DNA from: Methanococcus vannielii SB
GTDB lineage: Archaea; AGJL01; Methanococci; Methanococcales; Methanococcaceae
Direction of reading: 5' to 3'
DNA: 64,000 bases
Assembly (NCBI RefSeq): GCF_000017165.1
Contig: NC_009634.1
Coordinates: forward strand, 1,224,552 to 1,288,551
The notes beneath the pieces were generated by a model. The model did not search any database. It was not told the origin of the DNA and saw nothing but the letters and a program-made list of their open reading frames with translations. The position numbers were made by a program, and so were the translations under genes. This document shows, piece by piece, positions 1-64,000 of this stretch. Every line of letters begins with the position of its first letter. The stretch's first letter is position 1.

Positions 1-1
1 A

Positions 2-310
2 TTTTATTCAATTAAAATTGCAGATAATTTCTTTAAACGTGCTTTTGGACTGATGTTTAAAGATATTAGAAATAATGAAGGTCTTTTATTTAAATATGGA
101 AATAGAAAACTCCATATCCATACTTTTTTCATGAAATACCCCATAGATGTAATTTTTTTAAAGGATGATTTTGTGGTGGATATTGTATCAAATTTAAAAC
201 CGTTTAAAACATATAATTCAAAAGTAAAATCCAATAAAATGTTTGAAATAAAGTCTGGAGCTTTAGATATTTCTAAACTACTTGGGAAAAAATTAGAATT
301 TAATGATTAA
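2..310 (+). CDS. DUF192 family protein, 5' end outside window
   Basis: The reading frame is open from the first bases of the window, so the gene starts upstream and only its last ~102 codons are present. The ATG at 53 is internal: the residues before it (ADNFFKRAFGLMFK) form the opening motif typical of DUF192 proteins, followed by FFMKYPIDVIFL, the second conserved block. DUF192 is a small beta-rich domain of unknown function found in bacteria and archaea; secreted versions exist, but the N-terminus cannot be seen here. The gene converges on the next gene with 3 bases between stop codons. Family assignment is by motif; no function can be given. Confidence 0.8.
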   Translation, partial: FYSIKIADNFFKRAFGLMFKDIRNNEGLLFKYGNRKLHIHTFFMKYPIDVIFLKDDFVVDIVSNLKPFKTYNSKVKSNKMFEIKSGALDISKLLGKKLEFND

Positions 311-313
311 TTT

Positions 314-1189
314 TTAACGATTACATATTATTTTTTGAACAGAAACATAATTATTCGTTCCTTTAACAGTTAATTCCCCGTTTTGGATTTCAATAAGATC
401 TCCTTCTTTAAAATTACCGTTTATATCTATTTCAGAGTAGATTTCGGGGTTTAAACAAATTTTATCAATTGCAAGGAAACTTTCATTTAAAACTAAGCTA
501 CCATTTTTTATAATTCCAATTTCGCCTGATTTTGCGATTTTGTTTACAATAGTCATTAATTTCTGCATTTCCGCCATTTTTATCGATAGTTCTTCCCGAT
601 ATTCACGTAAATCATTTAAATCTTTTTTAATTATGCTTTCAATATCTTTTTCAGCATTTTGACAGTATAAAAAATCATAACCTTTACTCAATGTCGGGTT
701 TTCAATTCCAACTAATATTTTTTCAAAAATTGTTCTGATTTTTAAAACATCCATCTTTGAAATTTCGGATAAGTATTTTTTAAGTTCTAATTCAACAATT
801 TTTTTCACGTATTTATTCCCAAAAACAACTATTCCGGTTCCGGTTTTTACTGATTTTTTTACAATATTGTCGTTTTCAATATCGAGTATTACACAAATGT
901 CCTTTGAAAGATACATTTTTTTTCGCTTTGAATCTTTTCCAATAGTTCTTACTTCACCAATAAGGGTATTTTCAAGCTGTTTAATTTTTTTCTGGTCATC
1001 AAGAATATGGACTTTTACAGAAAATTCGGCTGATTTTTCTGATAAATCATCATCGTTTTTTATTTTTCCAGAATAAAGAAGTTCTTCAAGCATTTCACGT
1101 TTTTTTTCTTCGCCATTAAATAAAATGGTTCTTTTATCTCCTGCAATCACTACGCCGTTTTTTCCATAGTAACCGATGATTACGCTCAT
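314..1189 (-). CDS. DUF2121 protein, proteasome-like N-terminus
   Basis: A 291-residue protein of a family (DUF2121) known mainly from methanogens and without an assigned function. The ATG at 1189 is chosen over an upstream GTG (1198) because GGTG lies 6 bases before it; the GTG is part of that ribosome-binding site. The N-terminus, SVIIGYYGKNGVVIAGDKR, looks like the first strands of proteasome-type Ntn hydrolases, including the DKR segment, but a serine follows the initiator methionine in place of the catalytic threonine. A charged, probably helical middle follows. It is divergent from nikR, with about 106 bases between start codons. Family call is fairly secure; a hydrolase role is inference. 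Confidence 0.75.
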   Translation of the reverse strand: MSVIIGYYGKNGVVIAGDKRTILFNGEEKKREMLEELLYSGKIKNDDDLSEKSAEFSVKVHILDDQKKIKQLENTLIGEVRTIGKDSKRKKMYLSKDICVILDIENDNIVKKSVKTGTGIVVFGNKYVKKIVELELKKYLSEISKMDVLKIRTIFEKILVGIENPTLSKGYDFLYCQNAEKDIESIIKKDLNDLREYREELSIKMAEMQKLMTIVNKIAKSGEIGIIKNGSLVLNESFLAIDKICLNPEIYSEIDINGNFKEGDLIEIQNGELTVKGTNNYVSVQKIICNR

Positions 1190-1232
1190 GATTTTCACCT
1201 TTTTATTATATAATATTTAAATATAACTTCCA

Positions 1233-1250
1233 TAATATTATTAAATATTA
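1233..1250. promoter_or_regulatory. AT-only dyad upstream of nikR
   Basis: A perfect inverted repeat TAATATT-ATTA-AATATTA sits in the divergent region between the DUF2121 gene and nikR, about 45 bases before the nikR start. Its placement near the expected nikR transcription start (a TATA-like stretch lies at about 1205-1214) would suit an autoregulatory operator. In DNA this AT-rich such dyads arise by chance, so support is weak. Confidence 0.25.
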
Positions 1251-1295
1251 CGAATACATTAACTACAACACCTAATACATATTTGGAGGTAAAAC

Positions 1296-1721
1296 ATGGT
1301 AGACATGGACAGAATAAGTATTTCGCTACCAACAAATCTTCTTGCAGAATTCGATGATATAATTGCTGAAAGGGGTTATGCAAGCAGGAGTGAGGCAATA
1401 AGAGATTCAATTCGTGATTACCTTATAAAACACAAGTGGATTCATAGTTTAGAAGGTTCAAGGGCTGGAACAATAAGTATTATTTACGACCACCACTCTA
1501 CAGACGTAATGGAAAAACTGACAACTATTCAACACGATTACGAGAAAATTATCGTTGCAACAATACACATGCACCTTGACCACGACCACTGTATGGAGGT
1601 AGTTCTTGTAAGGGGCGATGCATCAAACATTAAAGAATTAACAGACAAACTTACATCACAAAAAGGCGTAAAGCAGGTAAAACTTACGGTAATGGTTCCA
1701 GGAGGAAACATTCCCCAATAA
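1296..1721 (+). CDS. nikR: Nickel-responsive transcription regulator NikR
   Basis: A full-length NikR (141 residues). The N-terminal ribbon-helix-helix DNA-binding domain spans about residues 4-45 (DRISISLP, then YASRSEAIRDSIRDYL). The C-terminal ACT-like domain holds the nickel ligands: His80, His91, His93 and Cys99 correspond to His76, His87, His89 and Cys95 of E. coli NikR, a constant offset of 4. As a tetramer it would bind DNA when loaded with nickel and repress nickel uptake, important for a methanogen with nickel hydrogenases and F430. The start has a strong site, GGAGGT at 1285-1290. No nickel transporter lies nearby, so its targets are elsewhere. Confidence 0.96.
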   Translation: MVDMDRISISLPTNLLAEFDDIIAERGYASRSEAIRDSIRDYLIKHKWIHSLEGSRAGTISIIYDHHSTDVMEKLTTIQHDYEKIIVATIHMHLDHDHCMEVVLVRGDASNIKELTDKLTSQKGVKQVKLTVMVPGGNIPQ

Positions 1722-1808
1722 TTATTCATACTATTTTAACTTTTTATAAGTATAAGTCTTACTTACTGATTTTATTTTAAACAAAATTTATACTAAAAAG
1801 GGACAACA

Positions 1809-2033
1809 ATGGTAATTTCTAAAAAACATGAACAAATAGTTTTTGCACTTTTAATGTCATTTTCAATGGCATTTATAATATCCCTTGTAATGACACTAGT
1901 TAATAATGGATTTAGGTTAAATAGTTTATTATTTTGGCCAAAATCATTTTTAATAGGATATATTGTGGCATTTCCAACAGCGTACTTTTTATCACCCGTT
2001 ATTAGAAAAATAACTTTAAAACTAATACGGTAG
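1809..2033 (+). CDS. DUF2798-like small membrane protein
   Basis: A 74-residue protein with two predicted membrane helices (about residues 12-32 and 45-66). The pattern matches the two-helix DUF2798 family: basic N-terminus, SFSMAFIISLVMTLVNNG, a short polar loop, then FWPKSFLIGYIVAFPTAYFLSP and a basic tail. Function is unknown in the family. It follows nikR by 87 bases on the same strand, but a TATA-like stretch in the gap suggests its own promoter. A chance ORF is unlikely given the coherent topology and the GGGA sequence before the ATG. Confidence 0.65.
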   Translation: MVISKKHEQIVFALLMSFSMAFIISLVMTLVNNGFRLNSLLFWPKSFLIGYIVAFPTAYFLSPVIRKITLKLIR

Positions 2034-2053
2034 AATTTAGGGGCCCTAAACTA

Positions 2054-2896
2054 TTATAATATTGGTTCAAAACCAGCCGATTTTATTTCATTATGTTTTT
2101 TCAAAACTAAATCTTCAAAATTTTCTTCAAAATTTTCTTCATTTGAAATAAAATTTATTGTATATTTCGTTTTTTCATAAAAATTGGGAGTTTCTATATT
2201 ATACTCTTTTTTAACATATCTTAAAAGACATTTATTTATAAACATGCTATATCCTTCTTCAAGGAGGTCTATCGCATAAAATGGATTTTTTACGACTTTT
2301 GAAACCCTAAAATCAATTTTTTCATTTTTTAACGTTTTCCAAACGATTCTATGGGCAGAAAAATTTACTCCAAGCAAATTTTTAAAGTTGAAGTCGCCTT
2401 TTGATACCATTAAAAAATGGTCGTATGCAACAGGTATCGGGTCTCCAATTCGGTAACTCCAGTACGGGTCGTCAATTCCAATTGTATCGGTAAGATTTGA
2501 TTTATGTAGTTTTAAAATATTTGAAAATGAAGAAACAAGCACATCATCAAAAAGAATTTTTCCAACCTCCCCACTTACAAACCCACACGCAATAAACTTT
2601 GTTTTAGAAACCCTTTCTTTAATGGCAGTATAATATTTTACAATTTGGTAAGCTTCTTCTGAAAGAACAGTTCCTGCAGGAGAGGCATACGCTAGATTAA
2701 CTCCTAATTTAGCCTCTAATCTTTTCAACTGTATATTTACCGTTGATGGGGGGATATCAAGTAGTTGTGCAACTTTATTTTGTGATTTTGTTTCAAGTAT
2801 TAACTTCAAAATTTCAGCTTGAGATGGAGTAATTACTTTATCCCTATAGTTTATATTCAATGTTACACTTAAATCAGATTCGTTTAGTTTATTCAA
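2054..2896 (-). CDS. LysR/ModE-type transcription regulator
   Basis: A 280-residue protein with an N-terminal winged helix-turn-helix of LysR/ModE type at about residues 20-85 (ITPSQAEILKLILETKSQNKVAQLLDIPPSTVN, then LKRLEAKLG). The C-terminal half resembles a periplasmic-binding-protein-like effector domain. The start is TTG at 2896, preceded by GGGAT. It is divergent from the radical SAM gene at 3003 with about 106 bases between, the usual layout for a LysR-type regulator and its target. Methanococcus has a characterised LysR-type regulator, HrsM, which represses genes for selenium-free enzymes; whether this is that protein or a paralogue cannot be told here. Confidence 0.7.
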   Translation of the reverse strand: MNKLNESDLSVTLNINYRDKVITPSQAEILKLILETKSQNKVAQLLDIPPSTVNIQLKRLEAKLGVNLAYASPAGTVLSEEAYQIVKYYTAIKERVSKTKFIACGFVSGEVGKILFDDVLVSSFSNILKLHKSNLTDTIGIDDPYWSYRIGDPIPVAYDHFLMVSKGDFNFKNLLGVNFSAHRIVWKTLKNEKIDFRVSKVVKNPFYAIDLLEEGYSMFINKCLLRYVKKEYNIETPNFYEKTKYTINFISNEENFEENFEDLVLKKHNEIKSAGFEPIL

Positions 2897-3002
2897 AAAA
2901 TATCCCTTTTAAAACCAAATATTAGCAGTATAATTTTAAATAAATTTACATAATCTACATAAATATTATAAATTCAAGTATTTTAAACTATCAGGGGAAA
3001 AT

Positions 3003-4067
3003 ATGGATTCAGTAGCCACTTTAGAAAATTCAATAAAAGCATTTAAGTTAACAGAAAAATACCATGGAGATGCCGTTAGTTTAGAACGTGCTCTTTTTTT
3101 AGGATGGTATTGCAGTTTAAACGACCCTTGTAAGTTCTGTTTTATGTCGACACAAAAACAAAAGATAAAAGAACCATTAAGGGCAAGAAGGCGAATTGAA
3201 AGCATTTTGGCAGAAAGCATAATTATGAAAAGAATCGGATGGAAATTAGAGTTTATTTCTGGAGGATACGGATATACTACGGAAGAATTAAATGATACAA
3301 TAGAAATGGTTTCTTATGTTCAAGGGTCAAAACAATACTTAAACGTTGGAATAATTGATTTTGAAAACATAAACTTGGAAAATATTGAAGGAGTAGTTGG
3401 GGCTGTTGAAACAGTAAATGAAAAACTACATAAAGAGATATGCCCTGGAAAACCAATTGATAAAACAAAGGAAATGCTTATCCATGCAAAAGATAATGGG
3501 TTAAAAACCGGAATTACCATAATATTGGGATTAGGTGAGTCTGAAAAAGATATTGAAACCCTTTTAAACATGATTGAGGAACTTGAACTTGATAGAATTA
3601 CATTTTATTCATTAAATCCCCAAAAAGAAACTATTTTTGAAGGTAGTGCTTCAATAACAACTCTTGAATACATGAACTGGATTTCATCAGTACGGCTGAA
3701 TTTCCCAAAAGTGAAAATTGCAACTGGTACATGGGTTGATAAACTAACAAACATCGGGCCTCTTATAATGGCAGGTTCAAACGTAATTACGAAGTTTCCA
3801 TTATTTTCACTTTATGGTAAAAAGGAAGGTAAAACAGTTGAAAACGAAATTTATTCAACAGGCAGAAACTTATATGGGAGTTTTTCAGATATTGACGCAC
3901 TAAAAGGCCTAAAACTTGCAAAAAACACGAAATATGTGGATGAAAAAATAAGTATTTCTAGCAAAAATTTAGATGCCGTTGAACGGATGAAAAAAGATGT
4001 TGACAAAAAAATTGAAGGATATATTAAAAAGGCTTTAAAAACTCCTTTTTCAGATTTTGGTGAATAA
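3003..4067 (+). CDS. Radical SAM protein with CX5CX2C motif (HmdB/HcgA-like)
   Basis: A 354-residue radical SAM enzyme. The cluster-binding cysteines are Cys37, Cys43 and Cys46 (YCSLNDPCKFCFM), a CX5CX2C spacing instead of the usual CX3CX2C. That spacing is known for HmdB (HcgA), a biotin-synthase-like enzyme implicated in making the FeGP cofactor of [Fe]-hydrogenase Hmd. Length, the GGYGY segment near residue 83 and the barrel pattern also fit BioB-like radical SAM proteins. GGGG lies just before the ATG. No hmd or other hcg gene is in the window; the neighbour is a divergent LysR-like regulator. It could be HmdB itself, encoded away from hmd, or a paralogue. Confidence 0.72.
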   Translation: MDSVATLENSIKAFKLTEKYHGDAVSLERALFLGWYCSLNDPCKFCFMSTQKQKIKEPLRARRRIESILAESIIMKRIGWKLEFISGGYGYTTEELNDTIEMVSYVQGSKQYLNVGIIDFENINLENIEGVVGAVETVNEKLHKEICPGKPIDKTKEMLIHAKDNGLKTGITIILGLGESEKDIETLLNMIEELELDRITFYSLNPQKETIFEGSASITTLEYMNWISSVRLNFPKVKIATGTWVDKLTNIGPLIMAGSNVITKFPLFSLYGKKEGKTVENEIYSTGRNLYGSFSDIDALKGLKLAKNTKYVDEKISISSKNLDAVERMKKDVDKKIEGYIKKALKTPFSDFGE

Positions 4068-4145
4068 TATTTTATTTATTGAACGCAAAATACACATTCT
4101 ATTTTATATACAAACATGAAATATAAAATAGATAATTAAATTCTT

Positions 4146-4187
4146 AACTTTACATGTTAAACTTTACATGTTAAACTTTACATCTTT
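4146..4187. repeat. Three tandem copies of a 14-bp unit
   Basis: The unit AACTTTACATGTTA occurs twice perfectly from 4146 and a third time with a changed end. Looser AT-rich repeats of the form TTTAAATTTTAAATATT follow up to about 4236, filling the gap before the NIP7-like gene. Each core holds the palindrome ACATGT. Confidence 0.8.
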
Positions 4188-4246
4188 AAATTTTAAATAT
4201 TAACTTTTAAACTTTAAATTTTAAATTTTAAATATTATGGGATACT

Positions 4247-4738
4247 ATGAAACACAGAAAGCTTGAAGAAAACGAAAAATTGGCAGTAAGAAACGCCATT
4301 TCAAGATACATTGGAAAAAAAGTTGAAGAACTTGAATACAGTAATTTTTTAATCCTAAAAGGAAAGGCAAAAAATGTAATCTATGTAAGTACTGAAGTTT
4401 TAAAAGAACTCGATAAATTTGACGATATTTATAGTGCCGGAATAAATATCGGTGAATTGGAAGAAATTTCGGGCAAAGAAAAGTTTTTACCATCATTAGA
4501 AGGAGTTACATTAGTTTCAAGAGATATAGTTAAAAATTACGCAGTCATTAACCAAAAAGGCGAAAGTTTATTCTTGTATAATAGGGATGTATTTGACACG
4601 TCAATAATTGAAATTGTTGGTGACGGAAAAGTTGTAATTTTTAACGAAAATCGAGAACTACTTGGAATTGGAAAATATGATGGGAAAATTATAAAAAATA
4701 CTATGGATCGTGGCTGGTACCTAAGACACGGCGGATAA
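4247..4738 (+). CDS. NIP7-like PUA-domain protein
   Basis: A 163-residue protein with the two-part build of archaeal and eukaryotic NIP7. The N-terminal alpha/beta domain runs from the start (RKLEENEKLAVRNAISRYIG, then VIYVSTEVLKEL) to about residue 85. The C-terminal PUA RNA-binding domain covers the rest (AVINQKGESLFLYNRDV, then GIGKYDG and a final RGWYLRHGG). NIP7 works in pre-rRNA processing and large-subunit biogenesis in eukaryotes; the archaeal protein binds RNA and is assumed to act in ribosome assembly. It opens a three-gene run with the unknown gene at 4752 and truD, separated by 8-13 bases, so co-transcription is likely. Confidence 0.75.
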   Translation: MKHRKLEENEKLAVRNAISRYIGKKVEELEYSNFLILKGKAKNVIYVSTEVLKELDKFDDIYSAGINIGELEEISGKEKFLPSLEGVTLVSRDIVKNYAVINQKGESLFLYNRDVFDTSIIEIVGDGKVVIFNENRELLGIGKYDGKIIKNTMDRGWYLRHGG

Positions 4739-4751
4739 TACGGTGACTATA

Positions 4752-5552
4752 ATGAATTCTAAGAAATTATTAAGGCAAATTTTAGTGGATATTTATAAAA
4801 ATCTTGATGAATATTCAAAAGATCTCATAATGGCCGAAAATTTAGAAGTTGAATTTAAAGGGCTTAACATACAATCTTTAGATGGTAAAAGGCATTTTAT
4901 AAAAAACCTCCACGATTCTGAAGAACTCTCTTCTTTTGAATCGGTAGTTCGCAAATACCATTTAAGAAAAGTTAACTTAAAAAATTCAGATGACGGACTT
5001 ATTATTATTCATTTAACCTCAAGAAAGGCAAACACATACTCGTTTGAATTAGACAATGCATTTGAAGTTGTTAAAAAAACGTATGCAAATGTTTCATTTG
5101 AGCATAGGGATAGAATTATACAATGGAACGAACTTGAGGATGAACAATTAGATAAGGAACTTTCAAGATTTGATGTTAATTCTGAAAAAATTGTAAACGA
5201 GGTAATTGAAAATACTAAAATAAATGAAGTTTTAGTATACATTGATGTTTTCATGGACTTGGAAAAAATAGAAAATTTTATTGAACGAGAAGATGGTAAA
5301 ATAATATTATGGATTCATCCAACTTTTTTATTCTCAAAAGAACCTGTTTTAATTGGACTTATAGCTTACGAACTTTCAAGATATGATTACGTGCTATTGG
5401 AACGAAATTATCAGAATATACTCGAATACTGTAAGGAATATCGGGAATTATGTAATAAAAACCTGAAAATAATTGAAAAAATTAGGGAAATAGCAGTTAA
5501 AAGAAATGATTCAGATGTTATAAAAGAAATTGACCGGCTAACTATGATTTAA
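4752..5552 (+). CDS. Conserved hypothetical protein
   Basis: I do not recognise this protein of about 266 residues. The ATG at 4752 is preferred because GGTG at 4742-4745 lies 6 bases upstream; the GTG at 4743 belongs to that site. It is acidic and lysine-rich with a predicted mixed alpha/beta fold, no signal peptide and no membrane helix. A central hydrophobic segment, VLIGLIAYELSRYDYVLLE, recalls the helix of a metallopeptidase but lacks the HExxH motif. Its position between the NIP7-like gene and truD in one tight run suggests a link to RNA metabolism, by context only. Confidence 0.6.
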   Translation: MNSKKLLRQILVDIYKNLDEYSKDLIMAENLEVEFKGLNIQSLDGKRHFIKNLHDSEELSSFESVVRKYHLRKVNLKNSDDGLIIIHLTSRKANTYSFELDNAFEVVKKTYANVSFEHRDRIIQWNELEDEQLDKELSRFDVNSEKIVNEVIENTKINEVLVYIDVFMDLEKIENFIEREDGKIILWIHPTFLFSKEPVLIGLIAYELSRYDYVLLERNYQNILEYCKEYRELCNKNLKIIEKIREIAVKRNDSDVIKEIDRLTMI

Positions 5553-5560
5553 GTGACAGC

Positions 5561-6730
5561 ATGAAACTAAGACAAAAACCCGAAGACTTTATCGTAAATG
5601 AGATTTTAGAATATAAACTTGTAGATTATGGAAATTACTCCCTTTATAGGCTTAAAAAATTAGGGATAGAAAATTTAGCTGCAATTTCATATATTTCAAA
5701 GAATTTTAAGATTCCGTTAAATGATATTGGTTACTGTGGTTTAAAAGATAGACACGCAATCACAACCCAATATATAACTATTCCAAATGAATACGGCAGG
5801 ATATCATTAGATGAAGAGAATTTAACTTTAGAATATGTAGGAACTATTGAAAAACCATTAAAAATAGGGGAACTTTTTGGAAATTCGTTTGAAATTGTTG
5901 CAAGGAATATCGATAAAAATGATTTTTTAAAATTTGCTGAAAATATCGACACTTTAAAGGACGGAATTCCAAATTATTTTGATGAACAGCGTTTTGGAAG
6001 TGTTTTTAATGGTAAATTTATAATAAAAGAAATTATCAATGAAAATTATGAAAGTGCAGTTAAAATACTACTTACCAATTATACAAAAAGTGAAAAAAAG
6101 TCATTAAAAGATTTAAAACGGTTCATAGCTAAAAATTGGGGGAATTGGGATGCATGCATAAAATACATTGAAAAAAAACAGATAACAAGCAAAATGTTTA
6201 AAAATATGATAAAGTCCCTTAAATATGAAAATGACTTTAAAAAATCATTTTATTACGTGGATAATCGATTAAAAGAACTTTTTATTTCCGCTTACCAGAG
6301 TTATATCTGGAATGAATGTTTAAAGGAAATTTTAAAAGAAAAACTCCAAAAAGATGACAGAAAATACATTGATTACTCTTGTGGAACATTTTTATTTTAC
6401 AAAAATTTGGAAAAAGATGTTTTTGAAGATATTGCTAAAATCGAGTTTCCAACAATTGCAATTGATAAAGAATACGAGGAATTTGAAAATAGGATAATAA
6501 ATTCAGTCTTAAAAAAAGAACGGATTAAAATTGCTGATTTTAAGAAGATAACCTTTGGAAAATTGAAATATTCAAAAAGGCCAATTATTTCAATCCCTAA
6601 AAATGTAGAAATAGGTAATTTTAAGTCTGACGAGCTAAATATAAAAAAATATAAACTTAATTTAAAATTTACACTTAATAAAGGAAGTTATGCAACAATG
6701 GTCGTCAAAAAAATATTTGAAACGTTTTAA
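5561..6730 (+). CDS. truD: tRNA pseudouridine synthase TruD (Pus7 family)
   Basis: A 389-residue archaeal TruD/Pus7 enzyme, which isomerises a uridine to pseudouridine in tRNA (position 13 in the bacterial enzyme). The catalytic motif GYCGLKDRHA is at residues 57-66 with Asp63 as nucleophile; the second signature, NYFDEQRFGS, is near residue 138. It opens with the typical KPEDFIVNEI. The central TruD insertion domain and the C-terminal return strand (KGSYATMVVKKI) are present, so it is complete. GTGA lies 4 bases before the ATG. It ends the run that starts with the NIP7-like gene and converges with argH. Confidence 0.95.
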   Translation: MKLRQKPEDFIVNEILEYKLVDYGNYSLYRLKKLGIENLAAISYISKNFKIPLNDIGYCGLKDRHAITTQYITIPNEYGRISLDEENLTLEYVGTIEKPLKIGELFGNSFEIVARNIDKNDFLKFAENIDTLKDGIPNYFDEQRFGSVFNGKFIIKEIINENYESAVKILLTNYTKSEKKSLKDLKRFIAKNWGNWDACIKYIEKKQITSKMFKNMIKSLKYENDFKKSFYYVDNRLKELFISAYQSYIWNECLKEILKEKLQKDDRKYIDYSCGTFLFYKNLEKDVFEDIAKIEFPTIAIDKEYEEFENRIINSVLKKERIKIADFKKITFGKLKYSKRPIISIPKNVEIGNFKSDELNIKKYKLNLKFTLNKGSYATMVVKKIFETF

Positions 6731-6763
6731 TATTAAAAAGTATATTTTAAAAATAACAGGTAT

Positions 6764-8209
6764 TCAATTTAGCAAATTTTCCTCAACTGCTTCAATTGAA
6801 CGCATTTTATCGTTTAAATTTTTTGAATGTAACTCCATTTTGTTTTTAAATGATAAAACTGCTCTTTCTACTTCTTTTGGAGCTGGACCCCCAATTACAT
6901 CTCTTAATTTTACGTTTTCATAAGGGTCTAGTGCAGAGTCTATTTTTTCCTTTGATAAATGAAGCCCATTGGCCTTAAAGACATCTAAAATTATATCTTT
7001 AATTTCAACTTTTTCTTCAATCGAAGTCCTTACAAGTTCCCCAACGATCCCATGAGCCATTCTAAATGCAATATTACATTCCCTTACAAGGGTATCTGCA
7101 AGTTCTGTTGCGGTAGCATAATTTTTTTCTGCATTTTCTTTCATTCTTTCTTTATTTACTTTAATAGTTGAAACCATTCCATCAATCATTTTAATACAGT
7201 CTATTATGGTATAGGTGCTTTTCCAAAGATGTGGCGATATTTCTTGCAAATCTCGATTATATGTATTTGGAAGGGCTTTCATAATTGTTAAAACAGTTAT
7301 AAGATTGCCATTTAGTGTTGAGAGCTTTGCACGGGCAATTTCTGCTACATCCGGATTTTTCTTTTGGGGCATTATCGAAGACGTGGACGTGTATTCATCT
7401 GCAATTTCAACGGTCTTAAATTCTGCAGTAGAGAATAAAATGAGTTCTTCACAGATTTTTGAGAGGTTTGTTCCAAGCATTGAAATATTTGCCATTGTTT
7501 CTACAATAAAGTCTCTTGAAGATACTCCATCCATTGAATTTTCGATTAATTCGTAAAATCCTAAAAGTTCCATAGTTCTTTTTCTATCGATATTAAATCC
7601 TGTTGTGGCCATTGCACCGCAACCTAACGGGGAGATGTTAATCCTGTTATATGCATCAAAAAATCTTGAAATATCTCTTTCAACTGCTGAAACGTGGCTT
7701 AAAATTTGATGTCCAAAGGTAACAGGCTGTGCCTGCTGCAAATGGGTATATCCAACAGTTATAGTTTCGCTATGTTCTTTTGCAAGGGAGAGCATATTTT
7801 CTTCCATGTCTATTAAGAGTTTTACTATTTCAAGAACTTTTTTTCTTAAAGAAAGTCTTAAATCTGTTGCAACTTCATCATTTCTACTTCTTCCAGTATG
7901 CATTCTTCCAGCAACGTCTTCACCTAATTTTTTTATCAGTTCACTTTCAATTACCATATGAATATCGTCAAGAGAAGGGTCTAAATTTAAGCTATCCATT
8001 CCTACTTTAGCTATTTTTTTAAGTTCTTCAATTACTTTTTCACCAAACTCTATGGAAACAATTTTTTGCTCCATAAGCATTGTTGTATGTGCAATATCAC
8101 ATAAAATATCGCTTTGAAAGATTTCTTTATCAAATTCAAGGCTAGTTGTAAATTTCATCACGTCTTCTTTAACGCTACTTCCAAGTCTTCCACGTCTTAA
8201 AATATTCAT
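6764..8209 (-). CDS. argH: Argininosuccinate lyase
   Basis: A full-length (481 residues) argininosuccinate lyase of the fumarase/aspartase superfamily, which splits argininosuccinate into arginine and fumarate in the last step of arginine synthesis. Visible signatures are HTGRSRNDE at 104-112, the TVGYTHLQQAQP segment with catalytic His156, and the family loop SSIMPQKKNPD at 277-287, whose serine is the general acid/base. The protein is expected to be a cytosolic homotetramer. GGTG lies 8 bases before the ATG. It is transcribed away from the CoA-binding gene's start region with 48 bases between; no other arginine gene is present. Confidence 0.97.
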   Translation of the reverse strand: MNILRRGRLGSSVKEDVMKFTTSLEFDKEIFQSDILCDIAHTTMLMEQKIVSIEFGEKVIEELKKIAKVGMDSLNLDPSLDDIHMVIESELIKKLGEDVAGRMHTGRSRNDEVATDLRLSLRKKVLEIVKLLIDMEENMLSLAKEHSETITVGYTHLQQAQPVTFGHQILSHVSAVERDISRFFDAYNRINISPLGCGAMATTGFNIDRKRTMELLGFYELIENSMDGVSSRDFIVETMANISMLGTNLSKICEELILFSTAEFKTVEIADEYTSTSSIMPQKKNPDVAEIARAKLSTLNGNLITVLTIMKALPNTYNRDLQEISPHLWKSTYTIIDCIKMIDGMVSTIKVNKERMKENAEKNYATATELADTLVRECNIAFRMAHGIVGELVRTSIEEKVEIKDIILDVFKANGLHLSKEKIDSALDPYENVKLRDVIGGPAPKEVERAVLSFKNKMELHSKNLNDKMRSIEAVEENLLN

Positions 8210-8257
8210 GTTTTATTCACCTAAACGGACTTTTTACTTTAAGATTAGACATCCAAA

Positions 8258-8695
8258 CTATAAAAATTTTTGATATTCAGACATCATGCACCGTTCAAGC
8301 ACTACGTTAAAATTATTTTTTAAAAGATAATCTACTGTAGACTCAAACGAAGTTCCTGGCTGAAACCATATTACGGGCTTTTTATCGCCAATATTTTTTA
8401 AAACATCGAAAGTTTTTTCAGGACTTATAAATACTGTAACAATATCAATATTATCGCCTATATCTAATAAATCTTTATAAACTGTCTTTCCAAGTATTTT
8501 TTCCCCAAAATATTTGGGATTTATAAGGTATATATTAAATCCCGCATCTTTTAAATATTTTGAAACGAAATAACTTGGTTTATCCTTATTTTTAGAAATT
8601 CCTATGATTGCAACGTTTTTTGAAGTTTTAATGATTTTTTCAATCATTTTACTATTTAATAACTGACTTTTGGTAGATTTAGCTGTAATCTTCAT
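8258..8695 (-). CDS. CoA-binding domain protein (YccU-like)
   Basis: A 145-residue protein made of a single CoA-binding Rossmann domain. The nucleotide-binding turn is VAIIGISKNKDKPSYFV at about residues 28-44, followed by INPKYFGEKILGKTVYKDL and the late WFQPGTSFES segment, all standard in the YccU/CoA-binding family. These proteins bind CoA but their reaction is unknown. It lies on the same strand as argH, upstream of it, and could be co-transcribed with it. A divergent promoter region separates it from the AIM24 gene. Confidence 0.85.
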   Translation of the reverse strand: MKITAKSTKSQLLNSKMIEKIIKTSKNVAIIGISKNKDKPSYFVSKYLKDAGFNIYLINPKYFGEKILGKTVYKDLLDIGDNIDIVTVFISPEKTFDVLKNIGDKKPVIWFQPGTSFESTVDYLLKNNFNVVLERCMMSEYQKFL

Positions 8696-8810
8696 TTTAT
8701 GACCTTAATTCTAATGTTTAAGTCCAATTTACTTATTCAGTGAATTTAAATAATATATTACATATACCAAAAGGCGAATAAATATTATTAATAAGTAACA
8801 GGTGGGATTA

Positions 8811-18079: not shown

Positions 18080-19171
18080 ATGGTAAAAATTGATTTCATG
18101 CAGGGAAATATGGCCTGTGTTGAAGGTGCAATAAAAGCAGGATGCAACTTTTTTGGAGGATATCCAATAACTCCTTCAACAGAGGTTGCAGAAGGAATGG
18201 CAAAGAAACTTCCAAAAGTTGGCGGATTTTATTCCCAATTGGAAGATGAAATTGCAAGTATGGCTGCAGTAATCGGTGCAAGCTGGGCAGGAGCAAAATC
18301 AATGACTGCGACAAGTGGCCCAGGAATGAGTTTAATGCTTGAAAACATCGGTTATGCATTTATGACAGAAACTCCTTGTGTAATTGTAAATGTTCAAAGG
18401 GGCGGCCCTTCAACAGGGCAACCGACCGCAGCAGCTCAAGGAGATATGATGCAGGTTCGTTGGGGGAGCCAAGGTGATTATGAACCAATAGCGTTATGCC
18501 CTTCTTCAGTACAGGAGATGTATGATTTTACAATAATGGCATTTAATTATGCTGAAAAGTATAGAATTCCGGTATTTATAATGGCAGATGAAATTATCGG
18601 CCACATGCGAGAAAAGGTAGTTTTACACGATGAAATTGAAGTAGTAAACCGTAAAAAGCCTGTAGAGAAACCTTGTAAAAAACCATTTCCATTTGATAAA
18701 CTTGTTTCAGAAATGCCCACATTTGGTGAAGGGTATAATATCCACGTAACTGGTTTAACACATGGGGAAAATGGATATCCTGACGTTTCTTCGGAAACAC
18801 ACGATAAATTAGTTAGGAGAATTTGTAACAAAATTTTAGACAGTACTGATGATATTGTACAATACGAAGGAAAATATACTGATAGCGAAACGATGTTTAT
18901 TTGCTATGGGACGCCTTCAAGAACCGTTAAATATACCGTTGAATCATTAAGGGCAGAAGGAAAAGATGTTGGATATATACGATTAAAAACAGTCTTTCCA
19001 TTTCCAAGAGACTTAATTAAAAACTTAAATGCTTCAAAAATAATCGTTCCAGAAATGAACTTAGGACAAATTTCAGAAGAAGTAATGAAGTACGCAAAAT
19101 GCGATGTAGTATTATCTGGAAAAATTGGTGGCGAATTACATAGGCCCGAAGAACTAAAAAAATTAATTTAA
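18080..19171 (+). CDS. korA: 2-oxoglutarate:ferredoxin oxidoreductase subunit alpha
   Basis: The alpha subunit (363 residues) of a 2-oxoacid:ferredoxin oxidoreductase, best matching KorA, which makes or uses 2-oxoglutarate/succinyl-CoA at the end of the methanogen's incomplete reductive citrate cycle. The N-terminus shows MQGNMACVEGAIKAGCNFFG and GGYPITPSTEVAE, followed by TATSGPGMSLM and RGGPSTGQPT, all typical of KorA-type alpha subunits with thiamine-site contacts. GGTG at 18070-18073 lies 6 bases before ATG 18080, so the TTG/GTG codons upstream are not used. No korB, korC or korD is adjacent, so the complex must be assembled from scattered genes. Confidence 0.9.
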   Translation: MVKIDFMQGNMACVEGAIKAGCNFFGGYPITPSTEVAEGMAKKLPKVGGFYSQLEDEIASMAAVIGASWAGAKSMTATSGPGMSLMLENIGYAFMTETPCVIVNVQRGGPSTGQPTAAAQGDMMQVRWGSQGDYEPIALCPSSVQEMYDFTIMAFNYAEKYRIPVFIMADEIIGHMREKVVLHDEIEVVNRKKPVEKPCKKPFPFDKLVSEMPTFGEGYNIHVTGLTHGENGYPDVSSETHDKLVRRICNKILDSTDDIVQYEGKYTDSETMFICYGTPSRTVKYTVESLRAEGKDVGYIRLKTVFPFPRDLIKNLNASKIIVPEMNLGQISEEVMKYAKCDVVLSGKIGGELHRPEELKKLI

Positions 19172-19181
19172 ATTTAAAATT

Positions 19182-20255
19182 TTATTTTTTTAATGGGTTA
19201 GATGCCAAAATTGCATTTATAATATACTCATCAGAGATTTTATCTGCATCTTTTGAACAAAAGTCTATTCTTAGAGTTTTACTTGCCCCGGGCATTCCCG
19301 CAGCAGCAATCGTGATAATGCCAAAATTTTCAAGAAGATTCATTGCTGAAGTAATGGCTTGTTCTTCAGAAATGCCTTTTATTAAAAATCCTGTGGGCGT
19401 CTTTTGATAAGAAACTCCTTCTTTGTTAAAAACATTTAAATCGATATGTTCTGCTCTTTTAAATGCTCTTTTTAATTCTTCAATGTCAAAATCTTCAATT
19501 GCTTTTATAACTGCAGCCATTATTGGAGATTGGGCTTCAAGTCCAAATTTTAATCCTTCAGAGTAAATTTTATCTACTAATTCTTTATTTCCAGCAAGTA
19601 ATCCTGCTCTTGGGCCTTTCATTAATTTATCCATGCTTGTAACTACTAAATCTGCACCCATTTCAAGTGCCGGCGGTTCATTATGGAGTTTTCTAAGTCT
19701 TGCACCAGATGCATCGTCAAAAAATGTTATTGAACCCTTATTTTTTGCAATATTTATTAAATCCTCGGCAATATCTCTTGAAGTTATTTTATGATCCATC
19801 GTAGCTCCAGTAATTACCGTTACTGTTTCATTATCTATTTTTGAGATTATCTCATCTTTTAAATCACTTTCAAAGTATTTCATTCCAAAAATATTGCAAC
19901 TTTTAGGAATTGAAGGGTGGGAGGGTCTTTCAGGAACAAAATGGACAACGTTTTTAAAAGATTTTGAAAGGGTCATAATCGTTGATAAAATTGCAGAAGA
20001 TGTCCTGTTAAAACATGCTGCACCATGGGCCCCTTCATGTCCTGAAAGATGTTTTACTCCTAGCTCATTTATTTTCTCAGAAAATATTGCAGGCCCAACA
20101 TAGGTTTCAAGTAAATTTAGATAATTTTTACTAATTTCAAATCCTCCGGAAAGGCCAGTCAGGTCATAAATTCCATTTCTTCCGCTACAATCTAATTTAT
20201 TTTTAATAAGGGCCCTTGCCTTGTTTAACCTGTTTAACTCTTTGGAATCATCCAT
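19182..20255 (-). CDS. PLP enzyme, MJ0158 (SelA-like) family
   Basis: A 357-residue pyridoxal-phosphate enzyme of fold type I, in the archaeal family of MJ0158 (TIGR03576). It is related to bacterial selenocysteine synthase SelA, but the M. jannaschii member was reported not to have that activity. The PLP lysine lies in VVTSMDKLMKGPRAGLLAG, and upstream FFDDASGARL contains the aspartate that holds the pyridine ring. Start ATG 20255 is chosen because AAGGTG lies 6 bases before it; upstream TTG would put that site inside the gene. Its substrate is unknown. The DUF2098 gene lies 38 bases upstream on the same strand. Confidence 0.85.
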   Translation of the reverse strand: MDDSKELNRLNKARALIKNKLDCSGRNGIYDLTGLSGGFEISKNYLNLLETYVGPAIFSEKINELGVKHLSGHEGAHGAACFNRTSSAILSTIMTLSKSFKNVVHFVPERPSHPSIPKSCNIFGMKYFESDLKDEIISKIDNETVTVITGATMDHKITSRDIAEDLINIAKNKGSITFFDDASGARLRKLHNEPPALEMGADLVVTSMDKLMKGPRAGLLAGNKELVDKIYSEGLKFGLEAQSPIMAAVIKAIEDFDIEELKRAFKRAEHIDLNVFNKEGVSYQKTPTGFLIKGISEEQAITSAMNLLENFGIITIAAAGMPGASKTLRIDFCSKDADKISDEYIINAILASNPLKK

Positions 20256-20293
20256 AAAACGCACCTTACATTTCAAAATTATGTACGATATAA

Positions 20294-20578
20294 TTAACCG
20301 GCTCCACAGGAACCTTCACTTCCTCCAGAGCTTAAGTCAATATTTTCCCCGTTTATCCTTTTAATGAGTTCATCTTTATCGTATTTTTTGTCTAAATCTT
20401 TTTTAATACTGTCAACAACTTCTAAAAGATTAGACATATAAAGAATTCCGTTATTTAAAAGAATCCATTCCTTTTTACCTTCTATTTTAATAGATTGGAC
20501 TGTTCCATACGTTCCGGTGTTTATATATTTTACATGGGATCCGATATCTATTTGCTTACCATTTCGGTCACTTACCAT
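20294..20578 (-). CDS. DUF2098 family protein
   Basis: A 94-residue protein of the methanogen family DUF2098. The N-terminal half is a small beta domain (GKQIDIGSHVKYINTGTYG, then KEWILLNNGILYM), similar in feel to SH3-like barrels. The C-terminus is a helix and a flexible glycine/serine tail ending in CGAG. Function unknown. It is transcribed with the SelA-like gene, and its promoter region is divergent from the rRNA operon. AGGTGA lies just before the ATG. Confidence 0.8.
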   Translation of the reverse strand: MVSDRNGKQIDIGSHVKYINTGTYGTVQSIKIEGKKEWILLNNGILYMSNLLEVVDSIKKDLDKKYDKDELIKRINGENIDLSSGGSEGSCGAG

Positions 20579-20644
20579 GAAATCACCTCAATGTATATTA
20601 AGAATTGCTGTAAATATATATTATTGTTACATACCTAAAAACAA

Positions 20645-20678
20645 TACATATTACAACACGTTTTCATATTATGCAAAT
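20645..20678 (+). promoter_or_regulatory. rRNA operon promoter
   Basis: A TATA-like box TACATATTA (20645-20653) is followed after about 20 bases by TGCAAAT (20672-20678). Methanococcus stable-RNA promoters pair a TATA box with a TGCAA-type box at the transcription start, about 25 bases downstream, which is the spacing seen. Transcription would start near 20673, giving a leader of about 160 bases. Confidence 0.55.
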
Positions 20679-20717
20679 CAAAGTGATCGCCTGAACTAAA
20701 TCACTCAGGTGTGATGT

Positions 20718-20755
20718 AAGCCCACAATCTAGGTGAAACCTAGATAGCGACCAAA
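20718..20755 (+). other. 5' arm of pre-16S processing stem
   Basis: AAGCCCACAAT (20718-20728) and TAGCGACCAAA (20745-20755) pair with the sequences at 22337-22347 and 22312-22322 after 16S. Between them a perfect hairpin (ATCTAGGT-GAA-ACCTAGAT, 20727-20745) interrupts the arm. The interrupted long helix is the kind of bulge-containing stem cut by the archaeal splicing endonuclease to release pre-16S. Confidence 0.75.
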
Positions 20756-20761
20756 TAAAAT

Positions 20762-20825
20762 GTCATTTCCTTTAATGTAAAAATGACGTACTCCACGAGA
20801 GTGTGAGCGTAAAATTCTTTTACGC
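20762..20825 (+). other. Leader hairpins before 16S rRNA
   Basis: Two further hairpins lie between the processing stem and mature 16S: GTCATTT paired with AAATGAC (20762-20786), and a perfect 8-bp stem GCGTAAAA-TTC-TTTTACGC (20807-20825) that ends 6 bases before the mature 5' end. Confidence 0.6.
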
Positions 20826-20831
20826 CACAAA

Positions 20832-22302
<1,471 letters not shown>

Positions 22303-22311
22303 AAAGAACAT

Positions 22312-22347
22312 TTTGGTCGCTACTAGGCACTAAATGATTGTGGGCTT
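22312..22347 (+). other. 3' arm of pre-16S processing stem
   Basis: TTTGGTCGCTA (22312-22322) and ATTGTGGGCTT (22337-22347) pair perfectly, 11 bp each, with the two segments of the 5' arm at 20745-20755 and 20718-20728. Confidence 0.75.
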
Positions 22348-22417
22348 AATTTTTTTGCCCAGCTCGTAATTTTTAGATTACGATCTAGGGGCCGGATATT
22401 AATGATGGTCGTGCACA

Positions 22418-22445
22418 AGCTTTCATATCTGGTGTTATCCAGATG
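22418..22445 (+). other. 5' arm of pre-23S processing stem
   Basis: AGCTTTCATATCT (22418-22430) and the following GTGTTATCCAGATG pair with CATCTGGACAC (25419-25429) and AGATATGAAAGCT (25433-25445) after 23S. Short unpaired stretches between the two helices form the interrupted stem expected for endonuclease processing. Confidence 0.75.
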
Positions 22446-22448
22446 TCT

Positions 22449-25416
<2,968 letters not shown>

Positions 25417-25418
25417 GC

Positions 25419-25445
25419 ATCTGGACACTTAAAGATATGAAAGCT
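25419..25445 (+). other. 3' arm of pre-23S processing stem
   Basis: CATCTGGACAC and AGATATGAAAGCT close the long helix around 23S with the arm at 22418-22445; the second segment is a perfect 13-bp complement. Confidence 0.75.
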
Positions 25446-25470
25446 AAAATGCACTTTTAATTTAACATTT

Positions 25471-25590
25471 TGATATAACGGTCAAAGCGGAGGTGTAACA
25501 TCCGATCCCATCCCGATCTCGGAAATTAAGCCCTCCAGCGATTCTTTAAGTACTGCTATCTAGTGGGAACAAAGTGACGCCGTTAGTCAC
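25471..25590 (+). rRNA. 5S ribosomal RNA
   Basis: A 5S gene of about 120 bases with the conserved core CATCCCGATCTCGGAAATTAAG and a closing stem formed by TGATATAACGG and CCGTTAGTCAC. It follows 23S by about 55 bases. No tRNA gene follows. Ends are by secondary structure. Confidence 0.93.
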
Positions 25591-25596
25591 TTTTTA
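25571..25596 (+). terminator. Terminator hairpin overlapping 5S 3' end
   Basis: AAAGTGAC (25571-25578) and GTCACTTT (25586-25593) form a perfect 8-bp inverted repeat ending in a run of five T. The left half and loop lie inside mature 5S, so forming the hairpin competes with the 5S closing stem. Confidence 0.5.
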
Positions 25597-25811
25597 ATTT
25601 AACTATATATATTTGTATATATTGATTGATAGATTTTACTTTTTATTACTTTTTTATATTATGTAGGGTATAATTTTCACCAGTTAATAACGGGTTAATA
25701 CTTAAACTATATAATCCATGAATAAAATACATGAAACAGGTTTTAATAATAGAATTTTCGTTTTAATTGTTTATAACATATTATCAATTCTTAAGAGTAA
25801 CGGGGCAAATT

Positions 25812-27509
25812 ATGCTAGAAGTATTTGTTGAAATGAGTTTGGTTTTATTAGTTGCTTTTTTAGTATCTTTGGTCATGAGAGTACTAAAACAACCGTTGAT
25901 TATAGGTTATATTTTAACAGGAATTTTAGTAAGCCCTTATTTTTTAAACATTGTCAGATTTGAAGAATCAATCTCAACTCTGGGACATTATGGGGTAACC
26001 TTACTGCTTTTTATGGTGGGCATAGGATTAAATCCCGGCCATTTTAAAGAAATTGGTAAAATTTCCCTAATTACGGGACTTGGGCAGATTATATTTACTT
26101 TTTCAATCGGATTTTTAATATCGCTATTTTTGGGGTATTCTTATGTTGAATCAGCATACATTTCAATTGCATTAACGTTTAGTAGTACAATTATTATCAT
26201 GAAATTAATTTCTGATAAGGGAGATTTGGATAAATTATACGGTAAAATTTCAATAGGGTTTTTAATAGTTCAGGATATTGCTGCAATGGCTATTTTGATA
26301 TTTATATCTGCTTTTAGTGTTCAAGCGAGTATTGGGTCGTTAATTACTGGAATGGTATTAAAATTAATATTAATATTAACATCACTATATATATTTACAA
26401 AGTACATATTAAGGAGTTTTATGGATTATGCTTCTAAAAATCAGGAATTTTTATTTCTTTTCTCAGTAATGTGGTGTTTTAGCCTATCTGCAGTATTTTA
26501 TCTTTTAGGATTTTCAAGCGAAATTGGAGCGCTAGTTGCAGGAATAGTTCTTGCAATTTTTCCAGAAAGATATGAAATTGCTTCAAAATTAAGGCCTTTA
26601 AGAGATTTCTTTTTAATACTATTTTTCGTAGTTTTGGGGGTTCAAATGACATTTGAATCTTCAGGAATGCTGATAATTACAGCAATAATTCTTTCAATTT
26701 TCGTTTTAATTGGAAATCCGATAATCGTAATGATATTAATGGGATTTTTTGGATATACTAAAAAAACGAGCTTTTTAGCAGGACTTACCGTTGCACAGAT
26801 AAGTGAGTTTTCACTAATTGTTGCAACAATGGGGCTTAGAAATGGCCATATTTCAGAAGAAATCATTTCAATGATTACACTTGTCGGTATTTTAACAATT
26901 GCAGGTTCAAGTTACTTTATAACTTATGCAGAACAATTGTACCCTATGCTTTCAAAATATCTTTCGGTATTTGAACGAAAGAATAAAAAAGATGAAAAAG
27001 ATTTTAAAAATGGAAATTCTGGAGAAATAGTTATTTTTGGTGCAGATAGGACAGGTAAAACTATAATGAATGAATTAGAAGACTATAAGGATAAATTTTT
27101 GATTATGGATCACAATCCAAAAATTATAAAAAATCTGTCTAAAAAAGGCTATAATTGTATATATGGTGATGCATCAAATTTTGAACTATTGAATGAATTA
27201 AACTTTAATGATACTAAAATGGTAATTTCAACTATTTCAGACATTGAAACAGACACTTTACTTATAAAATACATTCTTAAAAGAAACAAAAATGCAATAA
27301 TAATTTCAATTGCACACAAAATTGATGATGCAATTAAATTATATGAAGAAGGCGCAAGTTACGTTATAATGCCTCATTTTTTGGGCAGTTTTCATGCCGC
27401 ACAAATGATTGAAAAATACGGGCTACACATTGATGAATTTTTAAAAGAAAAATATAAACACATAGAATCATTAAAAAAATCAAAAGAATTATTTATTCAT
27501 ACAAAATAA
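25812..27509 (+). CDS. Kef/CPA2-type cation:proton antiporter with TrkA-N domain
   Basis: A 565-residue membrane protein. About 12 helices from the N-terminus to residue ~385 form a CPA2 exchanger (KQPLIIGYILTGILVSPYFL, then MVGIGLNPGHFKEIG and LTFSSTIIIMKLISDKGDL, the usual KefB/KefC pattern). A cytosolic TrkA-N (RCK) Rossmann domain starts at about residue 405 (GEIVIFGADRTGKTIMNEL), followed by the acidic turn LIMDHNP. It likely exchanges K+ or Na+ for protons under nucleotide control. The ATG at 25812 fits the family's first helix; an upstream TTG at 25767 would add 15 unlikely residues. The ribosome-binding site is weak (GGGG). Confidence 0.9.
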   Translation: MLEVFVEMSLVLLVAFLVSLVMRVLKQPLIIGYILTGILVSPYFLNIVRFEESISTLGHYGVTLLLFMVGIGLNPGHFKEIGKISLITGLGQIIFTFSIGFLISLFLGYSYVESAYISIALTFSSTIIIMKLISDKGDLDKLYGKISIGFLIVQDIAAMAILIFISAFSVQASIGSLITGMVLKLILILTSLYIFTKYILRSFMDYASKNQEFLFLFSVMWCFSLSAVFYLLGFSSEIGALVAGIVLAIFPERYEIASKLRPLRDFFLILFFVVLGVQMTFESSGMLIITAIILSIFVLIGNPIIVMILMGFFGYTKKTSFLAGLTVAQISEFSLIVATMGLRNGHISEEIISMITLVGILTIAGSSYFITYAEQLYPMLSKYLSVFERKNKKDEKDFKNGNSGEIVIFGADRTGKTIMNELEDYKDKFLIMDHNPKIIKNLSKKGYNCIYGDASNFELLNELNFNDTKMVISTISDIETDTLLIKYILKRNKNAIIISIAHKIDDAIKLYEEGASYVIMPHFLGSFHAAQMIEKYGLHIDEFLKEKYKHIESLKKSKELFIHTK

Positions 27510-27520
27510 TTTTTTAGTAT

Positions 27521-28351
27521 TTACTGTATAACTTTATACCAAAAATTCATGTTTTCAAGATTTCCGCAAATATTTGTATTGTTAATTGCGGTTCCTCCAT
27601 AAATATAACCTCTTTTTTTAAACGTAATATTCATTCCATGAGATATGCTTCTTGAAATCGTATAAAATACTCTAAAACCATTATCTGACATTACTTTTTC
27701 CATAATATGGAGAAGATAACTTGAAAGTCCTTCTTTTCGATTTTCAAATAGTACTGCAAAATCAGTCATTTCAACGCATTTATTTTCATTATCCATTTCA
27801 CAAGAAGATGCAGCAATGATTTTTCCAGAATCTTCTATTATAAAGTATTTTACGTTAGCCGATTGAATAGTTTCCCTTATGTAGTTTGGATTATCTATTG
27901 GGAAAGGATAAGTTTCAAATACTTTTGAATAGTGTTTTGCTAAATTGACTGAATCGTTTTTATTTGCAATTCTTACTCCGTATTTTTTATTAATTGGGAT
28001 ATTAGAAACTTTTGAAATACTTTTAACATAATTTAGTACGTTTTTAGTCTCTTTTGAAAAGTTAGGTACTTTTCTAGACTCATTAAAAAATTTTGACATA
28101 AAATATGCACTTCCATCTAAAAAATAGTTTTCAATCAACCCTTCAATAATATAACCATTTTTTTCAAATATTTTTTTGTCATGCTCATGAATTTTTAAAA
28201 ATATCTTTGAAAGCTTTTTTTTAAGTGCAATTTTTTCAATTTCTTCTAAAGTTTCTAAAATGGAATTTCTTCCAAATTTCATTACGTATATTCTGTCACT
28301 TAATTCGCTTATCTGGACAATGGAATCGTTAATCTTAACTATTTCCTCCAT
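27521..28351 (-). CDS. ablB: Beta-lysine N6-acetyltransferase
   Basis: A 276-residue GNAT acetyltransferase that acetylates beta-lysine to N-epsilon-acetyl-beta-lysine, a compatible solute of methanogens under salt stress. The GNAT domain is in the C-terminal half (YFIIEDSGKIIAASSCEMD, MTDFAVLFENRKEGLSSYLL, then FYTISRSISHGMN and FKKRGY). Identification rests on this domain plus overlap with ablA: the ablA stop and ablB start share one base (TAATG) with GGAGGG just before, implying coupled translation. The N-terminal third is a less conserved extension typical of AblB. Confidence 0.93.
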   Translation of the reverse strand: MEEIVKINDSIVQISELSDRIYVMKFGRNSILETLEEIEKIALKKKLSKIFLKIHEHDKKIFEKNGYIIEGLIENYFLDGSAYFMSKFFNESRKVPNFSKETKNVLNYVKSISKVSNIPINKKYGVRIANKNDSVNLAKHYSKVFETYPFPIDNPNYIRETIQSANVKYFIIEDSGKIIAASSCEMDNENKCVEMTDFAVLFENRKEGLSSYLLHIMEKVMSDNGFRVFYTISRSISHGMNITFKKRGYIYGGTAINNTNICGNLENMNFWYKVIQ

Positions 28352-29652
28352 TACTTTTCCCTCCTACACATTCTTTTATTATTGGATGGCACGAGTGAAA
28401 TTGAGGTATCCACATTTGTTATTAATTTTTCAATTCCAGTCTGGTTGATTTCAAAGTCATCAATAGATAGCCTACTACATTTATTACAATTTTTACTGCA
28501 TCCTTCATAGTTTGAAGGTTCTTTATACGTTGTAATTACTCCTTCATAGTTTCTTAGAATTACCCTATCTGAACCCCACGAAACCACGTAATTAGGCATA
28601 ACTGGAATTTTTCCGCCGCCCCCCGGTGCATCAACAACGTATCTAGGAACTGCAAAACCAGTTGTATGTCCAATTAAGCTTTCAATAATTTCAAGACCTT
28701 TACTTATTGAAGTCCTAAAATGGGATATTCCTTTAGAAAGGTCGCACTGGTAAAGGTAGTAAGGCCTAACTCTTGAAGAAACAAGCTTTTGATTTAATTT
28801 TCTCATAACATATGGACAATCATTTACTCCTGAAAGCAAAACAGTCTGGTTTCCAATTGGTATTCCTGCATTAGAAAGTTTATCAAGAGCTTCTACTGAG
28901 GTATCTGTAATTTCTACAACATGGTTAAAATGCGTATTTACCCATATTGGATGGTATTTTTTTAATATATTGACTAAATTGTCAGTTATTCTTTGTGGGA
29001 GCACCACTGGAACTCTTGAACCAATTCTTATAAGTTCAACATGTTCAATACTGCTTATTTCTGAAAGAATCCAGTCTAAATAATCGTCAGAAAGTAATAA
29101 TGGGTCTCCACCAGAAAGTAAAACATCTCTAACTTCCGGATGTTCTTTTATATAATCAATCGCCTTTTGAATTTCTTCTTTTGATGGGTTACTTTCACTT
29201 TCTGAAACTTTCCTTTTTCTTGTACAGTGCCTACAATACATTGCACAGTTTGGATTTACATAAAATAAAACTCTGTCTGGGTATCTATGGGTTATTCCTA
29301 TGACAGGAGAGTCTTTATCCTCTGCTAAAGGGTCTTCCATTTCAAAATCTTCCATTATTAGCTCTTTTTTAGAAGCTACACTCTGTTTATAAATTGGGTC
29401 TTTTTTTAAATTACTAATGTCAATCAAACTTGCATAATATGGAGTTATTGACATTGGGAAAACTTCAATCGCCTTTTGAATTTCTTTTCTTTCGTTATCT
29501 GGAAATTTTATTTCAAGTACGTTTTCAAGCATGTCAAGAGATTTAATTGAATTAGAAATCTGCCATTTATAATCATTCCAATCATTATATGTTACATCTT
29601 TAGAAAATTTTTTTAAAAATTTTAAGTCAACTGTATTTTCAACTTTATTCAA
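28351..29652 (-). CDS. ablA: Lysine 2,3-aminomutase
   Basis: A 433-residue radical SAM and PLP enzyme that converts L-alpha-lysine to beta-lysine. The iron-sulfur cysteines are in [15 protein letters not shown] (Cys136, Cys140, Cys143, CX3CX2C). Downstream are [27 protein letters not shown] and the PLP-lysine region [17 protein letters not shown]. The C-terminus has a Cys-rich end ([11 protein letters not shown]). The start is TTG at 29652 with GGTG 5 bases upstream. A leader of roughly 150 bases lies before it. With ablB it makes the osmolyte acetyl-beta-lysine, known to be salt-induced in methanogens. Confidence 0.96.
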
Positions 29653-29925
29653 TATATCACCTAATATATCTAAATATTCAAACTAAAAAATTAAAACCCG
29701 TCCTTGATAGTACCTTTAGGGGTATCCTAAATAGAAAATTAAAAAACCGAAAACAAAGACATCTAAATTTAAAAAGGCTTTCATATCCTTTTTTTAAAAA
29801 AATAATATATATAGTTAACTGAAAAATTTTATATACTATCTATATTATCTCCAGATTTATTTAAAAACTAAAAAAATGAAATTTAATTAAACCAGTTAAA
29901 ATATGTCCAACAATTAAAAAAGTAT
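29653..29925 (-). promoter_or_regulatory. ablA upstream region with long leader
   Basis: On the minus strand a TATA-like stretch (AGTATATAAAATT, about 29829-29841) would start transcription near 29808, leaving a leader of about 150 bases. That leader has a small hairpin (TACC-CCTAAA-GGTA, about 29711-29724) followed by a GGGTTTT and T-rich stretch. A role in salt control is possible but only inferred. No gene was seen here. Confidence 0.35.
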
Positions 29926-30648
29926 TTAAATATTATTTAAATACTTTTCATAATTTTTTAAAATATCTAAGTCATCCTCATTTTTTGGTATAAGTACGCT
30001 TATTTTTACTATTTCCCTTGAAAGACCCCGATTAACAGGCATTTCAACTTCAAAAATAATATATCTTAGCTTATTTTTTTCTTTAATGTATGCATTTTTT
30101 AATTCATTTATTCGTCCATCAAATATAATATGGTAGTTTTCATAGATTATCCCGTTATTAAAAAACCAAGCTTCTGTAGGCACTGATTTTTTTAATTCGA
30201 TTAATGATGCAATCCACATAATTGAAAATATAACCGCACCTATTCCAAACATCATGATAAAATACCATATATCTGCTGAATAAAATAATCCAACAAAAAT
30301 ACCAACGATGCTTAAAAGTATCCAAATTCCTATTGAAAAGTATTTTTTAGCATAATAATCCGCCAATTTTTCACTTTTTAACTTCTTTAATTCTTTATCA
30401 TCATAGATGAATTTTCCAATAAATACGCTATTTTTTAATGCAGGCTGAATTTTTAACTTTAAATGTAAAAATACAATGTTCAAAACTACAAAAGAAAGTA
30501 TTAGCCATATTGAAACGAAATAAATGGCAAAGCCTCCATCCATTCCATCTATATTAAAAATTAACGGTGTCAAAAATAAAATGCTGCTGAAAAGCAGTAA
30601 AATCATTGAAGTATTTAAATAGTTTGAATAAGGATTTTTTAAGTTCAT
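29926..30648 (-). CDS. Hypothetical four-helix membrane protein
   Basis: I do not recognise this 240-residue protein. Four membrane helices are visible as two hairpins: about residues 12-32 and 42-64 (SMILLLFSSILFLTPLIF, then YFVSIWLILSFVVLNIVFLH), and about 106-125 and 130-150. The C-terminal ~85 residues are a soluble beta-rich domain (WFFNNGIIYENYHIIFDG, then LRYIIFEVEMPVN). The ATG at 30648 is chosen for its GTGG site. It is divergent from the MATE gene at 30753 by about 105 bases, which could hint at a link, but nothing else supports one. Confidence 0.6.
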   Translation of the reverse strand: MNLKNPYSNYLNTSMILLLFSSILFLTPLIFNIDGMDGGFAIYFVSIWLILSFVVLNIVFLHLKLKIQPALKNSVFIGKFIYDDKELKKLKSEKLADYYAKKYFSIGIWILLSIVGIFVGLFYSADIWYFIMMFGIGAVIFSIMWIASLIELKKSVPTEAWFFNNGIIYENYHIIFDGRINELKNAYIKEKNKLRYIIFEVEMPVNRGLSREIVKISVLIPKNEDDLDILKNYEKYLNNI

Positions 30649-30752
30649 TTTAACCACTTTTTTATTTTTAATTATGGTTTTTAAGGTATACTTAAATAAT
30701 AAGATTACTAATGTAATAATTTAAAACTTCATAAATATGTTAAGGTAAAGTT

Positions 30753-32111
30753 ATGAAAAACACGGAACTGGCCACTGAAAGTATCAATAAATTGATATTA
30801 AAATACGCACTACCGTCAACAATTGGATTTGTAGTTTTAGGGATTTATATCATAGTTGATGGGATATTTCTTGGAAACTACGTTGGTTCAGATGCAATTG
30901 CAGCAGTAACCGTTGCAATTCCATTTAGCTTCCTACTAACAGGATTTGGATTAATGTTTGGAATAGGGGCTTCCTCACATATTTCAATGAATCTTGGAGC
31001 AGGAAATCAAAAAGATGCAGAAAATATTTTAAAGACTGTATTCTACTTAATTTTTATTACCGGAATAATTTTAACATTATTAAGTTTGATTTTTATTAAG
31101 CCCCTTCTTGCACTTTTCGGAGTTTCTGAAAATCTTCTTAATTTATCATATGATTACCTTAACCTCATATATTTATTTGGAATATTTATAATGTTTAAGG
31201 TAGGACTTGACCCAATTATTAGAAATGACGGCTTTCCAAAAAAAGCAATGTATGCAATTATTTTAAGTTCATTATTAAATATATTATTTGATGCAATTTT
31301 TATAGTGATATTTGGCTGGGGTGTTTTTGGGGCTGCATTAGCTTCAGTTATCGGTGAAACTTTTGGTGCTTTAATATATATTCACCACTTTTTAGCGGGT
31401 AAATCAAATTTAAAAATCAAGCTGTTTGAGAAGGTTTCCGATATAAAATATGAAATAAAAAATGTTAAAAAAATACTTAGCGTAGGTTTTTCACCATTCA
31501 TTCTCGAAATGTCAGCATCAATAGTTATGTTAATTCATACTATTCAATTTTTGAGATACGGTAATGAACTAGACGTTTCAGCATATGGTATTGTAAGTTA
31601 TATCTTTGCAATTATAATGTTGATTTTTATTGGGTTAGGTAATGGAGTTCAGCCAATAATAAGCTATAATTTTGGTGCAAAAGAGTATTTTCGTGTAAAA
31701 GAAATAATTCGAACGTCAAGCATACTTTGCAGTATAGTTGGAATTTTAGTTTTTTTATTGTTTTCAATTTTTCCAAAAATTCCAGTAATGCTTTTTAATC
31801 AAACTGATAGCTTGTTAATTGAAACTTCAATCTTTGGATTAAGGTATTTTGCATACGGTTTGTCCGTTTTCGGTTTAAATTATTTAATAATCACGTATTT
31901 TCAGTCTATTGGAAATAGTATCGTTTCAAATACCCTATCTTTAATCAGGGTTTTTGTATTTTTAATTCCGCTCTTAATAATACTTCCAAAAAATTTTGGG
32001 ATTAATGGGATATGGGCCTCACAACCTTTAGCAGAGATTTTAACATTAATAGTAGGGTTTATATTTATTAAAGTAGCAATTAAACGTACATTAAATACAG
32101 TTAATGTTTGA
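30753..32111 (+). CDS. MATE family efflux transporter
   Basis: A 452-residue integral membrane protein with 12 predicted helices in two homologous halves, typical of MATE exporters that expel drugs or metabolites using a sodium or proton gradient. Marker segments are LPSTIGFVVLGIYIIVDGIF (from residue ~18), GSDAIAAVTVAIPFS, SSHISMNLGAGN and, in the second half, ISYNFGAKEYFRVKEI. Substrate cannot be read from the sequence. Translation starts at ATG with GGTAAAG before it. A short AT-rich gap separates it from the aldo/keto reductase gene downstream, which has its own promoter-like stretch. Confidence 0.92.
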   Translation: MKNTELATESINKLILKYALPSTIGFVVLGIYIIVDGIFLGNYVGSDAIAAVTVAIPFSFLLTGFGLMFGIGASSHISMNLGAGNQKDAENILKTVFYLIFITGIILTLLSLIFIKPLLALFGVSENLLNLSYDYLNLIYLFGIFIMFKVGLDPIIRNDGFPKKAMYAIILSSLLNILFDAIFIVIFGWGVFGAALASVIGETFGALIYIHHFLAGKSNLKIKLFEKVSDIKYEIKNVKKILSVGFSPFILEMSASIVMLIHTIQFLRYGNELDVSAYGIVSYIFAIIMLIFIGLGNGVQPIISYNFGAKEYFRVKEIIRTSSILCSIVGILVFLLFSIFPKIPVMLFNQTDSLLIETSIFGLRYFAYGLSVFGLNYLIITYFQSIGNSIVSNTLSLIRVFVFLIPLLIILPKNFGINGIWASQPLAEILTLIVGFIFIKVAIKRTLNTVNV

Positions 32112-32259
32112 AAGTTGTATTTATGGCCATAATATTTTTTTAAATTAAAGGGCAGGTTTAAAATATTTAAAAACATAATACTAATTAGTTAAAAACTAGA
32201 AACTATACTTATAAGTTTAAATTTAAACTTAATCAGAAATTTAAAAATAAGGTATTTTT

Positions 32260-33486
32260 ATGAAATATCGTAAGATTAATAAAACAGGCGATAAAATCTC
32301 GGTTTTAGGGTTTGGAGCAATGAGGCTCCCGACAAAAAACGGATTTATAGACAAAGAAAGTGCAAAAGAACTTATTTATTATGCAATCGAGAACGGCGTA
32401 AGTTTTATCGATACGGCATTTCCATATCATGGCGGATTTAGTGAGTCTTTTTTAGGTGAAATTCTTTCAAATGGATATCGAAATAAAGTAAAACTTTCAA
32501 CAAAGCTTCCACAGTGGTCAGTTAAAAAATATGAAGATATGGAAATGTACCTTGATACCCAACTTAAAAATTTGAAAACAGACTATATCGACTATTATTT
32601 TATCCACAGTCTTTCGAAAGGAAGTTGGGATAAAATGAAAAATTTAGGCGTCTTAGAGTTTTTAGACGATGCAAAGAAAAAAGGAAAGATAAAAAATGCA
32701 TGCTTTTCATATCACGATAATTTAGAAACATTCAAGGAAATTATTGATTCATATAACTGGGATGCATGCATGATCCAGTATAACTATTTGGATGAAAAAA
32801 ATCAAGCCGGAAAAGAGGGTTTAAAATATGCCGCATCAAAAGGAATTGGCGTATTTATAATGGAACCGTTATTGGGCGGTAATCTTTCAAAAAATATCCC
32901 AAAAGAAGCAAAAAATATTTTTAATTCATATACTACTAAAAGAACACCTGCAAACTGGGCTTTAAGATGGGTAATAAATCATCCGGAAGTTACCTGTATA
33001 TTGTCTGGAATGAATACTAAAAATCAGCTAATTGAAAATATTTCTATTTTAAACGAAGTTAGTGAAAGTTCTTTATCAAACGAGGAATTAGGAATTTATG
33101 AACAAGTAAAGGAAGTTTATCGAAAACAAATGAAAATAAAATGTACAAAATGTGGATACTGCATGCCTTGCCCATTTGGTGTTGATATTTTGGAATGTTT
33201 TTCAATGTACAATCAAAATGCAATGTTTAATGATTCAGCAGTTAAATTTCGTTATCTGATGAATTTAGGGGGAATTATCAGTAATAAACCTTCTCACGCA
33301 AAGTTATGTACAAATTGCGGAAAATGTGTTAAAAAATGTCCTCAAAAACTCCCTATTCCTAAACTTCTAAAGGATGTTTCAAGGGAACTTGGTGGAAAAG
33401 GGTTTAATTATAAAGTAAGAACGTTAAAACTTATTATGCCGATTTATGATTTAATCACTTCAGTAAAGAATAAGGCATTTAATTAA
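32260..33486 (+). CDS. Aldo/keto reductase with ferredoxin-like domain
   Basis: A 408-residue protein of two parts. Residues 1-~280 are an aldo/keto reductase TIM barrel (SVLGFGAMRLPT, then FIDTAFPYHGG with the catalytic tyrosine, YIDYYFIHSL). Residues ~290-370 carry two iron-sulfur cysteine sets: CTKCGYCMPCPFGVDI and CTNCGKCVKKCPQKLPIP. This architecture is common in anaerobes and probably couples a ferredoxin-type donor to carbonyl reduction. Its substrate is unknown. It is transcribed alone and converges on glyS. Confidence 0.9.
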   Translation: MKYRKINKTGDKISVLGFGAMRLPTKNGFIDKESAKELIYYAIENGVSFIDTAFPYHGGFSESFLGEILSNGYRNKVKLSTKLPQWSVKKYEDMEMYLDTQLKNLKTDYIDYYFIHSLSKGSWDKMKNLGVLEFLDDAKKKGKIKNACFSYHDNLETFKEIIDSYNWDACMIQYNYLDEKNQAGKEGLKYAASKGIGVFIMEPLLGGNLSKNIPKEAKNIFNSYTTKRTPANWALRWVINHPEVTCILSGMNTKNQLIENISILNEVSESSLSNEELGIYEQVKEVYRKQMKIKCTKCGYCMPCPFGVDILECFSMYNQNAMFNDSAVKFRYLMNLGGIISNKPSHAKLCTNCGKCVKKCPQKLPIPKLLKDVSRELGGKGFNYKVRTLKLIMPIYDLITSVKNKAFN

Positions 33487-33530
33487 AATGTTTTTATACT
33501 AATAATTTAATTTAAAAAGATAATAATAAG

Positions 33531-35255
33531 TTAGAGTTTTTCTTTAATATAATCAACAACACCGTCTAACGGAATTCTAAACTGTTCTCTTGAATCTCTT
33601 TCCCTAATGGTTACAGTATTATCCTTTAAAGTTTCCCCATCAACCGTTACGCAGAAAGGGGTTCCAATTTCGTCCATTCGCATGTATCTCCGTCCAATTG
33701 CACCACTGTCGTCATATTCTGCAATTATCCCGTTTTTTCTAAATTTGTTCTTTAAATTTTCTGCAATTTCGTCCATTCCTTCTTTATTAACGAGTGGGAA
33801 AACACCGACCTTTACTGGTGAAACGGTGTTTACAAAAGCAAGAAGGGTTCTATCGTCTTCCTCTTTAAAAGCATGTTCAATTACGCAGTAAGTAATTCTA
33901 TCAATACCGTATGAAGGTTCAATTACATGTGGAACTATTTTTTCCCCCGTAACATTCTTTTTAACCTTTTTAACAGTCAAGTACTCATTTAACACTTCAA
34001 AATCTCTTTTACACGTTTTTAAAATATACTTTTCATTATTTTTGAGTGTTTTAATTAATTCTTCCATTTTGTCATTTGAAAGTTCTTTTAAGGATTCTTC
34101 TAATATTTTAGCGTCCCCTTTAAACGTCTTACCAACTAATTTATAGTTTAATTCAATTTCATAAACTTCAATTTCCTTTGATTCATCAAATTCAACAAAT
34201 ACGGATAAATCTTCACCACTGTTTTTCATGTGTGCTCTTAAGTCGTAATCAGTCCTGTCAGCAATACCTACACACTCTATCCAGCCGTATCTGTCAGTAT
34301 ATAATTCTGCATCCCAGCAATCCGCTGCATAATGGGCCATTTCATTTGGAAGGTGCTGCCTGAACCTTAATTTTGTTTCGTCAATTCCAATGTCCATCAA
34401 GAACTTTTTAGTAACTGCAATGTAGTATGCAATTGCTTCGTGAGCGATTATTTTATTTTTAACTGCATCACCTAAGCTCATTCTAACGATTTTTTCTTCA
34501 GAACTTAAGGATTCGTTCTCTTGGTTTTTACCTGGAAGCAATGGTAAAATCAAGTCTTTTACGCTTTCAAATTTTTCAAAATTCTCTTTTTTCCTTGAAT
34601 CAATAAAAAATTCTGCTTCAGCTTGGGTAAACTCTCTTAACCTTATCACGCCCTGTCTTGGCGAAATTTCGTTTCTGTATGCCTTACCAATTTGAACAGC
34701 ACCATATGGAAGTTTATTTCTAAAAAATTGGCTTATTCTTTTAAATTGGATAAATATGCCTTGTGCAGTTTCGGGCCGCATAAATGCCGCTCTTTTTCCG
34801 CCTGGGCCAATTGACGTTGCAAACATTAAATTAAACGTATTTACTTCTTTAAATTCCCCACCGCATTTTGGACATTTTATATTATTCTTTTCAATCATTT
34901 CTTGGAGTTCGTTTAAGGTTTTACCTTCTGTATCAACTTCTATATTTTCCTCAATAATATGATCAGCCCTAAATGATTCTAAACATGACTTACATTCAAC
35001 GAGCGGGTCTGTGAAGTTTTCAACGTGGCCGGATGCCTTTAAAACTTCGTAAGGGTTTACTGTGGGGCTATCAATTTCATAAAACCCTTCGTTAATGATA
35101 TAATGTTTTCTCCACGTGTTTATCACGCTACTTTTTAAAATTGCACCAAGTGGCCCGTAATCAAAAAATCCTGCGATGCCACCATATATTTCAAAAGAGT
35201 TCCATAAAAAACCCCTTCTTTTAGTTAAATCTATTATTTTATCGTATTTATCCAT
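33531..35255 (-). CDS. glyS: Glycine--tRNA ligase
   Basis: A 574-residue class II glycyl-tRNA synthetase of the homodimeric archaeal/eukaryotic type. The N-terminal KRRGFLWNSFEIYGGIAGFF(DYG) block, the zinc-like CXXC pairs (CKSCLESF, then CPKCGGEF), motif 2 (GKAYRNEISPRQG followed by LREFTQAEAEFF) and motif 3 (EPSYGIDRITY) are visible. The C-terminal anticodon-binding domain starts near residue 480 (VKVGVFPLV) and ends normally. It is the last gene of a likely rdgB / CitG-like / glyS operon; 18 bases separate it from the CitG-like gene, with AAGGTGA before the ATG. Confidence 0.97.
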   Translation of the reverse strand: MDKYDKIIDLTKRRGFLWNSFEIYGGIAGFFDYGPLGAILKSSVINTWRKHYIINEGFYEIDSPTVNPYEVLKASGHVENFTDPLVECKSCLESFRADHIIEENIEVDTEGKTLNELQEMIEKNNIKCPKCGGEFKEVNTFNLMFATSIGPGGKRAAFMRPETAQGIFIQFKRISQFFRNKLPYGAVQIGKAYRNEISPRQGVIRLREFTQAEAEFFIDSRKKENFEKFESVKDLILPLLPGKNQENESLSSEEKIVRMSLGDAVKNKIIAHEAIAYYIAVTKKFLMDIGIDETKLRFRQHLPNEMAHYAADCWDAELYTDRYGWIECVGIADRTDYDLRAHMKNSGEDLSVFVEFDESKEIEVYEIELNYKLVGKTFKGDAKILEESLKELSNDKMEELIKTLKNNEKYILKTCKRDFEVLNEYLTVKKVKKNVTGEKIVPHVIEPSYGIDRITYCVIEHAFKEEDDRTLLAFVNTVSPVKVGVFPLVNKEGMDEIAENLKNKFRKNGIIAEYDDSGAIGRRYMRMDEIGTPFCVTVDGETLKDNTVTIRERDSREQFRIPLDGVVDYIKEKL

Positions 35256-35273
35256 TAAATCACCTTATAACAC

Positions 35274-36155
35274 TTAATAAATTATCGTTTTTTCGCTACT
35301 TATTCTATCGAGTAAAAATATTAAAAGGGACGATGCTATTAAATCTGCGGTAGTTCCCGGATTTAACTTATTGCCATCTTTAGATAAAAATTTATCGAAA
35401 TCAATTACATTTTCTTTTGTAAAGTCATTTAAAACCCCTTTAGCTTTTTCTGAAACCATTTTTGAAATGTCTATTCCTTTTTTTCTTGCAATTAGTGTGT
35501 CAGGATATTCTGAAAGTAAGTTTATAAATGTCTTAGTTACTGAAAGATTGATATTATTTAGTTCTTCATAGTACTCTTTTATCAAATTATAACCTTTATA
35601 TGATATTTTAAAATTTTCTGTCCATTCCTTTGAAATATTATCCCAAGAGGAAGATATTTTAAATACATCATAAAGTGTTAGATTTTTATTAATTAATTCT
35701 TGTTTGGCATTTTTATTTTTTAAGTCAGGGCCTTCCTTTGGTGAATCGACAAATGCAAGTGCAATTTCAATTGCATCATAAACTGAAATGGCATCATAAA
35801 CTGAAGTCGACTTTGTAATCAATTTCGTTTCTTTTTTAAGTAAATTTTCGTCAAATTCGCCTATTTTTGATGCGGCAATTGAAATTGGCAAGTGAAGCAT
35901 TATTATTCCAAGATTAGCGTTAGTTGGAGACCATCGTTTTGATTCAATAACTGCTTTTTTAATGTAATTTCCAATATTGTTTTGATGCATACATGCATCA
36001 TGGACTACATCTCCAAATGCAATTCCTGAACTTATAAAATGGTGATATTTTATATCGTCGTAATCCCTGTTTTTATGGACGTTTCCAGGTTTAAAACTTC
36101 CTACTTCAAAACAGCAAGCAATTTGAGATGCTTTCATGATTTCAAACGGTTTCAT
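35274..36155 (-). CDS. CitG/MdcB-like triphosphoribosyl-dephospho-CoA synthase family protein
   Basis: A protein of about 293 residues in the ATP:dephospho-CoA triphosphoribosyl transferase family (CitG, MdcB). The family's opening, [19 protein letters not shown], and the later [12 protein letters not shown] and [16 protein letters not shown] blocks are present. Archaeal members are usual in methanogens although citrate lyase is absent, so the true product is not known. The ATG at 36155 follows GTGA by 5 bases; a GTG at 36164 overlapping the rdgB stop is the alternative. An 18-base tandem duplication inside the gene (35773-35808) repeats the residues SVYDAI in frame. Confidence 0.8.
35773..35808. 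repeat. 18-bp in-frame tandem duplication
   Basis: GCATCATAAACTGAAATG is followed at once by a second copy differing at two bases near its end. On the coding (minus) strand it doubles a six-residue stretch (SVYDAI) in the CitG-like protein without shifting the frame. Confidence 0.85.
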
Positions 36156-36163
36156 ATTTTTCA

Positions 36164-36724
36164 CTATTTTACTTTTGATTCTAAATAACTTTTAAATTTG
36201 TAAAATGCAAGTTTTCTGTGTGAAATATCACTTTTTTCTTTTGTAGTCATTTCTGCAAAAGTTTTATTCTGCCCTTCTGGGATAAATATGCTGTCATATG
36301 CAAATCCAAAACCAGAAGTTTTTATCTCCTTAGAAACGCTTCCAAAAATTTCACCCCTGAATAATTTTAAATCTATACCGTCAAAATAACCAATTATAGT
36401 TTTAAAATATGCTTTTCGGTTTTCTTCGTCTTTTAGGAGTTTTAAAATTTTTTCATTTCCAAGTGTTTCCTGAACGTACTTTGAGTATGTTCCAGGAAAT
36501 CCGTTTAATGATTCTATAAAAAAACCACTATCTTCTACAATTACGGGTTTTTTAATTTTATTATATATTTCTTTTACTCCAACTTTAGAAACTTCTTCAA
36601 GAGTGCCTTGAATTTCAGCATATGGAATTTTCAAATGTTCTAATTCGTAACCTTCAAGGCCTTTTAGAATAATATTGGCCTCATTTACTTTGTTCTGGTT
36701 TCCAGTTGCAAAATAAATCTTCAT
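36164..36724 (-). CDS. XTP/dITP pyrophosphatase (RdgB/HAM1)
   Basis: A 186-residue nucleotide house-cleaning enzyme that hydrolyses XTP, ITP and dITP to monophosphates. Signatures are [13 protein letters not shown] at the N-terminus, [19 protein letters not shown](TYS) in the active site and the SHRKLAFYK block near the end. ATG 36724 is chosen since GGTGG lies 4-5 bases before it; the longer TTG-initiated frame adds residues before the family's conserved start. It is the first gene of the run that continues with the CitG-like gene (the stop is separated by only a few bases) and glyS. Confidence 0.95.
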
Positions 36725-36834
36725 AAAACCACCAGAATTAATTTTGGATTTTAACACTAATTCTAACTTGCAACTATTTATATTCTTATAAAAATAATTT
36801 TTAACAGGAATTTAAATTAACGGGGGGTTGGAAA

Positions 36835-37245
36835 ATGACTAAAACTACAGCTAGTGAATTAAGTAAATTTGAATTGAACCTTTTATCGGCTTTTGATGGC
36901 GTTAACTTGTCACCTGAAGAGGTAGAAGAGATATTTTTAGAATATAAATTGAAGCGTTATGGTGAAGACCGAGAAATGATAAAAGACCTGATATTTGACC
37001 TTGAAAAAGGCTTTTTTGACTTAAACCGAGAAGTTGTCAAGGAATACGTTGAAATTTTATATGGGGTATATAATAGTCCGTGTAAGGAGTCTGTAGACCG
37101 TTATAAAATGGTTTTAGAAGATATTGGTTTTAAAAAAGTTGAAAAATACATTAATGAGTTATTTAACGGAGGATACATCTCAAAAATCGGGGACGGATAT
37201 ACAATAACAGATAAAGGTTTAGAAATGTTAAAACACAGGAAATAA
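36835..37245 (+). CDS. Small conserved protein, winged-helix-like C-terminus
   Basis: I do not recognise this 136-residue protein. It is acidic, probably all helical at first (SKFELNLLSAFDG, then LSPEEVEEIFLEY), and ends in a pattern like a winged helix: VEKYINELFNGGYISKIGDG followed by YTITDKGLEML, which resembles the wing and last helix of small transcription regulators. GGGGGG precedes the ATG. It stands alone, divergent from rdgB and convergent with the metal ATPase. A DNA-binding role is a guess from the C-terminal pattern. Confidence 0.55.
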   Translation: MTKTTASELSKFELNLLSAFDGVNLSPEEVEEIFLEYKLKRYGEDREMIKDLIFDLEKGFFDLNREVVKEYVEILYGVYNSPCKESVDRYKMVLEDIGFKKVEKYINELFNGGYISKIGDGYTITDKGLEMLKHRK

Positions 37246-37280
37246 ATATTTATTTTTATTCTTTTTAATTATTTATTTTT

Positions 37281-39371
37281 TCATTTTAGAATCCTAAGGG
37301 AGTTTAAAACTGAAATAATGGTAATTCCCACATCTGCAAATACTGCTTCCCACATTGTTACCCTACCAAATATTGAAAGAGTTATGAATGCTATTTTAAC
37401 TCCAAAAATCATGAAAATATTTTGCCAGACGATATTTTTTGTTCTTTTTGATAGTTTAATTGACTGGGCTACTTTTAAAGGATTATCATCCATAATCACA
37501 ACGTCTGAAGATTCAATTGCAGCATCGCTTCCAAGAGTTCCCATTGATATCCCTACATCTGCCCTTTTAATTGCTGGAGCGTCGTTAATTCCCTCCCCTA
37601 CAAAAACAATTGATTCATTTTTGTCTTTTTTTCTTTCAATTTCTTCTAAAAGTGTTACTTTATCCTTTGGAAGTAAATCTGAATAAAATTCATCAATTGA
37701 AATTTCCTCTGAAATTTTTTTAGAAACAGGATAACTATCTCCCGTAAACATTGAAATTTTTTTGATTCCAAGCTTTTTTAATTCTAAAATGGCGTTTTTT
37801 GAGTCTTTTTTTAATTCATCAGAAACTAAAATGTATCCTGCATACTTTTTATCAATTGCAAAATGCACCGCTATATCGAAAGAATCCATTGGTTTTACAT
37901 CAATTCCGCTTTCTTCCATTAATTTTTCATTTCCTGAAATCACTTCAAAACCATGTATCTTTGCAACAATACCTTTTCCAGGGATTTCCTTATATTCGCT
38001 AAACTCGAAAAATCTATTTGTTCCATATTTGGATATAATGGCCTTTGCAACGGGGTGGTTAGATCGTGATTCAGAAGTTATCGCAATTTCGATTAATTCT
38101 TCTTTAGAAAACCCGTTTTTTGGAAATACTTCCTTGACTTTTAAGCTACCTTTTGTAAGTGTTCCTGTTTTATCGAATATTACATAGTTAGTTTTACTCA
38201 ACATATCTATGTAATTTGAACCTTTAACCAGTATTCCATCCTTTGAAAGTTTACCAATTCCTGCAAAGTAACTTAAAGGGATGGATAAAACTAGTGCACA
38301 AGGGCATGAAATAACCAAAAGAACAAGAGCTTTATAAACCCAAGGAATTATTGGTTCATTAAAAGCTAGTATTGGTATTGCAACGACTAAAAATGCTAAA
38401 AATACAATAAAAGGGGTGTAATACCTAGCAAATTTGGTTACAAATTTTTCAGTTTTTGCCTTTTTTACATTTGCAGTTTCTATTAATTCAAGAATTTTAT
38501 AAACTGTTGATTCTTCAAACTCTTTAGTTACTTTTACAGTAAGTGGCCCTGTAAGGTTAACCATTCCTGATAATATTTCATCACCATCTTTTAAATATCT
38601 TGGTGAGCTTTCACCAGTTAATGCCGAAACATCTATCGATGAATTTCCGTTTAAAATTATCCCATCTAAAGGAGTTTTTTCTCCAGGATTTATTATAATT
38701 ATTTGGCCCTTTTTAACGGTTTCAGGACTGACCTTTAAAAGTTTGTCATCTTTTTTTAAGTTTGCATACTCTGCTTTTAAAGACAATAATGATTTTACAG
38801 AACTTCGAGATTTTGAAACCGCTAAATCCTGTAAAAATTCACCTATTCGGTAAAAAAGCATTACTGCAACGCCTTCAGGATATTCGTGAATTAAAAATGC
38901 ACCAACTGTTGCAATAGTCATTAAAAAGTTTTCATCAAAAAAGTCTCCTCTTTTTACATTTTTGAATGTTTTTTTAAATACCTTATTTCCTGAAATCATG
39001 TAGCTAGTTAAAAAAATCATCAATACTATAAACGGTTCAAAATTTAAATAACTTCCAAAAATACCAAAAATAAACAGGATAAGCGAAAATATGATAATTT
39101 TTAATTCCTTAAAATCAACAAAGTCTTTAAATGTTAAATTGGAACTTAATTTATAATCTAAGTTTTCTTTTTCTATTAATATAATTTCTGGTTCTATTGA
39201 ATGGATTAATTTTTTAACAAAGTTAATATCAACGCTTTTTTCCGCGAATAACAGTTCTGAAGTTGAAAAATTAATTCTTGCTGAAGGATATCCGTTTTCA
39301 CATAGGATTCTCTCGATTTTTAAAGCACAATTTGCACAACAAAGCCCTTTTAGTTCATAATGTCGGTACAT
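37281..39371 (-). CDS. Heavy-metal P1B-type ATPase
   Basis: A 696-residue P1B-type ATPase exporting heavy metal ions, most likely Zn/Cd-type. It has an N-terminal HMA-like domain with a CCANC site (Cys11, Cys12, Cys15), eight expected membrane helices, the TGES actuator loop (ALTGESSP), the CPC ion-binding motif in VISCPCALVLS near residue 357, the phosphorylation motif DKTGTLT near 398 and the hinge VGEGINDAPAI. CPC with a CadC-like ArsR regulator upstream points to Zn/Cd/Pb; Cu cannot be excluded. GGTAG precedes the ATG. It forms an operon with the regulator at 39416, with 44 bases between the genes. Confidence 0.93.
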   Translation of the reverse strand: MYRHYELKGLCCANCALKIERILCENGYPSARINFSTSELLFAEKSVDINFVKKLIHSIEPEIILIEKENLDYKLSSNLTFKDFVDFKELKIIIFSLILFIFGIFGSYLNFEPFIVLMIFLTSYMISGNKVFKKTFKNVKRGDFFDENFLMTIATVGAFLIHEYPEGVAVMLFYRIGEFLQDLAVSKSRSSVKSLLSLKAEYANLKKDDKLLKVSPETVKKGQIIIINPGEKTPLDGIILNGNSSIDVSALTGESSPRYLKDGDEILSGMVNLTGPLTVKVTKEFEESTVYKILELIETANVKKAKTEKFVTKFARYYTPFIVFLAFLVVAIPILAFNEPIIPWVYKALVLLVISCPCALVLSIPLSYFAGIGKLSKDGILVKGSNYIDMLSKTNYVIFDKTGTLTKGSLKVKEVFPKNGFSKEELIEIAITSESRSNHPVAKAIISKYGTNRFFEFSEYKEIPGKGIVAKIHGFEVISGNEKLMEESGIDVKPMDSFDIAVHFAIDKKYAGYILVSDELKKDSKNAILELKKLGIKKISMFTGDSYPVSKKISEEISIDEFYSDLLPKDKVTLLEEIERKKDKNESIVFVGEGINDAPAIKRADVGISMGTLGSDAAIESSDVVIMDDNPLKVAQSIKLSKRTKNIVWQNIFMIFGVKIAFITLSIFGRVTMWEAVFADVGITIISVLNSLRILK

Positions 39372-39415
39372 TTTACTACCTTTTTAATACTTTTTTACAA
39401 TTATATAATACATTT

Positions 39416-39760
39416 TTATTTATTTAATTCAAGGATTACTTCTAAAAACTTCTTAATTTTTTCATCGTAAAGTTCGTAATATACAAATTTGCCTTCTTTT
39501 CGATATTTTACAAGCTTTCTATCCCTTAAAAGTCGAAGCTGATGGGAGGTTGCAGAAATGGATATTTTAGAGATTTCGGAAATATCGCAAGAACATAATT
39601 CTCCTTCTTTTAAAGACAATAATATTTTTAAACGAGTTGGATCTCCAAAAGAATTCATAATATTTGAAATTTCTTTAATTTCGTCTTCTTTTGGTAAATT
39701 ATCCCGTACCCTATGGACATTTTCTTCATGAATACAGAATTCTTCACACATTTTACGCAT
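39416..39760 (-). CDS. ArsR/SmtB family metal sensor
   Basis: A 114-residue winged-helix repressor of the ArsR/SmtB family. The metal site ELCSCDISEI in the recognition-helix region is the ELCXCD motif of ArsR/CadC sensors, and the N-terminus is rich in Cys and His (MCEEFCIHEEN), as in CadC, which binds Cd/Pb/Zn through such residues. The DNA-binding core ATSHQLRLLRDRKLVKYRKEG is given by its parts ATSHQLRLL and KLVKYRKEG. GGTG lies 6 bases before ATG 39760. It is first in the operon with the metal ATPase and would repress it until metal binds. Confidence 0.93.
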   Translation of the reverse strand: MRKMCEEFCIHEENVHRVRDNLPKEDEIKEISNIMNSFGDPTRLKILLSLKEGELCSCDISEISKISISATSHQLRLLRDRKLVKYRKEGKFVYYELYDEKIKKFLEVILELNK

Positions 39761-39829
39761 GATTCTCACCAGAAACCTTTATTTTTAATTTAAGAATATT
39801 GACAATGATTTATAAATTATAACCTATAA

Positions 39830-39845
39830 TTGAATAATTGTTCAA
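39830..39845 (-). promoter_or_regulatory. Candidate ArsR operator
   Basis: The dyad TTGAATAATTGTTCAA (one mismatch in its arms) lies about 70 bases before the arsR start, between the TATA box (39849-39858) and the expected transcription start near 39825. Dyads of this size and AT-rich centre are typical ArsR/SmtB operators, and binding there would block the promoter. Confidence 0.6.
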
Positions 39846-39848
39846 GTA

Positions 39849-39858
39849 TTATATATAA
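39849..39858 (-). promoter_or_regulatory. TATA box of the arsR-ATPase operon
   Basis: ATTATATATA-type sequence on the minus strand, placed about 25 bases upstream of a transcription start near 39825. It directly abuts the candidate ArsR operator. Confidence 0.5.
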
Positions 39859-40081
39859 TTTTTTATAAATGGCGCTAAAAACTAGCGTATTAACCCTTAT
39901 TAAAAAAAGTTTTCCAATAAACGATTAAAATGAATTTTAAACTTTTTAGTAATTATTTTTAAACTTCATGCATTCAAAACCGGCAATTTCAATATTTAGC
40001 TGTATTAAAATAATATTTTTAATATTTTCAATATTTTTATTTATTCATAGGTTTAAATTTTAGAATTATTGCACGTTATTT
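39859..40081. other. AT-rich intergenic DNA, nothing recognised
   Basis: Part of the 700-base gap between arsR and the pyrophosphatase gene. It is very AT-rich, with short T and A runs, and shows no ORF with a ribosome-binding site, no tRNA and no clear repeat. The next 240 bases differ sharply and hold the candidate RNA. Confidence 0.5.
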
Positions 40082-40322
40082 AAAAAAATGTCCCTCGACA
40101 TTAACACCGATTTTCATCCTTGGAATATACCATGTCTGTCAGATAACCCTTTATGTCGAGAGCAATGTACGAACTTTTGCTGTATTGTTTTCACAGTAAG
40201 GATCCTACCAACTCTTACAACTCGCCCAAAAATTCGATTAAAAGCGTGTTACTCCAAATTCGAACCCGCTATCATTGCGAGAAGATTCACAAGCTCCATG
40301 TAGGTCGGTTTATTGGAGATAG
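40082..40322 (-). ncRNA. Candidate structured non-coding RNA, unidentified
   Basis: A block of clearly higher GC than the flanking DNA. On the minus strand it starts about 25 bases after a TATA box (AAAGACTATAAATA, 40342-40355) and ends in a seven-T run (40082-40088). It folds into several hairpins. CUCUCGACAU (40162-40153) pairs with AUGUCGAGGG (40101-40092) over 10 bp just before the T run; CUCGC pairs with GCGGG across 40281-40265; further stems span 40250-40219, 40218-40196 and 40196-40180. In the first two, a pair that is G-U on the minus strand would be an A-C mismatch on the plus strand, which favours minus. No RNase P, SRP or tRNA signature was found; ORFs here have stops and foreign codon use. 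Confidence 0.55.
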
Positions 40323-40341
40323 TAATAATTGTACTACTTTA

Positions 40342-40355
40342 TATTTATAGTCTTT
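40342..40355 (-). promoter_or_regulatory. TATA box of candidate RNA; repeated at 40400-40413
   Basis: The 14-base sequence TATTTATAGTCTTT (plus strand) occurs at 40342-40355 and identically at 40400-40413. Read on the minus strand the first copy is a TATA box (CTATAAATA) about 25 bases before the structured RNA. The second copy lies about 30 bases before the likely transcription start of the pyrophosphatase gene and may serve that gene in the other direction. Confidence 0.45.
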
Positions 40356-40462
40356 CCCAATTTACGGTTTTTCAATTTTTTCTTTAAAGTATCACTATGT
40401 ATTTATAGTCTTTATCAGTTTAAATAATACAAAAACCTTAAAATTTGACTTTGGTGATATTC

Positions 40463-41392
40463 ATGAGATATGTTGTAGGGCACAAAAATCCTGATTCTGA
40501 CAGCATCTGTTCAGCAATTGCTCTTGCTTACTTTTTAGATGCATTTCCAGCAAGATTGGGTGAATTAAATCCTGAATCCCAGTTTATTTTAAAAAAATTT
40601 GGAATAATGGAGCCCGAATTAATCAAGTCTGCTGAAGGAAAGGAACTTTACCTTGTAGACCACTCTGAAAAATCCCAAAGCTTAGATAATTTAGAAAACG
40701 GAAAATTACTTGGAATTATCGATCACCACAAAATTGGAATTACAACATCTGAGCCTATAATCTATATTTCTAAGCCAATCGGATCAACTGCAAGTGTTAT
40801 TTCTGAACTATATTTCAGGGGAATAATGGATTATATTGGCGGAAAAAATAAGGAATTAAAAGAAGATATTGCAGGGGTTTTACTTTCGGCAATTCTTTCA
40901 GATACCTTACTTTTCAAGTCCCCAACAGCAACCCCTCTTGATAGGGAACTTGCAGAAAAACTTGCAAAAATTGCAAACATTTCAGATATAAAAGCGTACG
41001 GAATGGAAATGCTAACTGCAAAGTCAACAATTGGTAAACTGGGCCCTTTAGAAATTTTAAATATTGATTATAAGGATTTTGAAATGAATGGTAAGAAAAT
41101 TGGAATTGGGCAAGCTGAAATGATTGATATTAAAGAAATTGCAAGTAAAAAAGATGCAATCCAAAACTTAATTGATGAAAAGGTTAGTTTGGAAAACTAC
41201 GACATGATTTTATTCCTTGCAACAGATATAATGAGGGAAGGAAGTGAAGTTTTAGTTGCCGGAAATAAAGAAGCATTTAAAGAAATATTTTCTGTAAACT
41301 TGAATGGAAAAAGCATATTTATTGATGGAATGATGTCTAGGAAAAAACAAGTTGTTCCAAACCTTCAAAAATACTATGACGGCCATCAATAA
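40463..41392 (+). CDS. ppaC: Manganese-dependent inorganic pyrophosphatase
   Basis: A 309-residue family II (DHH) inorganic pyrophosphatase, which pulls biosynthetic reactions by splitting pyrophosphate. The metal motifs are VGHKNPDSDSICSAIA at the N-terminus, LVDHSE and IIDHHKIG (the DHH motif), and the C-terminal DHHA2 domain ends with SRKKQVVPNL, which includes the substrate-binding SRKKQ. ATG 40463 is chosen because GGTG lies 6 bases upstream; earlier TTG codons would put that site inside the gene. It appears to be transcribed alone. Confidence 0.96.
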   Translation: MRYVVGHKNPDSDSICSAIALAYFLDAFPARLGELNPESQFILKKFGIMEPELIKSAEGKELYLVDHSEKSQSLDNLENGKLLGIIDHHKIGITTSEPIIYISKPIGSTASVISELYFRGIMDYIGGKNKELKEDIAGVLLSAILSDTLLFKSPTATPLDRELAEKLAKIANISDIKAYGMEMLTAKSTIGKLGPLEILNIDYKDFEMNGKKIGIGQAEMIDIKEIASKKDAIQNLIDEKVSLENYDMILFLATDIMREGSEVLVAGNKEAFKEIFSVNLNGKSIFIDGMMSRKKQVVPNLQKYYDGHQ

Positions 41393-41512
41393 TAATTTTT
41401 TAATTTTTATAAAGTTTTAAATCATTGCAAAAACTTAATATCGTTAAAATACATAAAATTTGAAAATTGAATGTTCTTAAATCCGGTTTTCATAATATTT
41501 TCGAGGTTAAAC

Positions 41513-42985
41513 ATGTGGCACTATTTGTTTTTAGCAATATATGTAGCTTTAATTATTACAATTGCAACGGTAACTAAGAATAAGGTAAAAGGCGTTTCTG
41601 ACTTTTTACTTGGGGGTAGAAATGTAAATCCTTGAATGTCAGCATTTTCTTATGGGACTGCTTACTTTTCAGCAGTTATATTTATTGGATTTGCAGGTAA
41701 AATGGGATGGAATTTTGGACTTTCAACATTTTGGCTAATTCTTGGAAACACCATTATAGGAAGCTTTTTAGCATGGCAGGTTCTCGGTAAAAAAACAAGG
41801 GAAATAACACACCGGCTTTCTGTATCGACGATGCCGAGCTTTTTAGGTAAAAGGTATAAAAGTAAAAATCTTGAATCCTTAACAGCATTTATAATATTTT
41901 TCTTTTTAGTCCCGTATTCAGCATCAATATATAAGGGATTGAATTATCTTTTTGAAGGATTTGGAATACCTTCATTTTTCGCATACTTAATGATAGCTGC
42001 ATTAACTGCAATATACCTTTATTTTGGGGGATTCGTTGCAGCAACTCTTGCAGATTTTGTTCAAGGATGTATTATGCTTTTAGGGGTATTTTTAATGGTA
42101 TTTTTCTTAAGTAAAAATCCTGAAGTTGGAGGATTTTCAAATATACTTTCAAACCTTGGTACAATAGACCCGATGCTTGTTACCCCTATAAATGAAGTAA
42201 GCCTTATTCCTGTAATCGGGATAGTATTACTCACAAGTATCGGTAGCTGGGGACTTCCTCAAATGATACACAAGTTTTACACCATAAAAAGCGAAAAAGC
42301 AGCAGTTTCAGCGAAATGGGTTTCAACAGCATTTGCATTTGTAATAACGTCTGGGGCAGTATTTATTGGAATGGTAAGCAGAATATTTTTCCCAGACGAA
42401 GCTTCAAAACTTGCAAATGGAATTACTAATCCAGATATGATAATCCCAAAAATAATGAGCATCGCACTTCCAGAATGGGTTTCTGCACTGATACTTGTCC
42501 TTGTAATTTCTGCATCAATGTCAACGTTAGCATCATTAGTTCTTGCATCAAGTTCAGTAGTTACCTTAGATGTTTTAAAAGGGCGATTAAAACCGGAACT
42601 TTCTGGAAGGCATACAATGGCGACAATGAAAATACTTTGCGTTTTATTTGTAATACTTTCATTCATTCTTGCTGTAGTTCCAAATAATTACGTTCTTTCA
42701 TTAATGGCACTTTCATGGGGTCTTGTTTCAGGATGTCTTCTTGCTCCGTACTTACTTGGACTCTATTGGAGGAACACTACAAAATCAGGCGTATGGGCAG
42801 GCATTATTTCTGCACTTTCAATCATGCTTGGCGGGGCTTACTATTATGGAATAAATAGCGTTTATATGCCAGCAGTTGGTTCTTTAGCAATGATCGCACC
42901 GATATTTGTTATAATACTCGTAAGTTTAGTTACAAAGCCGTTTGACCAGGAGCATATTAATTACATATATAATGATAAAAAATAA
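41513..42985 (+). CDS. Sodium/solute symporter (SSS family) with internal UGA codon
   Basis: The gene starts at ATG 41513 (GAGGT 5 bases upstream) and encodes 490 codons of a sodium:solute symporter, but codon 41 (41633-41635) is TGA. The parts before (MWHYLFLAIYVALIITIAT, then SDFLLGGRNVNP) and after (MSAFSYGTAYFSAVIFIGFAG) join into one normal SSS N-terminus in the same frame. At this place the family commonly has an aromatic residue, and TGG (Trp) is one base away. The rest has about 12 further helices and looks intact. An ATG directly follows the TGA, so restart could give a protein lacking helix 1. Mutation, sequencing error or recoding are all possible. Substrate unclear; pantothenate/PanF-like is one option. 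Confidence 0.85.
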
Positions 42986-43160
42986 TTATTTACCCTTTTT
43001 ATTCGATTTTTTCAAAATTTGTATATATCATAATTTAGATAGTTTGGTAAGCCAATTTTTCAAAACAAATTGACTCTACAATGTCAAAATAATTACTAAT
43101 AAATATGATAATTACTAAATATACTTTAGAACTACTAAAAATTTTTATTTTCGGGGTATT

Positions 43161-43400
43161 ATGCACTATTCCTGTATTAATCCGGTTTTAACGGAAGAAA
43201 ATGCCATAATAGATAAAGGTTCTCTAAAAACTAAGAAAAAATTCGCTTTTTTACTTGAAATAAATGATAGGGTAACCGTTAACCGCAATTTTTATGTAAA
43301 TGATGAAGTAGATGTAATTTTGGACTATGAATATACTAATAGCAAGAGACCAAAAGAAAATATTAAAATATATACAATTCATGAATTAATACGAGAATAA
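43161..43400 (+). CDS. Small conserved hypothetical protein
   Basis: A 79-residue protein that I do not recognise. It looks like a single small beta barrel (KKKFAFLLEINDRVTVNRNF, then EVDVILDYEYTN and KIYTIHEL), soluble, without a signal peptide. GGGG lies just before the ATG. The next gene follows by 10 bases with AAGGTG before its ATG, so the two form an operon and the pairing of a beta protein with a three-helix membrane protein may be functional. Confidence 0.5.
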   Translation: MHYSCINPVLTEENAIIDKGSLKTKKKFAFLLEINDRVTVNRNFYVNDEVDVILDYEYTNSKRPKENIKIYTIHELIRE

Positions 43401-43410
43401 GGTGTAAAAA

Positions 43411-43686
43411 ATGGAATTAGATGCAAAAGTTACGATAATTCATGCAGTATTTGGTGCAGTATTTGGCTATCTTACAAACTACGTTTATACATATGGTTTA
43501 GGTATATTTAGCGGAATTTCTTCATTTGTGTTCATGTTTATAGCACTTTTGATTACTGGGCATATAACTGCTTTTATTTTTGGAAAGGAAAGTATGAATC
43601 AAAAGGACTGGCTTGGTAGTGGGTTAGTGCCTTTTTTCTTTATAGGAATGGTATTTTGGGTAATGTCTTATAATGGAGTTCTTTAA
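43411..43686 (+). CDS. Small three-helix membrane protein
   Basis: A 91-residue protein with three predicted membrane helices (about residues 8-27, 33-55 and 70-88). Its layout, with AVFGAVFGYLTNYVY, an interior FIFGKES motif followed by KDWLGSGLVPFFF and a final short hydrophobic tail, recalls small archaeal membrane proteins compared to EMC6 and the methanogen family DUF5379. That comparison is from memory and unsure. AAGGTG lies before the ATG, 10 bases after the preceding gene. Confidence 0.55.
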   Translation: MELDAKVTIIHAVFGAVFGYLTNYVYTYGLGIFSGISSFVFMFIALLITGHITAFIFGKESMNQKDWLGSGLVPFFFIGMVFWVMSYNGVL

Positions 43687-43799
43687 TAACATAGTTTAAC
43701 GGTTATTCAAAGTAACCTTTAAAAAGTAACCTTTAAACTTTTAATTTTAAAATCTCTAGACTTACGTTTTATTATTTTATAATTATATCAGGTGATTTA

Positions 43800-45083
43800 G
43801 TGGACTTAAATATAAAATTGGATAAATCTGGAGAATTATTTAATGAATCAAAAAAGTACCTTGTAGGTGGAGTAAATAGTCCTGTAAGATCCTTTAAACC
43901 GTTTCCATTTTTTGTAAAATCTGCTAAATCCTGCTTTTTATATGATGAAGATGGAAATGAATTTATTGATTACTGTTTAGCATACGGGCCAATGGTTTTG
44001 GGTCATGCAAATGAAAAGATACTAAATGCAGTAAAAGAACAAATGGATTTTGGAACGGCTTATGGAGTTCCAAGTGAAAAAGAAATCATTCTTGCAAAGG
44101 AAGTTATAAATAGAATTCCCTGTGCAGAAATGGTTAGATTTGTAAATTCTGGAACAGAAGCTACAATGGGCGCTATAAGGCTTGCAAGGGGAGTTACAAA
44201 AAGAAATAAAATCATTAAATTTGAAGGTGCATTCCATGGTGCACACGATTATGTGCTCGTAAAAAGCGGAAGTGGTGCTTTAACACACGGGGCTCCAAAT
44301 TCGCCAGGAATTCCGGAAGATACAACTAAAAATACACTTTTAATTCCATTTAATGACGAAGGTGCGGTTAGAAAAGTAATCTCTGAAAATAAAGGCGAAA
44401 TTGCATGTATTATTCTTGAACCTATGATGGGCAATGTGGGATGTATTTTACCAAAAGACGGATATTTAAAATTTTTAAGGGAAATTACGGAAGAAAACGG
44501 AATAATATTAATATTTGATGAAGTTATTACTGGATTTAGGCTTTCAAAAGGTGGTGCTCAAGAATATTATGGTGTAAAAGCAGATATTGCAACACTTGGA
44601 AAAATCCTTGGTGGTGGATTTCCTATCGGTGCAATTGCAGGTAAAAAAGAATTAATGGAACAATTTTCGCCAAAAGGGCAGGTTTATCAGGCAGGAACAT
44701 TTAATGGAAACCCTATTTCAGTTACTGCCGGAATTGAAACACTTAAAAATCTTAATAATGCATTTTATAAAGAAACTGCTAAAAAAGCGGAAATTTTATC
44801 TAATTATTTAATTGAAACGACTGAAAAATACAAAATTCCTGCAAGGGTTTATAGTGTTGCTTCAATATTTCAAGTCTACTTTAACGACAAAGATATACTA
44901 ACGTATGACGACGCAAAATCGAGCGATACTGAAAAGTTCATGAAGTACTTTTACAGTTTGTTAGAAAATGGCGTATTTATTCCCCCGTCCCAATTTGAAT
45001 GTTGTTTCACGTCAATAAAACACGACGATTTTGTTTTAGAAAAAACAATGAATGCAATAGATATTGCAATGAAAAAGCTTTAA
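43800..45083 (+). CDS. hemL: Glutamate-1-semialdehyde 2,1-aminomutase
   Basis: A 427-residue PLP enzyme that makes 5-aminolevulinate from glutamate 1-semialdehyde, feeding the tetrapyrroles needed for F430 and cobamides. The N-terminus ([16 protein letters not shown]), [27 protein letters not shown] and the PLP-lysine block [18 protein letters not shown] are diagnostic. The start is GTG at 43800, with GGTG 5 bases upstream and no ATG nearby in frame. Length is standard. The gene is single; other haem-pathway genes are elsewhere. Confidence 0.97.
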
Positions 45084-45113
45084 AATTATATTTTTTACGT
45101 TTTTTTCTAAGTT

Positions 45114-45866
45114 TTAAGTTTTTATATATAATAAATTTATTTTTTCAACTTCTTCTTTTAATTCTTTTGACATTTTTTCTATTGAATATCGAAGCGCAGT
45201 TCTTGGCATATTTGATTTATTTTTTATCACGTATTCAAAAACTTCTTTTTCATGAGATTCACTTGCAGCTTTTAACATCCAGCCGTACCCTTTTTGCACC
45301 AAATCTTCTTTATCGCTAAATAGGTTATTTGCAATCTGAAAAATTTCATCAATAAATTTTCCTTTACGGGCAGGAATTATGAGCGTTACTGCAGCCCCTC
45401 TTCGAAGCCAGCGGTTATTTGATTTTGTCCAAGTTATTATATTTTGTATAAAATTTGGATACATTTCAATAAATGTTCCAATTGTGTGGTTACATGGTGT
45501 GTCACAAGAAGCCCAATTAGTAACATACTGATTTAACCGCCGTTCAAAAGTGATAAAATCATCCATACTATACTGGTTTTTCAAATAGTACGACCAATTG
45601 CATGCAATAAACTGTTCTTCCAAGTATCCTGATGAAAAGAGCGTTTCACAAAGGGATAAAATTTCATTTTTATCGCAGTTTTTTATATATTCAAAATATT
45701 CTTTACTAATTTTTGTGACAGTTGAAACTTTTACCCCGTGAAGCTTAATTTGTTCTTTAAAGAATTTAGACCCACTTAATTTTGTTTTTTCATCGGAATT
45801 TTGTCCTAACACCTGAATTATTACTTCTAAAATATTATCGTTATCAATAAATTTTTGTTCTATCAC
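45114..45866 (-). CDS. AlkD-like DNA alkylation repair protein
   Basis: A 250-residue all-helical HEAT-repeat protein of the AlkC/AlkD DNA alkylation repair family, which excises alkylated bases. The conserved block WASCDTPCNHTIGTFIE, followed by WLRRGAAVTLIIPARKG and LVQKGYGWMLKAAS (family WxxKxxGWxLRE-like element), fits AlkD-type glycosylases. Aspartate in the WASCD motif corresponds to the catalytic position. It is transcribed alone, convergent with hemL. Activity in this organism is inferred from the family. Confidence 0.88.
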   Translation of the reverse strand: MIEQKFIDNDNILEVIIQVLGQNSDEKTKLSGSKFFKEQIKLHGVKVSTVTKISKEYFEYIKNCDKNEILSLCETLFSSGYLEEQFIACNWSYYLKNQYSMDDFITFERRLNQYVTNWASCDTPCNHTIGTFIEMYPNFIQNIITWTKSNNRWLRRGAAVTLIIPARKGKFIDEIFQIANNLFSDKEDLVQKGYGWMLKAASESHEKEVFEYVIKNKSNMPRTALRYSIEKMSKELKEEVEKINLLYIKT

Positions 45867-46044
45867 TTTATTTCAACCCCCTCCAACCTATAAATTTTAT
45901 ATATTAAGTTTTAGAATCATGGTTTTTAAATCTCGGTAAAAAATAAAAAAAGGTATACGAAATAAAAAATGTTTTAATGAAAAATATTCTTTACTAATTT
46001 TTAAATAACAACTATAATTTTTAATTTCAAATTTTTAAAATAAA

Positions 46045-47049
46045 TTAAATAATTTCAGACTTTTCAAGAATTTCTCTTGCTTTTTCTTTTGAAAGTCCGT
46101 TTCTTAAAATGGTATGCCTTTTTCGAACTTTATGGGCCGAAGAAAGTGCTTCTATTAATAAATCTTCGTCAAATCCAAGTTTTTTTCCAGTAACTGGTGC
46201 ATTAACTGCTTTTAGCGAATTTTTTACTTTTTCAACAGTTTTAAAGTCAATCCTACCTTCTTCATAATACATTTGGGATATGATAATCGTTCCTAATCCA
46301 CACTGTTCTCCATGAAGCGAATTTATATTTAATTCATACTTATTTTTAAGGTTATCAAGGGCATGGGAAAATAAATGCTCACTCCCTGATGCAGGCCTTG
46401 AAGAGTGTGCAATTGCGATTGAAATACCGCTTCCAATAAGTGACTTTACAAGTTTTTTTGGATATTCCTTTAAATCATAGTTTAAAACGTAGTCTATAAG
46501 TTCAATTGCAATTGTTTTTGAAAAAATTCCTGAACTATCGCTATATTTTTCATTCATTTCTATTTTACCTAACTCCCAATCCAAAACCGCAGTAATATTT
46601 GAAACAATGTCTCCCATTCCTGCAGAAAGGAGTTTTTTTGGAGATTCTCTGATTATATCAATGTCTGCTACTATTGCAATTGGAGACTCTGCAAGGTATG
46701 AAGGTTGGGTCAATGATACAATGGGGGAGGCAATTCCATCATTTGAAGCAGTAGTTGGGACGCTTACAAAAGGTTTTTTGGATTTATTGGATATTATTTT
46801 TCCAATGTCGATTGGTTTTCCCCCTCCAATTCCAATAATTGAATCGTATTCTTTTCCAATTTTTTGAAAGCCTTCTTCGTTATATATGTCGATTTCATCA
46901 TAATAAATAAATTCAAAACCTTTACTGTATTTTTTGGTATTTTTTCCAGTAATTACAAGAGGTTTTTTTAAATTAAGATTTTCAAGAAGTTCAGGCAGTC
47001 TTTCAGATGCTTTTTCTTTAATTAGAGAATATCTTGGGATTACAATCAT
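46045..47049 (-). CDS. egsA: sn-Glycerol-1-phosphate dehydrogenase
   Basis: A 334-residue zinc-dependent NAD(P)H enzyme that reduces dihydroxyacetone phosphate to sn-glycerol 1-phosphate, the stereospecific backbone of archaeal lipids. The nucleotide loop [15 protein letters not shown], the segment [17 protein letters not shown] and the metal-binding histidines ([14 protein letters not shown], then [10 protein letters not shown]) are clear. It is probably co-transcribed with queC, whose stop lies 8 bases upstream with AAGTGAAAAAATG joining them. Its product feeds the GGGP synthase encoded at 12.6-13.4 kb. Confidence 0.96.
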
Positions 47050-47057
47050 TTTTTCAC

Positions 47058-47759
47058 TTATTGAAGAATATAGTTTGTTGGGTCAACGATTCCGGCAGAT
47101 TCAAACGCTCTTTTTCGTCGCATACAGCTTTCACAAGTTCCGCAGTGTAGGTAATCTTTTAAATTATCTCTGTAACAAGAGTAACTGTATTTTAAAATGT
47201 CCAAACCTAATTCGTCTTCTAATCTTTTTCCAAAAGTTGCTATTTCAACTTTATCGAGATTATAAAGTGGAGCATACATTTTAACTTTATTTAGTGTCCC
47301 ATATTCAAGGCTTTTATTAAAACTATTTATAAATTCAGTAGAATTGTCTGGAAAGGTTACTCCTTCTTCTTTATTTAATCCTGAATATATTTTTTCTGCA
47401 TTTATCCCTTCTGCAAAGCCTGAAGCAATTGAAAACATTATCATGTTTCTTGCAGGAACCCAAACTGATTTCATAGTTTTTTCAGACTCTTTAAAATCAT
47501 CTAGGTCATCTTTTTTTGGGTTAGGAATATTTCCAGTATTTAGGCCACTTTTACTAAATTCTTTTACAAAAGATATGTCAAATACCTGATTTTCTGCACC
47601 AAGTACTTTAGAAATTTTTTTAGCAGATTTTAGTTCTTTATCAAGGGCCATCTGCCCGTAATTAAATGTAACTGTTGCTATTTCAGAATTTTCCTTTTTT
47701 GCAACCATTGAAGTCACTAAAGAATCGAGTCCCCCGCTTAATACCGAGATAGCCTTCAT
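47058..47759 (-). CDS. queC: 7-cyano-7-deazaguanine synthase QueC
   Basis: A 233-residue ATP-dependent enzyme converting 7-carboxy-7-deazaguanine to preQ0, which archaea insert into tRNA as the precursor of archaeosine. The PP-loop SGGLDSLV is at residues 8-15, [20 protein letters not shown] is in the middle and the zinc cysteines are at the end (CYRDN, then [14 protein letters not shown]). GTG/ATG context is normal with AAGGTG before the ATG. First gene of a pair with egsA; the biochemical link between the two is not obvious. Confidence 0.95.
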
Positions 47760-47870
47760 TAAAACACCTTTTATGTTAAATCATTCACTTTATATATTTA
47801 AGAGTATTTAAAATTATAGAAATTATATGTCATATAAAAATTACTTTAAAAAAATTTAAAATTAAAAAAG

Positions 47871-50177
47871 CTAAAATTTAATTAAATTACTTTTTCTATC
47901 GGTTAGTTCTTTCTGTTTTGCTTTGTTCCAGTTTGAAACATTTTGTAAATATCCCGTAATTCTTGAAAACCTTTCAATCGAATTACTTCCGCACCCATTA
48001 CAGTTATCTTTCAAGCCACCCATTGCAAGACTGCATTTTTCACAAATACTCAAATTTTTAGTGTACGTGAAAAAACCAATGTTTGTTTTAGCCATTTTTT
48101 GAGTAATTTCCATCAATACTTCTGGATTTGCATACGCTTCAGCATTCCAGAAGTGGCCGATATGCCCACCATTACATAATGAATGGAATTTTTCTTCAAT
48201 ACTTACTTTTTCCCCAAGTGTAACGGGTGCATTTACCCTAACGTGTGACGAATTGGTGTAGTAGATGCTATTTAAATCGCTTAATTCCCCATTTACAACG
48301 GATTTAGTCTCTTCCCGGTAGTATTTATAATCTAACTTTGCAAATCTTCCCGCCGTACTTTCTGCAGGCGTTTGAGTTACGGTCCACCTAAGCCCAGTTT
48401 CTTTTTTAAGTGAATCTGCATAATTTCGAATAAATGAAATTACTTTTTCCCCAAAATCTAATGAATCCTTTGTATCATGAATTTCGCTTCCAACGTGGTA
48501 TTTTAAAAGTTCGTTTAATCCTACAAATCCGAAAGTTTTTGTCGTGTTGTCGTATCCATAGTACTGCTCATCATCGAATTTTTGAGTTAAAAATGGATGT
48601 GTCTTATCATGATATAGCCTTTTTTTCGTAATTTCGTGTTTTAGTTCAAGACCGTGTTTTATAAGGCTCAATTTTTCTTCAAGAAGTTCAAAAAGTTTTC
48701 CATCGTCCCCGTCTGCTTCATAAGCAATTCTTGGAAGATTTACAGTATACCACTGCATGTTTCCGGTTCTAAGGGAACTTTCTTCAACGCTATTCCCCCA
48801 ATCTCCACTCAACCGGGTTCTACATCCCATTGCATTAGTGTTTTTGAACTGATAATCTGCAAACATATTTATAAAGTACGGAAGTCCCCATTTAGCACTT
48901 AATTCGTGTATTTTTATCATTAAATCTTTATTTTCATCTTTAAATGCATTTTCTCTTAATTTAAAAATAATGTTTGGAAATAAGAATGGTTTACCATACG
49001 CATCACCTTGCATTAATACATCAACAAGTGCTTTAGCAATTAATTTGACTTCATAATCGTATTCTTCGTATGCTCCAACTATTTGACCTGCTTTTACAGC
49101 AGGTTTACCTTTTAAATATTCTGGAACTTCTAATTCAAGATTTATTGAACTAAATACGACTTGGCCACCTCTTGCAGCATATATCTGGTTCATTTCATAA
49201 ATAAACAATTGCATAAGCTGTTTTACTTCATCATAAGGAAGTCCTTTAATATATGGTGCAATCCATACATTAAATTCATCAATTGATTGTCCACCTGACA
49301 TTTCACACTGTGCAGCACTTAATACTTTTGCAGCATGCTGTAACGCCACATCTGGATGTTTTGCAGGTTTTGAAACACTTGTATGTCTACCGGTTCCATC
49401 TACCTTTAAACCGTGCATGAAAAATTGCCTTAAATCATGCTGACAACAAACTGTTCTTACAGCAGCATATTCAAGGTCGTGAAGGTGAATGTCTCCTCGC
49501 ATATGGGCATCTGCAATGTATTTTGGGAATACATTTAAAAGTGCAAACTGTTTCATTGTTTCATCGGCAACCCATTTATGAATACTTTCCGGGTTGTGCA
49601 TAAGGTTTGCATTGTCTTTAGAACCTTTTTCAATTAATTTAATAATGTCATAAACCGGAATTCCAAGTCTCGTGTGTTTATGTCGGAATTCTTCTAATCC
49701 ATGTTCTATAAGTTTAGTATTTACAATTTCTCTAATCATTGGGGCAGTAAGATAACTTAAATTTAAAGTTTTAACTTCCGATTCTACTTCTAATGCAATT
49801 CGTTCAGCGGTTTTTAAATCTGCTCCTGCTTCCTGAATTAACGCTTTTACGATTTTTTCTTTATTAAACGATTCAAATTCTTTTTCGGAAGTTCTTATTT
49901 TTAGACAGTTTTCAGACATGTACTTTTTAGAGTAACTTTTTCCGGTTTTTTTATCATATTCTTTTAGAATACTATATACCACAGACTTTAAGTCTTCAGT
50001 CGACATTCCATTGTAAAATTTCCCTTGAATTTCTGATAATATTGTATCAACGTTTTCGTAATCAACACCGGATGTTATGAGCGATTTTACGAACTTATTT
50101 ACATTGAAGGATTCTTCATTACCGCTTCTTTTTACAACACTTATTTCTAAATCCGCATATTTTGAGCCAGATGCCAA
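47871..50177 (-). CDS. nrdD: Anaerobic ribonucleoside-triphosphate reductase
   Basis: A 768-residue class III ribonucleotide reductase, which makes dNTPs with a glycyl radical. Two ATP-cone regulatory stretches (VVKRSGNEESFNVNKF and KIRTSEKEFESFNKEKIVKA) open the protein, followed by the GDIHLHDLEY block. The C-terminus holds the zinc site CEKC...CNGC and the radical glycine in RFSRITGYLQ. The start is TTG at 50177, 6 bases after AGGTG. The activase nrdG, often adjacent, is not in the window. It is transcribed alone. Confidence 0.95.
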   Translation of the reverse strand: MASGSKYADLEISVVKRSGNEESFNVNKFVKSLITSGVDYENVDTILSEIQGKFYNGMSTEDLKSVVYSILKEYDKKTGKSYSKKYMSENCLKIRTSEKEFESFNKEKIVKALIQEAGADLKTAERIALEVESEVKTLNLSYLTAPMIREIVNTKLIEHGLEEFRHKHTRLGIPVYDIIKLIEKGSKDNANLMHNPESIHKWVADETMKQFALLNVFPKYIADAHMRGDIHLHDLEYAAVRTVCCQHDLRQFFMHGLKVDGTGRHTSVSKPAKHPDVALQHAAKVLSAAQCEMSGGQSIDEFNVWIAPYIKGLPYDEVKQLMQLFIYEMNQIYAARGGQVVFSSINLELEVPEYLKGKPAVKAGQIVGAYEEYDYEVKLIAKALVDVLMQGDAYGKPFLFPNIIFKLRENAFKDENKDLMIKIHELSAKWGLPYFINMFADYQFKNTNAMGCRTRLSGDWGNSVEESSLRTGNMQWYTVNLPRIAYEADGDDGKLFELLEEKLSLIKHGLELKHEITKKRLYHDKTHPFLTQKFDDEQYYGYDNTTKTFGFVGLNELLKYHVGSEIHDTKDSLDFGEKVISFIRNYADSLKKETGLRWTVTQTPAESTAGRFAKLDYKYYREETKSVVNGELSDLNSIYYTNSSHVRVNAPVTLGEKVSIEEKFHSLCNGGHIGHFWNAEAYANPEVLMEITQKMAKTNIGFFTYTKNLSICEKCSLAMGGLKDNCNGCGSNSIERFSRITGYLQNVSNWNKAKQKELTDRKSNLIKF

Positions 50178-50348
50178 CAAAATCACCTAAAAGAGTATAA
50201 AAAAATAAAAATGGTATGAACAAAAAGTTTTGATTTTTAAGGCTTGAATAATCATAAGTTGCAATTTTTAATATACTAGCCTATGAAATAACTTGTAGCA
50301 TATTTATAATAAATAAACAATATTTTTGTTATTATCCTAGGAGTAGGT

Positions 50349-50405
50349 ATGGAACATATATATTGTTATCGATGCGAAATTCGGATATTATTATTTAAAA
50401 AATAA
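50349..50405 (+). CDS. Possible 18-aa micro-ORF with CxxC
   Basis: An ATG preceded by GGAG (5 bases upstream) opens an 18-codon frame, MEHIYCYRCEIRILLFKK, in the 250-base gap between nrdD and trm1. It contains a YCYRC motif. The stop is about 30 bases before trm1, so it could be an upstream ORF in the trm1 leader. The small size makes chance a real possibility. Confidence 0.25.
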   Translation: MEHIYCYRCEIRILLFKK

Positions 50406-50434
50406 ACGGTTTTAATACGATCTGGTGAATTAAT

Positions 50435-51604
50435 ATGGACGAAATATTAAATAATGAGGATTATAAAAAAATAAATTCTAAAACAAAAGTGATTACTGAA
50501 GGAAGAACTAATCTTATAGTTTTGGAAGACTCAAAAACGTCAAAAAAAGACATAGTATTTTATAATCCTGTAATGGAGGCCAATAGGGACTTATCCGTAT
50601 CTGTAATTCAGGCTTTTTTAAACGAATTTGATAGAGAAGAATTTTTAATATGCGACCCATTAGGAGGCAGCGGAGCAAGGGGGCTTAGGTACGCTAATGA
50701 ATTAGAATTTAAGGGGGAATTAAAAGTTAATATTGGAGATATTAATCCAAGTGCCGTAAAAATGATAAATCAAAATTTAAAGTTAAATGGACTTGAAAAC
50801 GTGACTGTATTTCACGAAGATGCAAACGTTCTTTTATCAAAAAATTTTAAATTATTTAATGTAACTGATTTAGACCCATTTGGATCCCCTGTTCCATATC
50901 TTGACAGCGGAATTCGGGCAACACTTACAAAAGGGGGGCTTTTATGCATGACTGCAACCGATACCGCAGTGTTATGTGGAGCATATAGAAAAACATGCAT
51001 TAGAAAATACGGTGCAGTACCCCTTAGGGCCGATAAAGAACTTGCAGTAAGACTTATGGTAGGATGTGCAATAAGAATGGCTTCAAAATATGATGTAGGG
51101 TTAAAACCTATATTTTCCCATGTAACTGACCACTATGTAAGAACATTCCTAGTTACTGAAAGAGGGGCTGGAAAGGCAGATTTAGCAATAGAAAATCTTG
51201 GATACGTAACTTTAAATGGCGAAGAAAAATCCTTTAAATCTTTTGAAGAAGGATATGAAAAAGGATACGGTGGCCCTTTTTATATGGGCTCAATCAACAA
51301 CACAAAAATAGTTGAAGATGCATTAAACACTGCAAAAACGAGAAATTATTCAAAAAAAGCAGTGAATTTATTGGAATATATTTTAAATGAGTCAAAAATT
51401 GAACAAGTGGGCTGTTATGATATTCATGAAATATGCAGTTTCATAAAAAAGCTTGTTCCCCCAATAACTGAACTCATGGAAAAACTAAGAGAAAATGGAT
51501 TTATCGTTACAAGGGTTCACTATAACCCGTATGGAATTAAAACAGATGCTAAATTATCCGATATAGCAGTTTTAATTTCAGAATATAATTTAAAAAAGAT
51601 TTAG
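50435..51604 (+). CDS. trm1: tRNA (guanine26-N2)-dimethyltransferase Trm1
   Basis: A 389-residue SAM-dependent methyltransferase that dimethylates G26 of tRNA. The N-terminal ITEGRTNLIV and FYNPVMEANRDLSVSVIQAF, the SAM-binding DPLGGSGARGLRYA, and the catalytic motif DLDPFGSPVPYLDSGI match the archaeal Trm1 family, as does LLCMTATDTAVLCGAYRKTC. The C-terminal domain ends RVHYNPYGIKTDAKL, also typical. GGTG lies 7 bases before the ATG. It stands alone except for the possible micro-ORF in its leader. Confidence 0.97.
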   Translation: MDEILNNEDYKKINSKTKVITEGRTNLIVLEDSKTSKKDIVFYNPVMEANRDLSVSVIQAFLNEFDREEFLICDPLGGSGARGLRYANELEFKGELKVNIGDINPSAVKMINQNLKLNGLENVTVFHEDANVLLSKNFKLFNVTDLDPFGSPVPYLDSGIRATLTKGGLLCMTATDTAVLCGAYRKTCIRKYGAVPLRADKELAVRLMVGCAIRMASKYDVGLKPIFSHVTDHYVRTFLVTERGAGKADLAIENLGYVTLNGEEKSFKSFEEGYEKGYGGPFYMGSINNTKIVEDALNTAKTRNYSKKAVNLLEYILNESKIEQVGCYDIHEICSFIKKLVPPITELMEKLRENGFIVTRVHYNPYGIKTDAKLSDIAVLISEYNLKKI

Positions 51605-51753
51605 GCGTTTTACCAAAAAAAATTTTATTATGAAATTTTTAGTCCTAATTTTAGTCATTAATATTTGAATTAATAACTATCTTATTATTACTTTCATTTT
51701 CATGCAATTAGTCTATACTAAATAAATATTTTCAAGTTATAACTTTATTTTAA

Positions 51754-52440
51754 TTATTCTTCCGTTATTTCTAACTGTTCTTTCAAAAATTCTTTTAATT
51801 TATCTTTACCGGATTTTGAACGCATTTCATAAGCTTTTAACGGAGTTACTTTTTTATAGATTGCACTATCATCAATTCCAAACTCTCGTGCCCTAGCTTG
51901 GCATATTTTAACCGCAATATCGTTAAGTGATGCATCTATATTGTCAGCGTAATGTATAATCCATGCTTCAATTGAATCTGGACTAACTGGGCCGTGTTCT
52001 CCGTGATGACTTGCAACAACTTTTATAACATTAAGTGGAAAATCTCGCTTATAAAGCTCTGACACACAAAGGGTCAAATGTTCTAAATTAGAATCTGAAA
52101 CATGGTCAAATTTTTCGTTATTTGTTTGATAATTTTGGGGTTTCATTAAGTCATGAAGTATTGCCCCCGAAATCAATAAATCACTATCTGGAATAATTCC
52201 ATAAGTTTCTCGAAGTGCTTCGGCTATTTTCAAAGAAAGCGTTACTACTGATGCAGTATGTTCGATTAACCCGCCCTCGTACTTATGATGCCTTTTGATA
52301 CTTGCAGGAGAGTTTTTAATACTGATTCCGCTTTCTTTTATTTCAGAATGTGTTGACGCAGGATTTTCAATAAATGATATTACTTTTTCCCTTAAAATTT
52401 CATTTTCAATTTTCCTTGCAAGCAAAATAAGTTTATTCAT
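51754..52440 (-). CDS. HD-domain hydrolase
   Basis: A 228-residue HD-superfamily protein, expected to be a metal-dependent phosphohydrolase. The HD signature is spread as HHKYEGGLIEHTASV, then ILHDLMKP, ASHHGEHGPVSP and IIHYADNIDA, giving the H...HD...D metal ligands and resembling the HD domain of the exoribonuclease YhaM. ATG 52440 is chosen because GAGGTGG directly precedes it; a longer frame to 52509 would place that site inside the gene. Substrate unknown. It lies divergent from the pilus operon, with about 190 bases between. Confidence 0.85.
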   Translation of the reverse strand: MNKLILLARKIENEILREKVISFIENPASTHSEIKESGISIKNSPASIKRHHKYEGGLIEHTASVVTLSLKIAEALRETYGIIPDSDLLISGAILHDLMKPQNYQTNNEKFDHVSDSNLEHLTLCVSELYKRDFPLNVIKVVASHHGEHGPVSPDSIEAWIIHYADNIDASLNDIAVKICQARAREFGIDDSAIYKKVTPLKAYEMRSKSGKDKLKEFLKEQLEITEE

Positions 52441-52631
52441 TAATCCACCTCGAAGAATATAAAACAATAAATAGATTAAATTACTATATATTTCATTCGA
52501 TATGCTCAAAATTTTGTAAAGTAAGGGATTTTCAATAAAAATTAGGGTTATGAACTTTATAGTTCTAAGTATTTGATATAAATAAAAAATTCAAATATTA
52601 TTCAAAAATATTTTAACAACGGGGTGCAGTT

Positions 52632-53000
52632 ATGCATGGTCTTGCAAAAAACCATTTGAAAAAAATTCTTTCAACATGTAGTGCAAATCGAGATTGTGAA
52701 TATTACCCCTGCCACTACAACAATCAATCGTGTTTATGGTGCTATTGTCCATTTTATCCATGCGAAGATGAAGTTTTAGGAGAATTTGTTAAAAGAAAAG
52801 ACGGAACATTAATATGGAGCTGCATGAAATGTAACTGGATTCATAAACCCGACATTGCAGCGGAAATTTTAAGGGAAATTACCGAGCTAACCCTTGATAA
52901 GACGACTGAATGTTCAATTGACTACCTTGAAAATAGGGAACTTTTAATGCAAATAAAAAACAAAATAGAAAAAAAGCTTGGAAAGAGTAATGCGATATAA
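52632..53000 (+). CDS. Cysteine-rich small domain protein, first gene of pilus operon
   Basis: A 122-residue cytosolic protein with a dense cysteine cluster (DCEYYPCHYNNQSCLWCYCP, then FYPC and later WSCMKCNWIH). It matches the cysteine-rich small domain family (Pfam PF04071), a putative metal-binding module. GGGGTG precedes the ATG. eppA follows after 12 bases, so it is likely the first gene of the operon; in M. maripaludis, as I recall, the homologous gene is the one member that was not deleted in the pilus study. No link to pilus assembly is evident from the sequence. Confidence 0.75.
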   Translation: MHGLAKNHLKKILSTCSANRDCEYYPCHYNNQSCLWCYCPFYPCEDEVLGEFVKRKDGTLIWSCMKCNWIHKPDIAAEILREITELTLDKTTECSIDYLENRELLMQIKNKIEKKLGKSNAI

Positions 53001-53012
53001 AAGGGAAAAATC

Positions 53013-54053
53013 ATGTTTGAACCAAATAACTTACTTTTTATTGCCTATATATTTAATTTTTTACTGATATTAATTTCAACTGTAACGGATATAAAAGAAA
53101 GAATAATTCCTCATTTTGTTATAATTTTAATGTTAATTGTTAATGCACCTATTGGATACTATTTATTTGGATTTGATGCGATTACGTCCTTTTTTGCAAC
53201 TCTTTTGTTATGTTTAATACTTGGTATCGGCATGGGCGGGGGAGATGTTAAATTATTTACTGTTCTTTCGCCATTATTTGCATCAGAAACTTTTTATTTT
53301 ATACCAAAGTATATTTTGATACTAATTGGGTTAAGTGCAGCTTTTGCAGCGTTTTTCCCGATGACAAAAATATTGAAAAGTTACTGGAAGGAGATTCTTC
53401 CTTCAGCGTCATATCTTGCAATGCTTGTTGGGATAATCGTATTTATCACAGAAACATATGGGTTTCCTTATACAAAAACTATACTCTGGATCTACGTAAT
53501 TTTTTCAATATTTATATCTAGAAAAATTCCAAAATACAACCTAATTTCAAAGAAAATAGGTTATTTAGCACCAATTTATCTTTTAGGAGTATATATTTTT
53601 GATAAGGTTTATTTTATTCAGGAAAACGTTATTAGTTTATTTTTAGTTTCTGTAGGGCAGCTTTCTTTAATTTCGCTTGTTATATATGCTTTAACTGGTG
53701 CAGAAATATCCTCAAAAAAATCAATACCTGAACTAAGGGAAGGGGATATTTTAAGAGATATTATCACGATTAAAGATAGTGGGGAAGTATTTGTAGAAAA
53801 TGCAAATCTTTTCAAGCGATTTAAGCAAATGGTAAGTCAAGAAATGGGAAACTCATTGGAAAAAACTTTAATGACTGATGGAGAAGGCCTTTCTCAAAAA
53901 GATATAGAATTTTTAATTAAAATGCACGATGAAGGTAAAATTAACAATGAATTAAATGTTTTAACGACGTATCCATTTGTACCATTTGTGTTACTGGCAT
54001 ATATTGTAATTATTGGGCATAGTTTAGGAATTACAAGCTATTTTGGAGGGTAA
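53013..54053 (+). CDS. eppA: Prepilin peptidase EppA
   Basis: A 346-residue membrane aspartic protease of the TadA/PilD-type prepilin peptidase family (A24), which removes the signal peptide of type IV pilins. The catalytic aspartates are Asp26 ([12 protein letters not shown]) and Asp78 in [10 protein letters not shown]. It has about 8-9 hydrophobic helices and a cytosolic C-terminal insertion. EppA of Methanococcus maripaludis is known to process the Epd pilins but not archaellins. It is in the same run as its pilin substrates; the stop is one base from the epdA ATG. Confidence 0.95.
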
Positions 54054-54054
54054 A

Positions 54055-54438
54055 ATGTTTAAAAATTTAAAAGGGCAAATATCCTTTGAATTTTCAATAA
54101 TAGTTCTTGCAGTACTTTTAATGTCTACAATAACTCTCTCATACTTTTTAGGGGATTCATTTAGTGAAGACACAAGAACACTTGATAAAATTGATTTGGG
54201 GGCAAAAACAGCTGTTTCACTTGTAAATTCTGGATATAATGGAACACATGTTAATGGAACTGTAATTTATGCAGGTATGACTTTTGAAGAATCCGGTGGA
54301 AAATATAATGTTACATTATATTTGATAAATACTTCTTCGCTTAACTTTGTATCTAATTTTATAGTTAATTATGTAGTAAATAGTCAAAATATTGATAATA
54401 CTAAGTTTAACATAACTTTATCAACTTTAAATTCATAA
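54055..54438 (+). CDS. epdA: Type IV pilin EpdA
   Basis: A 127-residue class III-signal-peptide pilin. The start [23 protein letters not shown] has the basic leader, the cleavage Gly at residue 7 and the QXSXEX(3)L-type motif, here Q-I-S-F-E-F, followed by the hydrophobic N-helix. Several NXS/T sequons (NGT, NVT, NTS, NIT) suggest N-glycosylation. ATG 54055 is chosen since GGAGGG (54045-54050) precedes it. By order after eppA it corresponds to EpdA of M. maripaludis, a minor pilin needed for pili (from memory). Confidence 0.88.
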
Positions 54439-54572
54439 ATTAATTTTTAATGACGTTTAATTCCAAATTCAATTGATAATATATTTAAAAGATGGTTTTA
54501 ATACATATAATATCCATATATTACCCACATAATATTGATTTTGTTGTTATCGTTTATTACGGGAGGGATTTT

Positions 54573-55721
54573 ATGCCTGCTGAGGAATATAGTGATAAAT
54601 TAAAGAGTTTAAAAACTAAATCAAAAAAGTCTTCTAGAATACCTCCAAAACAACTTAGAATAGCGTTAGTTCTTGTAGTTTCGGTTATTGTAGTTTTTGA
54701 AGTTTATAATATTTATTTTACTGCAAAAAATAGAGAAGTAGAGGAGTTAACGTATAATAAAGAAGTTGCAATTGATACTATCGACAAGCTATTTTTTGAA
54801 TACCCAAATGATCCGCAAAAAATATCTTATATAATTCAGGTTCAGCAAAGTAGTAATAAAAACGATATTTCAAAAATACTTTCTGAAGTAAGGGATTACT
54901 TACAAATAAAACGTTATAAGGCACTTGCAGTAGATCAGATTAAGAGTATGTATGGGGAATACTATAGGAGTAGTTTAAAAGCAAATGAACTCGAAAGAAA
55001 AATAAATGATGCAAAGACTACGTCAGAAGTAGATACTCTATTTAAACAAGCAAATGTTGAAGAAGAAATAAAAGAAATTCTTGAACGGTCTCTTCAAAGG
55101 ACAATAGGTTCTGGTGACAATTATTTCTATGTTAAAATGGCAGGACAATCTTACTTTATGACAAAAGAAAATGTTTTAGATATAACAAAATCAATGGGCA
55201 TAATGCAGTTAAAAGAGTTTACAATAACTCCTGTTTCAAATTTAAATAAGCTCACTGTTACAGTATCTTCAAAACAATGTGGTAAAATGCCACTTTCAGG
55301 AGATTCGGTTTTAATATATAATAAAAATACTCCTGAATCCCCTATGGGCTATGCGATAATTGATAGTTCATATGTAATTCTTCCAAATATCGGGTACAGT
55401 GAAGAACGGGCAGTATCAAATAAAATAACTGATGATGATGTTTCATCAAACCTTGAAACCACATCTTCAATTTCTTACAGTTTAAATAATCTGCCTGGCG
55501 TTTTACATGCAACAGCAGCGGATAAGTTAGATATTGCAACCGTAAACGAAAAATTTGGGCGATACGGGGAAAAACTTAATAAAATTTCAGAAAATACTCA
55601 GATATTTGATGAAAATGTAAAATATATGTTAATTATAGCAGTACCATCAGAATCGGTTTCTGCAATTGTTTCACAAAAAAGTGAAGACTTATACATTGTA
55701 AAAGCAGCAGGTGGTAACTAG
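54573..55721 (+). CDS. DUF515 pilus-operon protein
   Basis: A 382-residue protein with a basic cytosolic N-terminus (KTKSKKSSRIPPKQ), one membrane helix (LRIALVLVVSVIVVFEVYNI, about residues 28-48) and a long outer domain. It fits the methanogen family DUF515. The last 250 residues include an SAF-like region (CGKMPLSGDSVLIYNK). ATG 54573 follows GGGAGGG by 5 bases. Being in the pilus operon after epdA and before another secreted protein, it probably acts in pilus assembly or anchoring. The homologous gene was reported essential for piliation in M. maripaludis, as I recall. Confidence 0.75.
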   Translation: MPAEEYSDKLKSLKTKSKKSSRIPPKQLRIALVLVVSVIVVFEVYNIYFTAKNREVEELTYNKEVAIDTIDKLFFEYPNDPQKISYIIQVQQSSNKNDISKILSEVRDYLQIKRYKALAVDQIKSMYGEYYRSSLKANELERKINDAKTTSEVDTLFKQANVEEEIKEILERSLQRTIGSGDNYFYVKMAGQSYFMTKENVLDITKSMGIMQLKEFTITPVSNLNKLTVTVSSKQCGKMPLSGDSVLIYNKNTPESPMGYAIIDSSYVILPNIGYSEERAVSNKITDDDVSSNLETTSSISYSLNNLPGVLHATAADKLDIATVNEKFGRYGEKLNKISENTQIFDENVKYMLIIAVPSESVSAIVSQKSEDLYIVKAAGGN

Positions 55722-56579
55722 ATGAAGGCAGCTTTTAAATATATACTCATAATTTTATTTTTTTCAATTATGGTTCAGAATATAACTGCACAAACAACAG
55801 TTGCATCAGTTGAAACTTATTGGATATTAGACGGGGAAATTACAAACTTGTACCCTTATTCAGTATTTATATCGGTTCCTGAAGAAATAGAATATGTTAC
55901 AAAAGATTTAAGATCATCAAAAAATTTTGTTAAATTAACAAGTGGGGAAACTAGTGATGTAAGAGACAAAATTACCGTAGATATCTCTCCAATGGCTGAA
56001 CTAAATGGTCAAAAGGGTTTTTGGCTATACCCATATACAAAAGTAAATTTTAAGATGTATTCTAACCGTACAGATACGCTATCAACTGAAAATGAAGATG
56101 GCGACGGAGTTACAAGAACAATGGAAATTGTTGGCCCTTCAATCTATCCCAAAACTCAACTTATCGATTTAAATGAACTAATTCCTGCATCAAAACAGAC
56201 AGGGATAAAAATTGACAATTTTAAGCTTACCGTAACAGGTTCAATTAAAAAAAGAGATACTGAAGTAATGAGTATAATCGTTCCTGCACCTGTAGTTTTA
56301 AAAGACTACAGTAGATTTGATAAATTTACCGGTAGGTACTCACTTAACCGGTGGGTTGATTCATATTCGGATTATATTTTTGGACACAAAGAGACAAGTA
56401 ATTATGGTTTAGCACTACTTGATAATTCCCTTGTACCGATACTTGATTTTGGAATAAGTTATAACATTTTTGATGTTCCAGCAATAGTTTATACTACATC
56501 ATCTGGAAATGAATTTGACTTTTTTTACCAAATGTATTGGTATGAAAAGAATCAGAATTATAACATACAATGGATTTAA
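55722..56579 (+). CDS. Secreted/anchored protein of pilus operon, unknown
   Basis: A 285-residue protein with an N-terminal signal peptide or anchor (YILIILFFSIMVQNI, ending TAQ) and a predicted beta-rich outer domain (ETYWILDGEITNLYPYSVF, then a region ending DFFYQMYWYEKNQNY). No known family was recognised. It starts right after the DUF515 gene (TAGATG overlap region) with GGTGG upstream, so translation is coupled. Context places it in the pilus operon; the order matches a gene of M. maripaludis that I recall as part of the same 11-gene unit. Confidence 0.65.
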   Translation: MKAAFKYILIILFFSIMVQNITAQTTVASVETYWILDGEITNLYPYSVFISVPEEIEYVTKDLRSSKNFVKLTSGETSDVRDKITVDISPMAELNGQKGFWLYPYTKVNFKMYSNRTDTLSTENEDGDGVTRTMEIVGPSIYPKTQLIDLNELIPASKQTGIKIDNFKLTVTGSIKKRDTEVMSIIVPAPVVLKDYSRFDKFTGRYSLNRWVDSYSDYIFGHKETSNYGLALLDNSLVPILDFGISYNIFDVPAIVYTTSSGNEFDFFYQMYWYEKNQNYNIQWI

Positions 56580-56624
56580 TCTTTTGAGTTAATCTTTTTT
56601 AATTTTTTGATGGGGTATGTTACA

Positions 56625-57041
56625 ATGTCAAAAGGACAGGTTTCAGTCGAATTTATTATTTTATTTCTCGCACTTCTTGTAGCAATTGTAATCTCTACAA
56701 TGACTCCAGGAGTATTTGGACTTACAAAGACAGTAGAATTATCTTCTGCAAGTTTAGCACATGCTGCACTTTCAAAGGTTAAAAGTAACGTTGAAATGCT
56801 TTCAGTATCTGATGAAGGGTCTTTAAAACTAGTATATGTAAAATCACCATCTTCAAAATGGGAATTTAATAATAAATCAATTAATGTAGTTGGAGATGGG
56901 TTTAACATTTCAACAACTACTTCAATAGGGGTAAAAAAGAGCGATGGTAGCAGTTCTTTTAGTTATACTGTTCCAACGTTAAAAATAATAACTGTTGAAC
57001 TAGAAAGGAAGGATAGTTATGTACAAGTTAATATCAGCTAA
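56625..57041 (+). CDS. epdB: Type IV pilin EpdB
   Basis: A 138-residue class III pilin. The leader is very short: MSKG|QVSVEFIILFLALLVAIV, with cleavage after Gly4 and the QXSXE motif. The mature part has the hydrophobic N-helix and a serine/threonine-rich head with sequons (NKS, NIS). ATG 56625 is chosen because an ATG or TTG further upstream would make the leader atypically long. It overlaps epdC by 23 bases. By position it is EpdB of M. maripaludis. Confidence 0.9.
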   Translation: MSKGQVSVEFIILFLALLVAIVISTMTPGVFGLTKTVELSSASLAHAALSKVKSNVEMLSVSDEGSLKLVYVKSPSSKWEFNNKSINVVGDGFNISTTTSIGVKKSDGSSSFSYTVPTLKIITVELERKDSYVQVNIS

Positions 57042-57471
57042 GAAGGGCCAGTTTTCATTTGATTTCATTCTTGCAGTACTTTTTTTATTAGTTGTTTTTG
57101 CATTTATGGGTCAAAACGTACTGAATATGGCAAAAAATTTTAGGGAATCTGAAGTTGCTGAAAGAGGACATTCAATTTTAGATACCTTTGAAAATTATGC
57201 AATTACTGCATATGCTAAAGATGTAACAATCAATGCAACCTTTGAACCTGTTGGTAACTTAAATTATACAATACATATTTCAAATAAATCTATCCATGTA
57301 AATTCTACAACAGATATTATTTTTAGGCCAGAATCTAGTCTAACAGGAAATTTTGTAAATATAACAGGTTCAAATGTAGATGATGTATCAAATTCAATTC
57401 CATTAAATAATGTAAACATATCTTTTGGACACTTTTACGTTTCAAAGAAATTAAGAGTGAATATTAAATAA
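57019..57471 (+). CDS. epdC: Type IV pilin EpdC
   Basis: A 150-residue class III pilin with a basic leader MYKLISAKKG|QFSFDFILAVLFLLVV. Cleavage after Gly10 would leave Q-F-S-F-D, where Asp stands in place of the usual Glu at position +5. The head is rich in sequons (NAT, NYT, NKS, NST, NIT), more than EpdA or EpdB. The ATG lies inside the epdB end, and GGAAGG precedes it. By position this is EpdC. The +5 Asp is uncommon and may affect subunit packing. Confidence 0.88.
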   Translation: MYKLISAKKGQFSFDFILAVLFLLVVFAFMGQNVLNMAKNFRESEVAERGHSILDTFENYAITAYAKDVTINATFEPVGNLNYTIHISNKSIHVNSTTDIIFRPESSLTGNFVNITGSNVDDVSNSIPLNNVNISFGHFYVSKKLRVNIK

Positions 57472-57564
57472 AATCTTTTTTAAATTTTAAAATTCAAATG
57501 GCTAAATTTATAATTTAGATTACTTATATTAATTGATTAGTAAAAAACATTTTAAGTGCTAAAC

Positions 57565-58053
57565 ATGTTTCAAAAAAAGCCAATAGTATTCAAATTTTTA
57601 ATTACAGTATTATTATCTTTAATGCTATTTTCATCCGTAAATGCATTAAATTTAGGAGATCTAACCGTAAGTTCGACTAATACGATAGTAGTTAAGTCTT
57701 TTAATATTCATAAGGTGGAAAATTATACCTATCTCCTATCGTATAGTCCTTGGGGAACGTTAAATGAATCTTTCACTGCTACAGTTTATCTTAATGATAA
57801 TGAAATTGAAACCCATATGCGGGGAAATCAAAGGTCAAGTATCTCAAAGGATGTTTCAAATATATTAAAAAATGGCAACAATGAACTAAAAATTGTTTCT
57901 GATATTCCAAATGGATATACGGTATCTTTAAGGCTTAGAAACATTCAAATTTCAGAACCGCCTAAATCTTTACTAAAACTCCCGATAAATTTACCGATGA
58001 ATATTTTACCAGCAATTTTAATCCTGTTTATTTTAAAAAAATTTAAGGGATAA
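57565..58053 (+). CDS. Small pilus-operon protein with signal and C-terminal helix
   Basis: A 162-residue protein with a signal peptide (KFLITVLLSLMLFSSVNA, cleavage near residue 25), a predicted beta-sandwich outer domain (LNLGDLTVSSTNTIVVKSFN, then sequons NYT and NES) and a hydrophobic C-terminal helix (LPMNILPAILILFILKKF). It would stay in the membrane with its body outside. No family was recognised. The gap of about 90 bases before it has a TATA-like stretch, so an internal promoter is possible. Part of the pilus operon by orientation and order. Confidence 0.6.
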   Translation: MFQKKPIVFKFLITVLLSLMLFSSVNALNLGDLTVSSTNTIVVKSFNIHKVENYTYLLSYSPWGTLNESFTATVYLNDNEIETHMRGNQRSSISKDVSNILKNGNNELKIVSDIPNGYTVSLRLRNIQISEPPKSLLKLPINLPMNILPAILILFILKKFKG

Positions 58054-58054
58054 T

Positions 58055-59929
58055 ATGACTTTAAAATCAAAATTAAAATCAAATCGTGGATATGTTTTTA
58101 CTTATGAAGCTGTAGCTGTTGTAATTATATTTGTTGCAGTATTTTACATGGGTTACTTTACATTTACTCACGTTAATTTAACAAATCAGGAGCATAAAAG
58201 AGATATTGAACGATTTGAAAAAGCAAATTTAGTTTCGGATATGTTATTTAAAATGCACGAACTTCCATCAAATTCATACGTTCCAGACTATATGAATTTT
58301 TTAAAGTCCGTATCTAATCGATATTATGGATTGGATAAAATTCCTGGAACGTTTGACCCAAATGCACTAAATGAACAGCAATTTTCATATACTGAAACAT
58401 GGCATTACGATATAAACATAACTAACCCTGGAACAACTGATTTAACCGACTTTCAGGTTTTCGTAGTACTAAATCCATCAAATTTTAACTTTGATTTTTC
58501 AACAGATGGATCCGGTATCAGTTTTTGGAATGGGAACACACAACTTAATTATTGGATAGAAACATGGGAGTATAATAAAGAAGCAAGAATATGGATAAAA
58601 GTAAATAGCCTTCCAAAAAATTCCGTTACAACAGTTGAACTTAGGAGAAATCAAGCTGGTTCGTATCAAAGTAACGGTGAAAATACATTTATATTTTTTG
58701 ATGATTTTGAAAACGGCCTTTCAAAATGGACTAATTTAAGGGGAACATGGAGTACCCCTCAATCTTCCGAACTTTCGTTTTATAATGGCGGCTCAGGTAT
58801 AAATCGTGTGGCCTATGTAGCACCAAATAGCCAGGGAAAAATGAGTTTACGGTCTTCAAATCCTTTGAATGTAGGTAATAACGATATTTATATATTGGAA
58901 GGGCTTGCAAAAGGATATGCTGGTGCATCAACAGGACAAGCGGATAGTCCCGATACAATGATTGGATTTTATTCAAATGCAGGCACTACTGTTAATAACA
59001 TACGGTGTTATAATTCATTTACTGGAGACTATCAGGTACTTTCAATAAGTAGAAATTATGACCAATCCCCAATATATTCTTCAATGTTTACCGGAAATAA
59101 CGTATGGTATTACCATAAATATATTTTAGGATATCGAAATAATAACAATAAACGGTGTGATGTTTCATTATGGGAGTTTAATAATGGTTATATGGGCGAT
59201 CCAAATCCAAATTTAAATACTAATTCAAATACTAATTCAAATTTTTTAACACCTAATATTCCAAACTCAAACGTTCAAGGTAATTATATTTTAATTGGGG
59301 CTGCACAAGGAACCCACGATGAAGAATTTTGGTTTGATAACATCAAAGTTAGAAAGTATGCTCCAAATATTAATGTAGACGTTTACGAAATGCTAGAATA
59401 CAATGCAGGGCAAAATGCAGTAGACGTTTTAAAATATAATTTTGAAGGAATTCCAAATATTCTTTCATCAAATGTAAATCTTGTAGAAATAGAATATAAT
59501 TATACGGTAACTCCAAATACTTATGTAAAAACAAGAAACTTATATGTTCCAGTCAAAACGTGGAGATATTCAAATGTAAAATCAGTTACTGAATCAATAA
59601 ATTCTGGAGAAATACTTTACTTTGCAGTAAGAAGGCCATCAACACTTTCAAATATATCTATAAAATCAAATACAAATTCAAATACCAAATTTTTAGTTAA
59701 TGGCGTTCCTTTTGAAATAGCTAGCACTACAAACGATAAAATCACAAACTTTGGAAAAGTTATTTCAACAAATAACTGGGAATACTATGAACCAAATGAA
59801 ATAAAGCTTTTAAATGCTACAAACAATGCAAATATAACATTAACAATAAATTACGATAGTGAAGCTACATTTTATGTTTTAAAATTAAGACAATATGAAA
59901 TTTCTTGTATTTTAGATATGGACAGCTAA
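58055..59929 (+). CDS. DUF2341 pilus-operon surface protein 1
   Basis: A 624-residue surface protein. The N-terminus, KSNRGYVFTYEAVAVVIIFV, has the basic-Gly-hydrophobic-helix layout of a pilin-like signal, with Glu at +6 rather than +5. After it come a helical stem, a DUF2341 domain (WHYDINITNPGTTDLTDFQV, then WIETWEYNKEARIWIKVNSL) from residue ~125, and a concanavalin/LamG-like beta domain with FDDFENGLSKW and a later EEFWFDNIKVRKYA. These are the same modules as in the protein at 60473. It carries many NXS/T sequons and Asn-rich repeats (LNTNSNTNSN). Likely a pilus-associated adhesin or tip protein. Confidence 0.72.
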   Translation: MTLKSKLKSNRGYVFTYEAVAVVIIFVAVFYMGYFTFTHVNLTNQEHKRDIERFEKANLVSDMLFKMHELPSNSYVPDYMNFLKSVSNRYYGLDKIPGTFDPNALNEQQFSYTETWHYDINITNPGTTDLTDFQVFVVLNPSNFNFDFSTDGSGISFWNGNTQLNYWIETWEYNKEARIWIKVNSLPKNSVTTVELRRNQAGSYQSNGENTFIFFDDFENGLSKWTNLRGTWSTPQSSELSFYNGGSGINRVAYVAPNSQGKMSLRSSNPLNVGNNDIYILEGLAKGYAGASTGQADSPDTMIGFYSNAGTTVNNIRCYNSFTGDYQVLSISRNYDQSPIYSSMFTGNNVWYYHKYILGYRNNNNKRCDVSLWEFNNGYMGDPNPNLNTNSNTNSNFLTPNIPNSNVQGNYILIGAAQGTHDEEFWFDNIKVRKYAPNINVDVYEMLEYNAGQNAVDVLKYNFEGIPNILSSNVNLVEIEYNYTVTPNTYVKTRNLYVPVKTWRYSNVKSVTESINSGEILYFAVRRPSTLSNISIKSNTNSNTKFLVNGVPFEIASTTNDKITNFGKVISTNNWEYYEPNEIKLLNATNNANITLTINYDSEATFYVLKLRQYEISCILDMDS

Positions 59930-59938
59930 GGTGTTTTA

Positions 59939-60463
59939 ATGATATTTGACAGTGATTTAGTAATTGCAGTAGTAATTCTTACTATTGGTATGGCATTTTT
60001 TACAACATCTCTAGTTGAACATACTGGAGGTTACCAAGACGTTGTAAAATCAAACATATTACATGGTAAGGCATCACATGATTTAAAAACAATAATTTCT
60101 GATGGAACTGTTGAAACCGCAATTCTTTTAATGAATAATAATGAAAATCAGCTTGCAAATTCCCTTTTATCAAATAGGATTTCCGTTAAAAACTATGAAT
60201 TTATAATCGGTGATGAGGTAGTTTTATCCAAAGGAAATAATCAAAACCAAAATATTGTAATTGCTTCATCAGTGGTTATTATGAATAGGACTGAAGGTTG
60301 GTATGGGGTAGCATGGAATACTAATGGGGCAATTACTGTCAAAGGGCCATATTTTTCGGAATTAAATGCTTATAACAGTGTTTCAGGAGAATATAAAAAA
60401 TCAATTTATTATTTTAATAATAGTGAGCCCGTAAAGGTTTTTTTAAAGGTATACGGTAGTTAA
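59939..60463 (+). CDS. Pilin-like anchored protein between the DUF2341 genes
   Basis: A 174-residue protein with a very short N-terminus followed by one hydrophobic helix (LVIAVVILTIGMAFFTTSLV, about residues 7-26), and a mixed head domain ending in KVFLKVYGS. This resembles a pilin-like protein lacking the leader, or a single-pass anchor. GGTG lies 6-7 bases before the ATG. It sits 9 bases after one DUF2341 gene and 9 bases before the other, so it is likely made and used with them. No family was recognised. Confidence 0.6.
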   Translation: MIFDSDLVIAVVILTIGMAFFTTSLVEHTGGYQDVVKSNILHGKASHDLKTIISDGTVETAILLMNNNENQLANSLLSNRISVKNYEFIIGDEVVLSKGNNQNQNIVIASSVVIMNRTEGWYGVAWNTNGAITVKGPYFSELNAYNSVSGEYKKSIYYFNNSEPVKVFLKVYGS

Positions 60464-60472
60464 GGTGATTTA

Positions 60473-62320
60473 ATGTATCTATCTCAAAGTACTACTACTC
60501 TTGTTTTAATTTTAATGCTTACAGCAACTCTTACTTACCACACTCTTGATTTACAGCGAAATCAAGTTTTAACAGAAATGGAAGCGTCTTCAATAGATTT
60601 AAAATCTTCTTCATTAGAACATGTAATTGAAACTTCAATTCCAGTAATATTTAATAAAGCTTTAAATGATGCACAACTTGAGAATATAGGGCGCTATAAT
60701 GGTGGAAATTCAAATCCGTTTTTTAGCACTCCTGAAGATGTATTATTCTATTTAAAAAATGAAACTGAAAAAACGATAGTCAAAAATTATATTGAAAATG
60801 TAACAAGTGAATATTCAAAATCAGGCTACAATGTAACTTATAATTTTAATATAACAAATATTTCAATGGTTGATGGTTTTACATTTAAAATAAATTATGA
60901 TTTCTACTATAAAATCGATAGAAATGATGGAAATGTTTTTAAGGAGCAAAATATCTCTTCTTTTAAGTATTCAACTGCAAAAACGGTACTTGATTCGTAC
61001 CAATACATTAAACCGACTTACGTTGGAATAATAAATGTATCAAATCCAAATAATCAGATTTTAAATGATTTTCAGGTAAAGGTGGTCTTTAATAGTACCA
61101 ATTTTAATTATGCAGTCGAACCAACTGGAGAAGGGCTTAGATTTTTTGATAGTAACGGAAATTATGTTCCATACTGGGTTGAATTATGGGATTACAATGT
61201 TACAACTAATAAAGAACGAATATCAATATTATGGCTAAAAGTTCCAGAAATGCCTCAAAATACAAATACTTCAATTTACATAGTATCAACATATCCAAAA
61301 ATTTCAGAAAGTAACGGAAACTTAGTATTTGAAATGTTTGATGATTTTGAAGATACAAATTCAAAGTACACAAAATGGACAGAAACTCGTGGAACATGGA
61401 CTTATGCTTCTAGTGACAATCCTTTTCAAAATAGTAAATACAATCAAAAAATGGTACAGTGTTTAAATGCTCCCGCAGTTTCAAGAATGATTTCAAGAAA
61501 TAATATCAGTTTAACTAATTATACTATAGAAGTTGATTCTAAGGGCATGCATACTCAAAGTGGAAATAATGTGGCATACACATTTCTTGGATTTTTTGGG
61601 AATCCTCAGTACTATGGCTACACTACAAGACACCCTGATGCTTATTATTCATTAGATCTTGGTGGCAGAGTAAACTCTGGAAGTAACCACGCTTTACATA
61701 TTAGTGGGGGGGAAGTATCATGGCGTTCGTCTTCAAATTACAATGATCGTCAATACCTTATAATATCTAGAACAGAACCTGTTAAAACAGTTACGGGTAT
61801 ACCTTCAGGAATACCTTCAGAAATAAGCTATGTAACTAGGCCACAAGTTACAAGTTCTTCATCAAATACGCCTCAAAAAAATATCTGGTACAGAACAAAA
61901 GTTCAAATTGTTGGAAATACTGTTTCTGGAAAATATGTTACCAATGCAAATTACATACTTCAAAATGAACCTAATTGGATGATTACAACTACTGTTAATT
62001 CTAATAATCAATACGGTAGCTACTTTGCAATTGGTACTTCTAGAGGTGGTACTAATACCCAAAACATATACTTTGATAATTTTCGTGTTAGAAAATATGC
62101 AGCAATTGAACCTACATCAAAAGTTTACCCCTTATCAAAAACAATAGGTTTAAACTACATTTCACCAAAAAGGTCAGATGGAACAAAATATACGCTTTCA
62201 ACAGATTACAGCATTTATTATGAAGAAGCAGATGGCTATCCTTCAATAATAGACAGGCTTGCCGGAAAAGACGTTAAAACATGGAACCTTGGCTATGGAA
62301 TTAAATTAATGGGTTATTAA
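60473..62320 (+). CDS. DUF2341 pilus-operon surface protein 2
   Basis: A 615-residue protein. The N-terminus has a membrane helix (STTTLVLILMLTATLTYHTL, residues 5-24), a helical stem, a DUF2341 domain (YVGIINVSNPNNQILNDFQV, then PYWVELWDYNV) from about residue 182 and a LamG-like beta domain (FEMFDDFEDTNSKYTKWTE, then YFDNFRVRKYAAI). The modules match those of the protein at 58055, so the pair probably arose by duplication, but the N-terminal parts differ. Many sequons. GGTG lies 6 bases before the ATG. It is the last gene of the pilus operon and converges with the next gene. Confidence 0.72.
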   Translation: MYLSQSTTTLVLILMLTATLTYHTLDLQRNQVLTEMEASSIDLKSSSLEHVIETSIPVIFNKALNDAQLENIGRYNGGNSNPFFSTPEDVLFYLKNETEKTIVKNYIENVTSEYSKSGYNVTYNFNITNISMVDGFTFKINYDFYYKIDRNDGNVFKEQNISSFKYSTAKTVLDSYQYIKPTYVGIINVSNPNNQILNDFQVKVVFNSTNFNYAVEPTGEGLRFFDSNGNYVPYWVELWDYNVTTNKERISILWLKVPEMPQNTNTSIYIVSTYPKISESNGNLVFEMFDDFEDTNSKYTKWTETRGTWTYASSDNPFQNSKYNQKMVQCLNAPAVSRMISRNNISLTNYTIEVDSKGMHTQSGNNVAYTFLGFFGNPQYYGYTTRHPDAYYSLDLGGRVNSGSNHALHISGGEVSWRSSSNYNDRQYLIISRTEPVKTVTGIPSGIPSEISYVTRPQVTSSSSNTPQKNIWYRTKVQIVGNTVSGKYVTNANYILQNEPNWMITTTVNSNNQYGSYFAIGTSRGGTNTQNIYFDNFRVRKYAAIEPTSKVYPLSKTIGLNYISPKRSDGTKYTLSTDYSIYYEEADGYPSIIDRLAGKDVKTWNLGYGIKLMGY

Positions 62321-62342
62321 AAAAATAAATTAAAAATAAATC

Positions 62343-62615
62343 TTATTCAATTTTTTCTAATTTTCCTTCGATAAATTCCAAAATGCATTTATCGACGTCT
62401 TCAAATTCGCAAAAATAACTTTCAAATTTAGCGTTTAATTTTTTCTGTTCATTTAAAATAATTGCGTTAGGTTTTTCTTTTAGCATTTCTTCAAAGGATA
62501 GTACAGTCTTTGTATCAACCACTTCTTTTTCTGAAATTTTAAATATTAAGAAATAATTTGCAGATTTAACGCTTGAAATAGCATCCATATCCATTGGAAC
62601 TGCAACATTAATCAT
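62343..62615 (-). CDS. Small conserved protein, possibly NifX-like
   Basis: A 90-residue protein starting INVAVPMDMDAISSVKSANY, which resembles the first strand and loop of the dinitrogenase iron-molybdenum cofactor (NifX/NafY) fold. It lacks other recognisable motifs, so the match is weak. AAGGTG lies 6 bases before the ATG. It comes 9 bases after mptD on the same strand and is probably transcribed with it and the DHH gene. No function given. Confidence 0.45.
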   Translation of the reverse strand: MINVAVPMDMDAISSVKSANYFLIFKISEKEVVDTKTVLSFEEMLKEKPNAIILNEQKKLNAKFESYFCEFEDVDKCILEFIEGKLEKIE

Positions 62616-62624
62616 TTTTCCACC

Positions 62625-63005
62625 TTAAATTTTTTCAACATACATCAAAGGGTAATCAAGTTCTTTAATGTATTTTAATCGTAAAATTACTGAATTTTCT
62701 TCTTCTTTTGTATTTACCGTTAACGATACATCAAGCATGTTTCCATCAAGGGATACATATTTTCCTTCTTCAATATCAAGAATAATTGAAACAGAAATGT
62801 CTTTAATAAATGGCTGGTTTTTTAAGGATTCTGAAATTGCAAGTTCTAAACTTTTTTTAGTTTTATTACTTACTGGAGTTCCAACAAACTGGTGAAATAA
62901 TGCCCCAAGAGATATTCCTCCTTCAAAAACGGCTCTTTCTCTTTCAGTTAGATTTTTAAAATATGAATTAAAAATTTCACTATTTTCAAGTTTTTTTTCT
63001 GCCAT
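62625..63005 (-). CDS. mptD: Archaeal dihydroneopterin aldolase MptD
   Basis: A 126-residue protein of the archaeal MptD family (M. jannaschii MJ1585 type), which cleaves 7,8-dihydro-D-neopterin to 6-hydroxymethyl-dihydropterin on the way to methanopterin. The signature ERERAVFEGGISLGALFHQF followed by VGTPVS is characteristic. Length is typical. AAGGTG precedes the ATG. It lies one base from the stop of the DHH gene, so the two are translationally linked; the pairing of an aldolase for a methanogen cofactor with a DHH hydrolase has no obvious reason. Confidence 0.85.
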   Translation of the reverse strand: MAEKKLENSEIFNSYFKNLTERERAVFEGGISLGALFHQFVGTPVSNKTKKSLELAISESLKNQPFIKDISVSIILDIEEGKYVSLDGNMLDVSLTVNTKEEENSVILRLKYIKELDYPLMYVEKI

Positions 63006-63006
63006 T

Positions 63007-64000
63007 TTAACACCTTAATTCTTCTTTAAGTGTTTCTATACATATCGAAAGTACTTCTTTTACTGCTTCTTCTTTTGATATTTCCTTGTTCCATGGTGCA
63101 TTTAGTCCAGCAGCTTCTTCATGGCCTCCGCCTTCACCACCTAACTTTTTAGCAACTTTTTCCATCAAACTTCCCATATGAACTTTTTTTGAAACTGACT
63201 TTCTACTCCTAACACTCACTCGTATTTCTTTATCTTTTTTTCTTGCGGCAACAACAAATGAAACATCCGCACCAATACTTACAATAGTTTTTGCACACGA
63301 TGCTTCATGTGAACTTGCATTTGAAATTGAAATTACATAATTTCCCAAATCGATTATTTCCATTCTACTACATGACTTTAAATGGGCAATTCTTTTACTT
63401 GGGTCACTTTCCTGACTTAAAAGATATAGTATTTTTTGAAAACTGATTTCTTTTATAAGCCATGAAATAGTGTTAAATGTTGATTCTTTTGCAAGCTTTA
63501 AATGTTTTGTATCGTACAATATCCCTAAAAGAAGTGCAGTTCGAATATTTTTTGGAGGATATATATTCATTTCCCGAAAAATATCTGAAACGATTTCGCA
63601 AGTTGAAGTTGAATTTTCATCAACAATTAAAACCTTACAAAGGCTTGATAAATCTGTTTTTCTATGGTGGTCAATTAAAATTACGTCTGAATTTAAAAAA
63701 TCTTTTTTATTTACTGTAATTTGATTTAAAGATGAAGTATCAATTAAAAAAACGGTTTTTGGTAATTTTGGATACTCGATAATTTCGATATCCTCATTTA
63801 ATTCGGTTAAAATAGCTCTTGAAAGTTTGCTTACGGAGTCAGCTGATATTCTCACGTTTTTTTCTTTCAATTTTTTTTTCGAAAAACTGTTTGCAAGGTA
63901 TTTTAAACCAATTGCAGCACAAACTGCATCGGGATCAGCGTTATGGTGGCATAATAGTAAAATATCTTCTTCTTTTAAATAATCTTTTAAAATTTCTAAA
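63007..64000 (-). CDS. DHH family phosphoesterase, 5' end outside window
   Basis: The frame stays open to the window end, so the gene starts beyond 64000; the apparent TTG start at 63870 is internal. At least 330 codons are present. The DHH domain shows motif I as CHHNADPDAVCAA (near 63950), FLIDTSS and the DHH motif as LIDHHRKTD. The C-terminal DHHA1 domain has GGEGGGHEEAAG, its RNA/DNA-binding signature. These match RecJ-like or NrnA-like single-strand phosphoesterases, and archaeal members include nucleases and oligoribonucleases; which one cannot be said. Confidence 0.9.
   Translation of the reverse strand, partial: LEILKDYLKEEDILLLCHHNADPDAVCAAIGLKYLANSFSKKKLKEKNVRISADSVSKLSRAILTELNEDIEIIEYPKLPKTVFLIDTSSLNQITVNKKDFLNSDVILIDHHRKTDLSSLCKVLIVDENSTSTCEIVSDIFREMNIYPPKNIRTALLLGILYDTKHLKLAKESTFNTISWLIKEISFQKILYLLSQESDPSKRIAHLKSCSRMEIIDLGNYVISISNASSHEASCAKTIVSIGADVSFVVAARKKDKEIRVSVRSRKSVSKKVHMGSLMEKVAKKLGGEGGGHEEAAGLNAPWNKEISKEEAVKEVLSICIETLKEELRC

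Follow-up and report, generated by a model that had tools for sequence, protein, structure and literature searches.

What does the GC-rich block in an AT-rich intergenic gap of Methanococcus vannielii SB encode? In the window (the whole 64,000-nucleotide stretch of DNA analysed), this gap is bordered on one side by the upstream end (39769) of an ArsR-type regulator gene on the minus strand (39419-39769) and on the other by a DHH/DHHA2 phosphoesterase gene on the plus strand (ATG near 40463), by resemblance probably a manganese-type pyrophosphatase. The compositional contrast from which the original prediction started is real, with a GC content of 0.409 at 40089-40320, while the flanks have 0.176 and 0.218 (binomial P ~1e-16). 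The block had been proposed to be an undescribed structured RNA. A minus-strand RNA gene is indeed what we find, but the kind of RNA is not undescribed: tandem H/ACA pseudouridine guides are already known (PMC4652768, PMC2584109), and this one is missed by annotation. The block is very probably a tandem three-hairpin H/ACA guide RNA gene of the Methanococcales, related to HgcG/Pab40 and Afu4.

Two overlapping ATG-to-stop ORFs of 71 and 65 codons on the plus strand of the block could suggest a remnant protein gene or a small coding frame instead. Neither has a Pfam match, however, both frames are interrupted in relatives by stops or indel shifts, and the substitutions among relatives preserve base pairs, not codons. 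With no Pfam match and broken frames, a coding gene was ruled out, and we give any explanation of this type almost no probability; the degraded gene that had been named beforehand as the finding that would speak against an RNA is not what these ORFs represent. Nor does the block look like an element of insertion-sequence origin.

The minus-strand TATA box and the seven-T end that had been pointed out can both be read in the sequence. The putative promoter, a purine-rich BRE plus TATA box (GGGAAAGACTATAAATA, approximately 40358-40342, minus strand), has a TATA-like box as its counterpart at the equivalent upstream spot in most relatives. At the other end, a T7 run (TTTTTTT, 40088-40082, minus strand), a probable terminator, lies directly past the last ACA box, and the 3' end of H/ACA RNAs falls just beyond this box (review PMC7991803). 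The motif AAAGACTATAAATA is present twice on the minus strand, at 40342-40358 and, 55 bp away, at 40398-40411. In three close relatives (L056-L058) the promoter motif occurs once and the spacer before the phosphoesterase gene is shorter; compared with them, the promoter stretch looks duplicated in the window.

At curated cut-offs, Rfam finds only rRNA in the whole window. No RNase P, SRP, tRNA or tmRNA was matched in the block by Rfam or ARAGORN, in line with the earlier exclusion of the first three. At a loose threshold, the block's sole match below E 5 is HgcG (RF00064), which is aligned over its full length with a score of 19.8 bits (E 0.0022), against a gathering cut-off of 77 bits. The hint that the block might be one of the Hgc RNAs was therefore well aimed, HgcG/Pab40 being the only family matched, albeit below cut-off; with such a score we do not claim formal membership in RF00064. 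The same family matches 28/36 genomes of the order at E <= 0.001, the best at 63.5 bits and all below 77 (a search at 'phylum' scope covered the identical 36 genomes). As DNA, the block is conserved in 28 of the 36, and models of its three hairpins, designated M1, M2 and M3, match 34/36, 34/36 and 35/36 genomes respectively. A pattern scan for hairpin III across all species returned Methanococcales along with apparent chance matches, and nothing from Thermococcales.

The case for structure is one of sequence comparison, not thermodynamic folding. Minus-strand folding energy is no better than that of dinucleotide shuffles (-53.0 versus -54.4 +/- 4.6, z +0.30), and the plus strand gives z -0.87; single-sequence folding was dropped as proof of structure, its energy not being significant against shuffles. 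Since MAFFT alignments misplace the lower stems of M2 and M3, pairing was counted by swapping strands, not column by column: the 5' strand of each relative was paired both with the 3' strand from that relative and with the 3' strands of others. Own pairing was 0.87 versus 0.77 swapped for M1, and 0.93 versus 0.76 for both M2 and M3, values equalled in 0/2000 permutations in each case (kinship uncorrected). Lower stems such as CUCGACAU/AUGUCGAG, CCCCCUGA/UCAGGGGG and CCCCAGG/CCUGGGG share one position. The covariation in relatives that had been suggested as a check is thus present in the lower stems. Of the five or more hairpins originally described, the claim that the RNA is structured is upheld by comparison; the number becomes three modules, and the folding energy equals that of shuffles.

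A lower stem, an internal guide pocket and an upper stem are found in each of the three hairpins, all on the minus strand. M1 (40320-40247) has the lower stem CUCCAA/UUGGAG, a 5' guide AAACCGA (40311-40305), a 3' guide UCGA (40263-40260), K-turn GA/GA dinucleotides at 40296-40295 and 40273-40272, and an ACA box at 40249-40247. In M2 (40239-40166), the lower stem is CGAAUUUUU/AAAAGUUCG, the guides are GGGCG (5', 40227-40223) and CAGC (3', 40182-40179), the K-turn GA/GA falls at 40214-40213 and 40192-40191, and the ACA box at 40168-40166. M3 (40162-40089) begins with the 10-bp lower stem noticed originally (40162-40153/40101-40092), which is exact and includes one U-G pair, and carries the guides AGGGUUA (5', 40150-40144) and GUUA (3', 40105-40102), a K-turn GA...GGAUGA with a conserved 3-nt bulge, and an ACA box at 40091-40089. 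The box is ACA in all three hairpins here, and an ANA box is found per hairpin in 26-29 aligned relatives. GA is conserved among aligned relatives on both upper-stem arms of each hairpin, and the G-A pairs these would form mark a K-turn motif. Productive archaeal H/ACA folds have a 10-bp upper stem including G-A pairs, a 5-6 nt 3' guide and a 9-bp lower stem (PMC4652768), with the ANA box 14-16 nt 3' of the pocket closing pair (PMC4652768, PMC7991803; 14-15 nt in the former). M1 is a close fit to these rules, with mismatches in its GA stem, M2 fits save for its closing position, where A faces A, and M3 fits with its upper-stem bulge of 3 nt, which is also in the Rfam consensus.

The window includes an rRNA operon (16S 20832-22298, 23S 22448-25416), and the 917 uridines of these rRNAs were ranked as targets, the conserved fold defining the pocket. 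Each hairpin has its first-ranked site (1/917) in 23S rRNA, on the plus strand: U2568 for M1 (25015, E. coli 2504), U2618 for M2 (25065, E. coli 2554) and U1990 for M3 (24437, E. coli 1915, in helix 69), all three being predicted targets. Shuffled guides were equally good in 1/1000, 3/1000 and 4/1000 cases for M1, M2 and M3, respectively. In loose scans 16S sites had come first for M1 and M2; they were rejected, as they needed an opened upper stem, and dropped out of the ranking once the conserved fold fixed the pocket. The target duplex of M1 leaves a gap of 2 or 3 nt. The pocket register of M1 was set when its target was already apparent; its rank is therefore not fully blind, and independent support for it comes from covariation between guide and target.

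Such covariation is what the 5' guide of M1 displays across 25 genomes. Most Methanococcaceae combine UCGGUUU in 23S rRNA with AAACCGA in the guide, most Methanocaldococcaceae combine UCGGUUC with GAACCGA, and two genomes (G003 and G009) combine UCGGCU with AGCCGA. Watson-Crick pairs between guide and 23S rRNA number 164/175 in these genomes versus 154 expected, a value reached in 0/5000 shuffles (kinship uncorrected). The M2 site (GGGGCUG[U]UCGCCC) is invariant in all 23S sequences seen and the M3 site (GUAAC[U]AUAACCC) is identical in every 23S sequence covering it; these two therefore have no guide/target covariation to offer. The M3 site is known from elsewhere, as Pab40 and Afu4 are reported to modify it in vitro (P. 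abyssi 2016 = E. coli 1915; PMC2584109). A guide for L2015 of M. jannaschii was also proposed earlier (PMC4652768). In the 23S rRNA of G004, the M3 target uridine is number 2021, which agrees with L2015 given starts six bases apart.

Could the block nevertheless be a new, unrelated structured RNA or a regulatory sRNA resembling H/ACA RNAs by chance? The Rfam score under the gathering cut-off and the ordinary fold energy would be compatible with this, but chance would have to provide three modules, each with a lower stem, a K-turn motif, a well-spaced ANA box and a top-ranked rRNA target, as well as an M3 target that is the proven target of the Pyrococcus relative and an M1 guide that co-varies with rRNA. 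We consider such a coincidence very improbable.

HgcG/Pab40/Pf7 (RF00064) of Pyrococcus and Thermococcus has three H/ACA hairpins per RNA, as here, in a sequence from which the block has diverged beyond the Rfam cut-off. Hairpin III of Pab40 agrees with M3 in its pocket (GGGUUA / GUGUUA), in the GAUGA arm of its K-turn and in its target in helix 69 (U1915, P. abyssi 2016), which was assigned to M3 by pairing. Afu4 of Archaeoglobus fulgidus likewise has three hairpins, of which Af4.3 guides L1970 and is related to Pa40.3 (PMC4652768); the reported targets of Af4.1 and Af4.2b are 16S S1167 and L2601, respectively, whereas no hairpin here is best on 16S rRNA. In Haloferax, HP2 of an H/ACA RNA is a relative of Pf7 hairpin III with the pseudouridines of helix 69 as its predicted targets (PMC2584109), but that RNA differs in having two hairpins and a long spacer, with HP1 assigned to E. 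coli 2586.

Hairpin I seems to have been re-aimed relative to Pab40, judging from numbering and pairing. The guide of Pab40.1 is directed to L2588, placed at E. coli 2496, and M1 to 2504, eight bases further on. The pseudouridines known in this region of P. abyssi (2585, 2588 and 2603) correspond to E. coli 2493, 2496 and 2511, each of them a uridine in these genomes, and M1 pairing does not fit the L2588-equivalent site and does fit 2504. An identification of the M1 site with P. abyssi L2588 was withdrawn, as M. jannaschii 23S numbering and the three Pyrococcus sites put L2588 at about 2496. Bacteria modify U2504 by a protein enzyme alone (RluC).

These differences also favour the view that the structure is of H/ACA type with one or two hairpins aimed elsewhere, M2 perhaps at 23S U1054 (E. 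coli 959), M1 perhaps at a different site. Pyrococcus hairpin I is assigned to L2588 and hairpin II to L1932 (in P. abyssi), unlike the sites predicted here, M2 fitting 2554, and the runner-up for M2 is U1054 at -20.9 versus -21.7 for U2618, 0.8 kcal/mol apart. On the other hand, the U2618 duplex is not weakened by a run of G-U pairs, the sequence of that site is the same in all genomes, and changes at the M1 site are matched by changes in the M1 guide. Misassignment of this sort is unlikely on balance, though it deserves appreciably more weight than a chance resemblance; we retain 2504, 2554 and 1915 as the predicted targets.

The three hairpins do not always travel together. In Methanococcaceae M1, M2 and M3 are within one gene; in Methanocaldococcaceae M1-M2 form one gene, adjoining the same phosphoesterase gene (L016, L020 and L223 checked), and M3 has a gene of its own at another place. 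The M1, M2 and M3 guides of Methanocaldococcus are those found here. Compared with the open-licence literature, two points may be new, the re-aiming of hairpin I and this occurrence of hairpin III as a separate gene in Methanocaldococcus (an earlier description of the RNA itself in Methanococcus may exist). One genome (G022) has an additional M1-M3 gene without M2, and another (G033) has the M1-M3 form only. Taken jointly, we moderately favour a scenario in which hairpin I of the Methanococcales was re-aimed from about 2496 to U2504, guide and rRNA coevolved, and the hairpins behaved as modules that are fused, split or lost, the split being that of Methanocaldococcus and the loss that of M2 from the M1-M3 gene in G022 and G033. 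Two further sets of hairpins were observed. Three Methanocaldococcaceae loci (L059, L060 and L225) have M3-like stems and K-turn with another pocket (GGCCCAC / AGGAU), probably paralogous H/ACA guides with a different target, and a second, diverged M1-like hairpin lies apart from the main gene in another genome (L030, G023:C2:874039-874118, 45.9 bits).

By this account, the minus strand would be transcribed into an RNA of approximately 235 nt that carries a tandem array of three H/ACA guide hairpins. Following the mechanism established for RNAs of this type, L7Ae would bind the K-turn of each hairpin, and Cbf5, Nop10 and Gar1 would assemble on its lower stem and its ACA box. Within each pocket, the two guide strands would base-pair with the 23S rRNA stretches flanking a single uridine, which Cbf5 would convert to pseudouridine: at 2504 in the peptidyl-transferase ring for M1, at 2554 in the A-loop hairpin for M2, and at 1915 in helix 69, an intersubunit bridge, for M3 (E. 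coli numbering). Cbf5, Nop10 and L7Ae are present in the genome above curated cut-offs, and Gar1 is a weak match (26.0 bits versus a Pfam cut-off of 29.3). A Gar1-like ORF is found in each of about four tandem copies of a 5,405-bp unit outside the window (G000:C1 ~1059500-1078500, L226). No difference was seen among three units that were compared (100% identity), and the repeat could be a real amplification or an assembly effect.

For the Methanococcales as a whole, no genome of the order reaches the HgcG cut-off in Rfam, so that these guides stay unannotated by that route; a 77-bit threshold shuts out the entire order, and the family could be widened. The three hairpins name candidate pseudouridine sites that can be tested in the ribosomes of methanogens amenable to genetics, and M1 adds one case in which a guide and its rRNA target visibly change together.

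Follow-up and report, generated by a model that had tools for sequence, protein, structure and literature searches.

Does the single in-frame TGA in a sodium:solute symporter gene of Methanococcus vannielii SB reflect a lost gene, a sequence error, a restart site, or a recoded codon? The gene lies in a window of 64,000 nucleotides, corresponding to positions 1224552-1288551 of the 1,720,048-base single-contig genome (estimated completeness, 99.96%). Feature positions below are those of the window. Our literature search found no report of an internal stop in Methanococcus vannielii.

Structure of the interrupted gene

The SSS/SSF symporter gene occupies 41513-42985 on the + strand. It has 490 codons including the internal TGA, ends with TAA, and is open throughout except for this TGA. 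A Shine-Dalgarno-like GAGGT (41503-41507) is located 5 nt ahead of the full-length ATG at 41513. Codons 1-40 (41513-41632) encode TM0, a hydrophobic stretch at residues 3-21 by hydropathy, and a conserved LGGR loop before TM1. Codon 41 is the TGA (41633-41635). It is followed by a 449-codon open frame (41636-42985), whose ATG abuts the TGA and which is a candidate reinitiation product without TM0. Downstream of the TGA, 201 of 4041 single-base substitutions would create a stop, yet no further stop is present. The frame described in the earlier note, from the ATG with GAGGT to the 449 open codons after the TGA, was recovered at exactly these positions.

Both versions of the protein belong to the SSS/SSF family (PF00474), with scores above the gathering score of 22.8 bits. 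The 449-aa frame scores 175.9 bits and matches the Pfam SSF profile from position 14. If the TGA is read through, the score rises to 189.1 bits and the match begins at position 1. This gain indicates that the N-terminal 40 codons and the downstream frame are one gene, and the proposal that both sides form one continuous family N-terminus holds. Thirty-four of the 40 residues before the stop are identical to those of an intact relative (G001). TM0 and the LeuT-type 5+5 core are not in one uninterrupted protein; TM0 and the LGGR loop lie 5' of the TGA, and the core helices lie 3' of it.

The gene resembles the PutP/PanF-like branch of SSS in its full-length profile match when read through, in the LGGR..PW motif, and in the onset of TM1 as in homologs. 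It differs in the interruption of its frame at codon 41. Its scores are far below the equivalog cut-offs of PutP (211.4 against 515.5) and PanF (155.7 against 328.05), and it is placed at the family level.

Codon 41 in related genomes

A search of 61 genomes, that of the interrupted gene among them, found matches to the symporter in 12. Each of the six other genomes of the genus carries a stop-free ortholog, three at 80-81% identity over the gene and three at 59-60%. Codon 41 is TGG in all six, in agreement with the earlier remark that a tryptophan codon is one base away. In a wider scan, 80 of 592 confirmed homologs were used, with no record of the same species or genus among them. Trp, encoded by TGG in every case, occupies the codon-41 position in the first 52 homologs listed (38-50% identity). 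The remaining 28, at 31% identity or less, have G, S, A, or K. Neither Cys nor a stop is present at this position in the six orthologs or the 80 homologs inspected, and no relative examined has the same TGA.

Selection on both sides of the stop

A codon branch model for seven species gave an omega of 0.053 on the own-species branch versus 0.039 elsewhere. The difference is not significant (log-likelihood gain 0.40; 2 delta lnL 0.79). The model used 485 of the 490 codons, as gapped codons and the stop were dropped. The likelihood profile disfavors a branch omega above ~0.12, an approximate upper bound obtained by interpolation; roughly 8% of the branch at most could thus have been neutral, again approximately. 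The reading of selection is based on this branch model and not on pairwise omegas, which are poor: synonymous sites are saturated against the nearest relatives (pairwise t of at least 4), and several pairwise fits are infinite.

In comparison with G001, amino acids differ at 6 of 40 positions in codons 1-40 and at 86 of 445 in codons 42-490. The codons before the stop are as conserved as the rest, and neither side is decayed. Purifying selection on both sides of the TGA implies that any loss of function is young. A disabling lesion against intact orthologs is present, as expected of a pseudogene, and relaxed selection after the lesion is not observed. Judged from these substitution patterns, the stop would be young, false, or without effect on a gene that still functions.

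A recent nonsense mutation as the probable explanation

The best reading is that the gene probably suffered a recent TGG-to-TGA nonsense mutation and became an incipient single-lesion pseudogene. A sequence error comes next in likelihood, then a functional restart, and recoding is the least likely.

In the nonsense reading, a G-to-A change in this strain would have turned the conserved Trp codon into a stop, in a gene on which selection apparently acted normally until very recently. The full-length product would be cut to 40 residues, which is why the gene would be an incipient pseudogene. A product ending at codon 40 is no transporter, and function would be null or strongly reduced. At most, background read-through or a restart at the AUG next to the stop might yield a little protein. 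We infer that the living strain carries the TGA and has lost the function. Supporting observations are the Trp in relatives, the conservation of both flanks, the lack of a detected SECIS in the regions scanned, and a tRNA-Trp with anticodon CCA.

On the other side, UGA is a minority terminator. It ends none of the 24 genes in the 64-kb window. Of the 245 genes that match a G001 gene right up to the end, it terminates 23, of which two belong to the split formate-dehydrogenase-like gene described below. UGA is thus a true stop in this genome, although a little-used one. The symporter gene is like a young nonsense pseudogene in having one stop, no other lesion, and intact orthologs in all near relatives. 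It is unlike one in that relaxed selection is not seen and the TGA may be a false call. Should the TGA be genuine, the strain offers a natural mutant for the role of the transporter and for UGA-AUG reinitiation in methanogens.

Possible sequence error and the frequency of single lesions

The main rival is an error in sequencing or consensus, in which case the strain has TGG and an intact gene. This explanation is rather unlikely. A base-calling error would look identical to a nonsense mutation, and only one base separates the TGA from the codon of all orthologs. On either side of the stop, selection has left the signature of a gene in full function, and undecayed sequence is equally expected if the gene is intact in the living strain. 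Against an error, the change is a substitution at a site outside any homopolymer, the genome is a single contig with the high estimated completeness given above, and there is no positive sign of an error.

The frequency of such lesions was surveyed with 254 relative-matched genes of G001 (373 ORFs in 400 kb) against 364 kb of the own genome. Thirteen genes were flagged, 11 with in-frame stops and two with matches in multiple frames. In nine of the 11, the stop falls in an N-terminal extension that is short or weakly conserved, and the case was read as a difference in start site. Another one is ambiguous, with TAA at codon 9 and all eight residues before it identical. The symporter gene is the only one among the 254 in which one in-frame stop interrupts a long stretch of conserved sequence (the 34 of 40 residues mentioned above). 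This uniqueness indicates that its TGA is not a chance ORF effect.

One of the two multi-frame cases looks like a nearby paralog. The other is a formate-dehydrogenase-like gene (PF00384; G000:C1:1154937-1156518; L081, L188) with a normal in-frame TGA plus a frameshift in an A-run. Its frames 2 and 3 match the 527-aa ORF of the relative in two pieces, and it is either a pseudogene or a sequencing error. Single-lesion genes are therefore rare but not unique in the sample, and a few of them could be base-call errors. As the formate-dehydrogenase-like gene is a second single-lesion gene in the same 364 kb, it could mean that a few assembly errors remain, which would favor an error at the symporter as well.

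Possible restart at the adjacent AUG

Alternatively, translation could terminate at the UGA and restart at the abutting AUG, yielding a 449-residue symporter without TM0 and with the LeuT-type 5+5 core intact. That such a product is functional is improbable. More improbable still is the specific claim that the UGA-AUG junction is a built-in termination-reinitiation site and that an SSS symporter without TM0 still transports. If that were true, the gene would show by natural experiment whether an SSS symporter can do without TM0 and the LGGR inner-gate loop.

The ATG at 41636 with TM0 upstream of it does permit a restart without the first helix, as the earlier note suggested. The distance between UGA and AUG is 0 nt, and the downstream frame is conserved. 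According to a study on Haloferax volcanii and E. coli (PMC10666635), reinitiation is efficient where frames overlap or lie very close together and drops almost to nothing at ~20 nt. From the result for H. volcanii, some restart product is plausible here. As such a product is conceivable, the loss of function is what we infer rather than observe.

The structural evidence points both ways. In a study of SiaT (PMC5931594), the SSS fold is described as TM0 plus a 5+5 core, with TM0 outside the core and the N-terminus periplasmic. From this topology, a start after TM0 would let TM1 enter from the cytoplasm. The same study assigns a part in inner gating to an intracellular loop/helix that connects TM0 with TM1; the restart product would lack this element.

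The sequence context is also unfavorable. The Met after codon 41 is kept in all seven same-genus copies including the interrupted gene (MSAF in each); it is ancestral and did not arise for restart. Within 15 nt upstream of the ATG at 41636 there is no SD-like sequence. Together, these two observations suggest that the UGA-AUG arrangement is accidental, and there is no sign of adaptation. In each of the 80 homologs, the frame is open for at least 43 codons ahead of the codon-41 point, and 69 of them have LGGR at exactly the same spacing. Codons 1-40 match the rest of the gene in conservation, contrary to what a long-standing restart form would show.

Is the UGA recoded?

Recoding of the UGA, as selenocysteine or by Trp read-through, to give the full-length protein is very improbable. 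The genome does use selenocysteine: it has a tRNA-Sec with anticodon TCA, selD with an in-frame TGA, and further genes with in-frame UGA. The names selD, vhuU-type, and fwdB come from family matches. In favor of recoding, the frame downstream of the UGA in the symporter gene is conserved. Like the archaeal selenoproteins with a 3'-UTR SECIS (selD, VhuU-type, FwdB), it is a conserved gene with an in-frame UGA in a selenocysteine-using organism. Unlike them, it has Trp and not Cys in relatives, it has no detected GAA/A kink-turn-like SECIS, and its product is not a redox enzyme. The UGA is also shared by no relative examined.

The methanogen SECIS is described in PMC11881835 as an internal loop with GAA opposite A that is enclosed by GC clamps and lies mostly in the 3' UTR. 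Both As of the loop are essential there, and AAA and CAA variants function less well. A SECIS was accordingly defined here as GAA, or its AAA and CAA variants, opposite A, with GC clamps, in the 3' or 5' UTR. A relaxed motif scan found no such KTL-type element in 41393-44286, a stretch that takes in the gene with its 5' region and the 1,300 nt after it. Neither the upstream intergenic region (41393-41512) nor the 3' intergenic region (42986-43160) contains one; the latter is AT-rich, with no GC-clamped kink-turn-like hairpin. An Rfam search returned nothing relevant. The earlier note had seen no SECIS-like element downstream, and the 3' search agrees.

The relaxed scan recovers SECIS elements in the 3' regions of selD, the vhuU-type gene, and fwdB of the same genome. 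It found none in two fdhA-like loci as fetched, giving a recall of three of the five loci tried; the elements of the fdhA-like loci may lie outside the fetched stretch or be of another form. Of two stricter scans, the first found only the selD element, missing those of the vhuU-type gene and fwdB, and the second found these two and missed selD. At the GC setting that recovers all three, the background in the 64-kb window is 2 and 1 matches per strand. With the looser setting applied to the symporter gene it is 11 and 3, and 41393-44286 contains none of these matches on the strand of the gene.

Genome-wide reading of UGA as Trp would call for a tRNA-Trp with UCA and no use of UGA as a stop, and is not supported, because the anticodon is CCA and UGA is used as a stop; the anticodon likewise speaks against a suppressor tRNA-Trp. 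The tRNA-Trp gene (L183; G000:C1 near 1004612, minus strand) contains a 90-base intron; the Rfam tRNA search did not detect it, and a pattern search did.

The earlier interpretation is thus supported in part. The intact-looking gene, the TGA, the missing SECIS, and the possible restart stand; selenocysteine at codon 41, which it had considered worth excluding, is ruled out as far as sequence can do so, by Trp instead of Cys in relatives, the lack of a KTL-type SECIS in the scanned region, the undecayed downstream frame, and the absence of the UGA from the relatives examined. Even where an archaeon uses selenocysteine, a UGA within the frame of a conserved gene need not mean recoding. Here the alignment with Trp and not Cys, together with the SECIS search that finds none, settles the matter at sequence level.

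Neighborhood of the gene

In G001, G003, and G004, a tandem second SSS symporter gene adjoins the ortholog; in G001 it comes after it. It is absent from 42986-43410, where no relic was found. The absence of a paralogous symporter beside the gene would fit a relaxed need for such uptake, as circumstantial evidence for a recent nonsense mutation.

Two other repeats were observed in the genome. Two identical 354-aa genes lie ~5 kb apart on the same strand (G000:C1:1067156-1068217 and 1072561-1073622). Duplicated blocks are present in 20620-25595 (1,728 bp at 100% and 3,214 bp at 99.8%), with the partner stretch ~32 kb away. They are probably two rRNA operons.
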